A DNA stretch of 64,000 bases, from assembly GCF_003384725.1 (NCBI RefSeq), contig NZ_QNVV01000007.1:1-64000 (forward strand). The letters are read 5' to 3'. Below, piece by piece: positions 1 through 64,000 of this stretch. Source of the DNA: Chryseobacterium pennipullorum. Its GTDB lineage: Bacteria > Bacteroidota > Bacteroidia > Flavobacteriales > Weeksellaceae. Below the pieces are notes generated by a model. That model saw only the letters and a program-made list of their open reading frames with translations. It was not told the origin of the DNA and searched no databases. The first letter of the stretch is position 1, and every line of letters starts with the position of its first letter. The translations under genes were made by a program, and so were the position numbers.

Positions 1-9
1 AAAATAATA

Positions 10-71
10 AAAAGTTATTTCCGTAAAATTTTTTGAGCTGTAAGGGCTCAAAATTTTCCAGAATAACTTTT
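10..71. repeat. Nested imperfect hairpin, possible terminator
   Basis: Outer arms AAAAGTTATT (10-19) and AATAACTTTT (62-71) are exact reverse complements. Inside them AAAATTTT..GAGC (25-38, with two extra T) pairs with GCTCAAAATTTT (46-57) around a short loop. The gene it would serve lies to the left of the window. It may be a bidirectional terminator or a small palindromic repeat; the bases between here and 211 hold nothing else I can recognise. Confidence 0.5.
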
Positions 72-211
72 TAACTTACACAGTTAGTGAGATACTACCT
101 AAAAACAGCTCCTTTTTATATTTTATTTTCCCACAGATTTCTCAGATGGGCACTGATGATTGCGATCATTGTAAATGCTTATGAAGTTAGAAAATTTCAA
201 ACTCATACTCG

Positions 212-847
212 TTATCTTCTATCTTTCATTACATCACTTTTCTGGTAAGCGTCAATCTTTTGATAAGAATCATTTTTCTCTTTTTCTTTTTTATCGGAAA
301 TCAGAATTCCAAACAGGTGATCGATTTCATGCTGAAAAATAACGGCTGTAAATCCTTCTACTATTTCTGAGTATTTCTGTCCTTTCAAATCCACATATTC
401 CAACTGTATGACCTTACTGCGGTAAAACTGATCTCTAAACTCAGGAATAGACAGATCACCTTCAGGACCTAAATTCTGCAGATCAGACTTCCATACAATC
501 ACGGGATTGATAAAATATTCCAGCGGAGCTCCTTCTTTATCAAAACGCTGTACCCAGATAATTTTCCTGTTGATTCCCACCTGCGGTGCTGCAATTCCCA
601 CTCCACCATCTGTTGAAAGAAGAGATTCTTTCATTCTTTTGACCAGGACAGCCATATTCGGATCAAGAGGGTCCGCTTCTGAAGAAATGCTCAATAACGT
701 TTTATGTTGGCCGGCATCTGTTGTCTGATAGATAGGTAGCGCCGCATTGATATCTCCCTGGCTAATAATTGAAATCTCATGAGAAGTGAGCTTCTGGGCA
801 TTGAACAGTGTGATAAAGAAGATCAGCAGGATGGGTAATTTTTTCAT
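212..847 (-). CDS. Exported peptide deformylase-like protein (Cys-to-Asp in metal site)
   Basis: 211 aa. Residues 1-17 look like a signal peptide (MKKLPILLIFFITLFNAQ). The three peptide deformylase motifs are present: GVGIAAPQ (82-89), EGDLS (129-133) and HEIDH (173-177). In normal deformylases motif 2 is EGCLS and its Cys binds the catalytic metal with the two His of HExxH; here residue 131 is Asp, encoded by GAT (455-457), two base changes away from a Cys codon. True deformylases act on nascent chains in the cytoplasm, so an exported copy with an altered metal site is probably a paralogue with another role, perhaps hydrolysis of formyl- or acyl-peptides outside the cytoplasm. A TAnnTTTG box lies 17 bases upstream. 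The family call is secure; activity is unknown. Confidence 0.85.
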   Translation of the reverse strand: MKKLPILLIFFITLFNAQKLTSHEISIISQGDINAALPIYQTTDAGQHKTLLSISSEADPLDPNMAVLVKRMKESLLSTDGGVGIAAPQVGINRKIIWVQRFDKEGAPLEYFINPVIVWKSDLQNLGPEGDLSIPEFRDQFYRSKVIQLEYVDLKGQKYSEIVEGFTAVIFQHEIDHLFGILISDKKEKEKNDSYQKIDAYQKSDVMKDRR

Positions 848-864
848 GTTTTCTGAATATTATA

Positions 865-872
865 CAAAGGTA
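865..872 (-). promoter_or_regulatory. Predicted -7 box of the deformylase-like gene
   Basis: Read on the minus strand this is TACCTTTG, matching the Bacteroidota -7 consensus TAnnTTTG, with a short leader before the ATG at 847. Confidence 0.45.
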
Positions 873-952
873 AATATTGGAATCATAAAAATAGTTATTC
901 ATCTATCATTTTAAGTTTTGACTGAAGCCCATGGAGGGTGATATAAAAAATA

Positions 953-980
953 AACGGGCCAAAGCCCGTTGCTATTGAAT
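953..980. repeat. Palindromic repeat family B, copy 1
   Basis: AACGGGC, a 4-base loop (CAAA), GCCCGTT, then GCTATTGAAT. A second copy at 34531-34558 has the same layout and the same CTATTGAAT flank, but with a T-A pair replacing the third C-G pair of the stem. Confidence 0.6.
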
Positions 981-1049
981 ATCTGCAATTCAAAAATATT
1001 TAATTTGTGACAAAGATTTGCTCAGTCAGCACAATCTGTGAGGGCATCA

Positions 1050-1922
1050 TTAAAAAGTTTTAGTCATATCCCCGGGAATAATCAGATTAAAATCCGTTGG
1101 GACATACTCTTTGGCTGGAACTTTCAGTTCCGGATCTTCAGATTCGAAAACAGAGATTACCGCCATTTTCAGATGAGGATTTTTCTGTTTGATATACCAA
1201 TAGATTCCACCGAATTCTTTACTGTGATAGTTTCCGTTGTAATGGATAAATGTCTTTCCGGTTTTGAAATTGTCAAGGATAGATTCTGCCATGGTCGCAT
1301 CTTTTGTCGCCTGGGCAGAGATAAAATTCATCACTTTAGTCCCTTCTGCATGATCTCCCATCATGGCTTTCATTTCAGGATATCCCGGAGTGTCCAGAGT
1401 CACTTTAATGGGAAGCCTGGCAATGTATGTTTTCTCTTTTTCGGTAAGCTTATTTAAGGATTCAAGACCTTCCTTTGCAGTCTGCGAGGCATATCTTCTT
1501 GGGATATTTGTCGCGATGAAATTCAGCTTTTTATCTTTGGCAAAATCAACCAAAGGCTTATAATCCGTTGCATAATTATTCCATAAACGGGCTGAATCTT
1601 TTAATGTTTTGGCATCCAGTTTTCCGTTTAAATATTGGTTAAGCTGTGACTGGTTATCTCTTTCAAACATTTCAGCGCCCAGGATAAGCTGTCCGTTCTT
1701 TTTTTCATACAGTGCTTCTGTAATTTTGAGCTGCAGCCAGTGATTGATGGAACTGTTATGGTTTTCCCCGAAAAAAACCACATCGTAATCTGCCAGTTCC
1801 TTCACCAGTTTATCGGTTGACACCTCCTTTCCTTTTTTATCATAAAACTGAAAGGCTTTAAGATTCTGGGCATTCAATGAGCAGAATCCCGCCAGCAGCA
1901 TCACTATGAAAATATTCTTCAT
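1050..1922 (-). CDS. ChaN-like heme-binding protein (DUF399/Tiki-like)
   Basis: 290 aa with an N-terminal signal peptide ending near LNAQ (residue 19). The ChaN/Tiki hallmarks are the FFGENHN motif near residues 50-56, a GAEMFERDNQ segment and a late FIHYNGNYHSKEFGG segment with the second His/Asn cluster. ChaN proteins bind heme and are tied to iron-regulated uptake; related folds can be metallopeptidases. It lies 166 bases downstream of hmuS on the same strand, past a weak terminator, so it is either the distal gene of the heme operon or a separate unit of the same pathway. No lipobox Cys is visible, so a periplasmic soluble protein is likely. The role in periplasmic heme handling is inferred. 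Confidence 0.8.
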   Translation of the reverse strand: MKNIFIVMLLAGFCSLNAQNLKAFQFYDKKGKEVSTDKLVKELADYDVVFFGENHNSSINHWLQLKITEALYEKKNGQLILGAEMFERDNQSQLNQYLNGKLDAKTLKDSARLWNNYATDYKPLVDFAKDKKLNFIATNIPRRYASQTAKEGLESLNKLTEKEKTYIARLPIKVTLDTPGYPEMKAMMGDHAEGTKVMNFISAQATKDATMAESILDNFKTGKTFIHYNGNYHSKEFGGIYWYIKQKNPHLKMAVISVFESEDPELKVPAKEYVPTDFNLIIPGDMTKTF

Positions 1923-2036
1923 TTTATATATGTATTAATTTAAATAATCCCAAATTACACAAATCTCATCATACACTCCTGTATAAAAGCAGGTTCGATC
2001 ATGAGATCATGGGATTTCCATCTTTTACCATAAAAA

Positions 2037-2069
2037 AGACCGCTCTGCATTTTACAAACAAAACGGTCT
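2037..2069 (-). terminator. Weak terminator after hmuS
   Basis: AGACCG (2037-2042) pairs with CGGTCT (2064-2069). On the minus strand the stem is followed by a T run. The loop is large (21 bases), so read-through to the ChaN-like gene is possible. Confidence 0.45.
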
Positions 2070-2088
2070 GGTTCAAATTATCTAATTA

Positions 2089-3117
2089 TTATTGTTCTAA
2101 TGCTGCTACAAGATCCTTCCACTCCTGAAGCTCAGGAATTCCTGGTTTTCTTTTTCCAAAGAACTGAACGATAAAGTCACCTTCTTTGTTGAATACTTCA
2201 ATCGCGGTAACTTCTCCGTCTTCCGTCGGTTTTTTAACGATCCATGCTTCAGCAATTTTCGTTACATCCAGGTGCAAATTAAAATCAGGATCCATTATAT
2301 TGAACCACTGCTGATGCCAAAGTGTTTTCTTCACATTTCCGGTGTGAATTTGGATAATCCCTCTGTTGCCTACAAAAACCATGATCGGGGTATTCTTTTC
2401 GGATGCATCTTCAAGAATGTTTACCACTTTAGCATTGTCTATTTTTTTAGCAAATCCTTCCGGAGCCAGCCTTAAAGCCTGCGTTCTGCTTACGCCATAT
2501 TTTCTGGTCATCATGAAGAAATCATGGGTATCTTTTAATTCTGTCCATGCTTTCTTGAATCCTTCCACATCTATTTCTGCATCAGGTTTTTCTGCCTGTT
2601 TTGGAGCTGCTGCCTCAAAGGTAAAAGCCTGATTTTGATCTTCATCTTTAAATTTTTCTACAATCGCATCAAAAGCTTCTTCATTGCTGTTTTTTGTCAG
2701 GTAGATTTTGTGTAATGCCAATCCGTCTTTCCCAAAAAACTGAAGGCTTTTCTTATCTCCTTCTACGACTGCAAAGGCAAATCTCCAGTGATTAAGGAAA
2801 ATTCTAAGGTCGATATCTTCGCCCACGAAAAGCTGCGCGTGAGGACTGCTAAAATCACCATTCTGATACGTTCCCTTTCTTTCATGAACACATTCATCAT
2901 TACGGGTAAGAGCCATTACTTTTCCCAGTTGTTCTGCTTCTGTAAGGATCCCCGGGAAATCGGCCTTTAGAACCGTTACTCCTTCTCCTACATTGGTAAG
3001 CAACAGTTCAGCTTCGCTTACTCCCAGCTGTTCAGCAGCATTTCTTATTCTTACATGAGGGTTTTCTGCTTTCAAGGCTTCCCATTTTTCCTTTAGATCA
3101 TTCACTAATATGCTCAT
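2089..3117 (-). CDS. hmuS: Hemin-degrading factor HmuS/HemS family
   Basis: 342 aa, the usual length of HemS/ChuS/HmuS proteins, built of two similar halves (about 1-165 and 180-342), each starting with a helix of the LKEKW / FKKAW type and ending with a FFGK(D/R) segment. Members bind cytoplasmic heme delivered by the HmuTUV importer and either store it or open the ring to release iron. There is no signal peptide, in keeping with a cytoplasmic site. Its start is 4 bases after the stop of the methyltransferase, so it is translated from the same message. Identification rests on whole-length similarity to the family and on the operon. Confidence 0.9.
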   Translation of the reverse strand: MSILVNDLKEKWEALKAENPHVRIRNAAEQLGVSEAELLLTNVGEGVTVLKADFPGILTEAEQLGKVMALTRNDECVHERKGTYQNGDFSSPHAQLFVGEDIDLRIFLNHWRFAFAVVEGDKKSLQFFGKDGLALHKIYLTKNSNEEAFDAIVEKFKDEDQNQAFTFEAAAPKQAEKPDAEIDVEGFKKAWTELKDTHDFFMMTRKYGVSRTQALRLAPEGFAKKIDNAKVVNILEDASEKNTPIMVFVGNRGIIQIHTGNVKKTLWHQQWFNIMDPDFNLHLDVTKIAEAWIVKKPTEDGEVTAIEVFNKEGDFIVQFFGKRKPGIPELQEWKDLVAALEQ

Positions 3118-3121
3118 TATT

Positions 3122-3772
3122 TTACTTTTTTATGGTTAAAACTGTATAAATTCTTTGTATTGTTTCGTCTCCTGTTTTACTTTTGATCTGCTCTTCTTTT
3201 TCAGAAGTTTTCATTCTCTTAAAATGACTTTTGGAAATCAATTCTTCCATGTCACTGTTATTATAGAGGGTAAAGTCGTACGCTGTAAACGGAAGTTTCT
3301 CCATGAAGTCCTTTTGTGCAAACGTAAGGACAAATGTTCCGTCATCTTTAAGAACCCTGTAAATTTCGTTGAGAAAGGCTGCAGGATCTTTCCAGAAATA
3401 CACGGTATTGACCGTGAAAATCTTATCAAAAGATCCATCCTCAAAAGGCAGCTCCATTCCGTCATAGAGTATAAAATCTGCCTGACTTTCGAAGTCCTTA
3501 TTGATTCTTCTGGCTTCAGTATACATTGTTTCAGAGATATCAATTCCGGTATATTTCAGGTTGGTTGCCAGATGTATCAGGCTTTTCACATGGCCTGCAT
3601 TTCCGTGTCCTATTTCAAGGATGCGTTCATCATCTTCTATCAGTAGGGTTCTGATGCTTTCGAGAGTCATGCCAATATTGGTGGCATTCATCATTTCCCC
3701 TATTTCTATGCCTTTTTCTCCCTGGGGATTGGCAAGATTCTGTGCAAGGGTTTTGAGTTCTTCTTTTTCCAT
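3122..3772 (-). CDS. Class I SAM-dependent methyltransferase in the heme operon
   Basis: 216 aa. The methyltransferase core is plain: motif I ILEIGHGNAGH (about 51-61), acidic post-I segment GIDISETMYTEA (about 76-87), DGMELPFEDGSFDKIF (about 104-119) and the following YRVLKDDGTFVLTF strand (Methyltransf_11 type). It is locked into the heme operon, 2 bases after hmuV and 4 bases before hmuS. Known heme operons of other bacteria sometimes carry a radical-SAM heme methyltransferase (HutW/ChuW), but this protein is not of that kind: no CxxxCxxC is present. The substrate is unknown. Acting on heme, a heme breakdown product or a quinone are all possible, and the operon position makes the first two attractive. 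Confidence 0.85.
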   Translation of the reverse strand: MEKEELKTLAQNLANPQGEKGIEIGEMMNATNIGMTLESIRTLLIEDDERILEIGHGNAGHVKSLIHLATNLKYTGIDISETMYTEARRINKDFESQADFILYDGMELPFEDGSFDKIFTVNTVYFWKDPAAFLNEIYRVLKDDGTFVLTFAQKDFMEKLPFTAYDFTLYNNSDMEELISKSHFKRMKTSEKEEQIKSKTGDETIQRIYTVLTIKK

Positions 3773-3774
3773 GG

Positions 3775-4548
3775 TTATCCAAAAATGATCATTGGGTTAT
3801 TGGTAATGGGATGTTCGCAGATGGTACAGGGAAAGTTATACGCATGGCTGATATTTTCTGCAGTAAAAACCTCTTCCGGAGTTCCGTAGGCAGAAACTTT
3901 TCCTGATTTCATAAGCAAGATCTTATCTGCAAACTGTGCCGCGAGGTTCAGGTCATGCAAAACAACAATGGCACTATTGGCTTTTTGGGTGAATTTTTTG
4001 ATAATTTCCAGCGCTTTATATTGATGTTTAATATCCAGATTATTCAAAGGCTCGTCCAGAAAGACCAGTTTGTGGGTGATCTCGTTCTGTAGCTGAGCCA
4101 TCACTCTGGAAAGATGTACTCTTTGTTTTTCACCGCCGGAAAGGGTATTGTACTCTCGTTCTTTGAGGTGAAAAATATCTGTTTCGTACATCATATTGTT
4201 CATAGCTTCAAAGTCTTCTTTTCCCGGTTGGGCATCAAAGTAAGGGTATCTTCCCATCATTACAACGTCCTTCACTTCCAGAGGAATATCGTTGCTGTTA
4301 TGCTGGGAAAATTTTGCCTTATGTTTCGACAGCTCTTTGACATTCCAATCATAAATCGGCTTGTCTTTAAATAAAACCTTTTGTTTCGCTATTTTCACTT
4401 CATCCGCCAACACACTCAGCAGACTGGATTTTCCCGCTCCGTTGGGTCCCACGATTGCCAAAAACTCACCATATTCCAGAGAGACATCTACACCCTCTAA
4501 AATATGAAATTCTTTATGTTTATAATTGATCTGGTGTGCCTTGATCAT
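3775..4548 (-). CDS. hmuV: Heme ABC importer ATP-binding protein
   Basis: 257 aa. Walker A GPNGAGKSS (34-42), signature LSGGEKQRV (about 139), Walker B LVFLDEPLNNLD and the H-loop VLHDLNLA are all intact, as in the HmuV/FecE/BtuD class. It would energise import of heme across the inner membrane with HmuU and HmuT. Its ATG shares the A with the TAA stop of hmuU (TAATG), so the two are translationally coupled. The C-terminal CTICEHPITNNP segment is a typical ending of heme-type family members. Confidence 0.93.
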   Translation of the reverse strand: MIKAHQINYKHKEFHILEGVDVSLEYGEFLAIVGPNGAGKSSLLSVLADEVKIAKQKVLFKDKPIYDWNVKELSKHKAKFSQHNSNDIPLEVKDVVMMGRYPYFDAQPGKEDFEAMNNMMYETDIFHLKEREYNTLSGGEKQRVHLSRVMAQLQNEITHKLVFLDEPLNNLDIKHQYKALEIIKKFTQKANSAIVVLHDLNLAAQFADKILLMKSGKVSAYGTPEEVFTAENISHAYNFPCTICEHPITNNPMIIFG

Positions 4549-5588
4549 TACAGTGATTTTTTAAATTTAACCAAAATAGCGATAAAGATCGGTCCGCCCA
4601 TCAGTGCAGTCAGAATTCCGATAGGCAATTCGGACGGCGCCACAATGCTTCTACTGAAAGTATCAGCCGTCAGCAGTAAAATACTTCCACAGACTGCAGA
4701 CAAAGGCAGGATAAACGTATAATTGGATTTGAACAGCAGTCTTAAAATATAAGGGACAATAAGACCCACAAAACCAATTGTTCCTGAAAATGCCACACAG
4801 GTTCCTACCATCAAAGCTACAACAATAATGATCTGCTTTTTCAGTCTTTCTACATTGATTCCCAAATGCTGGGCATCTTTCTCGCCCAGCATCATTGCAT
4901 TAAGCGCTTTACCTTTGGGCAGCAAAATAATATAGGCGATAGCCAAAACGATGGCAAGGATGATATTCTTCGTCCATGTTGCGGCTGCCAGGCTTCCCAG
5001 ATTCCAGAATGTAAGATCCCTGAGCTGCTCATCTTTTGAAATATAGATCAGGAAACCGGTAATGGAAAAACCGATTGCCGTGATCGCCACGCCTGTTAAC
5101 AACATCATTACGACATTGGTTTTTCCACCACTTGTTGAAATCCTGTATACCAGCATCATGGATAGGAAAGACCCGATAAACGCGGCGATTCCTACCAGAG
5201 AAAACTGTACCGCTTCAGGAAGATACTGTTTGAAGTGCCCTCCTAAAACAATTGCAATTGCCGCCAGCAAGGTAGCTCCTGAGGTAAGCCCTATCAAATC
5301 CCCTGTCGCCAGCGGATTTTTAAAAAGCCCCTGCAGACTTGTTCCAGAAACCGCCAGCATACTTCCTATTAAAATAGCCATAATAATTCTGGCTGCCCTC
5401 ACGTCCCAAACCACATATTTATCACTTAAAGATAAATCCGGATCCCCCTGTATTACTTTTCCTAAAACTTCAAACGCGGATTTACCATTAAAATCGTAAA
5501 CTCCTGTATTAACAGACCATACTGCTATGATGGCAAGCAGTATGGTTGTTATGGTCATGTAAAAGTATAATTTACTTTGTGCTTTCAA
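4548..5588 (-). CDS. hmuU: Heme ABC importer permease (FecCD family)
   Basis: 346 aa, strongly hydrophobic with about ten membrane segments. It contains the FecCD landmarks: RAARIIMAILIGSMLAVSGT near residues 64-83, NPLATGDLIGLTSGA, and the C-terminal GFVGLIVPYILRLL coupling helix that contacts the ATPase. It imports heme together with HmuV and the binding lipoprotein HmuT. The start overlaps the end of hmuT by 17 bases and its stop overlaps the start of hmuV by one base, so all three are coupled. Confidence 0.93.
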   Translation of the reverse strand: MKAQSKLYFYMTITTILLAIIAVWSVNTGVYDFNGKSAFEVLGKVIQGDPDLSLSDKYVVWDVRAARIIMAILIGSMLAVSGTSLQGLFKNPLATGDLIGLTSGATLLAAIAIVLGGHFKQYLPEAVQFSLVGIAAFIGSFLSMMLVYRISTSGGKTNVVMMLLTGVAITAIGFSITGFLIYISKDEQLRDLTFWNLGSLAAATWTKNIILAIVLAIAYIILLPKGKALNAMMLGEKDAQHLGINVERLKKQIIIVVALMVGTCVAFSGTIGFVGLIVPYILRLLFKSNYTFILPLSAVCGSILLLTADTFSRSIVAPSELPIGILTALMGGPIFIAILVKFKKSL

Positions 5589-6450
5589 CTAATAATTTGT
5601 TTAATCCTACTGCTGCTTCTCCTAGTCTCGGCCCAAAACCTGAAACCAATCCTCCATCCATGGCGATGATCTTCTTATTTTTCCCTGCATTGGTCTGGGA
5701 AACGCCCGGCATTTTCAGGGCTCCTTCATTTCCTCCTGCTCCCTGTAATCCGGTTTCGAAAAAGAAAAGAACATCAGGATTTGCTTTTACAACCGCTTCT
5801 GGTGTCAATGGTTTGAAATCCTCAAAATCATTCACTGCATTTTCCCCTCCTGCAAGGTTGATAAGAGCAGACATTGGTGTATTTTTACCGGATACCATCA
5901 GCATATTTCCTCTGGCATAGATGAATAATACTTTGGGCTTTTTGGCGATGGGCTGTACCTGTTTCAGATCGGCATCAATCTTATCATTCAGTGCCTGATA
6001 ATTGGTATTTCCAAGCGCTTTGGCAACATCTGCAATTAATTTTTTAGTTCCGTCCACAGTATATTCCTGCTTGAAAACCTCAGCCTGGATTCCTGAAGAT
6101 TTGATTTTACCCAAGAGTTCAGGATTGATATCTTTATCAGAAGCCAGGATCAACGTAGGGCTAACCGCCATGATCGGCTCGATGGTCATAGATCGTACGT
6201 GGCCAAGATCCTTTGCTGTAGCCTTCAATGATGCAGGGTATGTGCTGGTCACATCTGTTCCTACGATTTCCTTTTCGTGTCCCAGGGCTGTTACGATTTC
6301 TGTAATACCTCCACTTAAGGTTACGATTTTATGATTGCTTTTAGGTGCTTCAGATGAAGCTTCCGTTGTATTTTCTTTTGTAGAGCCTTCTGCTTTTTTG
6401 CATGAGTAAACTGCGATAAGAACAGAGGCTGCAAGAATGAATTTTTTCAT
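5572..6450 (-). CDS. hmuT: Heme ABC importer substrate-binding lipoprotein
   Basis: 292 aa from the chosen ATG at 6450; an upstream in-frame ATG at 6486 would put twelve extra residues before the signal peptide and is unlikely. The start MKKFILAASVLIAVYSCKK is a lipoprotein signal with its Cys at residue 17. The periplasmic-binding fold of the FecB/HmuT type follows, with KIVTLSGGITEIVTALG near residues 40-56, DLGHVRSMTIEPIMAVSPTLIL, and a C-terminal GGLVSGFGPRLGEA segment. It passes heme from the outer-membrane receptor to HmuUV. It lies 67 bases after hmuY. Confidence 0.92.
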   Translation of the reverse strand: MKKFILAASVLIAVYSCKKAEGSTKENTTEASSEAPKSNHKIVTLSGGITEIVTALGHEKEIVGTDVTSTYPASLKATAKDLGHVRSMTIEPIMAVSPTLILASDKDINPELLGKIKSSGIQAEVFKQEYTVDGTKKLIADVAKALGNTNYQALNDKIDADLKQVQPIAKKPKVLFIYARGNMLMVSGKNTPMSALINLAGGENAVNDFEDFKPLTPEAVVKANPDVLFFFETGLQGAGGNEGALKMPGVSQTNAGKNKKIIAMDGGLVSGFGPRLGEAAVGLNKLLVESTK

Positions 6451-6517
6451 AGTAGGTTGTTTAAAGTTGATCATCACCTGTTTCAATGGTGAATACTCGA
6501 TATACAGTTATTATATT

Positions 6518-7642
6518 TTATAAGGGATCGAATACAAAATTAGGATAGCCACGCTCGCCATCTACATTCTTCATTTTATTAAACCTCAGCTTAAAGTAAA
6601 ACCCGTTGGCATCTTTTATCACAAAGAAGCGGTCTGAATAAACAAATGCACCTTGTACCTCTACAGTTCCTGTTGTGGTTCTCCATTTGTCGCCTATCGC
6701 TCTCTGATCGTTGGAAATAAACTTAGTGGCATCAATATCACTCAGTTTGAAATTTTTATACGCCTGATCCAGACTTCCCGTCACATTCACCTGATAAGCA
6801 CTTACCCCGGCAGCAGTATTGGTAATGACAAAATCTGCATAAAAATAGCTTCCCGCGCTCGAGGTCCCCATAAATACCTCATTGGTAAAAGTGGTGAACG
6901 CGATATCCCATTTCTTTTTCTCCGGCTGGATTTTAACGGTGCTTCCTGAATTGAAACTGAAAAAGCTAAAGTTATAAGCAGCATCTTTGGTAATGATGTA
7001 TTCTTTATAATCGGTATCGTTAAGATCTGCGTAGCGTATTTTATACCCGTTCGGAGCTCTTAGAATCTGAATTTTTTTCCATCCTCTTATATCTCCTGAC
7101 AAAGAAACTGATCCCGGTGGAATATTTGAATTGGCATCCAGTTTTCTCCCCAGATTAAGAAGATACACAGGATTGTCAGCATCATTCTCCTTTACCGGCT
7201 CAATTCCAGTCGTCTGGGTAAGAAAATTACCTGTAGGATTATCAATATACTGCAATACGGATGCACCAAAAGGTCCTACCTGAACCTCATTCATAAGATT
7301 TTGAACATCCGACTGCTTGACACTGTTTATTTGGGTAGCATTGGGAATTTTAGCAACAGCCATTGCAATGGAACCGTTGAGAATAACCCGGTATTCATCC
7401 CCTGAATAAAATCCTAAATCCCAATCAGTTCTTAGATTAACGGTTTGGTTAAGTTTTTTGGTTTCAGGGTTCATATCGCTTAGATCAAGCCAAACCTGGT
7501 TGGGCTGTCTTGCTCCCCCCACTCCAGGGTCCACAACAGAGCCTGTAATAGGAGGCACCGCCACCGGATCTTCATCAGCTGAAAGGCATGACTGTGCAGC
7601 GGTAAGAATGAACAGAAATGAAAATATGCTTAAATACTTCAT
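6518..7642 (-). CDS. hmuY: HmuY-family heme-binding lipoprotein
   Basis: 374 aa. Lipoprotein signal MKYLSIFSFLFILTAAQSC with the Cys at residue 19. The HmuY domain is indicated by DLSDMNPETKK, WDLGFYSGDEYRVILNGS near residues 75-90, the FSFNSG segment and KKWDIAFTTF near residues 245-253. In Porphyromonas, HmuY is a surface or secreted heme scavenger working with the receptor HmuR. Here it starts 12 bases after the receptor gene, so the two form the classic HmuY-HmuR pair. A second HmuY-like protein without a lipobox is encoded at 10860-12152. Confidence 0.9.
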   Translation of the reverse strand: MKYLSIFSFLFILTAAQSCLSADEDPVAVPPITGSVVDPGVGGARQPNQVWLDLSDMNPETKKLNQTVNLRTDWDLGFYSGDEYRVILNGSIAMAVAKIPNATQINSVKQSDVQNLMNEVQVGPFGASVLQYIDNPTGNFLTQTTGIEPVKENDADNPVYLLNLGRKLDANSNIPPGSVSLSGDIRGWKKIQILRAPNGYKIRYADLNDTDYKEYIITKDAAYNFSFFSFNSGSTVKIQPEKKKWDIAFTTFTNEVFMGTSSAGSYFYADFVITNTAAGVSAYQVNVTGSLDQAYKNFKLSDIDATKFISNDQRAIGDKWRTTTGTVEVQGAFVYSDRFFVIKDANGFYFKLRFNKMKNVDGERGYPNFVFDPL

Positions 7643-7654
7643 GATATATTTCTT

Positions 7655-9763
7655 TTAGAATTGATACATTAATCTTGCAAAATAGCTTCTTCCGTAATAC
7701 AGATTCAGACGGTCCGATCCGGCAGTATGAGCATTGCCTACATTGGCTGTACTGTTTATAGAAGTCACATCAAAAATATTTTTAACTCCTACAGACAGTT
7801 CAAAACGGTCTTTCCAGAATGGCTGGCTCACAATAAAGTCCATCATATGAAACCCGTCGGTTTTTCCAATCTTGAACGTTTCATTTTCCAACACATAAAG
7901 TCTCCCCGGACCTGTATATTTATAATAAAGATTAAATGCGGTATTAACGTTTTTCAATTTATAAGAAACATTCGCGCCTGCCTGAAAATTATATTGGAAA
8001 TCTGTCGGAGAAGTTGCGTCTATATCAAATCTGGAAACAGAAATTCCATTCAGTGAGGTTCTTACCCCCAATGAGAACTGATCTTTAACGATATTGGCAT
8101 TGGCTGCAAACAAAAGACTTCTGTATTTATCCATATTCATATATTTATAAGTAGAAGGCTTTTTGACCATAATCAATTCTATCTTATCCTTTAGATCCAC
8201 ATACAGTGCTTCCAGGTTATAATTCAGCTTCCATCCGTTGCCTATTGAAAAGCCCTGATCCCAGAAAAGCCCCAGAGAATACCCGTTTTCGGGGTTCAAA
8301 TCCGGATTCCCCTGGATATCATGATTCAGATTGACAAAGAAAGTATATAGCTCGTCATAGGTAGGATAACGGTTAGCGGTTCCGAATACCCCTCTCAGGT
8401 TAGAATTCTCTGAAGTTTTCCATCTTGTGGAAAGCGAGTAGTTGAACTGGTTATTGAATTGCTCACTCACCGTTAACCTTGCTCCCGGTCTCACTGAAAA
8501 TTGATCAGAAATATTCCATTCTGCAGAAAGGAATGTACCATAGGTAAAGATTTTTCTCTTGGTACTTGCTTCAAAGAAATCTCCGGCAATAAGTGAAGCA
8601 TACCCATTGGTATGGTCTAGCTCATAGCCCAGCTGGAAATCAAATTTTTTGCTGTCCAGAAAGTTACTGAACATCCCTCTGGAGTAGATAACGTCTGTTT
8701 TATAATAGGAATTTTCCGGCTTTTCACTCACCCTGAACCTGTTCGGAACATCATAGGTATAATCAAAATATCTTCGGTCCTGTTTCTGGTATGAGAAGTC
8801 TCCCATATACCGGATATGCCCCAGGTTGGTTTGAATATTGAACTGGTGAAGCCATCTGTCTGTATTGTATTCACGGTCCGTAGCCCAATAGGTAGCACCT
8901 CCGTTTCCATCATTCAGAGCTTCCGGAGTAGAGATCGGGTTATAGAAATTAAACTTTTCGTTTAAATAAGATATCTTATAAAAAAATGAGGTTTTATTTT
9001 TGGAATATCTGATCAATGCATTGGCTTCATACTGGTCTTTAGGATTCCATTCATATCCGCGCAACGGGATTTTTTCATCACCAAAGTGCTTGTACCCTTT
9101 TTTGTTTCCTTCATAACCCATAAACTGGTTATGATTGAAACTGATGTTGGTGAACCAATGATCATTAATGTTGTATCCGATATTTACATTCTGAATATGT
9201 CTTCCTTTCCCCCTTTTCTTAAGGTCGTAGCCATCTCTCACGGTTTCTTCCTGCAATGCGGCCCTGATGCTGAGTTTCTTGCTGCTATTTTTCTTCGTAA
9301 TGATATTGATCACTCCTGCAAGTGCTCCGTTTCCGTATTCAACGCCCATACTTCCCTTTACCACTTCGATTCGTTCAATATTACTCAAACTGATTTTAGT
9401 AAGATCAATATTGCTTCCTAATCCTGTATCTCCTACCACAGGGATATTATCAATCAGGATTTTCACATAGTCGCCACCAAGTCCCATAATATTCGCTGTA
9501 GAATTTCCGGAATTGGTGTCTGGGGTGATTTGTATATTAAGGGTTTGATTAAGGACGTCAGCAGCATTGGTCGCTGCCATATTTTTGATCTGCTGTTCAT
9601 CAATCACTTCTACTTTGTAAATAGATTTATCAATTGACTTTTGCATATACTGGCCCGTAATGACAACTTCTTCAATTTTCTGTTGATTAAGAGAATCCCT
9701 TTCTTGTGCATTCATCCAAAAGGCAAAGGATAATGACAGAACGGAAAGCACTTGCTTCTTCAT
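7655..9763 (-). CDS. hmuR: TonB-dependent heme receptor, HmuR type
   Basis: 702 aa from the ATG at 9763, which gives the signal peptide MKKQVLSVLSLSFAFWMNAQ; the upstream ATG at 9808 would run through the promoter and operator. A TonB box-like segment (EEVVITGQ) is followed by the plug domain (ERIEVVKGSMGVEYGNGALAGVINIITK) and a long beta barrel ending in YFARLMYQF, with the terminal Phe typical of outer-membrane barrels. It is the first gene of the heme operon. Its predicted -7 box and one arm of the operator dyad lie within 45 bases upstream, so iron or heme control is likely. Confidence 0.93.
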   Translation of the reverse strand: MKKQVLSVLSLSFAFWMNAQERDSLNQQKIEEVVITGQYMQKSIDKSIYKVEVIDEQQIKNMAATNAADVLNQTLNIQITPDTNSGNSTANIMGLGGDYVKILIDNIPVVGDTGLGSNIDLTKISLSNIERIEVVKGSMGVEYGNGALAGVINIITKKNSSKKLSIRAALQEETVRDGYDLKKRGKGRHIQNVNIGYNINDHWFTNISFNHNQFMGYEGNKKGYKHFGDEKIPLRGYEWNPKDQYEANALIRYSKNKTSFFYKISYLNEKFNFYNPISTPEALNDGNGGATYWATDREYNTDRWLHQFNIQTNLGHIRYMGDFSYQKQDRRYFDYTYDVPNRFRVSEKPENSYYKTDVIYSRGMFSNFLDSKKFDFQLGYELDHTNGYASLIAGDFFEASTKRKIFTYGTFLSAEWNISDQFSVRPGARLTVSEQFNNQFNYSLSTRWKTSENSNLRGVFGTANRYPTYDELYTFFVNLNHDIQGNPDLNPENGYSLGLFWDQGFSIGNGWKLNYNLEALYVDLKDKIELIMVKKPSTYKYMNMDKYRSLLFAANANIVKDQFSLGVRTSLNGISVSRFDIDATSPTDFQYNFQAGANVSYKLKNVNTAFNLYYKYTGPGRLYVLENETFKIGKTDGFHMMDFIVSQPFWKDRFELSVGVKNIFDVTSINSTANVGNAHTAGSDRLNLYYGRSYFARLMYQF

Positions 9764-9781
9764 AGGGGTACAAATTTTCGA

Positions 9782-9789
9782 CAAATATA
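9782..9789 (-). promoter_or_regulatory. Predicted -7 box of the hmu operon
   Basis: Minus-strand TATATTTG matches TAnnTTTG, 18 bases before the hmuR ATG. The operator arm at 9793-9805 lies right behind it, so a bound regulator would block this promoter too. Confidence 0.5.
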
Positions 9790-9792
9790 AAA

Positions 9793-9850
9793 CTTTATTT
9801 AGAATCATTAAAAATAAATGAGTATTTTTGTGGAATAATTCTAAATAAAG
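9793..9850. promoter_or_regulatory. Operator dyad and promoter between hmuR and the T9SS gene
   Basis: CTTTATTTAGAAT (9793-9805) and ATTCTAAATAAAG (9838-9850) are an exact 13-bp inverted repeat with 32 bases between them. A plus-strand -7 box TATTTTTG (9823-9830) sits between the arms. Each arm is itself half of an AGAAT-N-ATT type palindrome, as expected for a Fur-like dimer site. The layout recurs at 10788-10841. That Fur is the regulator is inference; no regulator gene is in the window. Confidence 0.7.
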
Positions 9851-9858
9851 ATAATCCT

Positions 9859-10674
9859 ATGAAATTAAAATTACTTTTAGGAAGTTTGATATTTACAGCA
9901 TTTACAGCCAATGCACAACTTGCTGCTATCAATGAAAATTTTGATAATTTCACGTCAGGAAATACTACTTTTCCTCAATCTGGCTGGTCTGCGGTCGTAG
10001 CACCTATGGTGATGGGAACAGCACCATTTCCGGTTCCGCCAAGAATGATTGTGACCACTACCGCTGATAAAGCCGTTCAGTCTTATTCGGGAACGAATGC
10101 TACGGGTTCGTCTTATCTGATTACTCCGCAGATCCAGACTCCTGCAGGAAATAAAACATTATCGTTTGTCACTACGCTGGTAAGTCCTTCTCCAGGGCCC
10201 GGAACTATTCAGGTAGGAGTAGCATCCAGCACTACTGATATGTCTACTTTCATTCCGGTTGGAAATCCAATCACAGTAGCTACCGTAGGAGAAATTAAGA
10301 ATATAAGTCTCCCTATTCCGGCGACGGCAGGTTCTTATCTGGTATTTAAATTTACTCCATCTGCCGAGCACGTTGCCGTTCAGATTGATAATGTAGTGTA
10401 TGACACATCCCCAAATCTGGGAACAAATGATCATACCATCGGTTCCAAAGATGAACTGAAGTTCACGGTGAGTGCGGATAACAACACGTTGATCTTTGCG
10501 GCCAAAAAAGATCCTAGAAAGATTCAGATCTATTCCTCAGGAGGTCAGAGAGCAGCTGAAGGAAAATTGAACAGACAAAATTTTGATATTACCCATCTTC
10601 AGAAAGGCGTATATTTTATGTTAATTGAAACTGCTGAAGGAAAAACAGTACAATCAAAATTCATCAAAAAATAA
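9859..10674 (+). CDS. T9SS-exported protein with choice-of-anchor J-like domain
   Basis: 271 aa. Signal peptide MKLKLLLGSLIFTAFTANAQ, then an ENFDNF...GWSAV segment that resembles the start of cleaved-adhesin/choice-of-anchor J domains, a beta-rich body (residues 25-185), and a C-terminal type 9 secretion sorting domain (about 200-271, ending LQKGVYFMLIETAEGKTVQSKFIKK-like). No enzymatic motif is seen. It is divergent from hmuR and shares its operator, so it is probably made under iron or heme limitation and may help bind heme or host protein at the surface. The function is unknown. Confidence 0.8.
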   Translation: MKLKLLLGSLIFTAFTANAQLAAINENFDNFTSGNTTFPQSGWSAVVAPMVMGTAPFPVPPRMIVTTTADKAVQSYSGTNATGSSYLITPQIQTPAGNKTLSFVTTLVSPSPGPGTIQVGVASSTTDMSTFIPVGNPITVATVGEIKNISLPIPATAGSYLVFKFTPSAEHVAVQIDNVVYDTSPNLGTNDHTIGSKDELKFTVSADNNTLIFAAKKDPRKIQIYSSGGQRAAEGKLNRQNFDITHLQKGVYFMLIETAEGKTVQSKFIKK

Positions 10675-10703
10675 GGTTTATTAGACTATTTTTGACCTTT
10701 CAT

Positions 10704-10734
10704 AAAGCCGGTGGGAACTCTTCTTTCCGGCTTT
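10704..10734 (+). terminator. Terminator after the first T9SS gene
   Basis: AAAGCCGG pairs with CCGGCTTT and is followed by TTTT. It separates this gene from the next, which has its own promoter. Confidence 0.7.
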
Positions 10735-10787
10735 TTTGTTAACCTTATACACTCGGAGAAAATAAAAACACGATAAAAATCATGTTT

Positions 10788-10841
10788 TTATTTAGAATGA
10801 TTAAAAATAATTATATACTTTTGTGGAATCATTCTAAATAA
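10788..10841. promoter_or_regulatory. Second operator dyad with -7 box
   Basis: TTATTTAGAATGATT (10788-10802) and AATCATTCTAAATAA (10827-10841) are an exact 15-bp inverted repeat. The -7 box TACTTTTG (10816-10823) lies between them. Measured from AGAAT to ATTCT the gap is 32 bases, the same as at 9793-9850, and the TTTTGTGGAAT stretch after the -7 box is also shared. Confidence 0.7.
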
Positions 10842-10859
10842 GGATTTAAAAAATAAGTT

Positions 10860-12152
10860 ATGAAAACAAAACTATTATTGGCTTCTGTGCTGGCTTTATC
10901 TGTTCAGCAAACGGTTCTGGCACAGACGGATGCATTGGGGTACTCCCAGGTTAATATGTCGATGGGTAGCGGTTATCAGAACCGTGTGTTTGTAAACCTG
11001 GCAGATGGAAACATGGTTTCTCAGCCGGCCAATACCTGGGACATTGCTTTTTACAGAAATTCAATCTATGCGTCTGGTACAAGAATTAATGATGCTCTGG
11101 ACATTAAGGTGTATACGGCATCTACTACCCTTGCAGACTGGGATAACATCAATATCAGTAATGAAGCCTCATGGGGAGCTCCTTTATACAATCCTGACCA
11201 GACGACAGATTTGAGCCAGGGAGCTTTTGAGCAAGGGCCTGTGACTTCAACCAATCCTAATATTCCTTCAACAGGCTGGGGAGTTTATAATCCAATTAAT
11301 CATCACATTGAGGGCAAGGCCATTTTTGTTTTAAAATATCCTTCAGGAACTTATGTCAAGTTTGCCATTGAAGATGCATTTGCGGGTTATACCTTTAAAT
11401 ATTCCAAGTGGAATGGCAGCGCATGGGAACCTACAGAAACAAGAACAATTGCCAACGGAACAGATGATGCTTACTTCAATTATTTCTCCTTTACAACAGG
11501 GGCAAAAGTTCCGAATCTGGAACCTTCAAGAAGTACCTGGGATCTGATGTTCACAAAATACTACACGTTCTATATGGGGTATCAGATGTATCCGCTTTCG
11601 GGTGCAATCCAAAATCCAAATATTAAGATTGCCATGGTACAGCCGGAAGTTCAGGCAAGTGCAACGTATACAATTCCTGCTACAACAAGCTTTTCATCCA
11701 AGATCACTACTGTAGGCCATTCGTGGAAAGGAATCGGAAACGTGTACAGCGACGTGGTTTATTACATTAAAAAAGGAAATGATTACTACAGAATGTACTT
11801 CATCACCAATGGAGGTGCTACGACGGGAGATATGTATTTCAAATATAAAAAACTGGATGGAACTCTGGGAATTACTGAGGTAGGCAAAAAAGCCGCTTTT
11901 GGAATCTATCCTAACCCTACTGCTGCTGATAAAAAAGTAACTGTTCTTTTTGATGTAAAAGAAAGAGCCAATAACAAAGGCAGCGTGGAAGTATACGATC
12001 TTACCGGTAAAAAAGTATATGCTGCAGAACTTACCAATCAGGCAGGATTCTATCAGCAGGATATGAACCTCTCTCACCTGACTTCAGGAAACTATATGGT
12101 GAAAATCACTTATGGTGGACAAACGGAAACGAAAAAGCTTATTGTGAAATAA
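10860..12152 (+). CDS. T9SS-exported HmuY-like protein
   Basis: 430 aa. Signal peptide (MKTKLLLASVLALSVQQTVLAQ) without a lipobox. The body carries two HmuY-like features also found in the lipoprotein at 6518-7642: an early WDIAFYRNSIYASGTRIN segment, and later the pattern FSF-x2-G-x2-V-x(3,4)-P-x4-WD-x2-FT. The last 80 residues are a T9SS sorting domain (FGIYPNPT...GSVEVYDLTGKKVY...YMVKITYGGQTETKKLIVK-type). I infer a fully secreted or surface-attached hemophore that would hand heme to HmuR or the HmuY lipoprotein. It has its own operator-controlled promoter. Direct heme binding is not shown by the sequence. Confidence 0.8.
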   Translation: MKTKLLLASVLALSVQQTVLAQTDALGYSQVNMSMGSGYQNRVFVNLADGNMVSQPANTWDIAFYRNSIYASGTRINDALDIKVYTASTTLADWDNINISNEASWGAPLYNPDQTTDLSQGAFEQGPVTSTNPNIPSTGWGVYNPINHHIEGKAIFVLKYPSGTYVKFAIEDAFAGYTFKYSKWNGSAWEPTETRTIANGTDDAYFNYFSFTTGAKVPNLEPSRSTWDLMFTKYYTFYMGYQMYPLSGAIQNPNIKIAMVQPEVQASATYTIPATTSFSSKITTVGHSWKGIGNVYSDVVYYIKKGNDYYRMYFITNGGATTGDMYFKYKKLDGTLGITEVGKKAAFGIYPNPTAADKKVTVLFDVKERANNKGSVEVYDLTGKKVYAAELTNQAGFYQQDMNLSHLTSGNYMVKITYGGQTETKKLIVK

Positions 12153-12190
12153 GCCATTTATTTTAATACTTTCTATTTTTTCTAATAAAG

Positions 12191-12218
12191 AGGCGGTTTC
12201 AGCGTGATGAAGCCGCCT
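12191..12218. terminator. Bidirectional terminator
   Basis: AGGCGGTTTC pairs with GAAGCCGCCT (one G-T pair) around an 8-base loop, with A/T runs on both sides. It lies between convergent genes ending at 12152 and 12233. Confidence 0.75.
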
Positions 12219-12232
12219 TTTATTTTCGGGAT

Positions 12233-12523
12233 CTAATAAATTTTAAATCCTTTGTACACTTCAGTAGAACTTTCCATCATTTTGGAGGCATCTTTACGGA
12301 AATCCAGCAAGTGATCCTGTCCGTTGTGTCTGTTGTGGTGATCCACACTCTCCCAAAGCTCGATGAGGAAAAATGTTCCTTTATTATCCTTATCTTCAAT
12401 AAGGTCGTACTGCAGGCAGCCTTCTTCTTTTCTTGTTTCTTTCACAAGGTTCTGGAACAGCTCTACCGCCTCCATCAGGTAATTTTCATTAAACTTAAAA
12501 AGTGCAATGATATGTAAGTTCAT
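12233..12523 (-). CDS. Antibiotic biosynthesis monooxygenase (ABM) domain protein
   Basis: 96 aa, the full length of a single ABM domain. Typical landmarks are the initial LHIIALFKFNE strand, TRKEEGCLQYDLIED in the middle and FFLIELWES...HNRHNGQDHL afterwards. Relatives such as YgiN act as quinol monooxygenases, while others with the same fold (IsdG type) degrade heme. The IsdG catalytic Asn/His/Trp set cannot be assigned by eye, and a strong terminator separates it from the heme genes, so I prefer the quinol monooxygenase-like call. Confidence 0.8.
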   Translation of the reverse strand: MNLHIIALFKFNENYLMEAVELFQNLVKETRKEEGCLQYDLIEDKDNKGTFFLIELWESVDHHNRHNGQDHLLDFRKDASKMMESSTEVYKGFKIY

Positions 12524-12611
12524 GCGTTAATATTTAGTGACGTAAAAGTAAAATATTTTCAAAACCGAATATGTTTTTAATGCTTTTATTTTTCCACACG
12601 TAAGGTAATTT

Positions 12612-13499
12612 TTAGCTAAAAACTGATTTATAAATAGTTATAGAACTCATTACAATGACCAGGATGCCAATAAAGACAAACATTTTCTTTACAGGAAGCT
12701 TTGCGGTAAGCATCGCTGAGAACGGAGCAGTAATAATTCCGCCGATCAACAGTCCAAGAATGATATTCCAGTGCTGAATGCCCAGGGTAAAGAAAAACGT
12801 GATGGCCGCAGTAATCGTCAGGATAAACTTTGCTACGGTAGAGCTTCCGACTGCAAATCTAGGGGTAAAAGCATTTTTAATTAAGGTACCAGTCACCAGG
12901 GGCCCCCAACCTCCGCCAGCAAAAGAATCTATAAAACCTCCGATTACACCGAGTCTTGTCAGGTTTGTTTTCCTTTTAAGAGCTTTGCTCTGCTTTTCTT
13001 TAAAGGCATTGGATAAGATCTGGAATCCCAGATATAAAGTATAAAAAGCAATGATTGTTTTGGTGATCTTTGCATAGTATTCTCCTAAGTAAGTGAGACT
13101 GACCGCTCCGATTACCGCTCCGATTACTGCCGGAACGGCTAATTTTTTGACAAGGCTCTTGCTCACATTTCTCAGTCTGATATGACTGATGCTTCCGGCA
13201 GCTGTGGTAAAGCTTTCTGCAGAATGAATACTGGCACTCACGATATGGGGCGGAATATTCAGGAACATGAGCGTCGTTGTGCAGATAACGCCATAGCCCA
13301 TCCCCATCGATCCTGCTACAATTTCAGCAAAGACCCCTACCAAAAGCATCCAGTAAAAGATATAATGGTCTTTGGCCAGAATACTGAAAAGTTCATCCAG
13401 ATACCCCAGTTCATACATTGAAAAAACAACAATCAGTGCAATAGCTATCGTGGCCAATAGTACATTGAGCCTTACCTGGATTTTTCTTGAAATTACCAT
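12612..13499 (-). CDS. Sulfite exporter TauE/SafE family protein
   Basis: 295 aa, about eight membrane segments. The two family repeats are visible as GSMGMGYGVICTT near residues 62-74 and GGFIDSFAGGGWGPLVTGTL near residues 186-205. The family moves sulfite, sulfonates or related organic anions across the inner membrane. It is preceded by an unusually long structured leader (13500-13730) and a regulator-like motif, and lies downstream of an Rrf2-family gene, which supports a role in sulfur metabolism. The substrate is not determined. Confidence 0.88.
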   Translation of the reverse strand: MVISRKIQVRLNVLLATIAIALIVVFSMYELGYLDELFSILAKDHYIFYWMLLVGVFAEIVAGSMGMGYGVICTTTLMFLNIPPHIVSASIHSAESFTTAAGSISHIRLRNVSKSLVKKLAVPAVIGAVIGAVSLTYLGEYYAKITKTIIAFYTLYLGFQILSNAFKEKQSKALKRKTNLTRLGVIGGFIDSFAGGGWGPLVTGTLIKNAFTPRFAVGSSTVAKFILTITAAITFFFTLGIQHWNIILGLLIGGIITAPFSAMLTAKLPVKKMFVFIGILVIVMSSITIYKSVFS

Positions 13500-13730
13500 A
13501 TTGAGATCGTTAAAGCTGTTCCTGCAGTAGCATGGGTTCTATAAAAATCAGTATTATTTCCGGTGTCCGCCCAATTCCGGAAACCACAGGCGGAGAACTT
13601 GTTATGGACTGACAACACAACCATTGGTTTCCCTGTAAAAAAGGAAACAGCCAGGAACCGTATAGCATCTGAATCTTCTTTTGAAATCATAATGTATTCA
13701 TTTGAAGTCCAGCAAATATCTGATAAAATT
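13500..13730 (-). promoter_or_regulatory. Long structured 5' leader of the TauE/SafE gene
   Basis: About 230 bases without a convincing gene. An 84-codon frame (13747-13493) starts with TTG inside the upstream motif and has no recognisable domain. The region holds GTTTCC-N10-GGAAAC (13626-13647) and, nearer the start codon, two interlocking stems described separately. I read it as untranslated leader with possible RNA-based control. Confidence 0.45.
13557..13594 (-). ncRNA. Candidate pseudoknot or two-state switch in the TauE/SafE leader
   Basis: In the minus-strand RNA the order is TCCGCC, 5 bases, TTTCCGG, 5 bases, GGCGGA, 2 bases, CCGGAAA. TCCGCC pairs with GGCGGA (6 bp) and TTTCCGG with CCGGAAA (7 bp), and the pairings interlock as A-B-A'-B'. 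This is either an H-type pseudoknot or two mutually exclusive hairpins. It sits 58 bases upstream of the ATG. It matches no riboswitch class that I can identify. Confidence 0.4.
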
Positions 13731-13753
13731 ATTATCCTACCAAACAAGTAGAC
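13731..13753 (-). promoter_or_regulatory. GTCTA-N9-TAGGATAAT motif, copy upstream of TauE/SafE
   Basis: On the minus strand the sequence is GTCTA, 9 bases, TAGGATAAT. The same 14 fixed bases with the same spacing occur at 22106-22128 upstream of the cupin gene. A site for the adjacent Rrf2 regulator is possible. Confidence 0.45.
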
Positions 13754-13770
13754 TAAAAATTCAAAAAAAA

Positions 13771-13794
13771 GGATCAGGTCAGTCGACCAGATCC
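13771..13794 (-). terminator. Terminator of the Rrf2 gene
   Basis: GGATC-A-GGTC pairs with GACC-A-GATCC; on the minus strand a T run follows. The stem overlaps the last codons of the gene. Confidence 0.65.
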
Positions 13795-14186
13795 ATTAAA
13801 GTTTTTTTCTCAAGAATATTCAGGGAAGCATCCCTTACTTCAATCAGGACATCATGCAGCCCGCAATGATCTTCGTTACAGTCTTCACATTTCTCATAGA
13901 AATTGAGACTTACACAGGGAAGCATGGCAATAGGACCATTTACAAGACGGATAATCTTAGCCAGCTTTACATTCTCGGGATTTTCTTTTAAAAAATATCC
14001 ACCGCCCTTTCCTTTTTTACTGTCCAAAATTTCTGCCTTTTTAAGCTCAAGCAGGATATTCTCCAGAAACTTCAATGGAATCTTTTTGTGTTCCGCAATT
14101 TCGGAAATAAGAATCGGCCCTTCATTTCTTTTTTCTACAAGATATGAAAGTGCCTTAAACGCATATTGAGATTTTTTTGAAAGCAT
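13779..14186 (-). CDS. Rrf2-family transcriptional regulator with Cys cluster
   Basis: 135 aa from the ATG at 14186, which gives the usual Rrf2 start MLSKKSQYAFKAL. The winged helix lies in residues 1-65 (ISEIAEHKKIPLKFLENILLELKKA, then the GKGGGYFL wing). Four Cys at 91, 100, 103 and 108 fit an iron-sulfur binding loop as in IscR/NsrR, though the spacing is not identical to either. Members sense Fe-S status, nitric oxide or cysteine supply. The TauE/SafE gene downstream points to sulfur metabolism. The predicted -7 box ends 5 bases before the ATG, so the transcript may be leaderless. Confidence 0.85.
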   Translation of the reverse strand: MLSKKSQYAFKALSYLVEKRNEGPILISEIAEHKKIPLKFLENILLELKKAEILDSKKGKGGGYFLKENPENVKLAKIIRLVNGPIAMLPCVSLNFYEKCEDCNEDHCGLHDVLIEVRDASLNILEKKTLMDLVD

Positions 14187-14191
14187 TACAG

Positions 14192-14199
14192 CAAAAATA
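14192..14199 (-). promoter_or_regulatory. Predicted -7 box of the Rrf2 gene, leaderless layout
   Basis: TATTTTTG on the minus strand fits TAnnTTTG. Only five bases separate it from the ATG, which would place the transcription start on or near the start codon. Confidence 0.4.
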
Positions 14200-14336
14200 A
14201 GAAAATTGTTTAACATTTGAAAAAGCAAAGAAAGCAAGGGAAACTGACACAGCAAACAAATGGAAGATCGCTCCCCTATACAGGATAAAAAGAATGATGT
14301 CTTCTTTTGAATATTGCCTTTTTGCCATTAAATCAT

Positions 14337-14344
14337 TATGTTTG
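14337..14344 (+). promoter_or_regulatory. Predicted -7 box of the DUF4268 gene, leaderless layout
   Basis: TATGTTTG, four bases before the ATG at 14349. The geometry is the same as in the divergent Rrf2 gene. Confidence 0.4.
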
Positions 14345-14348
14345 CCCT

Positions 14349-14777
14349 ATGTTCAGTAAACAAGAGGCACAGCAGTTAAAAAAGGAGTTTTGGACGGCTT
14401 TCGGGAAGTCTTTTCCCAGAAAGTGGATCCTGTATGACACCAAAGTGAAGGATATGTCATTCAAATTTTCTGCCGATAACAAAAAAGCAGAGGTATCCCT
14501 GGATATTGAAATGAAAGATGAGATTTTCCGGAATGCGTATTACGAGAAAATATGGTCTCTCGAAGATATTTTGAAAGAATTCATCGGTGATTTTCACAAA
14601 GAGGAATATTTCACACTGGAAAATGGTAAAATCATCAGCCGTATATGGGTCGAGAAAAATGAGGTATCTGTTTTTAATAAAAATAAATGGCAGGAAATTT
14701 TTGAATTTTTTGTTGATAAAATGGACGGATTTGAAAGATTCTATTACGAATATGAGGATTTTATCAAGGACATTTAA
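14349..14777 (+). CDS. DUF4268 domain protein
   Basis: 142 aa from ATG 14349 (MFSKQEAQQLKKEFW), which matches the usual start of the family; an earlier ATG at 14307 would run through the predicted promoter. It is a soluble, charged protein with regular strands and helices (KWILYDTKVKDMSFKFSAD, RISWIWVEKNEVSVFNK-like). DUF4268 domains appear alone or at the C terminus of proteins with nuclease-like N-terminal parts; the stand-alone form has no known function. It is divergent from the Rrf2 regulator. Confidence 0.75.
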   Translation: MFSKQEAQQLKKEFWTAFGKSFPRKWILYDTKVKDMSFKFSADNKKAEVSLDIEMKDEIFRNAYYEKIWSLEDILKEFIGDFHKEEYFTLENGKIISRIWVEKNEVSVFNKNKWQEIFEFFVDKMDGFERFYYEYEDFIKDI

Positions 14778-14809
14778 AATAAATATTAAATAAATACTTC
14801 TTTCTGTTC

Positions 14810-14839
14810 AAGATAAGATAAAAAAGAAACTTATCTTTG
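14810..14839 (+). promoter_or_regulatory. Promoter with inverted repeat upstream of 14890
   Basis: AAGATAAG (14810-14817) and CTTATCTT (14830-14837) are exact inverted repeats, and the right arm overlaps the -7 box TATCTTTG (14832-14839). A short CA repeat follows in the leader. Confidence 0.4.
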
Positions 14840-14889
14840 CTCACACACACACTTAAACTAATAGATGAAACTAAATAACATGATTAAAA

Positions 14890-15528
14890 ATGAGAAAAGT
14901 GTACAAAAACATTTTTGGAGAGATCATCTCCAAAAGTAAAGCCGTGAAGCTGGATGAATATCATCTTTATTATTATGAGGAAGAATCCGATCTGTTAAAG
15001 GAGGTTGAGTTTATTAATGAAGACAGCATATACAATATCAATTATTTTCTGAGTGATGGTGAGGATGAAAATCAGGTTATCAGTTATCTGAAGAAAAAAT
15101 GTGATTTTTTTGATATCGAAAAAAGAGAGCTGGCAGGCGGATATATTATATCTGTCAACAAACTTTATTCGCTGTCTGTGGATGATCAGCCTCTGGTATC
15201 AACAACAGTTTTCAAAGCTGATGATTCTGAAAATTTCATCTGCTCGCAGGTTCTGGATAATGAAACCCAACAGCCTCAGTTTGAAAGAACCGTCAAATGC
15301 TGGTATACCAAAGATGCAAACGGGGACACCTATGCAGCCATAGAATGCAGCTATCAGGAAGATGGAAAACTGGAAATGGCTGTTTACAAGGCTTCTGATC
15401 CTGATGATGAGCAGAACTGGGAACATTATGACTACGATAGCTTCAAAGATCTCCAAAAGCAGATAGATGCAGACATCAGTTACTATAAAACTGCCACCTT
15501 ACTTCCCAAAGAAGCCTATCAAAAGTAA
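14890..15528 (+). CDS. Hypothetical protein, acidic, 212 aa
   Basis: There is no signal peptide, membrane segment or domain that I recognise. The protein is rich in Asp, Glu and Tyr (KLDEYHLYYYEEESD near residues 20-34) and alternates strand-like segments with loops, as in small immunity or SUKH-like proteins, but no family motif is clear. It starts MRKVYKNIFGEIISKSKAV and has its own predicted promoter. Codon use resembles the neighbours. Function is unknown. Confidence 0.7.
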   Translation: MRKVYKNIFGEIISKSKAVKLDEYHLYYYEEESDLLKEVEFINEDSIYNINYFLSDGEDENQVISYLKKKCDFFDIEKRELAGGYIISVNKLYSLSVDDQPLVSTTVFKADDSENFICSQVLDNETQQPQFERTVKCWYTKDANGDTYAAIECSYQEDGKLEMAVYKASDPDDEQNWEHYDYDSFKDLQKQIDADISYYKTATLLPKEAYQK

Positions 15529-15571
15529 AGCTTTTGTACAGGTTGCTATAGGAACCCGAGCATAAAGCAAT

Positions 15572-15606
15572 GCATCCAAGGTAGAAGTATAGCCCTGGTT
15601 GGATGC
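15572..15606. repeat. Hairpin in the gap
   Basis: GCATCCAA and TTGGATGC are exact reverse complements 19 bases apart. No T run follows, so it is not an obvious terminator. Confidence 0.35.
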
Positions 15607-15655
15607 CAGAAGCAAATAAGATATTTATCTTCAGCTATCGGAATCGTATTGACAC

Positions 15656-15688
15656 AAAAAAGAGAAACCGAAATGGCTTCTCTTTTTT
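15656..15688. terminator. Bidirectional terminator
   Basis: AAAAAAGAGAA pairs with TTCTCTTTTTT around an 11-base loop. It could end transcripts from 14890 on the plus strand or from the small minus-strand candidate. Confidence 0.65.
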
Positions 15689-15877
15689 ATTGACCTATTA
15701 CACTAGTTCTCAAATCAGACCGGGAGCAATTTTAGGATCAGGTACAAAAGTTGCTGAGAAACGAAATTTTTTCCTGTTATTATACTTTTGCCTTGAAATC
15801 AAAGATTCGACGGAGTCAAACAGGCTATCATAAGAGCTGCAGCCAATGGCATTCCCACCTGATATTCTATTTTTAAA

Positions 15878-16075
15878 TCACTGGGCCACGGTATCCGTCC
15901 CAGGTCTCCCCTCCTGAACGTCGATTTCCCAGGTATTTCCTGACTTCTGAATAATATCCGGTGTATTTTCCCAGGGCTGCCCTGACGAAATACTATGATC
16001 TGTGATAACGATCCGTAGATTACGAACTCCCTCCATCATGTGAAGAAGAAATCTGTTGTGTTGTTTTGTTGGCAT
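15878..16075 (-). CDS. Candidate small protein, 65 aa
   Basis: The frame starts MPTKQHNRFLLHMMEGVRN and ends GRPGTDTVAQ. A minus-strand TAATTTTG box at 16133-16140 could drive it with a leader of about 55 bases. It has no signal peptide or known domain, and an overlapping 63-codon minus-strand frame exists. It may be a real small gene or a chance frame. Confidence 0.25.
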   Translation of the reverse strand: MPTKQHNRFLLHMMEGVRNLRIVITDHSISSGQPWENTPDIIQKSGNTWEIDVQEGRPGTDTVAQ

Positions 16076-16285
16076 GATATGATGATTTAGTGATTTGTAT
16101 GAAATACCTGACAGGACCCTCCCCTCTCATGTCAAAATTAGGGAGAAATAATATGGGGTCATAGCGTATAAATACGGCGTTTGAAGAACAGGAGTTTCTA
16201 CCTAACCACAAAGAAACCCGGCTTTTACATCTGTTTTTTTCTTATCTTAGAAACAATGTAACACAACAGTTCCATTAGCTGTCTT

Positions 16286-17539
16286 ATGATAAAAAAGAAT
16301 ATGAAAAGAATCTTTGCATTGAGTATTATATATATGGCTTTTACTTCATGCCATCCCATGAAAACAGTCCGGAATACACATCAGAAGGCCGTTGATTCTT
16401 TACATACTGAAATTGATAAAATATCCCGTCAGGGGTTATTCAACGGATTTGCTGTTTCTATTGTTGATGAAAAAGGCACCCTGTATGAGGAGGGATTTGG
16501 ATTTTCAAATGTGGCAGAAAAGAAGCCGTACACCCAGCAAACCGTTCAGAATATAGCTTCCGTTTCCAAGACCTTTGTAGGAATTGCCTTACTGAAGGCA
16601 CAGGAGCTTGGAAAGCTGAATTTAAATGATCCTATCCAGAAGTATCTGCCTTTTACCATCAAAAATCCTGATTTCCCGGAAACCGCTATTACCATCCGCC
16701 AGCTGGCTACCCATACCTCTTCTATTCTTGATAATGAATTTTATCTGACTAAAACCTACTTTCTTAAATCCGGTCAGAAACTGAATAATATGAAGCTTAC
16801 GTTTGATGATGAGCAGGTCTTCAATCCTTCCGATTCTATATTCTCTATGGCAACTTATTTGGAAAATGTATTATCTGAAAAAGGAAAATGGAACAAAAGC
16901 AGCTTTTCACATCACAAACCCGGAACAATCTATGAATATTCTAACACGGGAACCGCTTTGGCAGCCTTTGTGGTTGAGAGAGCTACCGGTAAAAGCTTTA
17001 ACGAATTCACTAAAGAACATATTCTGAAACCTTTACAGATGAATAATTCCGGATGGAATTTTAATGAGATAAAGTTCTCCCAATTTTCGAGGTTGTATGA
17101 AAATCCTTCTACCCCTCTGCCCTACTATCAGTCTGCTACCTATCCGGATGGAGGTTTTATGACCAACATCAGCGATCTGAGTACCTATTTAACCGAGCTA
17201 ATCAAAGGTTACAACGGTAAAGGAACAATTCTGTCCCCGAAAAGTTATCAGGAGTATTTTAAGCCACAGCTTACGGCTTCCCATTTCACAGAGAGGAATG
17301 ATAAAAACCCGTACAGTGAATCTTATAATGTGGGAATATTCATGGGATTCGGTTATACGGGGTATATAGGCCATACAGGAGGCGATCCCGGCGTGATGTC
17401 CATGATGTTTTTTGATCCCAAAAATAACCTCGGAAGAATCATGATCTTCAACACCAATTTTTCCGATAAAAAAGGAAATGATGCTTTTTACGGGATATGG
17501 AATGTGTTGGAGAAATATCAAAGTCAATTCAACAAATAA
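16286..17539 (+). CDS. Serine hydrolase, beta-lactamase-related lipoprotein
   Basis: 417 aa. The lipoprotein-type signal could start at the first ATG or at the second (16301, MKRIFALSIIYMAFTSC); the Cys is at residue 22 of the longer form. Class C beta-lactamase/PBP-like motifs are present: SVSK (92-95) with the nucleophile Ser, YSN in YEYSNTG, and HTGGDPG in place of KTG near the C terminus. Such proteins include esterases, D-amino-acid peptidases and LACTB-like enzymes, and most do not give beta-lactam resistance. The enzyme is expected at the outer or inner membrane facing the periplasm. It is a single gene, closed by a terminator. Confidence 0.85.
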   Translation: MIKKNMKRIFALSIIYMAFTSCHPMKTVRNTHQKAVDSLHTEIDKISRQGLFNGFAVSIVDEKGTLYEEGFGFSNVAEKKPYTQQTVQNIASVSKTFVGIALLKAQELGKLNLNDPIQKYLPFTIKNPDFPETAITIRQLATHTSSILDNEFYLTKTYFLKSGQKLNNMKLTFDDEQVFNPSDSIFSMATYLENVLSEKGKWNKSSFSHHKPGTIYEYSNTGTALAAFVVERATGKSFNEFTKEHILKPLQMNNSGWNFNEIKFSQFSRLYENPSTPLPYYQSATYPDGGFMTNISDLSTYLTELIKGYNGKGTILSPKSYQEYFKPQLTASHFTERNDKNPYSESYNVGIFMGFGYTGYIGHTGGDPGVMSMMFFDPKNNLGRIMIFNTNFSDKKGNDAFYGIWNVLEKYQSQFNK

Positions 17540-17586
17540 ATGTGCAATCTCACTGCATTACTTTAATTTAAGATAATCTTAAAATA

Positions 17587-17613
17587 AAAAGAGAAGCGGT
17601 CAGCTTCTCTTTT
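17587..17613. terminator. Bidirectional terminator
   Basis: AAAAGAGAAGC, loop GGTCA, GCTTCTCTTTT: an exact 11-bp stem between convergent genes ending at 17539 and 17620. Confidence 0.8.
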
Positions 17614-17619
17614 GTTATG

Positions 17620-19290
17620 TTATCCAAACTTTTTCTTTCTCAACCAGAAGAACAATCCTCCGATCAAACCGATAATGACCAGCGGAAGTAATAAATTCAG
17701 CCATTGCCAGTTGGTTTTCTCTTCGGTGATTCTTTGTCTGTCCAGCAGTCTTTCTTCTATATTCCTGTTTCTCAGCTCCATCAGGTTGCTGTCATCCAGC
17801 AGGTAGTCTAATGCATTCCTCAGGAACTGTTCGTTTCCGAACTGCTCATTGGTCAGCAGATCCACCCCTAAAGGAAGCGGCTTCCCTTTGATCACTTTAT
17901 TTCTTCCTACATCTCCATCTGCAATCACGATCATTTTATTGTCCGGGCTTGATGTTTTGAAGCCAGGATAAGATTGTCTTTCAATTCTTGAGGCATAGGC
18001 AGAATTAAATTTTCCTTCCAATGCTACAGCGAAGATCTTCGGTGTACTTGGTTTTTCCATTTGTCCAAGACTGTCTACGCTTGCAACCTCTTTTAAATCT
18101 ACATAGTTCGGAACCTGTTTCAGTAACGTTCTTTCACTGGATTCGAAAAGAACTTTTGTTTTGATATTCTTTCTTCCTCCTAAGGTATCAATGGAAGTTG
18201 GGAATTCAAACTTTACAGGGTTAATATTTTTGGTGATTGGATTATTATTTTCTGCAATTCCAAGGGGAAAATACGGCCAAGGTAAACTTGTGTACTGAGG
18301 GTTTCCACTCACCTCTCCTGTCACCAGTCTTAACAGAGCAAACTTCTTAACATCTTTTACCAAAGCAGGATTGATTCTCAGACCGTAGTTGAAAAAGAAG
18401 TCGGTCATATTGATATCAACCGGGAAAGGCATTATCTTTTTAGACCTTGTAAGGGTGTCCATTTCAGCGTTTACAGCATCGATCATCCAAAGTGTCTTTC
18501 CACCGTTCATAATATACTGGTCGAGGATCACCTTTTCATTATCAGTAAATGCTTTTCTCGGCTTTGCAATCACCAGCGCACTCATCTGTTTCAGCAGCGG
18601 AACATCTTCTATTGAAAGTTCCGTCTGGTTTTTAGGAATGATGGGTCCTGCATCATAATTCTCCATCGCCAACTGTACAAACCCCTGGAATTCATCCGGG
18701 CTCAGCTCATCCTGATTCACTAATATTCCTACTTTCTTTCTCTTATCGGCTGCTATATTTTTGATATTGGAAACCAGGCTATACTCCAGACCTTCAATAG
18801 ATCTTGTAAGCTGCTGATCAGCATCAATACCCGCCTGCTGTACCACCAGAGGAATAGAGACACCATCATTATCATATTTGATAACGGCGTAAGGGAAAAG
18901 GGTGATCTGTGAGATCTTACCATCTTTAACATCCGGCAGGATCGATGGCTGCATCCCCATAGACATCAGGGTATCCTGAGACATTTTAGTCTTAATAGGA
19001 TCAATGAATTTAAAATCAATTTTCGGATTGATTTTTCTGAACTCTTCCAGCATAAATTTGGTTTCACTCTGGAGCTGCTTAAAGCTTGCCGGAAAATCCC
19101 CTTCCAGATAAACGTCCACCGTCATCGGTTTTTTAACAGATTCCAGTACTTTTACCGTGCTGTCAGAAAGAGTATATCTTTTTTCTTTTGTTAAGTCTAA
19201 TCTGATTCCCGAATACACCAGGATAACAACCAAAGGAATGATCACAAATAAGAAAATTCCCAGTGGAGATTTAGCATTAATCTTCTTCAT
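17620..19290 (-). CDS. gldG: Gliding motility ABC transporter auxiliary protein GldG
   Basis: 556 aa. An N-terminal membrane anchor (residues 8-28) is followed by the RYTLSDSTVKVLESVKKPMTVDVYLEGDFP segment of the ABC-type uncharacterised auxiliary domain, a GldG/DUF4350-like middle with DQYIMNGGKTLWMIDAVNAE, and a C-terminal membrane helix followed by RKKKFG. In Flavobacterium, GldA, GldF and GldG are needed for gliding and support T9SS-linked motility in some species. It starts 4 bases after gldF. The GldA ATPase is not adjacent, as in many flavobacteria. Confidence 0.92.
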   Translation of the reverse strand: MKKINAKSPLGIFLFVIIPLVVILVYSGIRLDLTKEKRYTLSDSTVKVLESVKKPMTVDVYLEGDFPASFKQLQSETKFMLEEFRKINPKIDFKFIDPIKTKMSQDTLMSMGMQPSILPDVKDGKISQITLFPYAVIKYDNDGVSIPLVVQQAGIDADQQLTRSIEGLEYSLVSNIKNIAADKRKKVGILVNQDELSPDEFQGFVQLAMENYDAGPIIPKNQTELSIEDVPLLKQMSALVIAKPRKAFTDNEKVILDQYIMNGGKTLWMIDAVNAEMDTLTRSKKIMPFPVDINMTDFFFNYGLRINPALVKDVKKFALLRLVTGEVSGNPQYTSLPWPYFPLGIAENNNPITKNINPVKFEFPTSIDTLGGRKNIKTKVLFESSERTLLKQVPNYVDLKEVASVDSLGQMEKPSTPKIFAVALEGKFNSAYASRIERQSYPGFKTSSPDNKMIVIADGDVGRNKVIKGKPLPLGVDLLTNEQFGNEQFLRNALDYLLDDSNLMELRNRNIEERLLDRQRITEEKTNWQWLNLLLPLVIIGLIGGLFFWLRKKKFG

Positions 19291-19294
19291 AATT

Positions 19295-20023
19295 CTACTT
19301 CTTTTTGTTAATAAAGTGATTCGACAATACTAATGATGCACCAATAACCAGGATAAAATAAGCAACATCTTTAAAATCAATAAGCCCTCTCGTAAATCCG
19401 AGGAAATGCTGATAGAAGCCTATATTCTGAAGAATGAAATCCGCTCCCCCCAGGAGTTTGTAACTGGCCAGCTGCTCGATTCCGAAATACATAATAAAGC
19501 ATAGAAAGACTCCTAATAAGTAAGCCATGATCTGGTTTTGTGACAATGAAGAGGCCAGTATTCCAACCCCCGCAAAAGCAGCAATTAAAATGATTAATCC
19601 TATATAACTGCCAAACGTCATCCCAAGATCAATATTCCCTTCCGGAACGCCTAAAACATAAACGGTATAAAGATAAATCAGGGAAGGAATCAAACACAAA
19701 ATCCCGACAATCCAAACGGAAAGAAATTTCCCAATGACAAGATCGGAAACTTTTAACGGCTGTGAAAAAAGCCAGTTTAAGGTTCCTGTCTGCTGCTCCT
19801 CCGCAAAAGTTTTCATAGAAAGTGCCGGAATAATAAACATCAGCAACCAGGGTACGAGTACGAAATAGCTTTGTAAAGATGCCATTCCGATTTCAAAAAT
19901 ATTAGAATCGTTCTCGAAAAAGAACAGAAAAAGAGTTGCGATCAAACTGAATGCAGCAATGATAACCCACGCGCTCCAGTTTCCGAAATAACTCCAAAGT
20001 TCTTTCTTTAAAATTGCAATCAT
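19295..20023 (-). CDS. gldF: Gliding motility ABC transporter permease GldF
   Basis: 242 aa, six membrane segments. The opening MIAILKKELWSYFGNWSAW and the FAEEQQTGTLNWLFSQPLKVSDLVIGKF segment near residues 71-100 are the hallmarks of ABC-2 permeases of the GldF/NosY group. It would form the membrane part of the GldAFG complex with the adjacent GldG. It is read in the same direction as hemJ, 59 bases upstream, and may be co-transcribed with it. Confidence 0.92.
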   Translation of the reverse strand: MIAILKKELWSYFGNWSAWVIIAAFSLIATLFLFFFENDSNIFEIGMASLQSYFVLVPWLLMFIIPALSMKTFAEEQQTGTLNWLFSQPLKVSDLVIGKFLSVWIVGILCLIPSLIYLYTVYVLGVPEGNIDLGMTFGSYIGLIILIAAFAGVGILASSLSQNQIMAYLLGVFLCFIMYFGIEQLASYKLLGGADFILQNIGFYQHFLGFTRGLIDFKDVAYFILVIGASLVLSNHFINKKK

Positions 20024-20082
20024 AGTTTTTTTGTAAAAATGTAAAAAGCGTCAATACCTCAGAGGGTCATAACACTCAACAA

Positions 20083-20634
20083 TTATTTGTTTTTTTTATT
20101 TCTATTAACGAGTTTTACGGTCATCATAATCAGAAATACTAGAACGAAAAATCCTGCAATTAATTGCCACCAATAGGTAATGACCATTGTTTTTAAGATA
20201 ACGGTAAATACAACCAGAAACAGAATGAAGGTCGCAATCTCGTTCGCCTGTCTTAGTTTGATATTGGCCGTCGGTAAGGTATTTCCATGTAAAGCTTTCA
20301 GCTGAAGGACCTTCTTCCAGCACCAGTAATGATAAACAGCAAGCCCTATAAGGAATGTAAGCTTCAAATGGAACCACCCCATTTTCATCAGCCCTGTATT
20401 TAAAAAAATCATGACCAATCCGCATACGGCCATAATAACCCCTGCCGGAACGGTGATGATATTCCACAGCCTCCGTGCCATGAAGGTATACTGCTCCCTG
20501 AGAATTTTCTTTTTTTCTTCCGGAAATTCATCGGTATCTTTATAATAAACAAATAGTCTCACGAGATAGAAAATTCCCGCGAAGTAGCTTACCATAAAAA
20601 TAATGTGCAGTGCTTTGATTATTGTATAAAGCAT
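20083..20634 (-). CDS. hemJ: Protoporphyrinogen IX oxidase HemJ-like membrane protein
   Basis: 183 aa, five membrane segments. The start MLYTIIKALHIIFMVSYFAGIFYL has the conserved His at position 10 and the LVRLFVYY segment of HemJ (UPF0093). The conserved Lys of the WFHLKL motif is at residue 91. HemJ oxidises protoporphyrinogen IX in heme synthesis in bacteria that lack HemG and HemY. CopD-family names are also used for such proteins, but the short length and the H10/K91 pattern favour HemJ. It may be the first gene of a hemJ-gldF-gldG transcript. Confidence 0.75.
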   Translation of the reverse strand: MLYTIIKALHIIFMVSYFAGIFYLVRLFVYYKDTDEFPEEKKKILREQYTFMARRLWNIITVPAGVIMAVCGLVMIFLNTGLMKMGWFHLKLTFLIGLAVYHYWCWKKVLQLKALHGNTLPTANIKLRQANEIATFILFLVVFTVILKTMVITYWWQLIAGFFVLVFLIMMTVKLVNRNKKNK

Positions 20635-20736
20635 TCAGAAAAAATTAAAAGCAAAGATAAGCTTATTATATAATTGTTAAAAATAATTTTCTTTTGATCA
20701 GGAAAATATAATGAATTTCAATGTATATAAAAAAAT

Positions 20737-20774
20737 AGTTCGGCTCGGGGCAGCAAAGCTGCCCGAGCCGAACT
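20737..20774. terminator. Strong GC-rich terminator of kbl
   Basis: AGTTCGGCTCGGGGCAGC, loop AAA, GCTGCCCGAGCCGAACT: 17 paired bases with one bulged G. On the minus strand it is followed by TATTTTTTTA. It is far more GC-rich than the surrounding DNA. Confidence 0.85.
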
Positions 20775-20807
20775 TTATATTTTCATTGTCGTCGATCAAC
20801 GTAGTTA

Positions 20808-22004
20808 CTAAGAGATCACTCCCAATTCCTTTCCTACTTTTTCAAAAGCAGCAATCGCTTTGTCAAGATGTTCTTTGGTATGAGCTGCCGAAAGCTGTAC
20901 TCTGATTCTGGCTTTTCCTTTCGGTACAACAGGATAGAAGAATCCAATCACATAGATCCCTTCATCCATAAGCTTTTCAGCCATTTTCTGGGAAAGCGGG
21001 GCATCGTAAAGCATAACGGGAACAATCGCTGCATCACCATCCGGAATATCGAAGCCTTTTGCCTTCATTTCTGTTCTGAAATAGTCTGCATTTTCCATTA
21101 CTTTATCACGAAGGCTTGTGTCGTCAGAGATCATATCCAGCACCTTCAGAGCAGCCCCTACGATTCCTGGCGCTAATGAATTCGAGAATAAGTATGGTCT
21201 TGAACGCTGTCTCAGCATATCAATGATTTCTTTTTTACCGGAAGTAAATCCTCCCAATGCACCTCCTAAAGCTTTTCCTAATGTAGATGTAATAATATCT
21301 ACCCTTCCCATTACTTCATTGGCTTCATGGGTTCCACGGCCGGTTTTCCCAATAAATCCTGTGGCATGAGAATCATCCACCATAACAAGGGCGTTGTATT
21401 GATCAGCAAGGTCGCATAGTCCCTTAAGGTCGGCAACAATACCATCCATAGAGAACACTCCATCCGTTACGATAATTTTGAAACGGTGGTTCTTTTCAGA
21501 AGCAGCAATCAGCTGAGCTTCCAGATCTGCCATATCATTATTCTTATACCTGTATCTTGCAGCTTTACAAAGACGAACTCCGTCGATGATAGAAGCATGA
21601 TTCAGCTCATCAGAAATGATCGCATCTTCTTCTGTAAATAACGGTTCGAAAACACCTCCGTTTGCATCAAAAGCAGCGGCATAAAGAATCGTATCTTCAA
21701 GACCTAAGAAATCTGCAATCTTTTTCTCCAGATCTTTATGAATATCCTGTGTTCCACAGATAAAACGTACCGAAGACATTCCGTATCCATGGGATTCTAT
21801 CATATCCTGGGAAGCTTTCATCACTTCAGGATGGTTGGATAATCCCAGATAATTGTTTGCACAGAAGTTCAGAAGCTTTTTTCCATTGGCCTCTATTTCT
21901 GCACTCTGCTGAGAAGTGATGATTCTTTCTCTTTTGTAAAGTCCGTCATTCTCAATATTTTGAAGTTCATTCTGTAAATGCTGAAGGTATTTTTCAGAGA
22001 TCAT
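20808..22004 (-). CDS. kbl: Glycine C-acetyltransferase (2-amino-3-ketobutyrate CoA ligase)
   Basis: 398 aa, the full length of Kbl. It is a fold-type I PLP enzyme of the alpha-oxoamine synthase family: [16 protein letters not shown] near residues 45-60, [20 protein letters not shown] with the PLP-contacting Asp and His, and the PLP Lys in [14 protein letters not shown]. It splits 2-amino-3-oxobutyrate with CoA into glycine and acetyl-CoA, the second step of threonine breakdown. The threonine dehydrogenase gene is not adjacent. Confusion with 8-amino-7-oxononanoate synthase (BioF) is unlikely because no biotin genes are nearby and the N-terminal motifs are Kbl-like. Confidence 0.92.
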
Positions 22005-22105
22005 TTTTAGTAATTTTTTAGATGTGCTAATTTACTAAAAAGGCCGTAAAATAAAACCCATTATCCGTATAATTCTAAAAAATTGATTCACTTTTAACAC
22101 TGTTA

Positions 22106-22128
22106 GTCTATAAATTTAGTAGGATAAT
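22106..22128 (+). promoter_or_regulatory. GTCTA-N9-TAGGATAAT motif, copy upstream of the cupin gene
   Basis: The same 14 fixed bases and spacing as at 13731-13753. It ends 3 bases before the -7 box, a position suited to control of transcription. Confidence 0.45.
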
Positions 22129-22131
22129 ATT

Positions 22132-22139
22132 TATATTTG
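22132..22139 (+). promoter_or_regulatory. Predicted -7 box of the cupin gene
   Basis: TATATTTG matches TAnnTTTG, 16 bases before the ATG at 22156. Confidence 0.45.
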
Positions 22140-22155
22140 TTTAAAATTTCAACGT

Positions 22156-23034
22156 ATGATATTAGAACCGATAGAAAAAATAAAGAAAATAAGTTCAGAA
22201 AACTTCATCCGAAGCCATATGAAACCAAGGCTTCCTATCATTCTTGAAAATTTTGCAGATCCTGAAAGCCCGGCCTTTGAAAAATGGAACTATAATTATT
22301 TCAGGCAGATTGCAGGAGATCATATCGTAAACATCTATGGAAGTGAGCTCGAATCACTGAACAGGGTGGCCAGCCCTCCTATTGCACAAACCACTTTTTC
22401 AGAATATCTCGACCTTATAGAATCCAGACCTACCGAGCACAGGCTCTTTTTATTCAATCTCCTGAGCATAAAGCCAGATCTGAAGAAAGATATCTCCTAC
22501 AATGATCTTACCGGTGGCAGAATACTGAAGTGGCTCCCGTTTATGTTTTTTGGCGGACAGGGCTCTGTGACCAGAAATCATATTGATATCGATATGTCTC
22601 ATGTCTTCATCACCCAGTTCCAGGGCATAAAGAGAATCTGGCTTTTTCCCCGCGAGCAGTCTGATCTTCTGTATAAGTTGCCCTACAACTTCCACAGTTT
22701 GGCAGATATTAAGAACCCGGACTATACTGAATTCCCGGGCCTCCTTTATGTACAGGGCTACGAGGCTGTTTTACATCCGGGTGAAACTCTTTATATCCCT
22801 TCAGGCTGGTGGCATTATATACAATACGAAACTGAGGGCTACTCCGTCTCGGTAAGAGCACTTCCCGCAAGTCTCCTTGAAAAATGGAACGGATTTAAAA
22901 ATCTGGTGATTACCAAAAATTTTGATCAGATGATGCACCGTTTATTCAAGGAAACATGGTTTAACTATAAGGGAAAAAAAGCAAGATTGCGGGGATCAAG
23001 GGCAGCCCGAAAACACAGAAGCTTTCAAATCTGA
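22156..23034 (+). CDS. JmjC-like cupin protein, probable Fe(II)/2-oxoglutarate oxygenase
   Basis: 292 aa. The JmjC/cupin_8 metal triad is visible as H142 and D144 in NHIDID and H220 in IPSGWWHYI, with the WLFP and LHPGETLYIP strands between. Bacterial members hydroxylate protein or small-molecule targets; the C-terminal tail here is basic (KGKKARLRGSRAARKHR) and may bind nucleic acid or ribosomal protein. There is no signal peptide. It is divergent from kbl and carries a motif shared with the TauE/SafE gene. The substrate is unknown. Confidence 0.82.
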   Translation: MILEPIEKIKKISSENFIRSHMKPRLPIILENFADPESPAFEKWNYNYFRQIAGDHIVNIYGSELESLNRVASPPIAQTTFSEYLDLIESRPTEHRLFLFNLLSIKPDLKKDISYNDLTGGRILKWLPFMFFGGQGSVTRNHIDIDMSHVFITQFQGIKRIWLFPREQSDLLYKLPYNFHSLADIKNPDYTEFPGLLYVQGYEAVLHPGETLYIPSGWWHYIQYETEGYSVSVRALPASLLEKWNGFKNLVITKNFDQMMHRLFKETWFNYKGKKARLRGSRAARKHRSFQI

Positions 23035-23164
23035 AAGCCTCTTATACTGTATCACTTCACACATAATCACCATGGAATTACTATATGAAATATCTTCTGC
23101 GGAGCGTCCTTTTTATTTTTATTATCCGATTCTCTGAGCAGCAGGTAACGATTCTATCATCTCT

Positions 23165-25093
23165 TTAGTGTTTAATGAATTTAATATTCATCTCCTTCAC
23201 TGTTAAGATATAGGCGCCCGGAACCAGTCCGGCAATACCTATCGCTCTGCCGGGCTGATAGGTTCCTTTATGTACCAGCTTACCATCGATGCTGTGAATA
23301 GAAAAGTTTTCTGCTTTAGATATTCCCTTCAGATAAAGTTCATTTTTAGCCGGATTTGGATACAATCCGAAATTCTCTTTTTCTACAGATGATATGCTTA
23401 GTGTATTGTCCTGGGTAACAGTGGAGTTTTTTTCCAGGATCTGATATTCATAATTGAACTGAACACTGGTCACCGGAAAAGATACCGTTTCTGAGAAAAA
23501 CTGATTATTGGACGTATTATTCAATACCAGATAAGCAACTTGTCCGCCCGTTCCATTGACCTTGATGGGTAACGGCATTTCATAAAAATTTACCGACGGC
23601 ATACTTTGCGTCTGGGCAGCATTCAGTAGAATCTGATTACCGGCCTGCTTCCACTTGATCGTATACGTGGGATACCCTTCCCCATAGATCCAATCATTGA
23701 AAAATTCAGTAAAATCTTTACCGGTAGACTGAAGAAGAGAAGCGTTAAAATCAGAGGTCTGTACATAATTGTATGCCAAGGCCGGCCTGGAGTGGTAGTC
23801 TTTCAGGGCCTGATAAAATACATCATCCCCTAAGATCCATTTCAGCATCCTTATGACATACCCTCCTTTTGCATAGGTTAGCCTGCTGTCAAAAATTCTG
23901 TAGATATTGGAAAGTCCCGAATCAGGAACATACACACTTCCACCTGCATTGCTGGTGATATAGCTAATCTGATTAGATAAATAGCCCATAAACTGAGCAT
24001 GGGTCATAATCAGTTTTTCATTAGCGAGATGCTCCCCAAAATTCGCCAGACCTTCGTTCAGCCAGATATCATTCCAGGTACCGCACGTTACTTTATCCCC
24101 AAACCATTGATGGGCCAGTTCGTGGGCGATAAGAGATTTTCCCCATCCTCCCATAGAGGACATGGTCTGATGTTCCATTCCACCACCGTATTGGAACTCC
24201 ATATGCCCGTATTTCTCATTACGGAAAGGATAAGGTCCAAAATAGGTTTCAAAGGTACTCATCATCTGCTTGGTCCATTCAATATTCGACATGCTGGCCT
24301 GATTAGACTGTGTGGATGGATACACGTAGTTTACAAAAGGAAAGGGAGGGTTGCCGATGGTATCATTTAATTTCACATAATTGGTAATGCCCAGCGCGAT
24401 CAGATAGGCCGGTGTGGGATACATGGTTCTCCAGAATGTAAGTTTTCTTCCATTTAACATGGGTGTCTCGGACATCAGTTTTCCATTAGCGGCCACATTA
24501 TACTGTGCCGGAGTATTTATTTTAAAATCAAATCGCTCAATTTTGTCATTCAGGCTCTGCTTGGTGGGAAACCAATCCTGCGCGCCATAAGGTTCATTAA
24601 GTGTGGAAAGAAGAGGCACTCCTCCCTGGCTTCCCACCATAAATGCGTTATTAGCAGTAGCCGGAGCCCCGGAATAATGAATGGTCAGAGAATCCAGCGT
24701 ATTAGCAGGAATAGAGGCAGGAAAATCAATTTTTATTTCAGCATTCGGAAGCTGTTGAAAAGCAATACTGGAGCCATGGTACTGTACCTGGGAAACCGTC
24801 AGGGTATTAGCCATATCAAAATAAATACTCCCCATGGTCTGATTAGGTTTAAAATGAGAAGTTACCGAGCCGGCAATGCTGTATATGGAGGGATCCAAGG
24901 CCACATCCATTCTCTGATACTGCAAGTCATAGTTCAGGGTGTTGGGATTCACATTTCCAATAGCCATCTTATGGGCAAAGGCTTTTCTTTCTTTTTCAAT
25001 CAGCCCTTTCATTTCGATATTTGGATCCTGTTTCTGTGCACAGAACTGTTGAGAAACGGCAAAACCCAACAAGAGAAAGTAAAATTTATTCAT
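23165..25093 (-). CDS. M1-family aminopeptidase exported by T9SS
   Basis: 642 aa. Signal peptide MNKFYFLLLGFAVSQQFCAQ. The M1 N-terminal beta domain covers about 50-250, then GGGMEHQT (303-310, the GxMEN motif with His for Asn), HELAHQWFGD (324-333) and the third zinc ligand E347 in LNEGLANFGE. The last 75 residues form a T9SS type A sorting domain (FGLYPNPAKNELYLKG...GAYILTVKEMNIKFIKH-type). It probably removes N-terminal residues from peptides outside the cell. It is shorter than classic 850-residue M1 enzymes because it lacks the large C-terminal helical domain. Confidence 0.92.
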   Translation of the reverse strand: MNKFYFLLLGFAVSQQFCAQKQDPNIEMKGLIEKERKAFAHKMAIGNVNPNTLNYDLQYQRMDVALDPSIYSIAGSVTSHFKPNQTMGSIYFDMANTLTVSQVQYHGSSIAFQQLPNAEIKIDFPASIPANTLDSLTIHYSGAPATANNAFMVGSQGGVPLLSTLNEPYGAQDWFPTKQSLNDKIERFDFKINTPAQYNVAANGKLMSETPMLNGRKLTFWRTMYPTPAYLIALGITNYVKLNDTIGNPPFPFVNYVYPSTQSNQASMSNIEWTKQMMSTFETYFGPYPFRNEKYGHMEFQYGGGMEHQTMSSMGGWGKSLIAHELAHQWFGDKVTCGTWNDIWLNEGLANFGEHLANEKLIMTHAQFMGYLSNQISYITSNAGGSVYVPDSGLSNIYRIFDSRLTYAKGGYVIRMLKWILGDDVFYQALKDYHSRPALAYNYVQTSDFNASLLQSTGKDFTEFFNDWIYGEGYPTYTIKWKQAGNQILLNAAQTQSMPSVNFYEMPLPIKVNGTGGQVAYLVLNNTSNNQFFSETVSFPVTSVQFNYEYQILEKNSTVTQDNTLSISSVEKENFGLYPNPAKNELYLKGISKAENFSIHSIDGKLVHKGTYQPGRAIGIAGLVPGAYILTVKEMNIKFIKH

Positions 25094-25126
25094 ATAACGG
25101 TAAAAAAGTATGATTCAAATATAGAA

Positions 25127-25159
25127 AAAACCTTTTAATCATTGATTAAAAGGTTTTTA
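25127..25159 (-). terminator. Terminator of dacB
   Basis: AAAAACCTTTTAATC, loop ATT, GATTAAAAGGTTTTT: an exact 15-bp stem after the minus-strand stop at 25181. Confidence 0.8.
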
Positions 25160-25180
25160 TAATTTATAAATAAGAATATT

Positions 25181-26650
25181 TTAAAGATCCAGAGCAGGTT
25201 CCAGGATTTTTTCCATTCTTTTCTTTACCATATCTACAGATCCTGAGTAGTTGTTGACCATTAAAGAAAATACTAACGTCCTTCCTGAATTGGTTTTCAG
25301 GTATCCTGCCAGAGTTTTAACTTTATTTAAAGTTCCTGTCTTTGCAAAAACCTGTCCGTTTCCTCCTCCAATGAACATTCTTTTCAACGTTCCGGATTGT
25401 CCGCCAACCGGCAGGGAAGTCAGGTAAGATTTGTAATATTTTTCATCCATTAAAGAGGTTAAAAATTTAACCTGCGAAATTGGAGTTACGTTATTACTTC
25501 TTGAAAGACCGCTACCATCCATATAATTAAGGCCTATCATATCAAAGCCAGCTTCTTTCAGGTGATCAGTAACCACTATTCTTCCTGATTCCGAAGTCTG
25601 ATCTCCCATTCTCTGGAAACCTACGGTTCTCAGTAAAGCTTCTGCCAGTGAATTGTCACTGTGCTGATTGGTGTAATATACGATATCGCTAAGGGTAGGA
25701 GATTTGTAAGCGGAAATCATTTTTCTGTTCTCTGGTGTAGGGTCAGTCATTTTAGGACTTACTTTTCCTGTCACAGGAATTCCGCTTTTTACCAACGTAG
25801 TTCTGAAAGAATTCGCAAGATAAGCGGGAGCATCCGGCAGTTTGGTTGTTAGAATTCCTTCCCCGTCATATTTCTCCGCATAGACCATCTGATGGGCATA
25901 TGGTGAAACATAGAAAAATTTCTTATCGGTAGAGAATCCTCCTTTCTTTACGATCAGCTTTTCATTAGCCGGATTAATTCCGCGGGTTGTCCCTACAGGC
26001 AGATAGTAATTATTGTTTTCTAGCCATACAACATTTTCCGGAAGCATTGAAATATTGCCTTTGAAAAGCGCTGTCTGAATAATAATATCACCATTTACCT
26101 TTCTGATTCCCTCGCGTGAAAGACCGCCCATGAAGTCTGAAATAATATCTCTGTACGACCAGGCACCAGCCTTATTGGTTCCTAAAGACGGGTCGCCACT
26201 TCCAATGATGTAAAGGTTCCCGTTTAAAGTTCCGTTTTCGTCTACAGCTCCTGAATATTCCAGCTGGGTCATCCAACGATAGTTTTCACCTAAAAGATTT
26301 AAAGCCGTCTCTGTGGTTAATAGCTTTGTAGTAGAAGCCGGTACCAGAGGAGTGCTCTCATTGTACGAGGAAATTACTTTCTTCGTTTTGGGGTCATACA
26401 CTACGAATCCCCACGTTGCATTTTTCAGCACAGGGTCCGCCATCATTGTGTTTACATTAATATCTACTAATTCTTTGGCAGACAAAACGGTCTTCTCCAC
26501 TACCGAGCTAACGGGTGAAGGCAGATTTAAACTGTTTTTCTGATTGTCATATGCCTGTGAGTAAAGAACGGTAGAAACGGTAGACTGAGCCAGGAAGAGA
26601 CCGGAAGCCAACACCGCTGCACTTGAAATATATTTTCTGAAATTTACCAT
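25181..26650 (-). CDS. dacB: D-alanyl-D-alanine carboxypeptidase/endopeptidase (PBP4, S13)
   Basis: 489 aa with an N-terminal signal sequence (FRKYISSAAVLASGLFLAQS). S13 motifs: SxxK in VPASTTKLLTT (near residue 110), SDN in HSDNSLAEALL, and KTG in VFAKTGTLNKV. The long insert between SxxK and SDN is normal for this family. The enzyme trims or cleaves peptidoglycan cross-links in the periplasm. It is a single gene with its own terminator. Confidence 0.93.
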   Translation of the reverse strand: MVNFRKYISSAAVLASGLFLAQSTVSTVLYSQAYDNQKNSLNLPSPVSSVVEKTVLSAKELVDINVNTMMADPVLKNATWGFVVYDPKTKKVISSYNESTPLVPASTTKLLTTETALNLLGENYRWMTQLEYSGAVDENGTLNGNLYIIGSGDPSLGTNKAGAWSYRDIISDFMGGLSREGIRKVNGDIIIQTALFKGNISMLPENVVWLENNNYYLPVGTTRGINPANEKLIVKKGGFSTDKKFFYVSPYAHQMVYAEKYDGEGILTTKLPDAPAYLANSFRTTLVKSGIPVTGKVSPKMTDPTPENRKMISAYKSPTLSDIVYYTNQHSDNSLAEALLRTVGFQRMGDQTSESGRIVVTDHLKEAGFDMIGLNYMDGSGLSRSNNVTPISQVKFLTSLMDEKYYKSYLTSLPVGGQSGTLKRMFIGGGNGQVFAKTGTLNKVKTLAGYLKTNSGRTLVFSLMVNNYSGSVDMVKKRMEKILEPALDL

Positions 26651-26811
26651 CTATATTCTTTTTGTTCTATAGTTTGACGCTATAAAAAATGACAGGTTAA
26701 AATCATTCAATAAAGGAGCCAAACACTTAATCAACGTCCAAAAGTAGAAATTATTGTTATATAACGGACCATTGATTCGTTATAAAAGACTGTAAATTTT
26801 GTTAAAAATTG

Positions 26812-29259
26812 TTAAAAATCAACAAAAACATCTTTTTTAATGCTTTGATATGCAGTGATTTCATCAAATTCTTTCAAACTTAGCAAAACCATCCCTTTGA
26901 ATTTTTCATAGTTTTTACCACGAGGTAATTTCAGTAAAATCTGGAATTGATATAAATTGTTTAACCTCGCGATCTGGGCTCTTTCGGGACCCAAAACACA
27001 GTCTTCAGGAAGGTATTTTCTTAGAATAGATCCCAGGAATTGTGAAGCTCTGTCTACTTTATCTTCTTTTCTGTGTTTGAGTTCTATCATAATCAGCTTG
27101 GTAAATGGCGGATAATGAAATTTCTGACGTTCGGTAAGAATATATTTGTAGATTTTGGCAGGATTGTTCATCTTAATCAACTGAAATACGGAATGATCAG
27201 GGTTATAGGTCTGAATTAAAATTTTCCCCTTTCCTGAAACTCTTCCTGCTCTACCGGAAACCTGGGTAATCAGCTGATAGGCTCTTTCTTCTGCTCTGAA
27301 ATCCTGTACATATAATAAGGAATCCGCTTTGGGAATAGCCACCAATTCTATGTGATCAAAATCAAGCCCTTTGGAAATCATCTGTGTTCCCACTACGATA
27401 TCTGTTTCGCCTTCTTCAATCTTTTCATACAGTTTTTCATAGGCAAATTTCTTACGCATAGAATCCACATCCATTCTGTCAACTTCATTTTCCGGAAATA
27501 ATTTGGATACCTCTTCATGGATCTGCTCTACGCCTACGCCTCTTTCATTCAGGTTTTCAGAATTGCATTTCGGGCAGGTCCTTGGTTTTGAAGCTCTCTG
27601 GCCACAGTAATGGCATTTCATTTCATTGGCAGCCTTGTGATAGGTCATCACCACATCACAATTGGAGCAGTAATTCACATAGCCACACGTCTCACACTCG
27701 ATTACATTGGCATAGCCCCGTCGGTTGTGAAGCACGATCGCCTGATTTTTTTCGTCTACGGTTTTTTTGATCTCGTCAATGAGCTGTAAAGAGAAGTTCC
27801 CTGAAACTTTTTTAGACTCTTGGGCCTCCTTAAAATTGATCAGTTCATATTCAGGTAGATTTACATTTCCAAATCGCTCGTTAAGGAAAATGTATTTCAT
27901 TTTATCTTTTCTGGCCCGGTAGTAACTTTCAACAGATGGAGTGGCAGATCCCAGAATGACACCTGCGCCATAAAATCTGCCCAGTACCAGAGCCGCATCC
28001 TTAGCGTTGAAATAGGGAGAAGCTTCCCTCGGTCTATAGGCAGAATCATGTTCTTCATCCACCACAATAAGTCCCAGATTCTGATAGGGTAAAAATAAAG
28101 CATTTCGAGTTCCGATAAGGATCCGGATATCGTCCTGTTTGATCCTTCTCCAAACCTCTACCCTTTCAAAATCGGTCAGCTTCTGATGATAAAACCCTAA
28201 TTGCCGCCCGTATTTTTTCTCTAGTCTTTGCGTAATCTGCTTGGTTAAGGAAATTTCTGGAAGTAAAAACAAAACGTTCTTACCCTCCTGTATACATTCT
28301 TCAATTTTCTCTAAATAAATATGCGTTTTCCCTGAGGAGGTAACCCCATGAAGCAACACATTTTTTCCTTCTTCAAAAGCCTCATCAATCTCTGCCTTAG
28401 CCTCTTTCTGCTGATCGGAAAGCTCTTCAAGTTCTTCAATTTCGCCATCGTAGCTTTCAATCCTGTCTTTCTGCATATAATACTCTTCAACAAGGCCTTT
28501 GTCTGCCAGAGCTTTGAAATGAGAACTTCCGAAATAGCCATCTTCAAAAAGGCCGGCCTTCTTAATATGAGCATCAGGGTTTTCGGTCTGCTTGTCCAGA
28601 ATAAAAAGGAAAAGATCTTTCTGCTTCGGTGCTTTATTGAGTTTTAACAGAATATCCGTAAGATTTTGATTGTTCAGAATTTCCTGATCAATTCTCACAT
28701 ATGCCACTTCTTTTGCTTTGTACTTTTCAGCTATTTTTTCATCAATTTCGATATACTGCAGATCGATCAGTGAATTGATGGTTTTGATAATGTCTTTTTT
28801 AGGAATAAACGCTTCAATATCGGACAGGTTAACCAGCTGCCGAACCTCCAGTGCCTGAATAAGATACATTTCATTCACGTCCAGATTTTCAAAATTGATA
28901 GTGATCCCGGGTTTTAATTTCAGATAGGTCTCACTTTCCAGCTTGAGAGAGGAAGGAAAAGCAAATCTGTAGATTTCGCCCAAACTACACAGATAATACT
29001 CTGAAAGCCAATTCCAGAAGTTGATTTGCTCTTCCGCAAGAATCGGTTTTTCATCCAGGAGACTGATCACTTCTTTTGCCACAAAGTTTTCAGGGGCATT
29101 ATCATGAAGCTCAAATACAATTCCCGTATAGATTTTCTTACCTCCAAACGGAACAAGCACCCGCATTCCGAGCTGGATTTCAGACATCAGTTCATCAGGA
29201 ACTTTATAGGTAAAAGATCCTTTAAGGTTCAGTGGTAAGACAATTTGAGCGTATTGCAA
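26812..29259 (-). CDS. priA: Primosomal protein N' (replication restart helicase PriA)
   Basis: 815 aa. The N-terminal 3'-DNA-binding domain begins QIVLPLNLKGSFTYKVP. Helicase motifs: GVTSSGKTHIY (Walker A, near residue 307), VVDEEHDSAYRP (DEEH), LGSATPSVESY. The zinc-binding region has paired Cys in CETCGYVNYCSNCD, CHYCG and CPKCN. The C-terminal helicase half carries GTQMISKGLDFDH and QVSGRAGR. PriA reloads the replicative helicase at stalled forks. All catalytic motifs are intact and the length is normal. Confidence 0.96.
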   Translation of the reverse strand: MQYAQIVLPLNLKGSFTYKVPDELMSEIQLGMRVLVPFGGKKIYTGIVFELHDNAPENFVAKEVISLLDEKPILAEEQINFWNWLSEYYLCSLGEIYRFAFPSSLKLESETYLKLKPGITINFENLDVNEMYLIQALEVRQLVNLSDIEAFIPKKDIIKTINSLIDLQYIEIDEKIAEKYKAKEVAYVRIDQEILNNQNLTDILLKLNKAPKQKDLFLFILDKQTENPDAHIKKAGLFEDGYFGSSHFKALADKGLVEEYYMQKDRIESYDGEIEELEELSDQQKEAKAEIDEAFEEGKNVLLHGVTSSGKTHIYLEKIEECIQEGKNVLFLLPEISLTKQITQRLEKKYGRQLGFYHQKLTDFERVEVWRRIKQDDIRILIGTRNALFLPYQNLGLIVVDEEHDSAYRPREASPYFNAKDAALVLGRFYGAGVILGSATPSVESYYRARKDKMKYIFLNERFGNVNLPEYELINFKEAQESKKVSGNFSLQLIDEIKKTVDEKNQAIVLHNRRGYANVIECETCGYVNYCSNCDVVMTYHKAANEMKCHYCGQRASKPRTCPKCNSENLNERGVGVEQIHEEVSKLFPENEVDRMDVDSMRKKFAYEKLYEKIEEGETDIVVGTQMISKGLDFDHIELVAIPKADSLLYVQDFRAEERAYQLITQVSGRAGRVSGKGKILIQTYNPDHSVFQLIKMNNPAKIYKYILTERQKFHYPPFTKLIMIELKHRKEDKVDRASQFLGSILRKYLPEDCVLGPERAQIARLNNLYQFQILLKLPRGKNYEKFKGMVLLSLKEFDEITAYQSIKKDVFVDF

Positions 29260-29460
29260 AGGAAAATTTTAAAATGTAAAATTAAAGGTTTCCTCAGAGA
29301 ACTGCAACTTTAAATAAAGTCTTTCGTACTCCTTTAATGGATCCTAGAAGCCTGATTGATGATCAGCTGTATTCCCATCAGTCATTTTATCCATTCCTCA
29401 GGATCTAATCGGTTATTTTTAAACCATTAAGAAAATTAAAAGCTTTTATGACTTTTATGG

Positions 29461-30369
29461 TTAAAACAGCAGCTCGGTAATCTCATACCACATCGCAGAA
29501 GTCATAAAGCCCACGATGATACTGACGCCAATGATCAGATTCGTAAGTTTTGTATTCAGCCTGAACTGCTCCGCGATGATACTGGAAGTGACCAATGTGG
29601 GCATTGCGGCTTCAAAAACTGTAATTTTAGCCACATCTCCCTTAATTCCCACCAGTAGAGCAAGACCTAATACTATTGCCGGCGCCAGAATGAGCTTATA
29701 AAGCATTGACATCGACATTTGTGGAATCAGTTTCTTCCAGCCATTAAACTTCAACTGCAAACCGACAGAAAATAAGGCCAACGGGCTTACGGTGGCAGCC
29801 AGCTTATCAAAAAACGGTTCCGCTGCGGTTAAATCTATAAACTGCGATAATACCAATGCAGATATACATCCGATGAGTGGCGGAAATGTTACCAGTCGTT
29901 TCAAAATAAATGCCGCGCTTACTTTTCCGGATCTGCTCCCCCCTTTTACGGCGGCTATAATCCCCAGGGTGGAAAGTGCAAAAAACATGGTTTGATCACA
30001 AATAATAGCAATACTTAGAAGTCCTTCCCCATAAAAAGCGCTGATCAGCGGGAAGCCTATAAAAGAGGTATTGCTGTACCCACTCGCCAATTCCAAAGTA
30101 CTTCGGGAACGCCTTGAATAGCCTCTGCTTTTGCTGTAAAACATCATAAAGAAGAAACAGAAAACCGAAATTAAAAAAGTAGCAACTATAGGAAACAACA
30201 TTTCTGTTGTCCATTTTACTTTCGGCAGATATTTAAAAGAAACTGCGGGTAGAGCAAGATAAAGAATCCAGGTATTGATGCCTTTATGGGCATCGGGGTG
30301 GATAGATTTTGTTGCTTTGAATACCATTCCTGCGATAATGCACACTGCAATCAGAACAAAATTTACCAT
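29461..30369 (-). CDS. AEC family transporter
   Basis: 302 aa, ten hydrophobic segments. An auxin efflux carrier-type permease: N-terminal KGINTWILYLALPAVSFKYLP and ASGYSNTSFIGFPLISAFYG, the central helix break, and the C-terminal EAAMPTLVTSSIIAEQF helix. Characterised bacterial relatives carry malate, malonate or other organic acids. No neighbour indicates the substrate. Confidence 0.88.
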   Translation of the reverse strand: MVNFVLIAVCIIAGMVFKATKSIHPDAHKGINTWILYLALPAVSFKYLPKVKWTTEMLFPIVATFLISVFCFFFMMFYSKSRGYSRRSRSTLELASGYSNTSFIGFPLISAFYGEGLLSIAIICDQTMFFALSTLGIIAAVKGGSRSGKVSAAFILKRLVTFPPLIGCISALVLSQFIDLTAAEPFFDKLAATVSPLALFSVGLQLKFNGWKKLIPQMSMSMLYKLILAPAIVLGLALLVGIKGDVAKITVFEAAMPTLVTSSIIAEQFRLNTKLTNLIIGVSIIVGFMTSAMWYEITELLF

Positions 30370-30482
30370 AACTGTAAAAAATATGATGCAAATTTACGGC
30401 TGATTTTTCAGTTGAACAGGTAAAATTTATATTTTTTTGGGTAGGATTTCTGTAAAAACGGGTATAGGGATTTTCTTTTTAG

Positions 30483-30535
30483 ATTTAAACTTCATTTGGG
30501 ATTTAAACCTCTTTGCATTTAAATATCATTTGACG
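30483..30535. repeat. Degenerate short tandem repeats
   Basis: Three imperfect units of 16-19 bp, each beginning ATTTAAA and most ending with a TTTG-like core (30483-30500, 30501-30516, 30517-30535). A fourth partial unit runs into the palindrome that follows. They lie in the 275-bp gap between the mannosidase 3' end and the AEC gene start; no gene is seen there. Confidence 0.45.
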
Positions 30536-30538
30536 TTT

Positions 30539-30571
30539 AAACCTTATAGGTTTTTGAAACCTATAAGGTTT
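30539..30571. repeat. Palindromic repeat family A, copy 1
   Basis: AAACCTTATAGGTTT, loop TTG, AAACCTATAAGGTTT: an exact 15-bp stem. Each arm is itself AAACCT-N3-AGGTTT. Copy 2 lies at 48725-48757. Confidence 0.65.
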
Positions 30572-30644
30572 GTAACAGATAAAACAAATTTTTGGTCATT
30601 GATCAACTTTTTATAGAACAGTTTATTTAACAAAAAACAAAAAT

Positions 30645-33113
30645 TTAATTTACAGTATCCCAAAGGCTCATTACCCCAAATTTTTCCAAAGGTTTCGAGA
30701 GTATAATTCTTTTCGAAGTTTTTGGTAGCAGATCAAAAAAATTGTCACTGAAATGAGTATCTCCAATCAGGTAGACCTCTTTTGCCAGAACATCTGTTGA
30801 AACTTCAATTTCGATGGGGGATATTCTTTTAATCTTAATCGCAGGTTTTACAAGTTTTAGCTCGTTTGGCTTGTTAAAAAAGAACAGTTTCTGGTTAACA
30901 GTATCATTTCCGGAGCTGATCTTTAGTACCGCCTTTGACAAATCAAAGCGGCTCAGGTCAGATTTACTGATACTCAGTATCTTTTTACTGACATTCGGTT
31001 GTATCTGAAAGGATTGTTGGTTTTTCCAAAGGGCCTTCCCTTCAAAATCAATTAACTCAACCTTTACCTCCGACTTTATTACTTTAAGCAGGTCGCTGAC
31101 AAGATAGATGTCATATGTTTTATCAGTGTCCGTTACGGAAAACATTGCGGGTTCAAAGCTTCTCCTGGCCTGGTAATGAAAAGCCTTCCAGTTCCCTGAA
31201 TAATCAATGGAAGACCACGAAACCACCGGCCAGCAATCATTAAGCTGCCAATATAAAGTTCCCATATTATACGGCTTTGCCCGGCGATGGGCTTCGATAG
31301 CGATCTGCATCCCGCGGGCCTGCAGCAGCTGGGAAACATAATTATAGTGTACAAAATCATCGGGAACCGTATAATCACGTTTCATATACTCATTGATAAT
31401 ATCCCAGCCCCTGGCATGCTTTTCATGAGCTTTTACAATGGGATTCGCCCTATTGAGGTCCGGAGTTTTGGAAAACATGGATCGTACAGCTGACAGCGTC
31501 GGCATTCCCTGAAATCCGTATTCGGACATAAATCGTCCTACTTTTTCGTTGTAAATTTCAAAGGGTTGTTCTCCCCACCAGACTCCCCAATAGTGGGAAT
31601 CTCCTTCTGTAAGACTTTCTTTGTGCCCCCATCCTATGGAAGGTGAGCTCGGCCAATAGATATTTTTATCTGCTGTAAGATTCTCTTTTAAAGCCTGGGG
31701 AATCACCTCGTGAAAAAGCTTTTTATAGTCTTTCCAAACCTGCAGTGAATCATTTTTAGAGTATTTGAACTGTTTCTGATAGCCCCAGTTGACAATAGCT
31801 TCGTCAATTTCATTATTCCCACACCACAATGCGATTGAGGGATGGTTCTGAAGCCTACGCACCTGATCTTTCACCTCTTCTTTTACATTATTCAGAAAGT
31901 TTTCATCGGCAGGATAAAAGCTTCCCGCGAACATGAAGTCCTGCCATACTAAAATTCCGTTTTCATCACAGGCTTTATAAAATTCATCATCTTCGTAAAT
32001 GCCTCCACCCCAGATGCGGATCATATTCATGTGAGCCTTTTTCGCGTCTCTTACCAGTTTTTGGTATTTTTCTGCGTTAACTCTGGGTGAAAAGCTATCT
32101 GCAGGAATCCAATTGGTTCCTTTGGTATACATCGGATTCCCATTGACCTTAAAGTAAAAAGACCTTCCCTTTTGATCTTTCTCCTGCACCAGCTCTATGG
32201 TTCTTAATCCTATCTTCACCGTTTGATCAGAAAGCAATTTCGCATCTTGATTCAGTGAAATTTTCACATCATATAAATGGGGATCACCCCAGCCGTTAGG
32301 CTGCCACAGTTTCGGGTTTTGAATGCTGAAGGGAATATCGATCCGGTTAGTGCCTTTTTTCAACTGAACCGTACTTGTTTTATGGTTAACCGTAATGGAG
32401 TAAGTTCCTGCTTTGTCCGCAGAAATCAATGTATGCACGGCCAATTCTGCATTTTTATCGGATAATTCTTTCTGCTCAATATTGACATTTTGCAATACGG
32501 CCGTATTCCAGAATCTGATGTTTACTTCTTTCCAGATTCCGGCAGTCACCAGCCTTGGACCCCAATCCCAGCCAAATTGATATTGGGCCTTTCTTACAAA
32601 GCTTCTCGGTGATTCCGGCATGGTAAAGGGAACTGCCTTGGCCAGCTCTTTTCCTGTATTCACTGCAGATGCAAATCTAACTTGCAATACATTGTCTCCC
32701 AACTTCAGATGTTCTTTTACCGGAAGCTCCCATATCCTGAACATATTGTCCGTTTTTTTTAACAGCTTCCCGTTAAGGTAAATCTCTGAAAAGGTATCCA
32801 GTCCGTTAAAAACCAAATCAATATGTTCGTTATTGAGTTCCTGCTCGGAAATTGTAAAAGCGGTTTGGTAATCCCAACCCTCATTTTCTACCCACTGTAC
32901 TTTTTTTTCGTTTTCATCTTTGAAAGGATCCGGAATGATGTTGTTATTCATCAGATCAAGGTGAATGGTTCCCGGTATCCTCGCAGGCATCCAGTTTTTA
33001 TCTTTGGAATTTTTAAACTGCCATTTTTCAGCAGATAGATTTCTTTGGGACAACTGAGCAAAAAATAAATTCTGAACGAAAATAAAAGCAAAAAGGATAG
33101 TTCTATTCATCAA
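30645..33113 (-). CDS. Beta-mannosidase, glycoside hydrolase family 2
   Basis: 822 aa with a signal peptide (MNRTILFAFIFVQNLFFAQ). The sugar-binding domain starts SAEKWQFKNSKDKNWMPARIPGTIHLDL-like, with the WEN-type GWDYQTAF and FNGLDTFSEIYLNG segments. The catalytic barrel has WCGNNEIDE (acid/base Glu) and SEYGFQGMP (nucleophile Glu). RIWGGGIYEDDEFYKACDE is the mannosidase-specific segment. It removes beta-1,4-mannose from GlcNAc in the N-glycan core or from mannan. With GH20 and glycosylasparaginase 1.4 kb and more away on the same strand, the N-glycan role is favoured. It acts in the periplasm. Confidence 0.93.
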   Translation of the reverse strand: MMNRTILFAFIFVQNLFFAQLSQRNLSAEKWQFKNSKDKNWMPARIPGTIHLDLMNNNIIPDPFKDENEKKVQWVENEGWDYQTAFTISEQELNNEHIDLVFNGLDTFSEIYLNGKLLKKTDNMFRIWELPVKEHLKLGDNVLQVRFASAVNTGKELAKAVPFTMPESPRSFVRKAQYQFGWDWGPRLVTAGIWKEVNIRFWNTAVLQNVNIEQKELSDKNAELAVHTLISADKAGTYSITVNHKTSTVQLKKGTNRIDIPFSIQNPKLWQPNGWGDPHLYDVKISLNQDAKLLSDQTVKIGLRTIELVQEKDQKGRSFYFKVNGNPMYTKGTNWIPADSFSPRVNAEKYQKLVRDAKKAHMNMIRIWGGGIYEDDEFYKACDENGILVWQDFMFAGSFYPADENFLNNVKEEVKDQVRRLQNHPSIALWCGNNEIDEAIVNWGYQKQFKYSKNDSLQVWKDYKKLFHEVIPQALKENLTADKNIYWPSSPSIGWGHKESLTEGDSHYWGVWWGEQPFEIYNEKVGRFMSEYGFQGMPTLSAVRSMFSKTPDLNRANPIVKAHEKHARGWDIINEYMKRDYTVPDDFVHYNYVSQLLQARGMQIAIEAHRRAKPYNMGTLYWQLNDCWPVVSWSSIDYSGNWKAFHYQARRSFEPAMFSVTDTDKTYDIYLVSDLLKVIKSEVKVELIDFEGKALWKNQQSFQIQPNVSKKILSISKSDLSRFDLSKAVLKISSGNDTVNQKLFFFNKPNELKLVKPAIKIKRISPIEIEVSTDVLAKEVYLIGDTHFSDNFFDLLPKTSKRIILSKPLEKFGVMSLWDTVN

Positions 33114-33234
33114 TAAATTTGTTTACAATTCTATGGATTCCATATTTAATAAGTTCATTATTAAAATTAATCAGTAATCCCAATTTCACATTAGTCTTCC
33201 TCTAAATATTACACAGTTTATTTTAAACTTTACG

Positions 33235-33909
33235 TTAAAAACATTGTAACTTACTCTTCAACGCAGCCACTTCTCCCGGGTCCGCAAACGCACCGCCATC
33301 AATAATGGCTGAAGAATGAAAATAACCTGCCTGTGTAAACGATCTGATCTCTTCAATATTTGAGGAACGGAGACCGCCACCTATAAGAATTTCGATTCTA
33401 CCCTTGGAAAGTTCAACCAGCTTTTTAAGGTTTTCTCTTCCTTCGGATACATTGGATTTCTGACCGGAAGTAAGGATGGTCTTAAAGCCGCATTCAATTA
33501 CTTTTTCTAAAGAATCTTCAAGCGTTGCAGCCCTGTCGAAAGCTCTGTGGAAAGTACAGGGCAATGGTGCTGCCAGCTCCACCAATGTCTTATTCTGCTC
33601 TAAGTTAACCTCATCGTTTTCGTTAAGAATCCCAAAAACAAACCCATCTACATTTGCTGACTTCAGCTGAAGCAAATCACTCTTCATCTGTTCAAATTCG
33701 GAGTCTGAATATGTAAAATCTCCTCCTCTCGGACGGATCATCACAAAAACCGGAATAGTGATCTTTTTCCTGATCTCTTTGGTGGTTTCAATATCGGGAG
33801 TCGTTCCTCCTTCACTTAATCCGTCGCAGAATTCAATTCGGTCGGCACCGTTTTCAAAGGCAATAATCGCTGATTCCGGGTTAAAACAGGCTATTTCTAT
33901 TTTTGACAT
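33235..33909 (-). CDS. cutC: CutC family TIM-barrel protein
   Basis: 224 aa, cytoplasmic. The start SKIEIACFNPESAIIAFENGADRIEFCDGLSEGG and the segments MIRPRGGDFTYS, DGFVFGILN and FHRAFDRA are the CutC signature. The family was named for copper homeostasis, but that function has been disputed, and the barrel with conserved polar residues looks enzymatic. Here it stands between mannosidase and the glycosidase genes, all on the same strand, which suggests a role in sugar handling rather than copper. The context argument is inference. Confidence 0.9.
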   Translation of the reverse strand: MSKIEIACFNPESAIIAFENGADRIEFCDGLSEGGTTPDIETTKEIRKKITIPVFVMIRPRGGDFTYSDSEFEQMKSDLLQLKSANVDGFVFGILNENDEVNLEQNKTLVELAAPLPCTFHRAFDRAATLEDSLEKVIECGFKTILTSGQKSNVSEGRENLKKLVELSKGRIEILIGGGLRSSNIEEIRSFTQAGYFHSSAIIDGGAFADPGEVAALKSKLQCF

Positions 33910-33928
33910 TTTATGTATCTGTTTAATT

Positions 33929-34480
33929 CTATTTTGGTTCGTCCTGCACTACATCTGCAATGAGAAAGGAACCGTTTTCTTTTACTACTTTTATTACTGA
34001 AGGATATTTAGCTTTAAAACCATCATCAACCAACACTACATTAAAAGTATATTCATCATTTGAGGAAGATTTTAAATCACAGCTTACGACTTCAATCTTA
34101 TTCCAATCCTGTGCTGTAATTAAGAAGCCAACCCCAATTCCTGCTTTATGGGTATCAAATTTTGATTTCCACTTATCCTGAAATTCTCTTTCAGTAAGGC
34201 TTCCATCTACATCCATATCTACGTTTGTTGCATCCGTTTTATAATCGAAATAATCCTTAGTCGTGATCTTCTTCATATGCTTTTCTTCACTTCCTATATC
34301 AGCTTTAAAATAATCCACAATGCTCTTTTCCAACCACTTTTTAGCATCTTCTGCTTCACTGGATTCGTTATTTAAAACTACTTTTTCTTCTGTCTGCTGC
34401 GGTTTTACATTTGTTTTAATCTCCTTCTTCTCTTTACATGCGACAATCAGAAATAAAGAAGCGATAATCGTTCTTTTCAT
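33929..34480 (-). CDS. Hypothetical lipoprotein
   Basis: 183 aa from the ATG at 34480; an upstream ATG at 34531 would start inside the family B palindrome. The signal MKRTIIASLFLIVACKEKK has its lipobox Cys at residue 15. The mature part is charged, with an NTF2/DUF3828-like pattern (AKKWLEKSIVDYFKADIG near residues 43-60, then ITTKDYFDYK and strands ending in GSFLIADVVQDEPK). It ends 19 bases before cutC and may be co-transcribed. Function is unknown. Confidence 0.75.
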   Translation of the reverse strand: MKRTIIASLFLIVACKEKKEIKTNVKPQQTEEKVVLNNESSEAEDAKKWLEKSIVDYFKADIGSEEKHMKKITTKDYFDYKTDATNVDMDVDGSLTEREFQDKWKSKFDTHKAGIGVGFLITAQDWNKIEVVSCDLKSSSNDEYTFNVVLVDDGFKAKYPSVIKVVKENGSFLIADVVQDEPK

Positions 34481-34530
34481 ATTTGTTTTTATGTTTTGGC
34501 TAAAGCCAATAATTGGCTTTAATTTGTTCA

Positions 34531-34558
34531 AATGGGCTAAAGCCCATTCCTATTGAAT
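34531..34558. repeat. Palindromic repeat family B, copy 2
   Basis: AATGGGC, loop TAAA, GCCCATT, then CCTATTGAAT. A related degenerate stem (GGCTAAAGCC..GGCTTTAAT) lies just left at 34497-34524. Confidence 0.6.
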
Positions 34559-34565
34559 TTTTAAA

Positions 34566-35561
34566 TTATTTCAAAGCAAATTCAGGCTTTTCAAGCCGGT
34601 TTCCTTTCTGATCGTATACAGCATAGTTGAAGCCGTCCTGAATACAGTAAGAACCATATTCACCTTTTTTATTAATGGCAATAAAGCCTACCTGAATATC
34701 CTTCAGATTTTTGTTTCTTCTCTGATTGATTTTTACAATTCTTTCTACGGCCTCCTTACAGGCAGCCTGAGGATGTCTCCCTTGTCTCATCAGTTCTACC
34801 ACGAGATGGGTTCCCACTGTTCTTATCACTTCCTCGCCATGGCCTGTCGCTGTAGCGGCTCCCACTTCATTATCTACAAATAATCCGGCACCGATAATAG
34901 GTGAATCTCCTACCCTTCCATGCATTTTAAAAGCCATTCCACTGGTGGTGCAGGCTCCCGAAAGATTTCCCTGAGCATCCAGAGCGATCATTCCTATGGT
35001 ATCGTGATTTTCAATATTGGCAACGGGCTTATATTGGCTGGTTTTCAGCCATTCTTTCCATTCTTTTTCTGATTCGGGGGTAAGAAGGTTTTCTTTTTTG
35101 AAACCCTGTGATAGCGCGAACTGTAAAGCCCCATCCCCTACCAGCATCACGTGAGGTGTTTTTTCCATCACCGCTCTGGCGACTGTAATAGGGTTTTTGA
35201 TATGCTCCAGGCACGCCACTGAACCGATATTGTAATTTTCGTCCATAATACAGGCATCCAGCGTTACCCTTCCATCTCTGTCCGGACGTCCGCCGTATCC
35301 TACACTTCTTTCTTTAGGATCCAGCTCTACCAGCCGGACTCCTTTTTCGACTGCATCTAAGGCTTTTCCTCCTTTCCCGAGAATAGTCCAGGCCTCTTCA
35401 TTGGCTTTTAATCCGAAATTCCAGGTGGAAAGAACAATCGGCTTATTGATAGGAGTATTGTTTTCAGGCAATTCTTTAGCCATTAGATCTAAAGGATTGA
35501 CGGCCAGGGCAGCTGTTGCTATTCCCAGCTTTTTGATAAAACTTCTGCGGTTATTGCTCAT
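34566..35561 (-). CDS. N4-(beta-N-acetylglucosaminyl)-L-asparaginase (glycosylasparaginase)
   Basis: 331 aa. It has a twin-arginine signal (NRRSFIKKLGIATAALA, residues 4-20). This is an Ntn hydrolase: self-cleavage is expected before T188 in HDTIGM, and the beta-subunit contains SGMAFKMHGRVGDSPIIGAG and the ATATGHGEE substrate loop. The enzyme cuts the GlcNAc-Asn bond of glycoasparagines, the last step of N-glycoprotein breakdown; the enzyme from Elizabethkingia (Flavobacterium) meningoseptica is the well-studied relative. It is next to a GH20 hexosaminidase on the same strand. Confidence 0.93.
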   Translation of the reverse strand: MSNNRRSFIKKLGIATAALAVNPLDLMAKELPENNTPINKPIVLSTWNFGLKANEEAWTILGKGGKALDAVEKGVRLVELDPKERSVGYGGRPDRDGRVTLDACIMDENYNIGSVACLEHIKNPITVARAVMEKTPHVMLVGDGALQFALSQGFKKENLLTPESEKEWKEWLKTSQYKPVANIENHDTIGMIALDAQGNLSGACTTSGMAFKMHGRVGDSPIIGAGLFVDNEVGAATATGHGEEVIRTVGTHLVVELMRQGRHPQAACKEAVERIVKINQRRNKNLKDIQVGFIAINKKGEYGSYCIQDGFNYAVYDQKGNRLEKPEFALK

Positions 35562-35712
35562 GGGGTCTCAAAGTTATATAATACCAGCAAATCTAAAAAA
35601 AACTTCTATGAAATCCACAGAGTAGCGTAACGAATATCTATGGATTATTTTTGATTGATATTGCTGTTGTCATGATCTGTTTAAATTTTCAGGGATATAA
35701 AATTTCACGGAC

Positions 35713-37962
35713 TTAATTAGCCCCTATTTCATCAACAAACAACCATGCTTTTGAATCTGCTCCCGGATTTCCAGCTGGAATAATCCCTGCATTTTCAATA
35801 ATGATTTTCAGGTATTTTGCATTCTGTGTTCCGACATTCGCTTTGATCTTTCCTTTGGCATTTTGAATATCTTCTTTTCCTATTTCTTTGATCATTTTAA
35901 AATTCCTGTTATCATCAGAAACAAAAATCTTTGCAGATTTAGCCAGATGAATCCAGCTTCCTTTATTTTCCAGGGTATTGAAGGACACTTCAGAAAACGC
36001 AGTTTTATTTCCGAAATCAATAGTGGCAGCCACATCTTTCCCCTGAAAACCCAGCCACGTTTTCCCCAATTGTTTTACATTTCCAATAATGCCGTCTACG
36101 AGAGTGAGGGCACCTCCAAAAGAATAGTTTTCACTGGGTTGCTGTTCCAGAGTGATGTTTTTTCCTGTTGTCTTTGAGATGGTGAATGGTTGTGTAGAAA
36201 CAGCACTTTTTAATTGTCCATCCTCAAAATAAGCGGATTTGAGTGTTAAAGATTTTGGAATCGGAATGCGGCTTCTATAGGCATTGGAACGGGCAGAGGG
36301 AACTGTTCCGTCTAAGGTATAGCGTATCCCCTCAGGATTTTGTGAAGTGGAGAGTTCATATGCAATTCCCTGCTGGGAGGAAACAACTTTTCCGGTAATG
36401 TTGTAAATACTTTTCGCGTAGTTTACATTCAACCTGTCCAGCACTTTAAATTCATGGATTACCCTGTTTTCAAATTCTTTATAATTCTTAGGGTCCGCCG
36501 TTCCCCATCCCACTTCAGAAAGTGCAAAAAGCCTCGGAAAAATCATATACTGCACCTGTTTAAAATCCAGAATATACTCGGTCCATAAATTCGCCTGAAC
36601 CCCTAAAATATATTTTGCCTGCTCCGGACTCAGCTCTGCCGGGACCGGATTATAAGAATACACTTTATCCAGGGGAGTAAAACCTCCGAATGCATTAGGC
36701 TCTGACTGAGGGTCTCCCTGATAATGGTCAAAATAGCAATATGCTCCGGGAGTCATCACGGCAAAATGTTTGGATTTTGCGGCCTCAATACCTCCGTTTA
36801 CTCCTGTCCAGCTCATTACGGCAGCGTTAGGAGCCAGGCCACCTTCCAGAATTTCATCCCATCCAATGATCTTTCTTCCTTTGGTATTGACATATTTTTC
36901 AATTCTCTGAATAAAATAGCTCTGTAAGCCATGTTCGTCCTTTAAGTTATTCTTTTTGATAAGCTCCTGGCAATGGGCACATTCTTTCCATCTTGTTTTT
37001 GGACATTCATCACCTCCGATGTGAATATATTGCGATGGAAACAAATCTATTACTTCATCCAGTACATTTTCCAGAAACGTGAACGTTTCTTCTTTCGGGC
37101 AGAAGACATCATCAAAAACGCCCCATTTTGTAGCCGGTTCAAAAGGGCCTTTGGTGCAGGCCAATTCAGGATATGCAGATAACGCAGCCAAAGCATGACC
37201 CGGCATTTCTATTTCCGGAACCACCGTAATATGTCTGTCCTGAGCATATTTTATGACCTCTTTTATTTGTTCCTGCGTGTAAAAATACGGTCCGTAAGGT
37301 TTTCCATCAAATGTATTGTCCACATAAGCTCCGATCATGGATTCTTTACGTTTTGAACCCACCTGAGTCAGTTTTGGGTACTTCTTAATTTCAATTCTCC
37401 ATCCCTGATCATCCGTTAAATGCCAATGGAACGTATTCAGCTTGTACATCGCCAGGTAATCAATGTATTGCTTCACCTCATCCACTGTGAAAAAATGACG
37501 GCAAACATCCAGATGCATTCCCCGCCATGCAAATTTTGGATGATCCTCGATCTTCATAGCCGGAATTTTCTTTTCCGTCTTATAGTTTTCAAGTAACTGA
37601 ATTACCGTTTGAAGAGCCCGGAAGTATCCTTCCTGCGTATATGATTTGATGATGATCTGACTGGGCGAAATTTCAAGGTTATAAAACTCGTCTTTTCCTG
37701 CGGGTGCATTGGAAAGTTTTGAATAAGCTAAATGAGCATCCTTCCCTTTCACATCTTTCCATTTTATCCCTGAACCCAATCGCTTCTTCAGATATTCCGT
37801 TTCATTTTTAGGTAAATTACTATCCAGATTCAAGGTTTCAGGGATGATAAAGGTACCATCAGTCATCTGTAATGTTTGGGGATAGGGAATTAAATTCAAT
37901 TTATCCTGAGCGAAAATCGCAGTTGAAAATAAAGTAAAAAACAAAAAAAAAGATCTTATCAT
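35713..37962 (-). CDS. Beta-N-acetylhexosaminidase, glycoside hydrolase family 20
   Basis: 749 aa. Signal peptide MIRSFFLFFTLFSTAIFAQ. A GH20b N-terminal domain (25-140) leads to the catalytic barrel with the D318-E319 pair in HIGGDEC and the FHWHLTDDQGWRIEIK segment. A chitobiase-type C-terminal beta domain (about 560-620, YTLDGTVPS) and an F5/8-like carbohydrate-binding domain (about 635-745, VDGIIG...WLGFQGKDVAATIDFG-type) follow. It releases terminal GlcNAc/GalNAc from host glycans or chitin fragments. It is the first gene of the minus-strand glycan group. Confidence 0.94.
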   Translation of the reverse strand: MIRSFFLFFTLFSTAIFAQDKLNLIPYPQTLQMTDGTFIIPETLNLDSNLPKNETEYLKKRLGSGIKWKDVKGKDAHLAYSKLSNAPAGKDEFYNLEISPSQIIIKSYTQEGYFRALQTVIQLLENYKTEKKIPAMKIEDHPKFAWRGMHLDVCRHFFTVDEVKQYIDYLAMYKLNTFHWHLTDDQGWRIEIKKYPKLTQVGSKRKESMIGAYVDNTFDGKPYGPYFYTQEQIKEVIKYAQDRHITVVPEIEMPGHALAALSAYPELACTKGPFEPATKWGVFDDVFCPKEETFTFLENVLDEVIDLFPSQYIHIGGDECPKTRWKECAHCQELIKKNNLKDEHGLQSYFIQRIEKYVNTKGRKIIGWDEILEGGLAPNAAVMSWTGVNGGIEAAKSKHFAVMTPGAYCYFDHYQGDPQSEPNAFGGFTPLDKVYSYNPVPAELSPEQAKYILGVQANLWTEYILDFKQVQYMIFPRLFALSEVGWGTADPKNYKEFENRVIHEFKVLDRLNVNYAKSIYNITGKVVSSQQGIAYELSTSQNPEGIRYTLDGTVPSARSNAYRSRIPIPKSLTLKSAYFEDGQLKSAVSTQPFTISKTTGKNITLEQQPSENYSFGGALTLVDGIIGNVKQLGKTWLGFQGKDVAATIDFGNKTAFSEVSFNTLENKGSWIHLAKSAKIFVSDDNRNFKMIKEIGKEDIQNAKGKIKANVGTQNAKYLKIIIENAGIIPAGNPGADSKAWLFVDEIGAN

Positions 37963-38178
37963 GGGTAGTAATTAACGTTTTAGCTAAGATAATTATTTTT
38001 CAAAACCTTTTGAAAAAATTTTTCTTCCACAAAAGCGACCATTCTTTATCTCATTTTATTTTCATGCGTATTCCACTGAAAAGCACGCCGGTCTCTCAAA
38101 GGTTATGGTAAGAATTCAATATAAGCAATACTATGGTTTGTTTTTTGCTATGGGTAAGCGAAATCAAGAATTTAAGTT

Positions 38179-38186
38179 TAAATTTG
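38179..38186 (+). promoter_or_regulatory. Predicted -7 box of the DUF4197 gene
   Basis: TAAATTTG fits TAnnTTTG and lies 11 bases before the ATG at 38198. Confidence 0.45.
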
Positions 38187-38197
38187 TAAAAAAAACG

Positions 38198-39034
38198 ATG
38201 AAAAAAAGCATTTTTCTGGCAGCCGGATTATTATTTTCAGTATCTGCACAAGCGCAACTATTTGACGTAATAAAGTCCACTATTAAAGATAAAACAGGGG
38301 TAGATCTTAATACTCCGGTAAAAACCAAAGGCACAACAGCTACAACACCATCCAAAACCACTACGGCTACGACAGGTGTGGGTGTTAACGGCAACAGCAA
38401 TTCCCCTGTCAATCTTGGGAATCTGACCTCAACCCAGATTTCATCAGGATTAAAAGAGGCATTAAGCCTCGGAGTAACTGACGGCGTAAAAAAACTGGCC
38501 TTAACGGATGGCTTTTTCAAAAATGAAGCCGTAAAAATACTAATGCCTGAGAAACTGAGAAAAATTGACACCACTCTACGTTCGATTGGAATGGGAAGTC
38601 TTGCTGATGAAGGGGTAAAACTTCTTAACAGAGCCGCTGAAGATGCCGTTACGGAAGCAGCTCCTATTTTTACGAATGCTATTACTTCCATGACCATTAC
38701 AGATGCTAAGAACATCCTGCTAGGTACTGATAATGCAGCAACGAGCTACCTTCAGGGTAAAACGCAAAGCCAATTGTTCACAGCTTTCCAGCCTAAAGTA
38801 AAAGCCTCACTGGGGAAAGTAGGCGCTGATACGGTATGGAAAAACCTTATCTCAAAATACAATACATTTACAGGACAGTCTGTAACCACTGACCTTAATG
38901 AGTATGTTACTACAGAAACCATTAATGGAGTGTTTAAGATGGTCGCTGATAAGGAAAGCGGAATCAGGAATACACCTGCCATGAGAACAACCAGTATCTT
39001 ACAGAAGGTTTTCGGGGCTCAGGATGGAAAATAG
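38198..39034 (+). CDS. DUF4197 domain protein, exported
   Basis: 278 aa from the ATG at 38198, which gives the signal peptide MKKSIFLAAGLLFSVSAQAQ; an upstream ATG at 38105 would run through the promoter. A low-complexity Thr/Pro/Lys stretch (residues 40-70) precedes the DUF4197 domain (about 75-278), with ALSLGVTDGVKKL, FFKNEAVKILMPEKLRKID and TAFQPKVKASLGKVGADTVW. The family is common in Gram-negative bacteria and has no known function. Export to the periplasm is expected. Confidence 0.85.
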   Translation: MKKSIFLAAGLLFSVSAQAQLFDVIKSTIKDKTGVDLNTPVKTKGTTATTPSKTTTATTGVGVNGNSNSPVNLGNLTSTQISSGLKEALSLGVTDGVKKLALTDGFFKNEAVKILMPEKLRKIDTTLRSIGMGSLADEGVKLLNRAAEDAVTEAAPIFTNAITSMTITDAKNILLGTDNAATSYLQGKTQSQLFTAFQPKVKASLGKVGADTVWKNLISKYNTFTGQSVTTDLNEYVTTETINGVFKMVADKESGIRNTPAMRTTSILQKVFGAQDGK

Positions 39035-39064
39035 AATTGGATTGACAACTAAGTATTACAATAA

Positions 39065-39097
39065 AAAAGTGCTGTTTCGCAATGAAACAGCACTTTT
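39065..39097. terminator. Terminator of the DUF4197 gene
   Basis: AAAAGTGCTGTTTC, loop GCAAT, GAAACAGCACTTTT: an exact 14-bp stem. Confidence 0.85.
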
Positions 39098-39258
39098 ATA
39101 TCAGGCCTTTTACTAATTTATTTTTTCATTATAATATGCAGAGAATGTCCTGTTATATACACATCATATTTTTTTCATAACTTCGGTTCACTACCATTAC
39201 AAAATAATCATTTCAGAATATGATGATTATCAATGTAAAACATAAACTAAAAACCACG

Positions 39259-39636
39259 ATGAAAAAACTAATCTCCATAATGCTTTTTGCTGTTCTTATC
39301 ACAAGCTGTTTGCCCATGACAGGGAGTTCGATGACAGCCTTTATTGTAAAAAACAATTCTGAAAAACCCATCAGCTTTACAGCAGGTGTTATTAAAATGT
39401 CACAGGCTTTTGGTGCGCAGGAAATCAATAATTCTTTTACAGTAAAACCTCATGATAGCCTTATTGTAAGGCAGACCTACTTTAAAAAAGACAGTGAAAA
39501 TCCACAAAAATGGTTCTCCAAATTTGATATTTCACCTGAAGAAGGTATTGAAATGAACGATCCCAATCTTTCAGAAAACTGGAAGAAGTCTTCTAAAGAT
39601 AATGTTCCCACTTATACTTTCACGATCAACAAATAA
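39259..39636 (+). CDS. Small hypothetical lipoprotein
   Basis: 125 aa from the ATG at 39259 (signal MKKLISIMLFAVLITSC, lipobox Cys at residue 17). The earlier ATG at 39220 would add thirteen polar residues before the signal. The mature part reads like a small beta sandwich (TAFIVKNNSEKPISFTAGV near residues 24-42, then KPHDSLIVRQTYFKK). No family is recognised. Confidence 0.7.
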   Translation: MKKLISIMLFAVLITSCLPMTGSSMTAFIVKNNSEKPISFTAGVIKMSQAFGAQEINNSFTVKPHDSLIVRQTYFKKDSENPQKWFSKFDISPEEGIEMNDPNLSENWKKSSKDNVPTYTFTINK

Positions 39637-39684
39637 AACTGTTAAAATTGTGAAAATCTTTTATTTATCAGGTAGAAAATAAAA

Positions 39685-39711
39685 AAGCTGCTTACATTTC
39701 TGCAGCAGCTT
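39685..39711. terminator. Terminator of scoB
   Basis: AAGCTGCT pairs with AGCAGCTT; on the minus strand a TTTTT run follows. It also faces the convergent lipoprotein gene. Confidence 0.7.
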
Positions 39712-39730
39712 GTTATGATGTAGAATCAAA

Positions 39731-40384
39731 TTAGAATTGCATTTCAGGAATTTCTCCTTCAATGATCATATCTGCTTCTGTAGCTTTAATAATATCTTCT
39801 ACCGAAACGCCAGGTGCTCTTTCCACCAGTTTGAATCCGGCAGGAGTCACATCAAGAACGGCTAGTTCAGTAACTACTTTTTTTACACAGTTTACTCCGG
39901 TTAAAGGAAGTGTACATTTTTTAAGGATTTTACTTTCTCCTGCTTTATTGACGTGCATCATCGCAACGATAATATTTTCAGCAGAAGCTACGAGATCCAT
40001 AGCACCTCCCATTCCCTTCACCATTTTTCCTGGAATTTTCCAGTTGGCGATATCTCCGTTCTCTGAAACTTCCATCGCACCAAGGATGGTAAGATCCACT
40101 TTCTGACCACGGATCATCCCGAAGCTAAATGCAGAATCGAAGAATGAACCTCCTTCTAAAATAGTAATGGTTTGTTTTCCGGCATTAATGATATCAGCAT
40201 CCTCTTCTCCTTCGAATGGAAATGGCCCCATCCCCAGAACTCCGTTCTCACTCTGGAATTCTACGGAGATCCCCTCCGGAACATAGTTGGCAACCAATGT
40301 AGGAATTCCTATCCCCAGGTTTACATAATAACGATCTTTCAGTTCTTTTGAAATTCTTTTGGCAATTTGTTCTTTTGTAAGCAT
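39731..40384 (-). CDS. scoB: 3-oxoacid CoA-transferase subunit B
   Basis: 217 aa. It has NLGIGIPTLVANYVPEG near residues 22-38 and the catalytic Glu in QSENGVLGMGP (SENG motif, about 44-54). It forms a heterotetramer with subunit A and moves CoA between succinyl-CoA and acetoacetate, for ketone-body or leucine breakdown. The partner scoA lies 2 kb away on the same strand, with an ABC exporter gene in the opposite direction in between, so the two subunits need separate promoters or a long transcript. Confidence 0.93.
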   Translation of the reverse strand: MLTKEQIAKRISKELKDRYYVNLGIGIPTLVANYVPEGISVEFQSENGVLGMGPFPFEGEEDADIINAGKQTITILEGGSFFDSAFSFGMIRGQKVDLTILGAMEVSENGDIANWKIPGKMVKGMGGAMDLVASAENIIVAMMHVNKAGESKILKKCTLPLTGVNCVKKVVTELAVLDVTPAGFKLVERAPGVSVEDIIKATEADMIIEGEIPEMQF

Positions 40385-40479
40385 AATAAAAACTTAGACT
40401 GCAATTTAAATATTTTCAGCTGAATATAAAAGGCTTTATTGCGCTTAACAATTAACACTGTTAGTTAAAATAATATCTG

Positions 40480-40487
40480 TAATTTTG
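40480..40487 (+). promoter_or_regulatory. Predicted -7 box of the ABC exporter
   Basis: TAATTTTG fits TAnnTTTG, 17 bases before the ATG at 40505. An imperfect palindrome TTAACACTGTTAGTTAA lies about 13 bases upstream of it; TTAACACTGTTAGT also occurs at 22094-22107. Confidence 0.45.
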
Positions 40488-40504
40488 CTTTTTTATCAGA
40501 CCGA

Positions 40505-42307
40505 ATGAAAATACTTTTTAAATATCTTAAACCTTACCAGTGGCTCATTCTTATCTCTTTATTTTTGGCTACTGTCAATCAGGTTTTCTCTTTATTTGCA
40601 CCTGCCATTACTGGGAATATTCTCGATCAGCTGGTCACTCATCCTAATTTTTTCGACAAAGAAAAATTACTGCCCAGAAATCTGAATGAATATCTGTATG
40701 GAAGCCCGGTATACCATGGGGCATTTTATTTCTTAGGCCTTCTCATCGGTACCGCTATGGTGAGCAGAATAGCTAAAGCCTTTCAGGATTATGTAGTCAG
40801 TGTCATTACTCAGAAATTTGGAGCAAAGATCTTTACAGATGGCTTAAAGCATTCAATGGCTTTGCCATATCAGGAGTTTGAGGATCAGAGAAGTGGTGAA
40901 ACTTTGTCGATTTTAACCAAAGTAAGAGAAGATACTGTAAAATTCATTACCAATTTCATCAATATTTTCTTCGGAATTTTAGTCAGTATTATTTTTGTAT
41001 CCGTGTATGCGATCCGCTTACATTGGTCGATTATGCCGGTGTATATCTGTGGAATTTTCCTGATTGCTTTTGTCACCAATTTACTGAGCAAGAGGATAAA
41101 AAGCATTCAGAAGAATATTGTGACGGAAACAACGGCTTTGGCCGGAAGTACAACAGAAAGCTTACGAAATATTGAAATTGTTAAAAGCTTAGGGCTCACC
41201 AACCAGGAAGTAATCCGTTTGAATAACAATACATACAAAATCCTTGGACTTGAACTGCGGAAGGTGAAAAGCATCCGTTCTTTAAGTTTCATTCAGGGAA
41301 CAATGGTTAATTTTCTTCAACAGCTGATTACCCTTACCCTTTTATTCCTGATTTTCAAGAATATTGTGACGCCGGGCCAATATCTGTCCTTGATGTTTTA
41401 CGGATTTTTCATTTTCGGGCCCATGCAGGAAATCGGGAATATTATCATCTCTTACCGTGAAGCTGAAGCATCACTGCAAAATTTTGACCGCCTGATGAGA
41501 AAGGAAGTAGAGGAAAAACCACTTCATCCGAAACAGATCGGAGCTATTGAAGAGCTGGAATTTAAGCATGTGTCTTTTAAGCATCAGTCTGCTCAGTATA
41601 AAGCATTAAATAATATCTCTTTTGATGTCAAAAACGGGGAGACCATTGCTTTTGTTGGCCCCAGCGGTTCAGGTAAAAGTACCCTGGTAAAATTGCTGGT
41701 GGGACTTTACAGACCCCAGGAGGGCAATATTTTTTACAACACCGTGAATGGGAAGGAGTTTGATTTTGATGAGCTGAGAAATCAAATCGGTTTTGTGACC
41801 CAGGATACGCAGCTATTTGCAGGAACCATCAAAGAAAATCTTCTCTTTGTCAATCCAAACGCAACTGAAGAAGAACTGGCTGTTGCTCTACAAAAATCAA
41901 GTTGTACAGCACTTCTTGAAAGAGCTGAAAAAGGGATTGAAACGGTCATTGGTGAAGGTGGACTGAAGCTAAGCGGCGGTGAAAAACAAAGGATTGCCAT
42001 TGCAAGAGCCTTGCTAAGAAAACCTCATCTCCTGATCTTTGATGAAGCAACTTCAGCATTAGACAGCATTACTGAGGAAGAGATAACTTCTACAATAAAA
42101 GACATTTCAAAAGAAAGGGAGCAAATTACCGTTCTTATTGCCCACCGTTTGAGTACGATCATGCATGCAGACCGCATCTATGTCCTTGAACGTGGACAAG
42201 TGGTAGAAACAGGATCCCACGAAAAACTAATTGCAGAAAAAGGACTTTATTACGCCATGTGGCGCCAGCAGATCGGAGAAAGAAAAACACTGACGCCACA
42301 GGCATAA
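40505..42307 (+). CDS. ABC exporter, fused permease and ATPase
   Basis: 600 aa. Six membrane segments (about 15-315) belong to the type IV ABC exporter fold. The nucleotide-binding half has VGPSGSGKSTLVK (Walker A, about 393), LSGGEKQRIAIARALL (signature), LLIFDEATSALD (Walker B) and AHRLSTI (H-loop). It works as a homodimer or with a half-transporter partner not seen here, and relatives export lipids, drugs or peptides. It is inserted head-on between scoA and scoB. The substrate is unknown. Confidence 0.92.
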   Translation: MKILFKYLKPYQWLILISLFLATVNQVFSLFAPAITGNILDQLVTHPNFFDKEKLLPRNLNEYLYGSPVYHGAFYFLGLLIGTAMVSRIAKAFQDYVVSVITQKFGAKIFTDGLKHSMALPYQEFEDQRSGETLSILTKVREDTVKFITNFINIFFGILVSIIFVSVYAIRLHWSIMPVYICGIFLIAFVTNLLSKRIKSIQKNIVTETTALAGSTTESLRNIEIVKSLGLTNQEVIRLNNNTYKILGLELRKVKSIRSLSFIQGTMVNFLQQLITLTLLFLIFKNIVTPGQYLSLMFYGFFIFGPMQEIGNIIISYREAEASLQNFDRLMRKEVEEKPLHPKQIGAIEELEFKHVSFKHQSAQYKALNNISFDVKNGETIAFVGPSGSGKSTLVKLLVGLYRPQEGNIFYNTVNGKEFDFDELRNQIGFVTQDTQLFAGTIKENLLFVNPNATEEELAVALQKSSCTALLERAEKGIETVIGEGGLKLSGGEKQRIAIARALLRKPHLLIFDEATSALDSITEEEITSTIKDISKEREQITVLIAHRLSTIMHADRIYVLERGQVVETGSHEKLIAEKGLYYAMWRQQIGERKTLTPQA

Positions 42308-42309
42308 AA

Positions 42310-42336
42310 AAAGCGCTGAATGATTTTCAGCGCTTT
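42310..42336. terminator. Bidirectional terminator
   Basis: AAAGCGCTGAA, loop TGATT, TTCAGCGCTTT: an exact 11-bp stem between the convergent ABC exporter and scoA. Confidence 0.8.
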
Positions 42337-42358
42337 CTTTTTATCTTTTTCCAGAGAT

Positions 42359-43060
42359 TTACTCTTTAGTTCTAACAGTTCTTTGTTCAATTCTTTTTTC
42401 AAATTTTTCACCCTGGAATATTCTCTGGATCATAATTCCCGGGATATGAATTTCATTAGGATCTAACTGCCCAGGCGCTACCAGTTCTTCCACCTCCGCA
42501 ATGGTAATTTTACCTGCTCCGGCCATCGGATGGTTGAAGTTTCTTGCAGATCCTTTAAAAATAAGATTACCCGCATGATCTCCCTTCCAGGCCTTCACAA
42601 TAGAAAAGTCTGCCTCGAAAGCATGTTCCAGAATATGAGGCTTTCCGTGGAATTCTTTAACCTCTTTACCTTCCGCTACTTCCGTACCATAGCCCGCAGG
42701 CGTATAAAAAGCAGGAATTCCGGCTTGAGCAGCTCTGCATTTTTCAGCTAAAGTTCCCTGTGGAGTAAGCTCTACCTCTAATTCACCCGAAAGCATCTGT
42801 CTTTCGAATTCTGCATTTTCACCTACATAAGAAGAGATCATCTTTCTGATCTGTCTTTTATGCAGTAATAATCCCAACCCGAAGTCGTCTACACCAGCAT
42901 TGTTGGAAATACAGGTAAGATCTTTCACATCACTTTCTACTAAAGCATTAATGGAATTTTCAGGAATCCCGCAAAGTCCAAATCCGCCCAACATCAGTGT
43001 CATTCCATCTTTAATTCCCTCGATGGCCTCCTGTGCATTGTTTACTCTTTTATCTATCAT
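42359..43060 (-). CDS. scoA: 3-oxoacid CoA-transferase subunit A
   Basis: 233 aa. [13 protein letters not shown] near residues 25-37 and [15 protein letters not shown] are the subunit A glycine-rich CoA-binding segments; [10 protein letters not shown] and [21 protein letters not shown] follow. It pairs with ScoB. The gene is complete and in the same orientation as scoB but separated from it by 1,974 bases containing an oppositely directed gene and a strong terminator. Confidence 0.93.
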
Positions 43061-43197
43061 GAAATATTAGATTTTTCTGTTGGCTAAATTTAATAAATTT
43101 TCCTGTATATCCAGTCACTGGAAATACTATTGAGTTTTACCTCTTATTAACCAGCCATTTTAGTCATTTAAAACAATTATATTCAATTGGTTACAAT

Positions 43198-43225
43198 AAA
43201 AAGTGAACAGATCTGTTCACTTTTT
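43198..43225. terminator. 28-bp perfect palindrome
   Basis: AAAAAGTGAACAGA followed directly by its reverse complement TCTGTTCACTTTTT. It is terminator-like in both directions, but the flanking genes are divergent, so it implies a transcript starting within the gap or a protein-binding site. Confidence 0.5.
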
Positions 43226-43402
43226 TGCCTTTTTATGCTCAAATTGATTTATATTTGGGGCTTCAAATTCAAAAATGGTATCTGCTGCATCACGCGGATA
43301 TGATTTTTTTAAACGCAATTTCAATGTAAAAATTATTTCACAGTGGCCTGATCGGGCCCCTCTATTACTCCAACCTTTTACGGTTACATGATCACCATAC
43401 AA
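43217..43402 (-). CDS. Candidate small protein, 61 aa
   Basis: The frame begins MYGDHVTVKGWSNRGARSG and ends with a basic HKKAKK tail. Its stop falls inside the palindrome, which would then serve as its terminator. No domain is recognised and no promoter is clear. It could be chance. Confidence 0.2.
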   Translation of the reverse strand: MYGDHVTVKGWSNRGARSGHCEIIFTLKLRLKKSYPRDAADTIFEFEAPNINQFEHKKAKK

Positions 43403-43445
43403 AACAATTAATCAAAAACATACACAATCAAAACTAAATAAAAGC

Positions 43446-44984
43446 ATGAAAAAACTATTTACGTCAGCGGTACTTGCATTGGTATTCAGCATCAACGTAT
43501 ATGCTCAGGAAAAAACTTATTTCGATGAAAACTGGGAGAAGACTACCCCGGAAAATATGGAATACTATCGTGAATCTACTTCTAAAGGGAAATTGACCCT
43601 CCTCAAAGATTTTTACAAGAACGGAACGCTGCAAATGGAAGGGCTGGCTTCTGATACCACTCCAAACAGCGAAGTTTTTGAGGGAAAAGTAACATGGTAT
43701 ACTCCTGAAGGAAAGGTTATGAATACCATTACTTATTCCGGTGGCAAGCAGATAGGCCCTTCTCAGTCTTATGATGCGAAAGGCAGATTGATTGAAGATA
43801 TGATATATAAAGCCGATGGAAATTTTTCAGGGAAGATGTTCAGCTATAAAGATGCTGAGGACGGAATTGAATTTAATATTCTGGTGGATTATGAAAATTC
43901 GATGCCTATAAAAACCACCGTTTACGATGATGATATTAAAGGGATCAGACATGAAACCATCATCGATAAGGACAGTAATACTGAAACGAAATATTATGGT
44001 GAAAAAGGAAAATATCTAGGCACAGGAACTTCTTCCGGTTCAGGTGAAAATATGATGGCTGATTATTACTCAAATCCGATGAGGATATCCAAGATCGAAA
44101 AATACAGAAAAGACGGCAGCGTAAAGGAAGGAGTGATCTACAGTACAAGCGGAAAAATCTTGCAGGAGCAGAAAATGAATAAAAAAGACGGCTATAAGAC
44201 CACATATGATGAATCCGGAAAAAAAATAGGACATCTTGTATATGGGTATGATAAGGAAAATGATGCCTACAATCCCATGGAAGGTGAAGATTATCAGCTG
44301 GCTTATCAGTATAGCCAGATCTCTTCTATTGATGTTTATCAGAACGGTTCAATCGTAGCGACTAAGATTTTTGATGAAGATGGAAAGTTAGCATCAGAAA
44401 AAACACTGAAAGATGAAGTGACGCAGGAAATCAAATATTACAGTCCCGATGGCAAGCTGAAATCGACTTTAACGCATAAGGATGGTATGCCTTACAATGG
44501 TACTTTTTATGAGGAACTTAGTGAGCAGCAGTATAAAGACGGCCTTATAGTGAACATAAAAAGATATACCTTAGAAAAGAAACTCCAGGCTGATAAAAAG
44601 CTGAACACCAAACAAATGAGCTATGAAGGAATTGTTTATGATAACACGGGAGCTCCCTTGTATACTTTTACACAGCGCCTCAGTGAAGATGGAGATGAAG
44701 ATTATAACTTTACAGCACAAATCGTACAATATGTGAAAGGTAAACCTGCCAATAAAGCTTCAGTAAAAGGAGGAGTTCTTCAAAGCGGAAAGATAAAAGT
44801 CAGAACACTGAACGGAGCGAAGGAACTTGAGCGAAGCGGAAAATGGGTACTGCTAAAGCTTTACAATGGAGATGGGAAAATGATCCAGGAAACCAAGATT
44901 CTTGCAGATGCTGAAGATGAATTTATCACCGGCGAAACCCAAACAACCATAGAGGAAAATGATTTGTACTATCCATTGGAATAA
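43446..44984 (+). CDS. Exported MORN_2/YwqK-like repeat protein
   Basis: 512 aa. Signal peptide MKKLFTSAVLALVFSINVYAQ. The rest consists of many short beta-hairpin repeats with the YxxxGxL / YDxxGxL pattern (YKNGTLQMEG, YTPEGKVMNT, YDAKGRLIED, YSTSGKILQE, YDESGKKIGH, YSPDGKLKST), as in MORN_2/YwqK-type proteins. Such proteins are common in Bacteroidota and lack a defined role; the YwqK antitoxin name is unlikely to apply to an exported 500-residue protein. No T9SS sorting domain is seen. It probably resides in the periplasm or at the surface. Confidence 0.75.
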   Translation: MKKLFTSAVLALVFSINVYAQEKTYFDENWEKTTPENMEYYRESTSKGKLTLLKDFYKNGTLQMEGLASDTTPNSEVFEGKVTWYTPEGKVMNTITYSGGKQIGPSQSYDAKGRLIEDMIYKADGNFSGKMFSYKDAEDGIEFNILVDYENSMPIKTTVYDDDIKGIRHETIIDKDSNTETKYYGEKGKYLGTGTSSGSGENMMADYYSNPMRISKIEKYRKDGSVKEGVIYSTSGKILQEQKMNKKDGYKTTYDESGKKIGHLVYGYDKENDAYNPMEGEDYQLAYQYSQISSIDVYQNGSIVATKIFDEDGKLASEKTLKDEVTQEIKYYSPDGKLKSTLTHKDGMPYNGTFYEELSEQQYKDGLIVNIKRYTLEKKLQADKKLNTKQMSYEGIVYDNTGAPLYTFTQRLSEDGDEDYNFTAQIVQYVKGKPANKASVKGGVLQSGKIKVRTLNGAKELERSGKWVLLKLYNGDGKMIQETKILADAEDEFITGETQTTIEENDLYYPLE

Positions 44985-45003
44985 TCATCCTTACATATAG
45001 ATT

Positions 45004-45033
45004 AAAAGCAGTTTCCACTTTGGAACTGCTTTT
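45004..45033 (+). terminator. Terminator of the MORN-like gene
   Basis: AAAAGCAGTT pairs with AACTGCTTTT, followed by TTTATTT. Confidence 0.75.
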
Positions 45034-45155
45034 TTATTTCCACCGGATCTCACCAATCCATCGATAATTTTTTGCATACAGGATCTTGAAAACTGATTGA
45101 TTTCCTATTGATGGAGGAAATTTCAGGTAGAAAAACAGGAGACTGTATTCAATAA

Positions 45156-45185
45156 AAACAGGCTGTCATCGGTGACAGCCTGTTT
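45156..45185 (-). terminator. Terminator of the metallophosphoesterase gene
   Basis: AAACAGGCTGTCA, loop TCGG, TGACAGCCTGTTT: an exact 13-bp stem, 22 bases after the stop at 45207. Confidence 0.8.
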
Positions 45186-45206
45186 ACTTTTATCATGATG
45201 TTCCTT

Positions 45207-47945
45207 TTACTGGATGATCAGTTTTAAAGTAAATAATTTTCTTCCGTGCACTTTTACAAAATAGACTCCTTTAGGAAGGTTTTCATTCACCAGAGAGAAG
45301 CGTTGGTTATTGATATTTTTTGATACATACAGCAGTTCACCTGATGCAGATACCAGCTCAATTTTCTCAATAGGATAATCACTCTTAATGAAAGTAGGCT
45401 CTCCTGGTTTTGTAGGATTCGGATACAGGACTACATTTTTCTCGGTACTTCTTGTTTCGTCTGTTCCCAGCGTAGGTGAAGCCACCTGAAACTGTACCCT
45501 GTTTGAAACTTCCGTATAAGAATCATTGGTAAACATCACCATATAATAGTTTCCTGGTGTCGTAGGCACAGCAGTACCCTGAATCGTTTTGGTCCCCTGG
45601 GTAACCCCGTCAAAATAAGTATACGAAACAAAGTTATCATCCGGAGTCTGCACATTCTGAGGATAAATCCCCAGCCAGTCTTTGATAATTCCCGGGGAAT
45701 CTGTCCATGAAGCGGTTATATTTTCACCTAAAGTATATACCGGTTTATTGATCCACAATTCGGTTACAATATCTCCTACTTTAAAGAATACTTTTTCTCC
45801 GATTCCGGTATAACCATCTTCAAGCAGGTACTGCGCATAATAATATCCTTTGGGAAGACCTGTAAAATTAAGTGTTCCCGATGCAGCAGTTACATAGCTC
45901 CATTTAATTGAAGGTGTAGGTCCCGGTGTCTGGCCCATTTTATAAATTCCCACCCAGTCTTTCTGCAAATTGGGTCCGTTGGTAAAATTAATGGTTACCG
46001 TACCTCCTACAGGATAGGTATCAGCTGTAGCCTGCAGCTGAACTTTCGGCCCTACATAGAAATTTTTTCTTGGGGTAATTTCCGTGTAACCGCTGTTGGC
46101 AAAAAAGCCTGCAAAATACTGCCCTTTAGTGGCCAGACCATTGGTAAAAGTAACCGTTCCGGCGGTCTGTCCATTGGTATAAATGTATCCCTGTGAAGTC
46201 GTCGTGGCAGGTGTCTGTCCTTTCTTATAAATACCTACCCAATCCTGCTGGTTCCCGGGACCTCCGGTGTAGGTAGCAGTGATCGCTTCGTTTTGTGCAT
46301 ACTCCGTTTTATCCAATGCAAATGTCGGGTTTGAAACCACACTGCCTGTGATCTCGAATTGCTTTACATCACTCCAGTCACTCCACTCCAAGTTTCTATC
46401 TCTGTAACGGACTTTCACATAATAATTACCGTTGGGAACAGAGTTGGCCGGCAGGGTTGCTTTCGTAATATCGACTCCGTCATTTAAGTTTTTTGTCTTA
46501 TCCGGAGTTCCGTTTCCGTCTTTTCCGAACCAGTTTTCAAAATCGCGGTAGAATTCTTTTTCAATCACCGAAAAATTGGCTGTTTTGCTGATCAGAAATT
46601 GTGTTGTATTCAAAAGCTCACCATTGGAAGATGAAAATGTGCTTCCATCCAGTGTCAGAGGTAATGTGACAGGTCCGGAGAAGGTGTTGCCAATGGACGG
46701 CTTAGCAGGTTTCGGCTGATTTTTATATCTGTGGAAGGAATCTACCAGCACATTATTTTTCCGGTTATAGATTCCTCCGATGGAATAGCATTCGATATCT
46801 ACTTTTCCGGTCGGAATATCCACTTCCACAATCTGGTACGTCCAGTCTGTAAGGGTTTTCTGAACATCATCAAAATCTTTTTCATTGGACATTCCCCAAT
46901 ACTGGTCCCAGGCAGTTCCACCAGAAATGATCTGATAGGTCGGGGTATTTTTCAGCTGGCCTCTGTGATAGAGATGATGGTGAGCACCTACATGCATCAG
47001 ATATTTCCCGGAGGTTACCAGCATTGGAACGGCATTATCACGGACCCAGGTGGAAATATCCCCAACATACTGCTCTGCCTGATACGGTCTGTGGCTTAGA
47101 GAAATGATCCAGTCTACCGTAGGATCATTATTCGCCTCATTTAAAATCTGCTGCAGCCATATCTGTTGTGCGGAACCGGTATGTTCAGAACTTAAGCTGA
47201 TAAATAATACATTACCGGCCTGTTGTGCATAGTAATTTTCATTACCGGAACTGATGTTCTTATATTTTATTTCGTCGATATAAAAATGAGCATAATAAGA
47301 ATTCATTCCCAGAGTTCCGTAGGTTTCATGATTACCCACCGTAGTCTGGATTGGTAAATAAGGTGATAATTTGATATTTTTCTTAAAGTGAACATTCTCA
47401 TAATGATCCAAAGTTCCCACATCTACCTGGTCACCTACCATAAAGGTAAGAGCAATATTATCTGATGGGTCAGAATTGGCTCCATATTTTTCTTTCAGTT
47501 TTTTATAAGCATTCAGGGTAAGGCTATCATATCTTGGTTCGGCTTTTATCTGGTTGTCTCCCATAATCAGGAACCGGATCTTTCCGTTTGCTGTTACCGC
47601 CTGTCCTGGTAAAGGAAGTGTTCTGAAGTTGTATACAGCAGATTCATTGGTTCCTGTTTTTATCTTATAGTAATATTTGGTGTTAGGCAGGAGGTTGGCA
47701 ATCTTTGCCGTGTGATAATAATAATTGTTATTGTATCCTGTATCTGAAAATATATTGGTAGTTCCTGTTACGGTCACATTCAGATTTGTCGGAGAATTAC
47801 CGTATATAACGGTTGTTTCATTATTGGAAGCGGTCTTCCAGTTGACGATCATAGAATTCGGAGTGGGGTTTTGCAAATATGGGAACAAAACCTGCCCGAA
47901 AGCCATCTGGACCACGAAACAAAAAAAGAAGAAATAATATTTCAT
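45207..47945 (-). CDS. T9SS-exported metallophosphoesterase with three DWxGIY domains
   Basis: 912 aa. Signal peptide, then a purple acid phosphatase-type N-terminal Fn3 domain (about 20-110) and the calcineurin-like core: LIMGDNQ, GDQVDVG, VGNHETYG, LSHRPYQ and GAHHHLYHRG (about 125-330), which provide the two-metal ligands. Another Fn3-like domain (about 420-540) is followed by three tandem domains of about 90 residues, each with DWVGIYKKGQTP, DWVGIYKMGQTP or DWLGIYPQNVQTP. A T9SS sorting domain closes the protein (VLYPNPTKPGEPTFI...KGVYFVKVHGRKLFTLKLIIQ-type). It likely releases phosphate from extracellular phosphomonoesters. Confidence 0.9.
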   Translation of the reverse strand: MKYYFFFFCFVVQMAFGQVLFPYLQNPTPNSMIVNWKTASNNETTVIYGNSPTNLNVTVTGTTNIFSDTGYNNNYYYHTAKIANLLPNTKYYYKIKTGTNESAVYNFRTLPLPGQAVTANGKIRFLIMGDNQIKAEPRYDSLTLNAYKKLKEKYGANSDPSDNIALTFMVGDQVDVGTLDHYENVHFKKNIKLSPYLPIQTTVGNHETYGTLGMNSYYAHFYIDEIKYKNISSGNENYYAQQAGNVLFISLSSEHTGSAQQIWLQQILNEANNDPTVDWIISLSHRPYQAEQYVGDISTWVRDNAVPMLVTSGKYLMHVGAHHHLYHRGQLKNTPTYQIISGGTAWDQYWGMSNEKDFDDVQKTLTDWTYQIVEVDIPTGKVDIECYSIGGIYNRKNNVLVDSFHRYKNQPKPAKPSIGNTFSGPVTLPLTLDGSTFSSSNGELLNTTQFLISKTANFSVIEKEFYRDFENWFGKDGNGTPDKTKNLNDGVDITKATLPANSVPNGNYYVKVRYRDRNLEWSDWSDVKQFEITGSVVSNPTFALDKTEYAQNEAITATYTGGPGNQQDWVGIYKKGQTPATTTSQGYIYTNGQTAGTVTFTNGLATKGQYFAGFFANSGYTEITPRKNFYVGPKVQLQATADTYPVGGTVTINFTNGPNLQKDWVGIYKMGQTPGPTPSIKWSYVTAASGTLNFTGLPKGYYYAQYLLEDGYTGIGEKVFFKVGDIVTELWINKPVYTLGENITASWTDSPGIIKDWLGIYPQNVQTPDDNFVSYTYFDGVTQGTKTIQGTAVPTTPGNYYMVMFTNDSYTEVSNRVQFQVASPTLGTDETRSTEKNVVLYPNPTKPGEPTFIKSDYPIEKIELVSASGELLYVSKNINNQRFSLVNENLPKGVYFVKVHGRKLFTLKLIIQ

Positions 47946-48135
47946 AATAGTTTTAGTTTTAAAATGACACTTAAAGTTTTAATTGTAAATCAATAATTTA
48001 AGAACTGTTGTCCCGATTTTTATTTCGGGCAAAAGTATTATTCACATATAAACTATGCCTGATGGAATCTTAAAGAAAACGTTAATTTTTTAATAAAACC
48101 GGAATGAAAAAATTATAGTTTTTAGTACATTAATA

Positions 48136-48168
48136 TTTGGAATATTCAAAAAGTATTTTGTACATTTG
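48136..48168 (+). promoter_or_regulatory. Promoter of rplS
   Basis: TTTG (48136-48139) and TACATTTG (48161-48168), 21 bases apart, fit the Bacteroidota -33/-7 promoter. It drives an rplS leader of about 60 bases. Confidence 0.6.
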
Positions 48169-48180
48169 CAACCTGTTATT

Positions 48181-48208
48181 CAACCTCTGACGAAGAACGT
48201 GTAAGTTG
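48181..48208 (+). promoter_or_regulatory. Structured rplS leader, possible L19 autoregulatory element
   Basis: CAAC (48181-48184) can pair with GTTG (48205-48208), and inside it ACG-AAGAA-CGT (48190-48200) forms a second short stem with internal loops on both sides. Ribosomal protein leaders of L19 are known in other phyla. That this one binds L19 is inference. Confidence 0.4.
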
Positions 48209-48237
48209 CTTAGCTTTAACATTTTATTTTATTAATA

Positions 48238-48594
48238 ATGGATTTATTAAAGTACGTACAAGACAAGTACATTGCGAAAAAAGAATTCCCTGAATTCAAA
48301 GCAGGTGATACAATTACTGTGTATTACGAAATTAAGGAAGGACAAAAGACAAGAACTCAGTTCTTCAAAGGAACAGTTATCCAATTGAGAGGATCTGGTT
48401 CTACAAAAACTTTTACCATCAGAAAAATGAGTGGTGATGTAGGTGTAGAAAGAGTATTCCCTATCAACTTACCTGCACTTCAGAAAATCGAGGTTGACAG
48501 AAGAGGTAGAGTTAGAAGAGCTAGAATTTACTACTTCAGAGAGCTTAGAGGTAAAAAAGCAAGAATCAAAGACGCTGCTTACAAGAAGAAATAA
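48238..48594 (+). CDS. rplS: 50S ribosomal protein L19
   Basis: 118 aa. Family landmarks are FKAGDTITVYYEIKEGQKTRTQFFKGTVI near residues 20-48, TIRKMSGDVGVERVFPINLP and RVRRARIYYFRELRGKKARI. L19 sits at the 30S-50S interface. Codon use is that of a highly expressed gene. The trmD/rimM/rpsP genes that accompany rplS in many bacteria are absent; it stands alone here, with its own promoter, leader and terminator. Confidence 0.97.
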   Translation: MDLLKYVQDKYIAKKEFPEFKAGDTITVYYEIKEGQKTRTQFFKGTVIQLRGSGSTKTFTIRKMSGDVGVERVFPINLPALQKIEVDRRGRVRRARIYYFRELRGKKARIKDAAYKKK

Positions 48595-48613
48595 TTCAGA
48601 CAACAATAAATGC

Positions 48614-48654
48614 AAAAAGAGGCTGTTTACTATAGGTAGACAGCTTCTTTTTTT
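48614..48654 (+). terminator. Terminator of rplS
   Basis: AAAAAGAGGCTGTTTAC pairs through GTAGACAGCTTCTTTTT with two G-T pairs around TATAG. The remainder of the 323-bp gap to 48917 holds only repeat family A copy 2. Confidence 0.8.
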
Positions 48655-48724
48655 ACATAGCCACTACGAGCAATGTTCATATTGACATTGTGTACTATTG
48701 TTTTGTTTTGAAAACAATCCGTAA

Positions 48725-48757
48725 AAACCTCACAGGTTTTAGAAACCTGTGAGGTTT
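48725..48757. repeat. Palindromic repeat family A, copy 2
   Basis: AAACCTCACAGGTTT, loop TAG, AAACCTGTGAGGTTT: an exact 15-bp stem. Compared with copy 1 at 30539-30571 the middle triplets change from TAT/ATA to CAC/GTG, so pairing is kept. Confidence 0.65.
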
Positions 48758-48917
48758 ATAATGACATCATTTCACGAAGTAAAAAAATTATGGTTTGTAA
48801 AGACTTCCTTTCCCTTTTCCAGAGATAGCTTCAGACTGTTCATAAACTGCATCCAGCCTGCAAAACAGGATTATTGAAATGTTCGGACCTGATTGATATT
48901 GGCTAAGGTTATTAATC

Positions 48918-49700
48918 TTATTCGTTCTTTATCAGATATTGCAAAGGAGTAGATCCCGTATACTTTTTGAAAAATTCAATAAAAGCGCTGTCTGAGGAGA
49001 AGTCTAAAATATGAGACACCTCTCCTATTGAATTCCCATCTACCAGAAGTTCAATGGACCGCTGGAGCCGCCACTGCTGCCTCCATTCCTGATAGGACAG
49101 CCCGGTTTCTTTTTTAAAAATCCTTGTAATGGTCTTTTCTACTGCACCGATTTCTTCTGCAAAACTCTTCAGCATCGGCGGCATAGAAGATCTTTGCGTC
49201 CATCCTTCAACAATCTTGTTGAAACGCCTGTCTTCTGGCATTTTAAGTTCCAGTTTCTCTTCAGGCGCAGCATTCACTTCATTCCAGAATACCTGCAGAA
49301 TACTTTCTTCAGAACTGCCTATCCCCTTCCATTCCCAAAAACAGATCCTTTCGATAATTTCTTTTAATAAAGAGTTCACATGCAAAACCTTGAGACCACA
49401 ATCCATATGCCTAGCCGCATAGCTTTGGTCAAAATAAATAGACCGGTAAGCAACCATATTCCTGAAGTTCACCCGGTGCGCTTCGCCGGCAGGAATCCAT
49501 AACATTCTGAATGGAGGCAGTACAAACTGTCTTTCCAAAGTAGTTACCGTCATACAGCCCGAAGGGGCATATAGCAGCTGAGCCTTTGACTTGTGCAGGT
49601 GAAAGCCAGAATCATGCATAACCATATCGGAAGCAATCCCAATTACTTTTTCAGATAGGGAATCTGCATCAAATTCTTCGTTTTGCGTCAATACAGCCAT
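48918..49700 (-). CDS. AraC-family transcriptional regulator
   Basis: 260 aa. A cupin-type sensor domain in the N-terminal half (HKSKAQLLYAPSGCMTV, FRMLWIPAGEAHRVNF near residues 37-80) and an AraC double helix-turn-helix in the C-terminal 100 residues (LKSFAEEIGAVEKTITRIFKKE; IGEVSHILDFSSDSAFIEFFKKYTG, where FSSDSAFIEFF is the second recognition region). It is divergent from the MFS gene, with 75 bases between the start codons, so it probably controls that exporter in response to a small ligand. Confidence 0.92.
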   Translation of the reverse strand: MAVLTQNEEFDADSLSEKVIGIASDMVMHDSGFHLHKSKAQLLYAPSGCMTVTTLERQFVLPPFRMLWIPAGEAHRVNFRNMVAYRSIYFDQSYAARHMDCGLKVLHVNSLLKEIIERICFWEWKGIGSSEESILQVFWNEVNAAPEEKLELKMPEDRRFNKIVEGWTQRSSMPPMLKSFAEEIGAVEKTITRIFKKETGLSYQEWRQQWRLQRSIELLVDGNSIGEVSHILDFSSDSAFIEFFKKYTGSTPLQYLIKNE

Positions 49701-49775
49701 GTCTTATTTTTGATGTTTTTTGTATTTATATCATTATAAATATACAATGGATTTTTTGAAAATTTGCATAAAAAA

Positions 49776-50924
49776 ATGAAAAAGACAAATCCTCTCTGGC
49801 TGTTAACCTTGCTCGTGATGCTTCCCCAGTTTGTGGAAACCATCTACAGCCCTGCCCTGCCCTTGGTTCAAAAGCAGTTTGGAGTAAAAGAAGAGACCGC
49901 AACGCTGACAATCAGCTTGTATTTTATATCATTTGCATTAGGGGTAGCATTCTGGGGCATACAAAGTGACAGAACAGGAAGAAAAAAAGCTCTGGAATAT
50001 GGGCTTATGACTTACGGCGCCGGAACCTTCGCAGCTGTTTTTGCTCCTGATTTTACGACCCTGATTGGTGCAAGGATGATCTCAGCATTCGGCATCGCTG
50101 TAGGTTCCATTGTCACACAGACTATTTTGCGGGATATTTATGATAAGAACAGCATCAGTAAGGCATTTTCATGGATCGGCATTGGTCTCTCCATCAGTCC
50201 CGTTATCGGAATGACTACAGGTTCCTTATTGGCTTCCACCACCGGACATCAGGGTATATTTATTACCTTATGTCTTCTTGCTGTTTTATTTTTACTTTTT
50301 TCAAGAAAGAGAATTTCTGAAACTTCTTCTCATAAAAAAGAAATGAATTTCGGCACCCTGTGGAATCTGCTTAAAAGGATGTTGAAAGACCATTCCATTG
50401 TAAAATGCTGCCTGCTGATCATGAGCTTCAACGTATTGCTGTTTTCCTATTATGCACTGGCTCCGTTTATTTTCAAAGAGAACCATTATTCATCCTATGC
50501 TTTTGGATACAGCAGCATTCTTCTGGCGGCCGGCACCTTTGCAGGCGCAAAGCTTAACCGATTTCTTCTGTTAAAGAATCTGCCCCCTGATATTTTGGTT
50601 AAAGCAGGTACCTTGGTGGCATGTATTGCTTCAATTTTCGTCTGGATTCTGATCCATCGGGGAATATACTTTCTCATCCCCTATTTTTTCATAGTGATAG
50701 CATTCAGCATTTCCATTCCGAATATTCTAAGCACGGCATTGATTAATTATAAAAATGAGACCGGAAGTGCCGGAGCTCTGCTTGGACTTATTTATTATGT
50801 ACTGATTGGAATGGGACTGATAAGCATCGGTTATATTCAAAACCTGGGAATTTCATGCGTCATCTTTTCCGCGATAGGAGTTCTTGCTTTACTGATGTTT
50901 CAGCAAAAAACAAAGACCGTTTAG
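49776..50924 (+). CDS. MFS multidrug efflux transporter, Bcr/CflA type
   Basis: 382 aa from the ATG at 49776; a TTG four codons upstream is less likely. Twelve membrane segments. The Bcr/CflA signature shows as PLVQKQFGVKEETATLTISLYFISFALG near residues 29-57, GIQSDRTGRKKALEYG (motif A) and MISAFGIAVGSIVTQTILRDIYD. The substrate is probably a drug or metabolite. The neighbouring AraC regulator supports inducible expression. Confidence 0.9.
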   Translation: MKKTNPLWLLTLLVMLPQFVETIYSPALPLVQKQFGVKEETATLTISLYFISFALGVAFWGIQSDRTGRKKALEYGLMTYGAGTFAAVFAPDFTTLIGARMISAFGIAVGSIVTQTILRDIYDKNSISKAFSWIGIGLSISPVIGMTTGSLLASTTGHQGIFITLCLLAVLFLLFSRKRISETSSHKKEMNFGTLWNLLKRMLKDHSIVKCCLLIMSFNVLLFSYYALAPFIFKENHYSSYAFGYSSILLAAGTFAGAKLNRFLLLKNLPPDILVKAGTLVACIASIFVWILIHRGIYFLIPYFFIVIAFSISIPNILSTALINYKNETGSAGALLGLIYYVLIGMGLISIGYIQNLGISCVIFSAIGVLALLMFQQKTKTV

Positions 50925-50942
50925 TTACAATCGGTCTTTGTT
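50909..50942 (+). terminator. Terminator of the MFS gene
   Basis: AACAAAGACCG pairs with CGGTCTTTGTT. The left arm covers the last coding codons, so the stem straddles the stop. Confidence 0.7.
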
Positions 50943-51014
50943 CTTATGTTTTTTTTTACATAACAAAACTAAAATCTTTCATCCCTGCGCTTTGACAAAG
51001 CCAGGGTTATTCAG

Positions 51015-52010
51015 TTATTGAATAAAATCATATACCGCATCGAAAAACCGGGAATAGACTTCGATATGGGGAAGATGTCCGACATTTTCAATTTCCACCA
51101 GCTTTGAGCCTGCAATTTCACGCTGTGTTTTCTTTCCCAATTCCTGATACTGTCCCATTTTAGGCTGAAGTTCTTTCGAAGCACGGTCTTTCCCTATGGC
51201 AGTCCGGTCTCTTGTTCCAATGATCAGTAAAGTTGGGGTTTTTATATTTTTAAATTCATAACATACAGGCTGATTATAGATCATGTCGGAGGTCAGTGCT
51301 GCATCCCATGCGACCTGAGGGTAATCTTTATGGAGTGTCCATCCTGCGATCAGATCCAACCAGGGCTGGTACTCCGCTTTCCATTGATTATCATAATAGA
51401 ACTTCAACTGGTAATTCTTATACGTTTCTGCTGTATTTTTAAGCTCAGACTGATAGGCCTGATCTATCGTCTGGTAGGCTGCAAAAGTTTTATAATCTTC
51501 AAGTCCTATCGGATTTTCAAGAATCAATTTTTGTACTTTCTCTGGATATAGCAGCGTAAATCTGGCAGCTACCATTCCTCCCATAGAGTGTCCCAGCACT
51601 ATTGTTTTATCAATTTTCAGCTCATCCAGAATCGCTTTTGTATTATCCGCCAGTTGTGAGAATGAAAACTGATAGTCACGAGGTTTTGAGGATTTTCCGA
51701 AACCGATCTGATCCGGAATCACCACCCGGAAACCTTTAGCTGCTAAATCCTTAGCCGTACGTTCCCAATAGGCGCCGTTAAAGTTTTTCCCATGCAGAAG
51801 CATTACTGTTTTTCCATTGGGCTTTTGAGGATGTACATCCATATAAGCCATTTTGAGATCGTTATCCTGAGATTTTAAGTTGAGAAAATGAACCTCATAA
51901 GGGTATTTATAGTTCGAAAGCATTGCATCCAGAGGTTTTATCTGCGCAGACACAAGGCCCGAAAGAGTAGCTATCGTCAGAACGGTCAATAGATTTCCAA
52001 AGTATTTCAT
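51015..52010 (-). CDS. Exported alpha/beta hydrolase
   Basis: 331 aa from the ATG at 52010 (signal MKYFGNLLTVLTIATLSGLVSAQ); an ATG two codons upstream is equally in frame. LLHGKNFNGAYWERTAKDLA holds the oxyanion-hole HG, GHSMGG the nucleophile Ser (near residue 144), IGTRDRTAIG the acid region, and ENVGHLPHIE the catalytic His. The family includes esterases, peroxidases and epoxide hydrolases, so the substrate cannot be assigned. A possible stem at 50982-51005 may end its transcript. Confidence 0.88.
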   Translation of the reverse strand: MKYFGNLLTVLTIATLSGLVSAQIKPLDAMLSNYKYPYEVHFLNLKSQDNDLKMAYMDVHPQKPNGKTVMLLHGKNFNGAYWERTAKDLAAKGFRVVIPDQIGFGKSSKPRDYQFSFSQLADNTKAILDELKIDKTIVLGHSMGGMVAARFTLLYPEKVQKLILENPIGLEDYKTFAAYQTIDQAYQSELKNTAETYKNYQLKFYYDNQWKAEYQPWLDLIAGWTLHKDYPQVAWDAALTSDMIYNQPVCYEFKNIKTPTLLIIGTRDRTAIGKDRASKELQPKMGQYQELGKKTQREIAGSKLVEIENVGHLPHIEVYSRFFDAVYDFIQ

Positions 52011-52042
52011 GAACATTTAATTTAGGTTTAAAATTAAAAAAA

Positions 52043-52062
52043 ACCGCTCCAAAAGGAACGGT
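52043..52062 (-). terminator. Terminator of the EamA gene
   Basis: ACCGCTCC, loop AAAA, GGAACGGT (one mismatch), with a long T run on the minus strand. Confidence 0.65.
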
Positions 52063-52095
52063 CTTCAACTGTTATTTTTAATTAAATGTTATCTG

Positions 52096-53082
52096 TTACG
52101 ACAATTCTGCTATTGAAACCTCTTTTTCTTTTTTGGAAGGCAGATTCATCAGAACGATGGCAAAAAGGATCAGAATAATTCCTACCCACTGGATAAGAAA
52201 AACCTTTTCTCCCAGTAAAACAAAAGCCATAGTTACAGAAACCGGCAGCTCCAGTGACGAAACAATACTTCCCAATCCCAAACCGGCATTCGGAAATCCT
52301 ATATTGAAAAGAATGGGTGGAATGATCGTTCCAAATAAAGCCAAAATGGCTCCATAAGTCCAGAATATAGAATAATTGAAAGGATGGATATGCTCCGTAT
52401 TTTCTGTAAAATTGAGATACAGGGATTTCAACCCATCAAAATACATCGGTCCGATCTGAGCAAAGAATAAAAATGCAAAGACTACAAGAGATCCGCCCAC
52501 CAGCATAATGATGCTCTTTCTGAACACAGGAAGATGGGTAGCAAGTGTATTGGAGGTAAACATCGTCAGTGTATACGAAGCAGCAGCCATAAGACCCCAG
52601 AATACACCATGCCAGTCCAGCTCAATCTCCATATTAATAAGATTGGTAGCTAGAACCGTACCGGCCAGAACAATCACCACAGAAACTACTTTTCTTACAT
52701 TAGGCAGCTTTCTTGCCAGAATACTCTCTACCACCACACTGAACCATACCGACTGCATCAGGAGCACAATCGCAATGGAAACATTAATATACTGTACCGC
52801 GATATAATAGAACAAACTTGTTCCTCCCAATGAAGTTCCTGCCAGGATCAGCATTCTGACTTCTTTAGCACTTGGCCGCGATAATTTTTGTTTGGAAGTT
52901 AAGGTCTGGATGAAGTTAAGGATCAGAAGCCCCGTCAGACCCAGTACAAATTGGGATGTGGTCACTTCAGAAGTTGTAAAACCATCATGATAGGCCATTT
53001 TTACAAATGTGGCCAACATACCGTATATACTAGCTCCAATCCCTACAAATAAAACACCTTTTAGTATATTTTTCTTCTTCAT
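52096..53082 (-). CDS. EamA/DMT family transporter
   Basis: 328 aa, ten membrane segments in two five-helix repeats (about 8-150 and 160-310). The repeat ends show GTSLGGTSLFYYIAVQYINVSIAIVLLMQS and SIVSSLELPVSVTMAFVLLGEKV, the typical EamA pattern with the conserved late Pro and Glu. Relatives export amino acids or metabolites. There is no operon partner. Confidence 0.88.
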   Translation of the reverse strand: MKKKNILKGVLFVGIGASIYGMLATFVKMAYHDGFTTSEVTTSQFVLGLTGLLILNFIQTLTSKQKLSRPSAKEVRMLILAGTSLGGTSLFYYIAVQYINVSIAIVLLMQSVWFSVVVESILARKLPNVRKVVSVVIVLAGTVLATNLINMEIELDWHGVFWGLMAAASYTLTMFTSNTLATHLPVFRKSIIMLVGGSLVVFAFLFFAQIGPMYFDGLKSLYLNFTENTEHIHPFNYSIFWTYGAILALFGTIIPPILFNIGFPNAGLGLGSIVSSLELPVSVTMAFVLLGEKVFLIQWVGIILILFAIVLMNLPSKKEKEVSIAELS

Positions 53083-53154
53083 AATTTTTTTTCAGCCTGC
53101 AAAGTTACAACATAAAAATTAAAATGGAAGAAACCGTTACCAGGATAGATAAAT

Positions 53155-53187
53155 AAAATCGCCATAAGCAAAACTTATGGCGATTTT
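53155..53187 (-). terminator. Terminator of the M36 gene
   Basis: AAAATCGCCATAAG, loop CAAAA, CTTATGGCGATTTT: an exact 14-bp stem. Confidence 0.85.
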
Positions 53188-53210
53188 GATATGGGTTGTC
53201 TTAACGTTTC

Positions 53211-55838
53211 TTATTTCTTCACGATTACTTTTGAAGCCGCTTCAAAGCCTAATCCTTTTACTTTTACGATATACGTTCCGTTAACAAGATTACCTGTAGA
53301 GATTGCTTTTTTAGCATCTGGTGAAATTTTGTCTTCAGAAGAAACCAGTTTACCGGACATATCATAAAGCTCAACACTTACTTTTCCAAGTGTATTGCTT
53401 GGGAACGAAATAAAAAATTCGTTTTTGGCAGGGTTCGGATAAATAGATACCCTGTTGTCCTTCGCAGATTTCACCTCGCTGGTAGCCAATGTACATTCAG
53501 CAGGTACCGCAAAGTTTTCTTCCTGGTCATTGATATTGGTTTTGGATCCTGTTACAGCTCCTACTCCAAGACCTCTTCTTGCAAAAACTTCCCAGATCAT
53601 ACATTTGTTCTGACCTTGTGTTAAAACCTGTTCTGCTGCTAATATAGCATTTCTTCCTTCCACAAAGCCAGGGTTACATCCCTGAAGCTTCAAGGCATCC
53701 ATAACAAGCTGCAATACTCTTGAACTTCCATTTGTCGTATTAGCCAATACATCGGCAGAATATCCATATTTCTCAACATATTTCCAATGCAGATCCCATA
53801 GCATGGTTGCCCAAACGAAACCGATAGAATGTACATCCGGAACGACAACACCGTTAGCGTTCGTATATTCCATTCCATTGGTATCTCCATAAGTGAAACC
53901 ATTCACGGTAAGATCCGGAGAATATTTTGCAGGTCTGATACCGCCGCCTGTTATGGCCTGCCCACTTGCATAGGTTCCCATTCCTCTGGCTACTGAAGCA
54001 TTATCTCCAGGTTTGTTGGTCACCATCAGTGCAAAGAAATCCGACCATCCTTCACCCATCTGCTCTTTACTGGCACTTGAGCTTAGGCAGGCATATCCTG
54101 AACCTGTCATTCTGTTGGAAATTCCATGGCCGTACTCGTGGGTAACAATTCCGTTATCAAAACTTCCATCAGGGGTCATATTTGCTTTCAGGGTAATATT
54201 TACCGGAGTGTTTGCCGTAAGGTGCGTTTTGATATATTCACCTTCCGCATTCGTAATCAATACGGATGGAATGGTAATTGTGGGATCTGATCCTGACATA
54301 TTGGTCAGATTAGCCCCGTTGGCCTGATTATTATAGATAACAGCTGCCAGAGCTCCTGCATCCTGAAGGTTCTTTGTTTTAATCGCAAACGCACAGGTAC
54401 CTCTTTCGACAAGACCAATGGTACCTGTCAGCGATCCTGCCGGTAATGCTGTACAACCTTCCAGAACCGGTGACAGCTTTACGTTTCCTGTAATTCCGGT
54501 TAAAGTCAAAGGGTTCCCATATTGTGCAGTTCCTGCTCCTGGTGTGCGTGGAACCGCAGCGCCCGGAGCATTATAATAGAATACTCTTCCTACAGGAGAC
54601 CAAAGATACATCTGCATTCTTGGGTTAAATCCTTCCTGAGGAGAAGAAAAATTAGCATTATTTGTACCACCACCATCCTGTGCTTCTGCAAAAACAGAAT
54701 CATCATCTACGCCTCCTTTACCAAAATTATTCTGTTGGAAGTTTCTTGCAGATTCTGTAAATCCGAACTGATAGAAAATATCATGAATTCTGTTGTTGAG
54801 ATAAAACAGGTTCGTAATGGCCGCATTCCTGTTATTGGCGGGGATATCATTGATATTGAAAGGGAAATCAAAGTTTCTTGTCGGCCCGCCTTCTGCAGGA
54901 GTTCCGGGCAGGTAGTCAGGAGGTACCGTCAAAGCAGTCCCAGCAACATCTTCGTAAGCAAATACGTTATTTCCTCTGGTCACTGTATAATGCGTAGTCC
55001 CGTCAGAATGCCACCCTTCCGGAGAAGCATTAAGGATCCATGGATTGGTGATGATAGATCTTGCTCCAAAAGTAGGGGCTTCAATTGGCATCGGCAACAC
55101 ATTATAAGATGCATTATCCGGCAGAAATAATGAGGCATTATTTTTTGCAATACTGTTTTGAGGACCTATAAGGGTATTTTCAAAATGGTCTGCATGATTA
55201 TGGCCGGCCTCTGAAGAATATCCTTCCGGATGGAAATTACATGACAGGGTCATATTATTTTTCACCAAAATTTTTCCGTTGTTAGCGTCTACTACAATAT
55301 TCCAATAGTTTGGAGACTTGGGTTCTATTAAAGTATATTCGTAGGCCAGACGCAGGCTGCCATTTTCGTCATGTGCGTATACCAATCTCTGATTGGCAGA
55401 TGTAGCCCTTTCTTTGTTCTTTTCAAGATATTCAAGAATGGTAAAATTCGCTACCTCCGTATTCTTAAGATCTTCGGCAATCTTTTGAAGTGCATCACGC
55501 TTACTGATTAAGGCGTTAGCGGATGTAGATGCAGTATAATCCTTCACAAAATTATCGATATAATAGACAATTTTATTATCCTGAATCAGGGCTGTTCCTA
55601 CAGAACTGTAGACCGGCAGACCTTTGTAGGTCTGAAGGAATTTCACAATGTTACCATTCAAAGATTTTGAAGGATCCACATTGTCAACCATAAAATTATT
55701 GAGATCGGACTTTTTATATTCCCTGATTTTGTTTTGGGAAATATAATCCTTAATCAGCTTTTCATTATCCTGTCCGTATAAAACTGCCGGAAACACAGAC
55801 AATAAAGCAAAAACAAGAGGTAGAGTTTTATTTTTCAT
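53211..55838 (-). CDS. M36 metallopeptidase (fungalysin-like) exported by T9SS
   Basis: 875 aa from the ATG at 55838 (signal MKNKTLPLVFALLSVFPAVLYGQ). Further ATGs at 55844 and 55889 are in frame. A fungalysin/thermolysin propeptide (about 25-190) precedes the catalytic domain with HEYGH (567-571) and the third ligand in EQMGEGWSDFF. A PA-like insert (GTIGLVERGTCAFAIKTKNL..., about 445-530) lies within it. A C-terminal T9SS sorting domain (IYPNPAKNEFFISFP...KVIVKK-type) ends the protein. It would digest extracellular proteins. The propeptide suggests activation after export. Confidence 0.93.
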   Translation of the reverse strand: MKNKTLPLVFALLSVFPAVLYGQDNEKLIKDYISQNKIREYKKSDLNNFMVDNVDPSKSLNGNIVKFLQTYKGLPVYSSVGTALIQDNKIVYYIDNFVKDYTASTSANALISKRDALQKIAEDLKNTEVANFTILEYLEKNKERATSANQRLVYAHDENGSLRLAYEYTLIEPKSPNYWNIVVDANNGKILVKNNMTLSCNFHPEGYSSEAGHNHADHFENTLIGPQNSIAKNNASLFLPDNASYNVLPMPIEAPTFGARSIITNPWILNASPEGWHSDGTTHYTVTRGNNVFAYEDVAGTALTVPPDYLPGTPAEGGPTRNFDFPFNINDIPANNRNAAITNLFYLNNRIHDIFYQFGFTESARNFQQNNFGKGGVDDDSVFAEAQDGGGTNNANFSSPQEGFNPRMQMYLWSPVGRVFYYNAPGAAVPRTPGAGTAQYGNPLTLTGITGNVKLSPVLEGCTALPAGSLTGTIGLVERGTCAFAIKTKNLQDAGALAAVIYNNQANGANLTNMSGSDPTITIPSVLITNAEGEYIKTHLTANTPVNITLKANMTPDGSFDNGIVTHEYGHGISNRMTGSGYACLSSSASKEQMGEGWSDFFALMVTNKPGDNASVARGMGTYASGQAITGGGIRPAKYSPDLTVNGFTYGDTNGMEYTNANGVVVPDVHSIGFVWATMLWDLHWKYVEKYGYSADVLANTTNGSSRVLQLVMDALKLQGCNPGFVEGRNAILAAEQVLTQGQNKCMIWEVFARRGLGVGAVTGSKTNINDQEENFAVPAECTLATSEVKSAKDNRVSIYPNPAKNEFFISFPSNTLGKVSVELYDMSGKLVSSEDKISPDAKKAISTGNLVNGTYIVKVKGLGFEAASKVIVKK

Positions 55839-55868
55839 ATCCATTATTAAAGTCGCTAATCTACAAAT

Positions 55869-55916
55869 AATTAACAAATAATAATTCATTTAATTAATAT
55901 AAATTAACAAATAATA
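55869..55916. repeat. Direct repeat upstream of the M36 gene
   Basis: AATTAACAAATAATA occurs exactly at 55869-55883 and 55902-55916, 33 bases apart, just upstream of the M36 start. It could be a pair of regulator sites. The rest of the 363-bp gap is AT-rich, holds two terminators and shows no gene. Confidence 0.45.
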
Positions 55917-56051
55917 CTTTAAAATTACAACAGATCACTTTAAACACAATTGAAAATTCACTAAACACGATAAAATAATTCTGTATTCTATTTGTACCAT
56001 CGTTCCTTCCATTTTCCTTATGATTATTCTTTTGATGGGATTGATACAAAA

Positions 56052-56076
56052 AAAACTGTCCATAAAGAACAGTTTT
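56052..56076 (-). terminator. Second terminator of the vWA-like gene
   Basis: AAAACTGT pairs with ACAGTTTT, followed on the minus strand by TTTT. It backs up the stem at 56147-56173. Confidence 0.6.
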
Positions 56077-56146
56077 CCAATTTTTTACTTTTTATGACTT
56101 ATTCAGAATATGCTTTATCCATATTGATATTCTACCGCATAAAAAT

Positions 56147-56173
56147 CCCCTGAAAATATATAATTCACAGGGG
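56147..56173 (-). terminator. Terminator of the vWA-like gene
   Basis: CCCCTG pairs with CAGGGG around a 15-base loop, with TTTTT following on the minus strand. Confidence 0.65.
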
Positions 56174-56201
56174 AAAATCATTCAACAAAAAATTCTTGAG
56201 C

Positions 56202-57629
56202 TTAATTTTTAATCAGTTTTTGTGAATAGACTTCGTTTTTATCAGAAGTAATTTTCACCACATATATGCCTTCACGCTGAGCAGTCAGATCAGCATTAAT
56301 TTCTTTCTGATTGATAAAAGATGTTCTGTAAACTTCAGTTCCTGCAATATCAATAATCTGTACTGTACCTGCGGTCATTGGCTTATCCAGAACTATTTTG
56401 AAAGCACCTCTTACGGGATTTGGAGATATTTTAAAAGAGCCTGTCTCTGATCCGGGGGCCGTTCTGGAACACGAGCCACTCAAATCCAGATCATAAGGGA
56501 AGAAAGGATAATGGTTGAAGCTTATGGTTTCAACAGAACCACCGTTGGGTACGGTATGCTGCAATGTCATTATAAATATATATTTACCTGTTGATCCGGG
56601 AGGAATATTAATATCTGAAGAATAAAAATGATACTTCAGCTCATTTCCCACGATGGCTGGAGTGGTAGAAATACCATAGTCCATTCCCGTACTCAGATCT
56701 CTCAGCACTAATTTACTGCCTAACACTACAGATCCGGAAGGAATAGAGAATTGTCCGGTTACATTATAATCAGACAGCATTCCGCACGTAAATTCATAGA
56801 AAAATTTAAGAGTTCCTCCGTATGGCATAGGACCGCTGCATATATTATTAGCTAATTCATCAAACTTAGGCATTTCCGAAACAGAATCAAATATAAAGGA
56901 ATTGGCTTTAGAATAATAAAGCCGGGGTAAAATACCATAATCAGGATCATCAGTATTACTTTCAACAGCTCCTGTATAGGATCCGCCTACACTGGTCATA
57001 GCAGCTCCAGCGGAAGTAGACTGACTGTTAGGGCTTATATGAATCATGGCCAATTTAGCAGCTCTGTTTATTTTAAAATCCGTCACATTTTTGAATGCAC
57101 CGGGATCATTTAGTCCGGTGTCGTAATAATTCACCAGATATGAGCCATTGGACAAATCACCAGTATTCCTTGAGCCATCTGTAAGTACAACGACAACAAA
57201 TTTAGACGCTCCATTTTTGTGTAAAGAAGTTTGGGGGCTTACAATTTCGGGATTATAGATATTATCTAATGCATTTCCGATCAGCCCTAAAGCCTCATGT
57301 AAATGTTGACCATATTTCAGTTTCCTTGTAAGAAAAGGTTCCGGAAATGTAGAGTTGGTAAAATCACTCTCAATATATATTCTAGGAGTAAGACCTAAAC
57401 TTGGGCCATTCACCGGGCCGGCACCGTAATGAACCACAGCATATCTGTTTTTGGAATTACAGGCCATAAGGCGTTCGATTAACCTGGCAGCAGTAAGCTG
57501 CATTCCTTTAAAACGGGCATCGCTTATCGTTGAGCCGTTGTCCATACAGATGATATAGTCAGTCTGAGCTTTTAAAGGGTTGCACACAGCGAAGAGTGCA
57601 AAAAGAAAGAACAAATACGATTTTCTCAT
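56202..57629 (-). CDS. T9SS-exported vWA-like protein
   Basis: 475 aa. Signal peptide MRKSYLFFLFALFAVCNPLKAQ. An N-terminal vWA-like fold (25-250) has DYIICMDNGSTISD where the MIDAS DxSxS would be, and VVVVLTDGSRNTGD for the later metal-binding loop. The first motif is disturbed (DNGS), so metal-dependent adhesion is uncertain. A beta-rich middle and a C-terminal T9SS sorting domain (FKISPNPVRGAFKIVLD...YSQKLIKN-type) follow. It probably acts as a surface adhesin or binding protein. Confidence 0.78.
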   Translation of the reverse strand: MRKSYLFFLFALFAVCNPLKAQTDYIICMDNGSTISDARFKGMQLTAARLIERLMACNSKNRYAVVHYGAGPVNGPSLGLTPRIYIESDFTNSTFPEPFLTRKLKYGQHLHEALGLIGNALDNIYNPEIVSPQTSLHKNGASKFVVVVLTDGSRNTGDLSNGSYLVNYYDTGLNDPGAFKNVTDFKINRAAKLAMIHISPNSQSTSAGAAMTSVGGSYTGAVESNTDDPDYGILPRLYYSKANSFIFDSVSEMPKFDELANNICSGPMPYGGTLKFFYEFTCGMLSDYNVTGQFSIPSGSVVLGSKLVLRDLSTGMDYGISTTPAIVGNELKYHFYSSDINIPPGSTGKYIFIMTLQHTVPNGGSVETISFNHYPFFPYDLDLSGSCSRTAPGSETGSFKISPNPVRGAFKIVLDKPMTAGTVQIIDIAGTEVYRTSFINQKEINADLTAQREGIYVVKITSDKNEVYSQKLIKN

Positions 57630-57766
57630 AAATTCATATGTTAAATTAGTTTTTGTTAAAAATAAATATTAAAACAATATAAAAACATGAAAAATTTAGC
57701 ATTAACCTACTATTAACGTTGTGTGCAATCTAAAGTCCAAAACAGGTCTATCCTTGAAAACAAAAA

Positions 57767-57786
57767 AGCCGCTCAAATGAGCGGCT
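57767..57786 (-). terminator. Terminator of rpsA
   Basis: AGCCGCTCA, loop AA, TGAGCGGCT: an exact 9-bp stem with a T run on the minus strand. Confidence 0.75.
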
Positions 57787-57810
57787 CCTATTTAATAATG
57801 GTGCAAAGGA

Positions 57811-59601
57811 TTATTTACCTTCTTCCATTTTTCTTTTCAACTCTGCTAATGCATCGATGTCTCCAAGAGTAGATCTTTCTTCGTTGTTTGAAGAAGAAGA
57901 TACGTTTCTAGAAGAAGATTCTTTTACGTTTTTCTTCTCTTCATCTCTGAAGATTCCTGTGTGAGAAACTACAACTCTCTTGAATTCTTTGTTGAATTCA
58001 ATTACTTTGAATTGAGCATCTTCACCTTTTTTGATTTTAGATCCATCTTCTTTCTCTAATAATCTTGAAGGACAGAAAGCTTCAACCTCAGCATCTTCGA
58101 ATTGTACAGAAGCTCCTTTATCGTGAACTTCTACCGCTTTACCAGCGTGGATCGTTCCTTCAGCATATTTAGTTTCGAATTTATCCCATGGGTTTTCAGT
58201 CAATTGCTTGTGACCTAGAGATAATCTTCTAGCCTGGATATCTAATTCAAGAACTACAACATCTAATTTATCACCTACTGCACAGAACTCAGATGGGTGC
58301 TTGATTTTCTTAGTCCAAGAAAGATCAGAGATGTAGATTAATCCGTCGATCCCTTCTTCTAACTCTACGAATACACCAAAGTTAGTGAAGTTTCTTACAG
58401 TTCCTACATGCTGAGATCCTACAGGGTACTTAGTTTCGATATTTTCCCATGGATCTTTAGATAATTGCTTGATACCTAGAGAAATTTTTCTTTCTTCTCT
58501 GTCTAAAGTTAATACTTCAGCTTCAACTTCATCACCTACTTTTACAAAATCTCCGGCAGATCTTAAGTGAGTAGACCAAGACATTTCAGAAACGTGGATC
58601 AATCCTTCTACACCTGGAGCGATTTCTACGAATGCACCATAGTCAGCAAGAACTACTACTTTTCCTTTTACTTTGTCACCAACTTTCATGTCAGCAGAAA
58701 GAGCATCCCAAGGATGAGCTTCTAATTGCTTCATACCTAACTGGATTCTTGTTTTCTCATCATCGAAATCAAGGATTACAACTTTTACAGTTTGTCCGTC
58801 CTCAAGGATTTCAGATGGGTGGTTCACTCTAGACCAAGAAAGGTCTGTAATGTGGATCAATCCATCAACACCTCCTAAGTCAATGAATACACCGTAAGAA
58901 GTAATATTCTTAACAGTACCTTCAAGAACCTGACCTTTTTCAAGTTGAGCGATGATTTCTTTTTTCTGACCTTCGATATCTGCTTCGATCAATGCTTTGT
59001 GAGATACTACTACGTTTTTGAACTCAGGGTTGATTTTCACAACTTTGAACTCCATAGTTTTTCCTACGAACTGATCGTAATCTTTAATTGGCTTAACGTC
59101 AATTTGAGAACCAGGTAAGAATGCTTCGATTCCGTGAACGTCAACGATCATACCTCCTTTAGTTCTAGACTTAACAAAACCGTTAACGATTTCTCCAGTT
59201 TCGTGAAGTTCGTTTACTTTATCCCAAGCTTTAAGCGTTCTCGCTTTTCTGTGAGATAACTGTAACTGACCAGTTTTGTCTTCTCTTTTGTCAACCATTA
59301 CTTCTACCTCATCACCTACACTTAGGCCTTGGTTGTAACGGAATTCGTTAAGAGAAATAACACCTTCAGATTTGAAGTTGATGTCTACGATAGCTTCCTT
59401 ATCTGTTAATCTAACAACTCTACCAACTAAAACGTCATTATCGTTTAGGCTGTTAAGAGATCCGTTGTAGATTTCTTCTAAGTCACTTTTCTCTTTTCTA
59501 GCATCAGCATCAAGACCAGATTCGAAAGAATCCCAGTCAAATTGTTCAGGTGCTACGTTTTGGTTTAATAATAATTCTGCTGAATTTGTCTCTTTTGACA
59601 T
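57811..59601 (-). CDS. rpsA: 30S ribosomal protein S1
   Basis: 596 aa with six S1 RNA-binding domains, visible from repeated G-x-V-x(5-7)-G-[AVG]-F/I-V-D/E segments such as GVFIDLGGVDGLIHITDLSW, GAFVEIAPGVEGLIHVSEMSW and GVFVELEEGIDGLIYISDLSW. S1 helps mRNA binding on the 30S subunit; in Bacteroidota, where Shine-Dalgarno sites are rare, it probably carries much of that load. Codon use is strongly biased, as in other highly expressed genes here. The C-terminal tail is Ser/Asn-rich and ends LKRKMEEGK. Confidence 0.96.
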   Translation of the reverse strand: MSKETNSAELLLNQNVAPEQFDWDSFESGLDADARKEKSDLEEIYNGSLNSLNDNDVLVGRVVRLTDKEAIVDINFKSEGVISLNEFRYNQGLSVGDEVEVMVDKREDKTGQLQLSHRKARTLKAWDKVNELHETGEIVNGFVKSRTKGGMIVDVHGIEAFLPGSQIDVKPIKDYDQFVGKTMEFKVVKINPEFKNVVVSHKALIEADIEGQKKEIIAQLEKGQVLEGTVKNITSYGVFIDLGGVDGLIHITDLSWSRVNHPSEILEDGQTVKVVILDFDDEKTRIQLGMKQLEAHPWDALSADMKVGDKVKGKVVVLADYGAFVEIAPGVEGLIHVSEMSWSTHLRSAGDFVKVGDEVEAEVLTLDREERKISLGIKQLSKDPWENIETKYPVGSQHVGTVRNFTNFGVFVELEEGIDGLIYISDLSWTKKIKHPSEFCAVGDKLDVVVLELDIQARRLSLGHKQLTENPWDKFETKYAEGTIHAGKAVEVHDKGASVQFEDAEVEAFCPSRLLEKEDGSKIKKGEDAQFKVIEFNKEFKRVVVSHTGIFRDEEKKNVKESSSRNVSSSSNNEERSTLGDIDALAELKRKMEEGK

Positions 59602-59820
59602 AATTCTAAATAAATTTGTATTCCATCTCTTTTAACGGTTTGAATAAATGCGGATTAAAAAATACGGAAGTAATTAATTATAAGTAATTTACTCTTCAAA
59701 CCTTTTCGCCACAAAAGTGGGTGCAAAGATAAGATTATTATTTCAGATAAACAATAGTTTCGCGTCTACAGAATTAATCATTAAGTATCTGATTTTCAAC
59801 AACGACAACAATAATATAGA

Positions 59821-60357
59821 TTAGTCTGGATTGGTCTTTACTCTAATTAACATTTTTTCTTTAACAATACTTAATTGATAATGCAAGGAATTCTTTTTGT
59901 ATTTGACATAATAAATGAAATCAGAAACATCATTAAATTTTCTAAGCTTTTCAATTAAACTATTAAATTTTAATTGCTCTTCATGTATCTCTCTATTTTC
60001 ACTGCCAATTAAAGAGCCTTCAAATATATACTCAGGGTTATTATCCATCTGTCTACATATACTATACCATTTTTCTGAGTTATTAATATCTCTTTTAGGC
60101 ATAAAAGAAATATCACCAATCACTCCATTTTCTTCAATCTCGCTCATCATCACTATAAAATTTTGATAATTATACACACAGGTAGTTAATCCAAATTTTT
60201 TCATTGCTCCATCCGTAGGTTTCATATTCTGTTCTTTTTCAAACTTACTGAGAGGTTGATTAATATATGCTGATATTCTTTCAATATCATTATAAGTCTG
60301 GCCTGAAATTAATTCAGACAAAAGAAATAAAAATGTTACTATAAATACTTTTTTCAC
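59821..60357 (-). CDS. Hypothetical exported protein, AT-rich orphan
   Basis: 178 aa. Signal peptide MKKVFIVTFLFLLSELISGQ. The mature part has many Asn, Lys, Ile and Tyr residues, from a coding sequence clearly more AT-rich than its neighbours rpsA and the helicase. No domain is recognised. It starts QTYNDIERISAYINQPLSKFEKEQ and ends RVKTNPD. The base composition suggests recent gain or weak selection. Confidence 0.65.
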   Translation of the reverse strand: MKKVFIVTFLFLLSELISGQTYNDIERISAYINQPLSKFEKEQNMKPTDGAMKKFGLTTCVYNYQNFIVMMSEIEENGVIGDISFMPKRDINNSEKWYSICRQMDNNPEYIFEGSLIGSENREIHEEQLKFNSLIEKLRKFNDVSDFIYYVKYKKNSLHYQLSIVKEKMLIRVKTNPD

Positions 60358-60464
60358 TATATATTATTTTCTTGCTAAATTATTATCAATAAATATTAAA
60401 CAATTGTGGTTTCCCATAATGTCATAAACTATTTTGTAAGACAAAAATCACCTACCTTTGCACC

Positions 60465-61772
60465 ATGGAACTACAATCAATCTATCAAAAACTGCAGATT
60501 CAGGATATGAATCAGATGCAGAAATCTACTTATAAGGCCTCTGAAAATAATACAGATATTGTCCTGCTCTCTCCTACCGGATCAGGAAAAACTCTAGCAT
60601 TTTTATTTCCGGTTCTAAGGAATCTAAAAAAAGATGTTCAGGGTGTTCAGGCATTGATTTTAGTTCCGGCTAGAGAATTGGCATTACAGATTGAGCAGGT
60701 TTTTAAAGCCATGGGAACAGATTTTAAAGTTTCTGTCTGCTATGGCGGCCATGATAAAAAGATTGAGGTCAACAATTTAATTGAAGCACCGGCTGTTTTA
60801 ATAGGAACCCCTGGAAGAGTGGTCTACCACCTGAGAAATAATAATTTTGATCCTACAACAATTACCACATTGGTTCTGGATGAATTTGACAAAGCTTTGG
60901 AGCTGGGCTTCCATGAAGATATGGAGTTCATTTCAAATTCCCTTACAGGTCTTTCTCAAAGAATTTTAACCTCAGCCACAGCGATGGACGAGATTCCTAA
61001 GTTTACAGGCTTAAAAAATGAAAAAACAATTGACTTTTTAAAGTTAAGTGAGGTAAAACCAGATATTCAGTTACGAAAAGTAATGACCATCTCTGAAGAA
61101 AAGCTGGACACTCTGTTTCATTTAATCTGTAAAATCGGAAATAAAAGAACACTTATTTTTTGCAACCACCGCGAGGCAGTTGACAGAATTTCTGAACTGT
61201 TACGTGAAAAAGGAATCGACAGAGAGACCTTCCATGGCGGAATGGAACAGGATGAAAGGGAACGCGCTTTACTAAAGTTCAGAAATGATTCTGCAAGAAT
61301 TCTTATTACGACAGACCTGGCTTCCAGAGGCCTGGATGTTCCTGAAGTGGAATCTATCGTTCATTATCAGCTTCCTCCCAAGGAAGATGCTTTTATCCAT
61401 AGAAACGGACGTACCGCCAGGATGAATGCAAAAGGCTTTGCCTACCTTATTATGACCGCAGAAGAAAACTTCCCCTTCATTAAAAATAATACTCCGGAAG
61501 AAAGTGTGGCTGGATTTGATAGAGTTCCGCAGAAAACACCTTTTCAGACGATCTATATCAGTGCCGGAAAGAAAGATAAGGTGAATAAGGTGGATATTGT
61601 AGGCTACCTGCTAAAAAAAGGACAGCTGCAAAAAGAAGATGTCGGGATTATCGAAGTAAAAGATACTACTTCCTACGTTGCTGTTTCCAGAAATAAAGTA
61701 AATACGCTTTTAAAAACACTGCAGAATGAAAAGCTGAAAGGGAAAAAAGTAAAAATGGAAGTTGCTTATTAG
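60465..61772 (+). CDS. DEAD-box RNA helicase with DbpA-like C-terminal domain
   Basis: 435 aa. Motifs: LLSPTGSGKT (I, about 33-42), PARELALQ (Ia), TPGRV (Ib), VLDEFDKA (II, DEFD in place of DEAD), SATAMDE (III), FCNHREA (IV), TTDLASRGLD (V) and HRNGRTARM (VI). The last 75 residues (TIYISAGKKDKVNKVDIVGYLL...TTSYVAVSR-type) resemble the DbpA RNA-binding domain, which in E. coli directs the helicase to 23S rRNA. A role in ribosome assembly is inferred from that tail. The variant motif II is seen in some family members and is expected to keep ATPase function. Confidence 0.9.
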   Translation: MELQSIYQKLQIQDMNQMQKSTYKASENNTDIVLLSPTGSGKTLAFLFPVLRNLKKDVQGVQALILVPARELALQIEQVFKAMGTDFKVSVCYGGHDKKIEVNNLIEAPAVLIGTPGRVVYHLRNNNFDPTTITTLVLDEFDKALELGFHEDMEFISNSLTGLSQRILTSATAMDEIPKFTGLKNEKTIDFLKLSEVKPDIQLRKVMTISEEKLDTLFHLICKIGNKRTLIFCNHREAVDRISELLREKGIDRETFHGGMEQDERERALLKFRNDSARILITTDLASRGLDVPEVESIVHYQLPPKEDAFIHRNGRTARMNAKGFAYLIMTAEENFPFIKNNTPEESVAGFDRVPQKTPFQTIYISAGKKDKVNKVDIVGYLLKKGQLQKEDVGIIEVKDTTSYVAVSRNKVNTLLKTLQNEKLKGKKVKMEVAY

Positions 61773-61812
61773 GAACAACCTATACTTTTCAAACCCTAAT
61801 AGTCAAAAAAAA

Positions 61813-61952
61813 TTTATAACACTTTAGTTATTTTAAGAGACAAGTACTGCAAATAAAAGTTCACTTAAGTTTTTTGAGAATCTTTGATTTTCTTCTTATC
61901 TGAACTTTTATACGCATTTTAAAACTTCTTAAATGAGCTAAAGTGTTATAAA
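61813..61952. repeat. 140-bp nested palindrome with 15-bp terminal inverted repeats
   Basis: TTTATAACACTTTAG (61813-61827) and CTAAAGTGTTATAAA (61938-61952) are exact inverted repeats whose pairing continues inward in patches (TTTAAGA). ATAAAAGTTCA (61853-61863) pairs with TGAACTTTTAT (61901-61911), and GAGAATC with GATTTTC at the tip. The element fills the gap between convergent genes. It has no coding frame. A MITE or other non-autonomous repeat that also ends transcription is likely. Confidence 0.65.
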
Positions 61953-62001
61953 AAATGCACTCAACAGTCTATTTATAAACCGCAAAGGGGTTATATTACA
62001 A

Positions 62002-62895
62002 TTACTTTATTCCCTTTACCTTAGTCGGTAAAATATACACTGATTTTGAAGCGGTAATAAACAGAACATCATTATTCTTGCCTCCGAAAGTTACGTTCGA
62101 TGTCCAGTCTTCAGGAATCGGAATATGATAAATTTTCTTTCCGGAACGATCAAAAACATGAACACCGTCACCGGTCAGATAAAGATTTCCATGCTTATCC
62201 ATTACCATTCCATCTGATCCCATTTCGCAAAACAATCTTTTTTCCGATAGTCTGCCTTCCCCCAAAATATCATACACATAGGTCTTTCCGGCATCAATAT
62301 CCGATACATAGAGTTTACCCAGTTTTTCACTTCCTACGATTCCATTAGGCTGAGTAAAGGTTTCCAGTTTTGTGATTTTCCCATTTTTACTTCTGTAATA
62401 AAGACTTTTGTGGGATAGTTCCTGCTTAAAGTCCACCCAATAATCCCTTTCATAAAGAGGATCTGTAAAATACATTCCGCCAAAAGAATCGTTCCAGACA
62501 TCATTGGGACCGTTCAGTCTTTTGCCTTCAAAGTCTTTTAATAAGATTTCTACTTTTTTATCTTTTGAAATTTTCCAGATCTCACCATGGTCATCCGAAC
62601 AGGTAATCAGGAAATCATCTTTGTCAAAGTGTGTTCCGTTGGCTCTGCCGGTTTTATCCAGAAACTCTATAATCCGGTTGGTCTTCCAGTCCCAATAATA
62701 GATCTTATCATTGGGCTGGTCGGTAAAATAAACATTCCCTTCCCTGTCCGCTGATGGTCCTTCTGTAAAACTAAACCGATCTGAAACTCTTTCCGGCTGT
62801 ACATTTTCATAAAACATTTTTCTATTATTTACTGATTGACAGTTTACTAATGCTAAAACCAAACCAATCATTCCTATTGTACAGATATTCTTCAT
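62002..62895 (-). CDS. SMP-30/gluconolactonase-like lipoprotein
   Basis: 297 aa. Lipoprotein-type signal MKNICTIGMIGLVLALVNC with the Cys at residue 19. A six-bladed beta propeller of the SMP-30/LRE family: FTEGPSADREGNVYFTDQPNDKIYYWD near residues 43-69 with a metal-binding Glu, the GRANGTHFD and LNGPNDVW segments with Asn and Asp ligands, and SDIDAGKTYVYD. Relatives hydrolyse sugar lactones or organophosphates with Ca or Zn. The physiological substrate is unknown. Membrane anchoring is expected. Confidence 0.88.
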   Translation of the reverse strand: MKNICTIGMIGLVLALVNCQSVNNRKMFYENVQPERVSDRFSFTEGPSADREGNVYFTDQPNDKIYYWDWKTNRIIEFLDKTGRANGTHFDKDDFLITCSDDHGEIWKISKDKKVEILLKDFEGKRLNGPNDVWNDSFGGMYFTDPLYERDYWVDFKQELSHKSLYYRSKNGKITKLETFTQPNGIVGSEKLGKLYVSDIDAGKTYVYDILGEGRLSEKRLFCEMGSDGMVMDKHGNLYLTGDGVHVFDRSGKKIYHIPIPEDWTSNVTFGGKNNDVLFITASKSVYILPTKVKGIK

Positions 62896-62989
62896 ACTTC
62901 ATTTTTAATGACCGCAATGTACGATATGCATTACTGGATTCAAAGTCATTTTATCTTTTTAACGAATTATAAAAATGTCCCAATTGTAC

Positions 62990-62997
62990 TATTTTTG
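62990..62997 (+). promoter_or_regulatory. Candidate -7 box upstream of ccoG
   Basis: TATTTTTG fits TAnnTTTG but lies about 145 bases before the ATG, so it may or may not be the promoter used. Confidence 0.25.
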
Positions 62998-63141
62998 AAG
63001 TAGATCCTATTAGGAGTTGAATGACATATTCCGGAGCTTTGCAGTAACAGGATTGATTAGTTTTTCTATGCCAAACACAGCAGAGAATCACAGTCGATCC
63101 GGATGAAAAATATCACAAAAATACGTTTATAGGATATCATA

Positions 63142-64000
63142 ATGAGTGCAGAGTCCAACAATATCAAATCTTTGGAAATTGAAAATGAAAATTTCAGAAA
63201 TTCAGTGGGAACGATGGATGAGACCGGAAAAAGAAAGTGGATCTTCCCCAGAAAACCTAAAGGAAAATATACTGATTACAGGAACTATACCAGCTATTTG
63301 CTCCTCGCTTTATTCTTCGGAATTCCTTTTGTCAAAATCAACAACAATCCCTTTCTCCTCATCAATGTAATCGACCGGAAATTCTTTATCGTCGGTCAGC
63401 CTTTTTACCTTCAGGACTTCTTTATACTGGCTTTAGGAGCAGTAACCTCGGTCATCTTTGTCATGCTGTTCACCGTGGTATTCGGGAGAATATTCTGTGG
63501 CTGGCTATGTCCGCAAACCTTATTTATGGAAATGGTCTTCCGTAAAATTGAATACTGGATCGAAGGAGACCGTAATAAGCAGATGAAACTCGACAGACAG
63601 GAATGGGACGCAGAGAAAATAAGAAAAAGGGTGACCAAATGGTCTGTATTTATTTTGATTTCTATGGTCATTTCTACTTTTATGTTTATGTATATTGTAG
63701 GTTATCAACAGGTTTTTCAAATTATGATTGAAGGGCCTGCGGAACATCCGTTGAAGTTTATCACCATGATCTTTTTTACGATGACCTTCTATTTTGTTTT
63801 TGCATGGCTCCGTGAGCAGGTATGTACTCTAGTATGTCCGTACGGAAGGCTTCAGGGAGTGCTGATTGACAAACAAACGATCAATGTATATTATGACTTT
63901 AAAAGAGGGGAAGGCCGATCGAAATGGAGAAACAATGAAGACCGGAAAGCCGCTGGAAAAGGCGACTGTATAGACTGTAACCAATGCGTGGTGGTATGTC
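63142..64000 (+). CDS. ccoG: Cytochrome c oxidase accessory protein CcoG, 5' part
   Basis: 286 complete codons are present; the gene runs past the window end. The N-terminal cytoplasmic stretch includes GKRKWIFPRKPKGKYTDYR (about residues 32-50), then FGIPFVKINNNPFLLI, the FCGWLCPQT motif, two further membrane segments and CTLVCPYGRLQG. The last visible part, CIDCNQCVVVC, begins the ferredoxin-type iron-sulfur motif. CcoG (FixG/RdxA) is a membrane iron-sulfur protein that helps load copper into cbb3 oxidase. The ccoNOP and ccoS genes are expected on the left or right but none is seen within the window. Confidence 0.9.
   Translation, partial: MSAESNNIKSLEIENENFRNSVGTMDETGKRKWIFPRKPKGKYTDYRNYTSYLLLALFFGIPFVKINNNPFLLINVIDRKFFIVGQPFYLQDFFILALGAVTSVIFVMLFTVVFGRIFCGWLCPQTLFMEMVFRKIEYWIEGDRNKQMKLDRQEWDAEKIRKRVTKWSVFILISMVISTFMFMYIVGYQQVFQIMIEGPAEHPLKFITMIFFTMTFYFVFAWLREQVCTLVCPYGRLQGVLIDKQTINVYYDFKRGEGRSKWRNNEDRKAAGKGDCIDCNQCVVVC

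Follow-up and report, generated by a model that had tools for sequence, protein, structure and literature searches.

What would a HmuY-like protein with a T9SS sorting domain do beside a HmuY lipoprotein? Most work on HmuY has dealt with it as a lipoprotein of anaerobes from the mouth and gut, and the 64,000-nucleotide stretch of Chryseobacterium pennipullorum DNA analysed here (the window) encodes both kinds of protein, together with a TonB-dependent receptor. A preliminary description had proposed a two-tier system, in which a released or surface-bound scavenger hands heme to the anchored HmuY and the receptor. The features considered are the following (positions in the window).

3775-4548, minus strand: ABC ATPase (by eye), also present in relatives where the stretch extends that far
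4548-5588, minus strand: FecCD-like ABC permease (by eye), which also adjoins the locus in relatives
5572-6486, minus strand: ABC substrate-binding lipoprotein (PF01497, 101.5 bits)
6518-7642, minus strand: HmuY lipoprotein with tandem domains and lipobox Cys19 (PF14064, 87.5 bits, two stretches)
7655-9808, minus strand: TonB-dependent receptor (PF07715 and PF00593)
9797-9846, no strand assigned: 50-bp module between the receptor and anchor-J genes, twin of the one at 10790-10839 (43 of 50 bases identical)
9859-10674, plus strand: choice-of-anchor J protein with a T9SS tail (NF038128, 50.0 bits; TIGR04183, 35.7 bits)
10790-10839, no strand assigned: 50-bp promoter module, with TATACTTTTG flanked by two half Fur boxes in facing orientation (motif searches)
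10860-12152, plus strand: T9SS-tailed tandem HmuY protein, 430 aa (ORF translation, profiles and fold)
10860-10922, plus strand: signal peptide, about residues 1-21 (by eye)
10935-11408, plus strand: HmuY-type domain 1, residues 26-183 (PF14064, 38.1 bits on a trimmed piece)
11301-11303, plus strand: codon of the near-invariant His148 (present in 30 of the 32 sequences of alignment A4)
11409-11861, plus strand: HmuY-type domain 2, residues 184-334 (hhalign against the lipoprotein domains)
11904-12149, plus strand: T9SS type A C-terminal sorting domain, residues 349-430 (TIGR04183, 59.1 bits; PF18962, 57.3 bits)

The T9SS-tailed protein and its kinship with HmuY

The sorting domain scored far above the TIGR04183 cut-off of 23 bits, and SprA is encoded in the same genome (SprA_N, 496.1 bits); both support the predicted export of the 10860-12152 product through the T9SS. 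The protein contains no Cys and hence no lipobox, so that the lipoprotein anchor typical of known HmuY lipoproteins, a subgroup of the Pfam family, is absent and a T9SS tail is found instead. These two traits had been read correctly in the preliminary description, as had the pattern FSF-x2-G-x2-V-x(3,4)-P-x4-WD-x2-FT common to both proteins, which occurs as FSFTTGAKVPNLEPSRSTWDLMFT in the T9SS-tailed protein and as FSFNSGSTVKIQPEKKKWDIAFT in the lipoprotein. Both turned out to be tandem two-domain HmuY proteins, with the pattern located in domain 2. In the lipoprotein, each half matched PF14064 on its own, and Cys19 is the sole cysteine.

The T9SS-tailed protein matched the HmuY lipoprotein in BLASTP with an E-value of 2e-4, and profiles of 32 T9SS-tailed proteins and 41 lipoproteins aligned over 288 columns with an E-value of 3.3e-29, a likeness beyond chance. 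Alignment A1 held 34 sequences, A4 the 32 T9SS-tailed proteins, A6 26 of their 32 first domains, and A3 the 41 lipoproteins with < 85% mutual identity out of 72, two of which were copies of the window's own. HmuY was absent from the Pfam scan of the whole T9SS-tailed protein at E up to 1, and domain 2 scanned alone generated no Pfam hit. Trimmed pieces containing the first domain scored 38.1 and 39.7 bits for PF14064, and the protein scored 37.8 bits in the genome search, relative to a curated cut-off of 27 bits. In hhalign, domain 1 matched lipoprotein domain 1 (E 1e-12, 72 columns) and domain 2 matched lipoprotein domain 2 (E 1.4e-19, 138 columns), while the crossed comparisons were weaker (E 3.8e-10 and 0.002), which suggests that the tandem arrangement is probably older than the divergence of the two HmuY proteins. 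Domain 2 of the T9SS-tailed protein also matched its domain 1 (E 3.7e-8). In a profile search of 177,635 PDB sequences, the top match was Porphyromonas gingivalis HmuY (E 7.7e-6), followed by BfrB (E 6.8e-5).

A full-length AlphaFold2 model reached a pLDDT of 82.7, and its PDB matches were taken up by the sorting domain; the two-domain part was therefore folded alone, from 32 sequences (pLDDT 91.0, pTM 0.88). The sole Foldseek match of this model at E of 0.001 or lower was PinO (6r2h, E 3.3e-4). Ranks 1-8 in VIA were all HmuY-family PDB entries (Z 13.9-10.8, 124-135 residues aligned, rmsd 2.5-3.1), with a drop to Z 8.6 at rank 9 and 5.3 at rank 10; as the aligned ranges cover both domains, the match is not assignable to either half. 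The structure prediction that had been proposed as a check thus gave a HmuY-like model, made for the T9SS-tailed protein only. As judged from profiles and the predicted fold, the 10860-12152 product is a member of the HmuY family. The HmuY-HmuR system of P. gingivalis resembles the locus in fold (3H8T, Z 12.5; 6EWM, Z 11.8) and in having a TonB receptor as partner, but P. gingivalis HmuY is a single-domain lipoprotein without a sorting domain.

Candidate heme ligands, neighbouring genes, and the Fur-type promoter modules

Apart from His148, no His column and no Met column reached 75% among the 32 T9SS-tailed proteins. In a set of 70 T9SS-tailed proteins, mostly from Chryseobacterium, His148 was found in 69 and His287 in 66. 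The lipoproteins differ in their conserved residue: Met94 was present in all 41, the best His column reached 13 of 41, and the window's own HmuY lipoprotein has no His at all, although at least one His occurs in 33 of the 41. Two His residues, H134 and H166, serve as ligands in P. gingivalis HmuY. In the profile mapping of His148 to His166, no alignment of T9SS-tailed proteins reached that loop; by eye, each of the two residues lies between a GW motif and the next strand. The iron ligands described for HmuY proteins are His-His, His-Met or Met-Met, and the Met-Met types favour reduced heme (PMC12106395, PMC11208336). We infer His148 and Met94 as candidate iron ligands of the respective proteins.

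The best NCBIfam match of the receptor was a B12 receptor model at 94.5 bits (cut-off 599.7), and its heme and siderophore receptor matches were likewise under cut-off. The listed start of the receptor (9763-9808) overlaps the promoter module, and Met16 (about 9763) appears by eye to be the likelier start. For the ABC binding lipoprotein, the named models scored 66.5 (PGF type), 64.4 (IsdE) and 33.7 bits (BtuF), all below cut-off.

Each promoter module consists of ATTTAGAATNATT half sites that face each other across a promoter-like TANNTTTG, which we take to be a promoter motif. The next-best module match in the window, 32 of 50 bases, overlaps the second module, and the one after it has 30 of 50. 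Genome-wide, 14 exact half boxes were found, four of them at this locus, compared with three for the reversed control pattern; several of the others adjoin TonB receptors, a FecCD-type permease pair or suf genes (ORFs by eye). With one mismatch allowed, the window as a whole contained no excess of half boxes (8 found, 7.0 expected); support for the module comes from the exact pairs and from how well these are conserved. The half site corresponds to bases 1-13 of the published Riemerella Fur box, ATTTAGAATTATTCTAAAT, and Riemerella Fur bound four promoters with such boxes in gel shifts (PMC5609570).

The promoters were compared in 67 of 69 loci; L056 and L072 were left out as an intact start was not found. 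A half box with at most one mismatch was present within 130 bp upstream of the gene in all 67 loci, relative to a background of 20 in 5,780 stretches of 130 bp. The paired module, with two mismatches tolerated per half, was found upstream of the T9SS-tailed gene in 54 of the 67 loci; 55 carried it at the receptor/anchor-J promoter. Among these 55, 50 lay within 200 bp of the 5′ end of the receptor gene, and the remaining five just upstream of the anchor-J gene, where receptor and anchor-J are further apart. Both promoters carried the module in 43 loci and neither in one, and no paired module occurred elsewhere in the 874,505 bp examined. These patterns suggest that Fur binds the modules in this organism and that the genes are under iron control. 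The anchor-J gene is itself a second T9SS-tailed gene under the twin Fur-type module; an anchor-J relative adjoins the receptor in L154 and L155, whose retrieved regions contain no T9SS-type HmuY.

Distribution of the gene and apparent exchange of the receptor-HmuY pair

The nearest named relatives of the T9SS-tailed protein belong to Chryseobacterium, with up to 86% identity. Of the 74 loci compared (L004-L077), 73 had a match to the TonB receptor and 72 a match to HmuY near the gene; HmuY is missing from L052, and both receptor and HmuY from L076, each on a short contig. In four distant Bacteroidota loci (L073, L074, L075 and L077; 27-28% identity), the gene, the receptor and HmuY follow in this order on one strand; the fifth distant locus, L076, has neither partner, but its contig is short. 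Of 20 further stretches, 12 hold the gene, eight of them together with a receptor or HmuY profile match; L166, one of the eight, also encodes the same kind of ABC binding protein. The other four (L159, L164, L167 and L168) gave no receptor or HmuY profile match near the gene.

At an E-value of 1e-6, profile matches occurred in 37 of 395 phylum-sample genomes and 98 of 197 family-sample genomes, with cross-hits to lipoproteins included. When the T9SS-tailed type was taken as matches of at least 130 bits, it was present in 17 and 78 genomes, respectively; among the 78, one copy is broken by stops and one is fragmented. Sorting tails were present in the 16 loci read (L093-L108). At least 10 genomes of the same genus had weak matches only, which we read as the lipoprotein alone. 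The reading frame of the gene is disrupted in L056, L072 and contig C2 of G522; as other genes of L072 are broken too, sequencing error is likely there. One 2.0-Mb family genome (G396, contig C1) has three matches of the T9SS-tailed type (392, 223 and 137 bits), at about 26, 182 and 470 kb.

Inheritance of the neighbouring genes was compared in 59 loci, after exclusion of L072 beforehand and of nine of the other 68 loci in which a gene was missing or short. Pairwise identities of HmuY and the receptor were strongly correlated (rho 0.81), while those of the T9SS-tailed protein tracked HmuY (rho 0.32) and the receptor (rho 0.28) weakly and the flanking genes slightly better (binding protein 0.35, ABM 0.47, TSUP 0.50). 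The receptor-HmuY pairs of the window and of L004-L071 fell into two classes, of 27 and 32 analysed loci, scattered over species. Quick trees with branch support unchecked showed 11 class changes for the flanking genes and 10 for the T9SS-tailed protein; the receptor and HmuY trees showed a single one, as expected from the definition of the classes. Shuffled class labels (200 shuffles) gave means of 19.6 and 19.9 changes and minima of 14 and 13, respectively, so the classes partly follow kinship. The receptor and HmuY look as if they had been swapped in place, as a unit, about ten times, with the flanking genes and the T9SS-tailed protein staying with the chromosome. That the T9SS-tailed protein is co-inherited with this pair only weakly makes a tightly specific contact between them less likely.

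Related systems and the possible routes of heme

Two parts of the proposed arrangement are already known. A T9SS-secreted HmuY is in print for Flavobacterium columnare (C6N29_01035, HmuY_like domain and Por_Secre_tail; PMC9618737); we liken it to the present protein by its description only, and the accessible part of that paper does not describe a second HmuY lipoprotein alongside. A two-tier scheme is known from the duck pathogen Riemerella anatipestifer, where RhuH (PDB 8XJC), RhuR and RhuA act as hemophore, receptor and outer-membrane heme-binding protein (PMC11967795), and the scheme considered here would work alike. RhuH is secreted in outer membrane vesicles and extracts heme from hemoglobin in a His96-dependent manner, which RhuA is unable to do, and rhuH and rhuR-rhuA point away from each other, separated by a promoter region that contains a Fur box (PMC11967795). 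In Porphyromonas endodontalis, a T9SS type A protein, beta-barrel-like by its description, is encoded within the hmu operon (POREN0001_0445; PMC11208336), and in Prevotella intermedia a HmuY gene is followed by that of a T9SS type A protein (PIOMA14_I_1196-98), both strongly induced on iron depletion (PMC10434189); these two T9SS proteins are likened to the present one by tail and gene position. HfpY of Flavobacterium psychrophilum, with its receptor HfpR, is a distant heme-binding HmuY relative, for which the accessible text mentions no sorting domain (PMC9331221). In literature searches, the papers listed, chiefly from non-subscription literature, contained no description of a tandem HmuY with a T9SS tail next to a lipid-anchored HmuY.

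RhuH is a DUF6607 protein and was rejected as a member of the same family as the T9SS-tailed protein, which gave no sequence match to PF20311 (DUF6607/RhuH) or 8XJC at E up to 1; 8XJC was also missing among the structural matches listed for the two-domain model, which has no bearing on kinship. PF20311 was not found in the window's genome, and the RhuH cut-off was passed in 16 of 197 family-sample genomes, none of them of the same genus. Eight of these 16 genomes also hold the T9SS-tailed protein, six of them within about 12 kb, which rules out that the two proteins strictly replace each other; in the phylum sample, by hand count, RhuH was present in 35 genomes, the T9SS-tailed protein (at least 130 bits) in 17 and both in two. 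DUF6607 proteins adjoin HmuY in L150 (9300-10199) and L156 (1009-1908) and a gene of the T9SS-tailed HmuY kind in L165 (5644-6570), and on contig C5 of G554 a segment of about 5 kb (about 37527-42751) encodes all three, the T9SS-tailed protein, RhuH and the HmuY lipoprotein. The L150 protein beside HmuY scored 322 bits for DUF6607 and E 5.8e-95 against 8XJC, with 12 RhuH residues from PMC11967795 in register; its match to the hemophore RhuH suggests a likely role for this domain of unknown function, for which a literature search found no paper.

The reading that we prefer, and consider reasonably probable, is that the 10860-12152 product is a T9SS-exported, tandem HmuY-fold heme scavenger that feeds the supply of the neighbouring receptor and HmuY under iron control. 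Iron limitation would switch on its gene together with those of the receptor and the anchored HmuY, and the T9SS would export the protein, which would then be surface-bound or released. It would capture environmental heme, most likely via His148 of domain 1, and the captured heme would increase the supply for the adjoining TonB receptor and HmuY lipoprotein. Heme is the likely ligand, judging from the family, the Fur-type module, the receptor and ABC neighbours, and the near-invariant His. It may pass from the T9SS-tailed protein to HmuY or to the receptor, and a relay through the HmuY lipoprotein is possible. Of the two-tier system first proposed, the scavenger thus gained support from its fold, its sorting domain and SprA, while the transfer of heme to HmuY stays conjectural. 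Several points weigh against the preferred reading: one His is strongly conserved, whereas characterised HmuY members use His/Met pairs; the T9SS-tailed protein follows the receptor and HmuY weakly in identity; four of the 12 further regions hold the gene without a nearby receptor or HmuY match; and deletion of the T9SS-secreted F. columnare hmuY gave no phenotype in the tests described, with normal growth in TYES and TS and virulence kept in adult zebrafish and rainbow trout (PMC9618737).

The HmuY homologue BfrC, which binds neither heme nor PPIX, also weighs against it and, together with the atypical heme binding of BfrB (PMC12106395), would fit a rival reading in which the exported HmuY-fold protein supplies the same receptor with some other ligand: a corrinoid, a siderophore, or PPIX bound without iron coordination. 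The B12 model as the top NCBIfam match of the receptor, far under cut-off, points the same way, but the ABC binding protein scores higher with the heme model IsdE than with BtuF, both below cut-off. The Fur-type module and the near-invariant His148 also argue for heme, as does RhuH, whose family includes a proven hemophore and which some relatives encode in this neighbourhood; we regard such another ligand as unlikely. A function as a surface catcher, which holds hemoglobin or heme on the cell for storage or adhesion and does not feed the receptor, would agree with the surface anchoring that is frequent among T9SS type A proteins; the gene sits among uptake genes under the same promoter module, and we consider this function very improbable. 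Parallel scavenging, with no relay and each HmuY protein supplying this or another receptor directly with the heme it has bound, is a more serious possibility, though we lean against it; it overlaps with the preferred reading, which fixes no heme route. The weak co-inheritance, the gene-bearing regions without a nearby HmuY match, and the ability of Riemerella RhuA to serve a second receptor, RhuB, as well (PMC10986502) are all in its favour. The common locus and twin promoters argue against it, as does the order suggested by RhuH extracting heme from hemoglobin where RhuA cannot (PMC11967795).

A more far-reaching variant, speculative and in our view rather doubtful, is a modular chain in which a T9SS-exported His-type front end, for the most part handed down with the chromosome, is combined with an exchangeable Met-type HmuY-receptor cassette, swapped among species about ten times, and in which other secreted hemophores (RhuH/DUF6607) can take that same place. 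If so, heme would move from the His-type to the Met-type protein by redox change or by pull of the receptor, and the front end would need no fit to any single cassette. In Chryseobacterium relatives, a T9SS-tailed and a lipid-anchored HmuY paralogue, which differ in their conserved residues, appear to be co-controlled, and such a pair would make heme relay between relatives directly testable. Beyond this, the comparison suggests a function for DUF6607 and the exchange of the receptor and HmuY as a unit.
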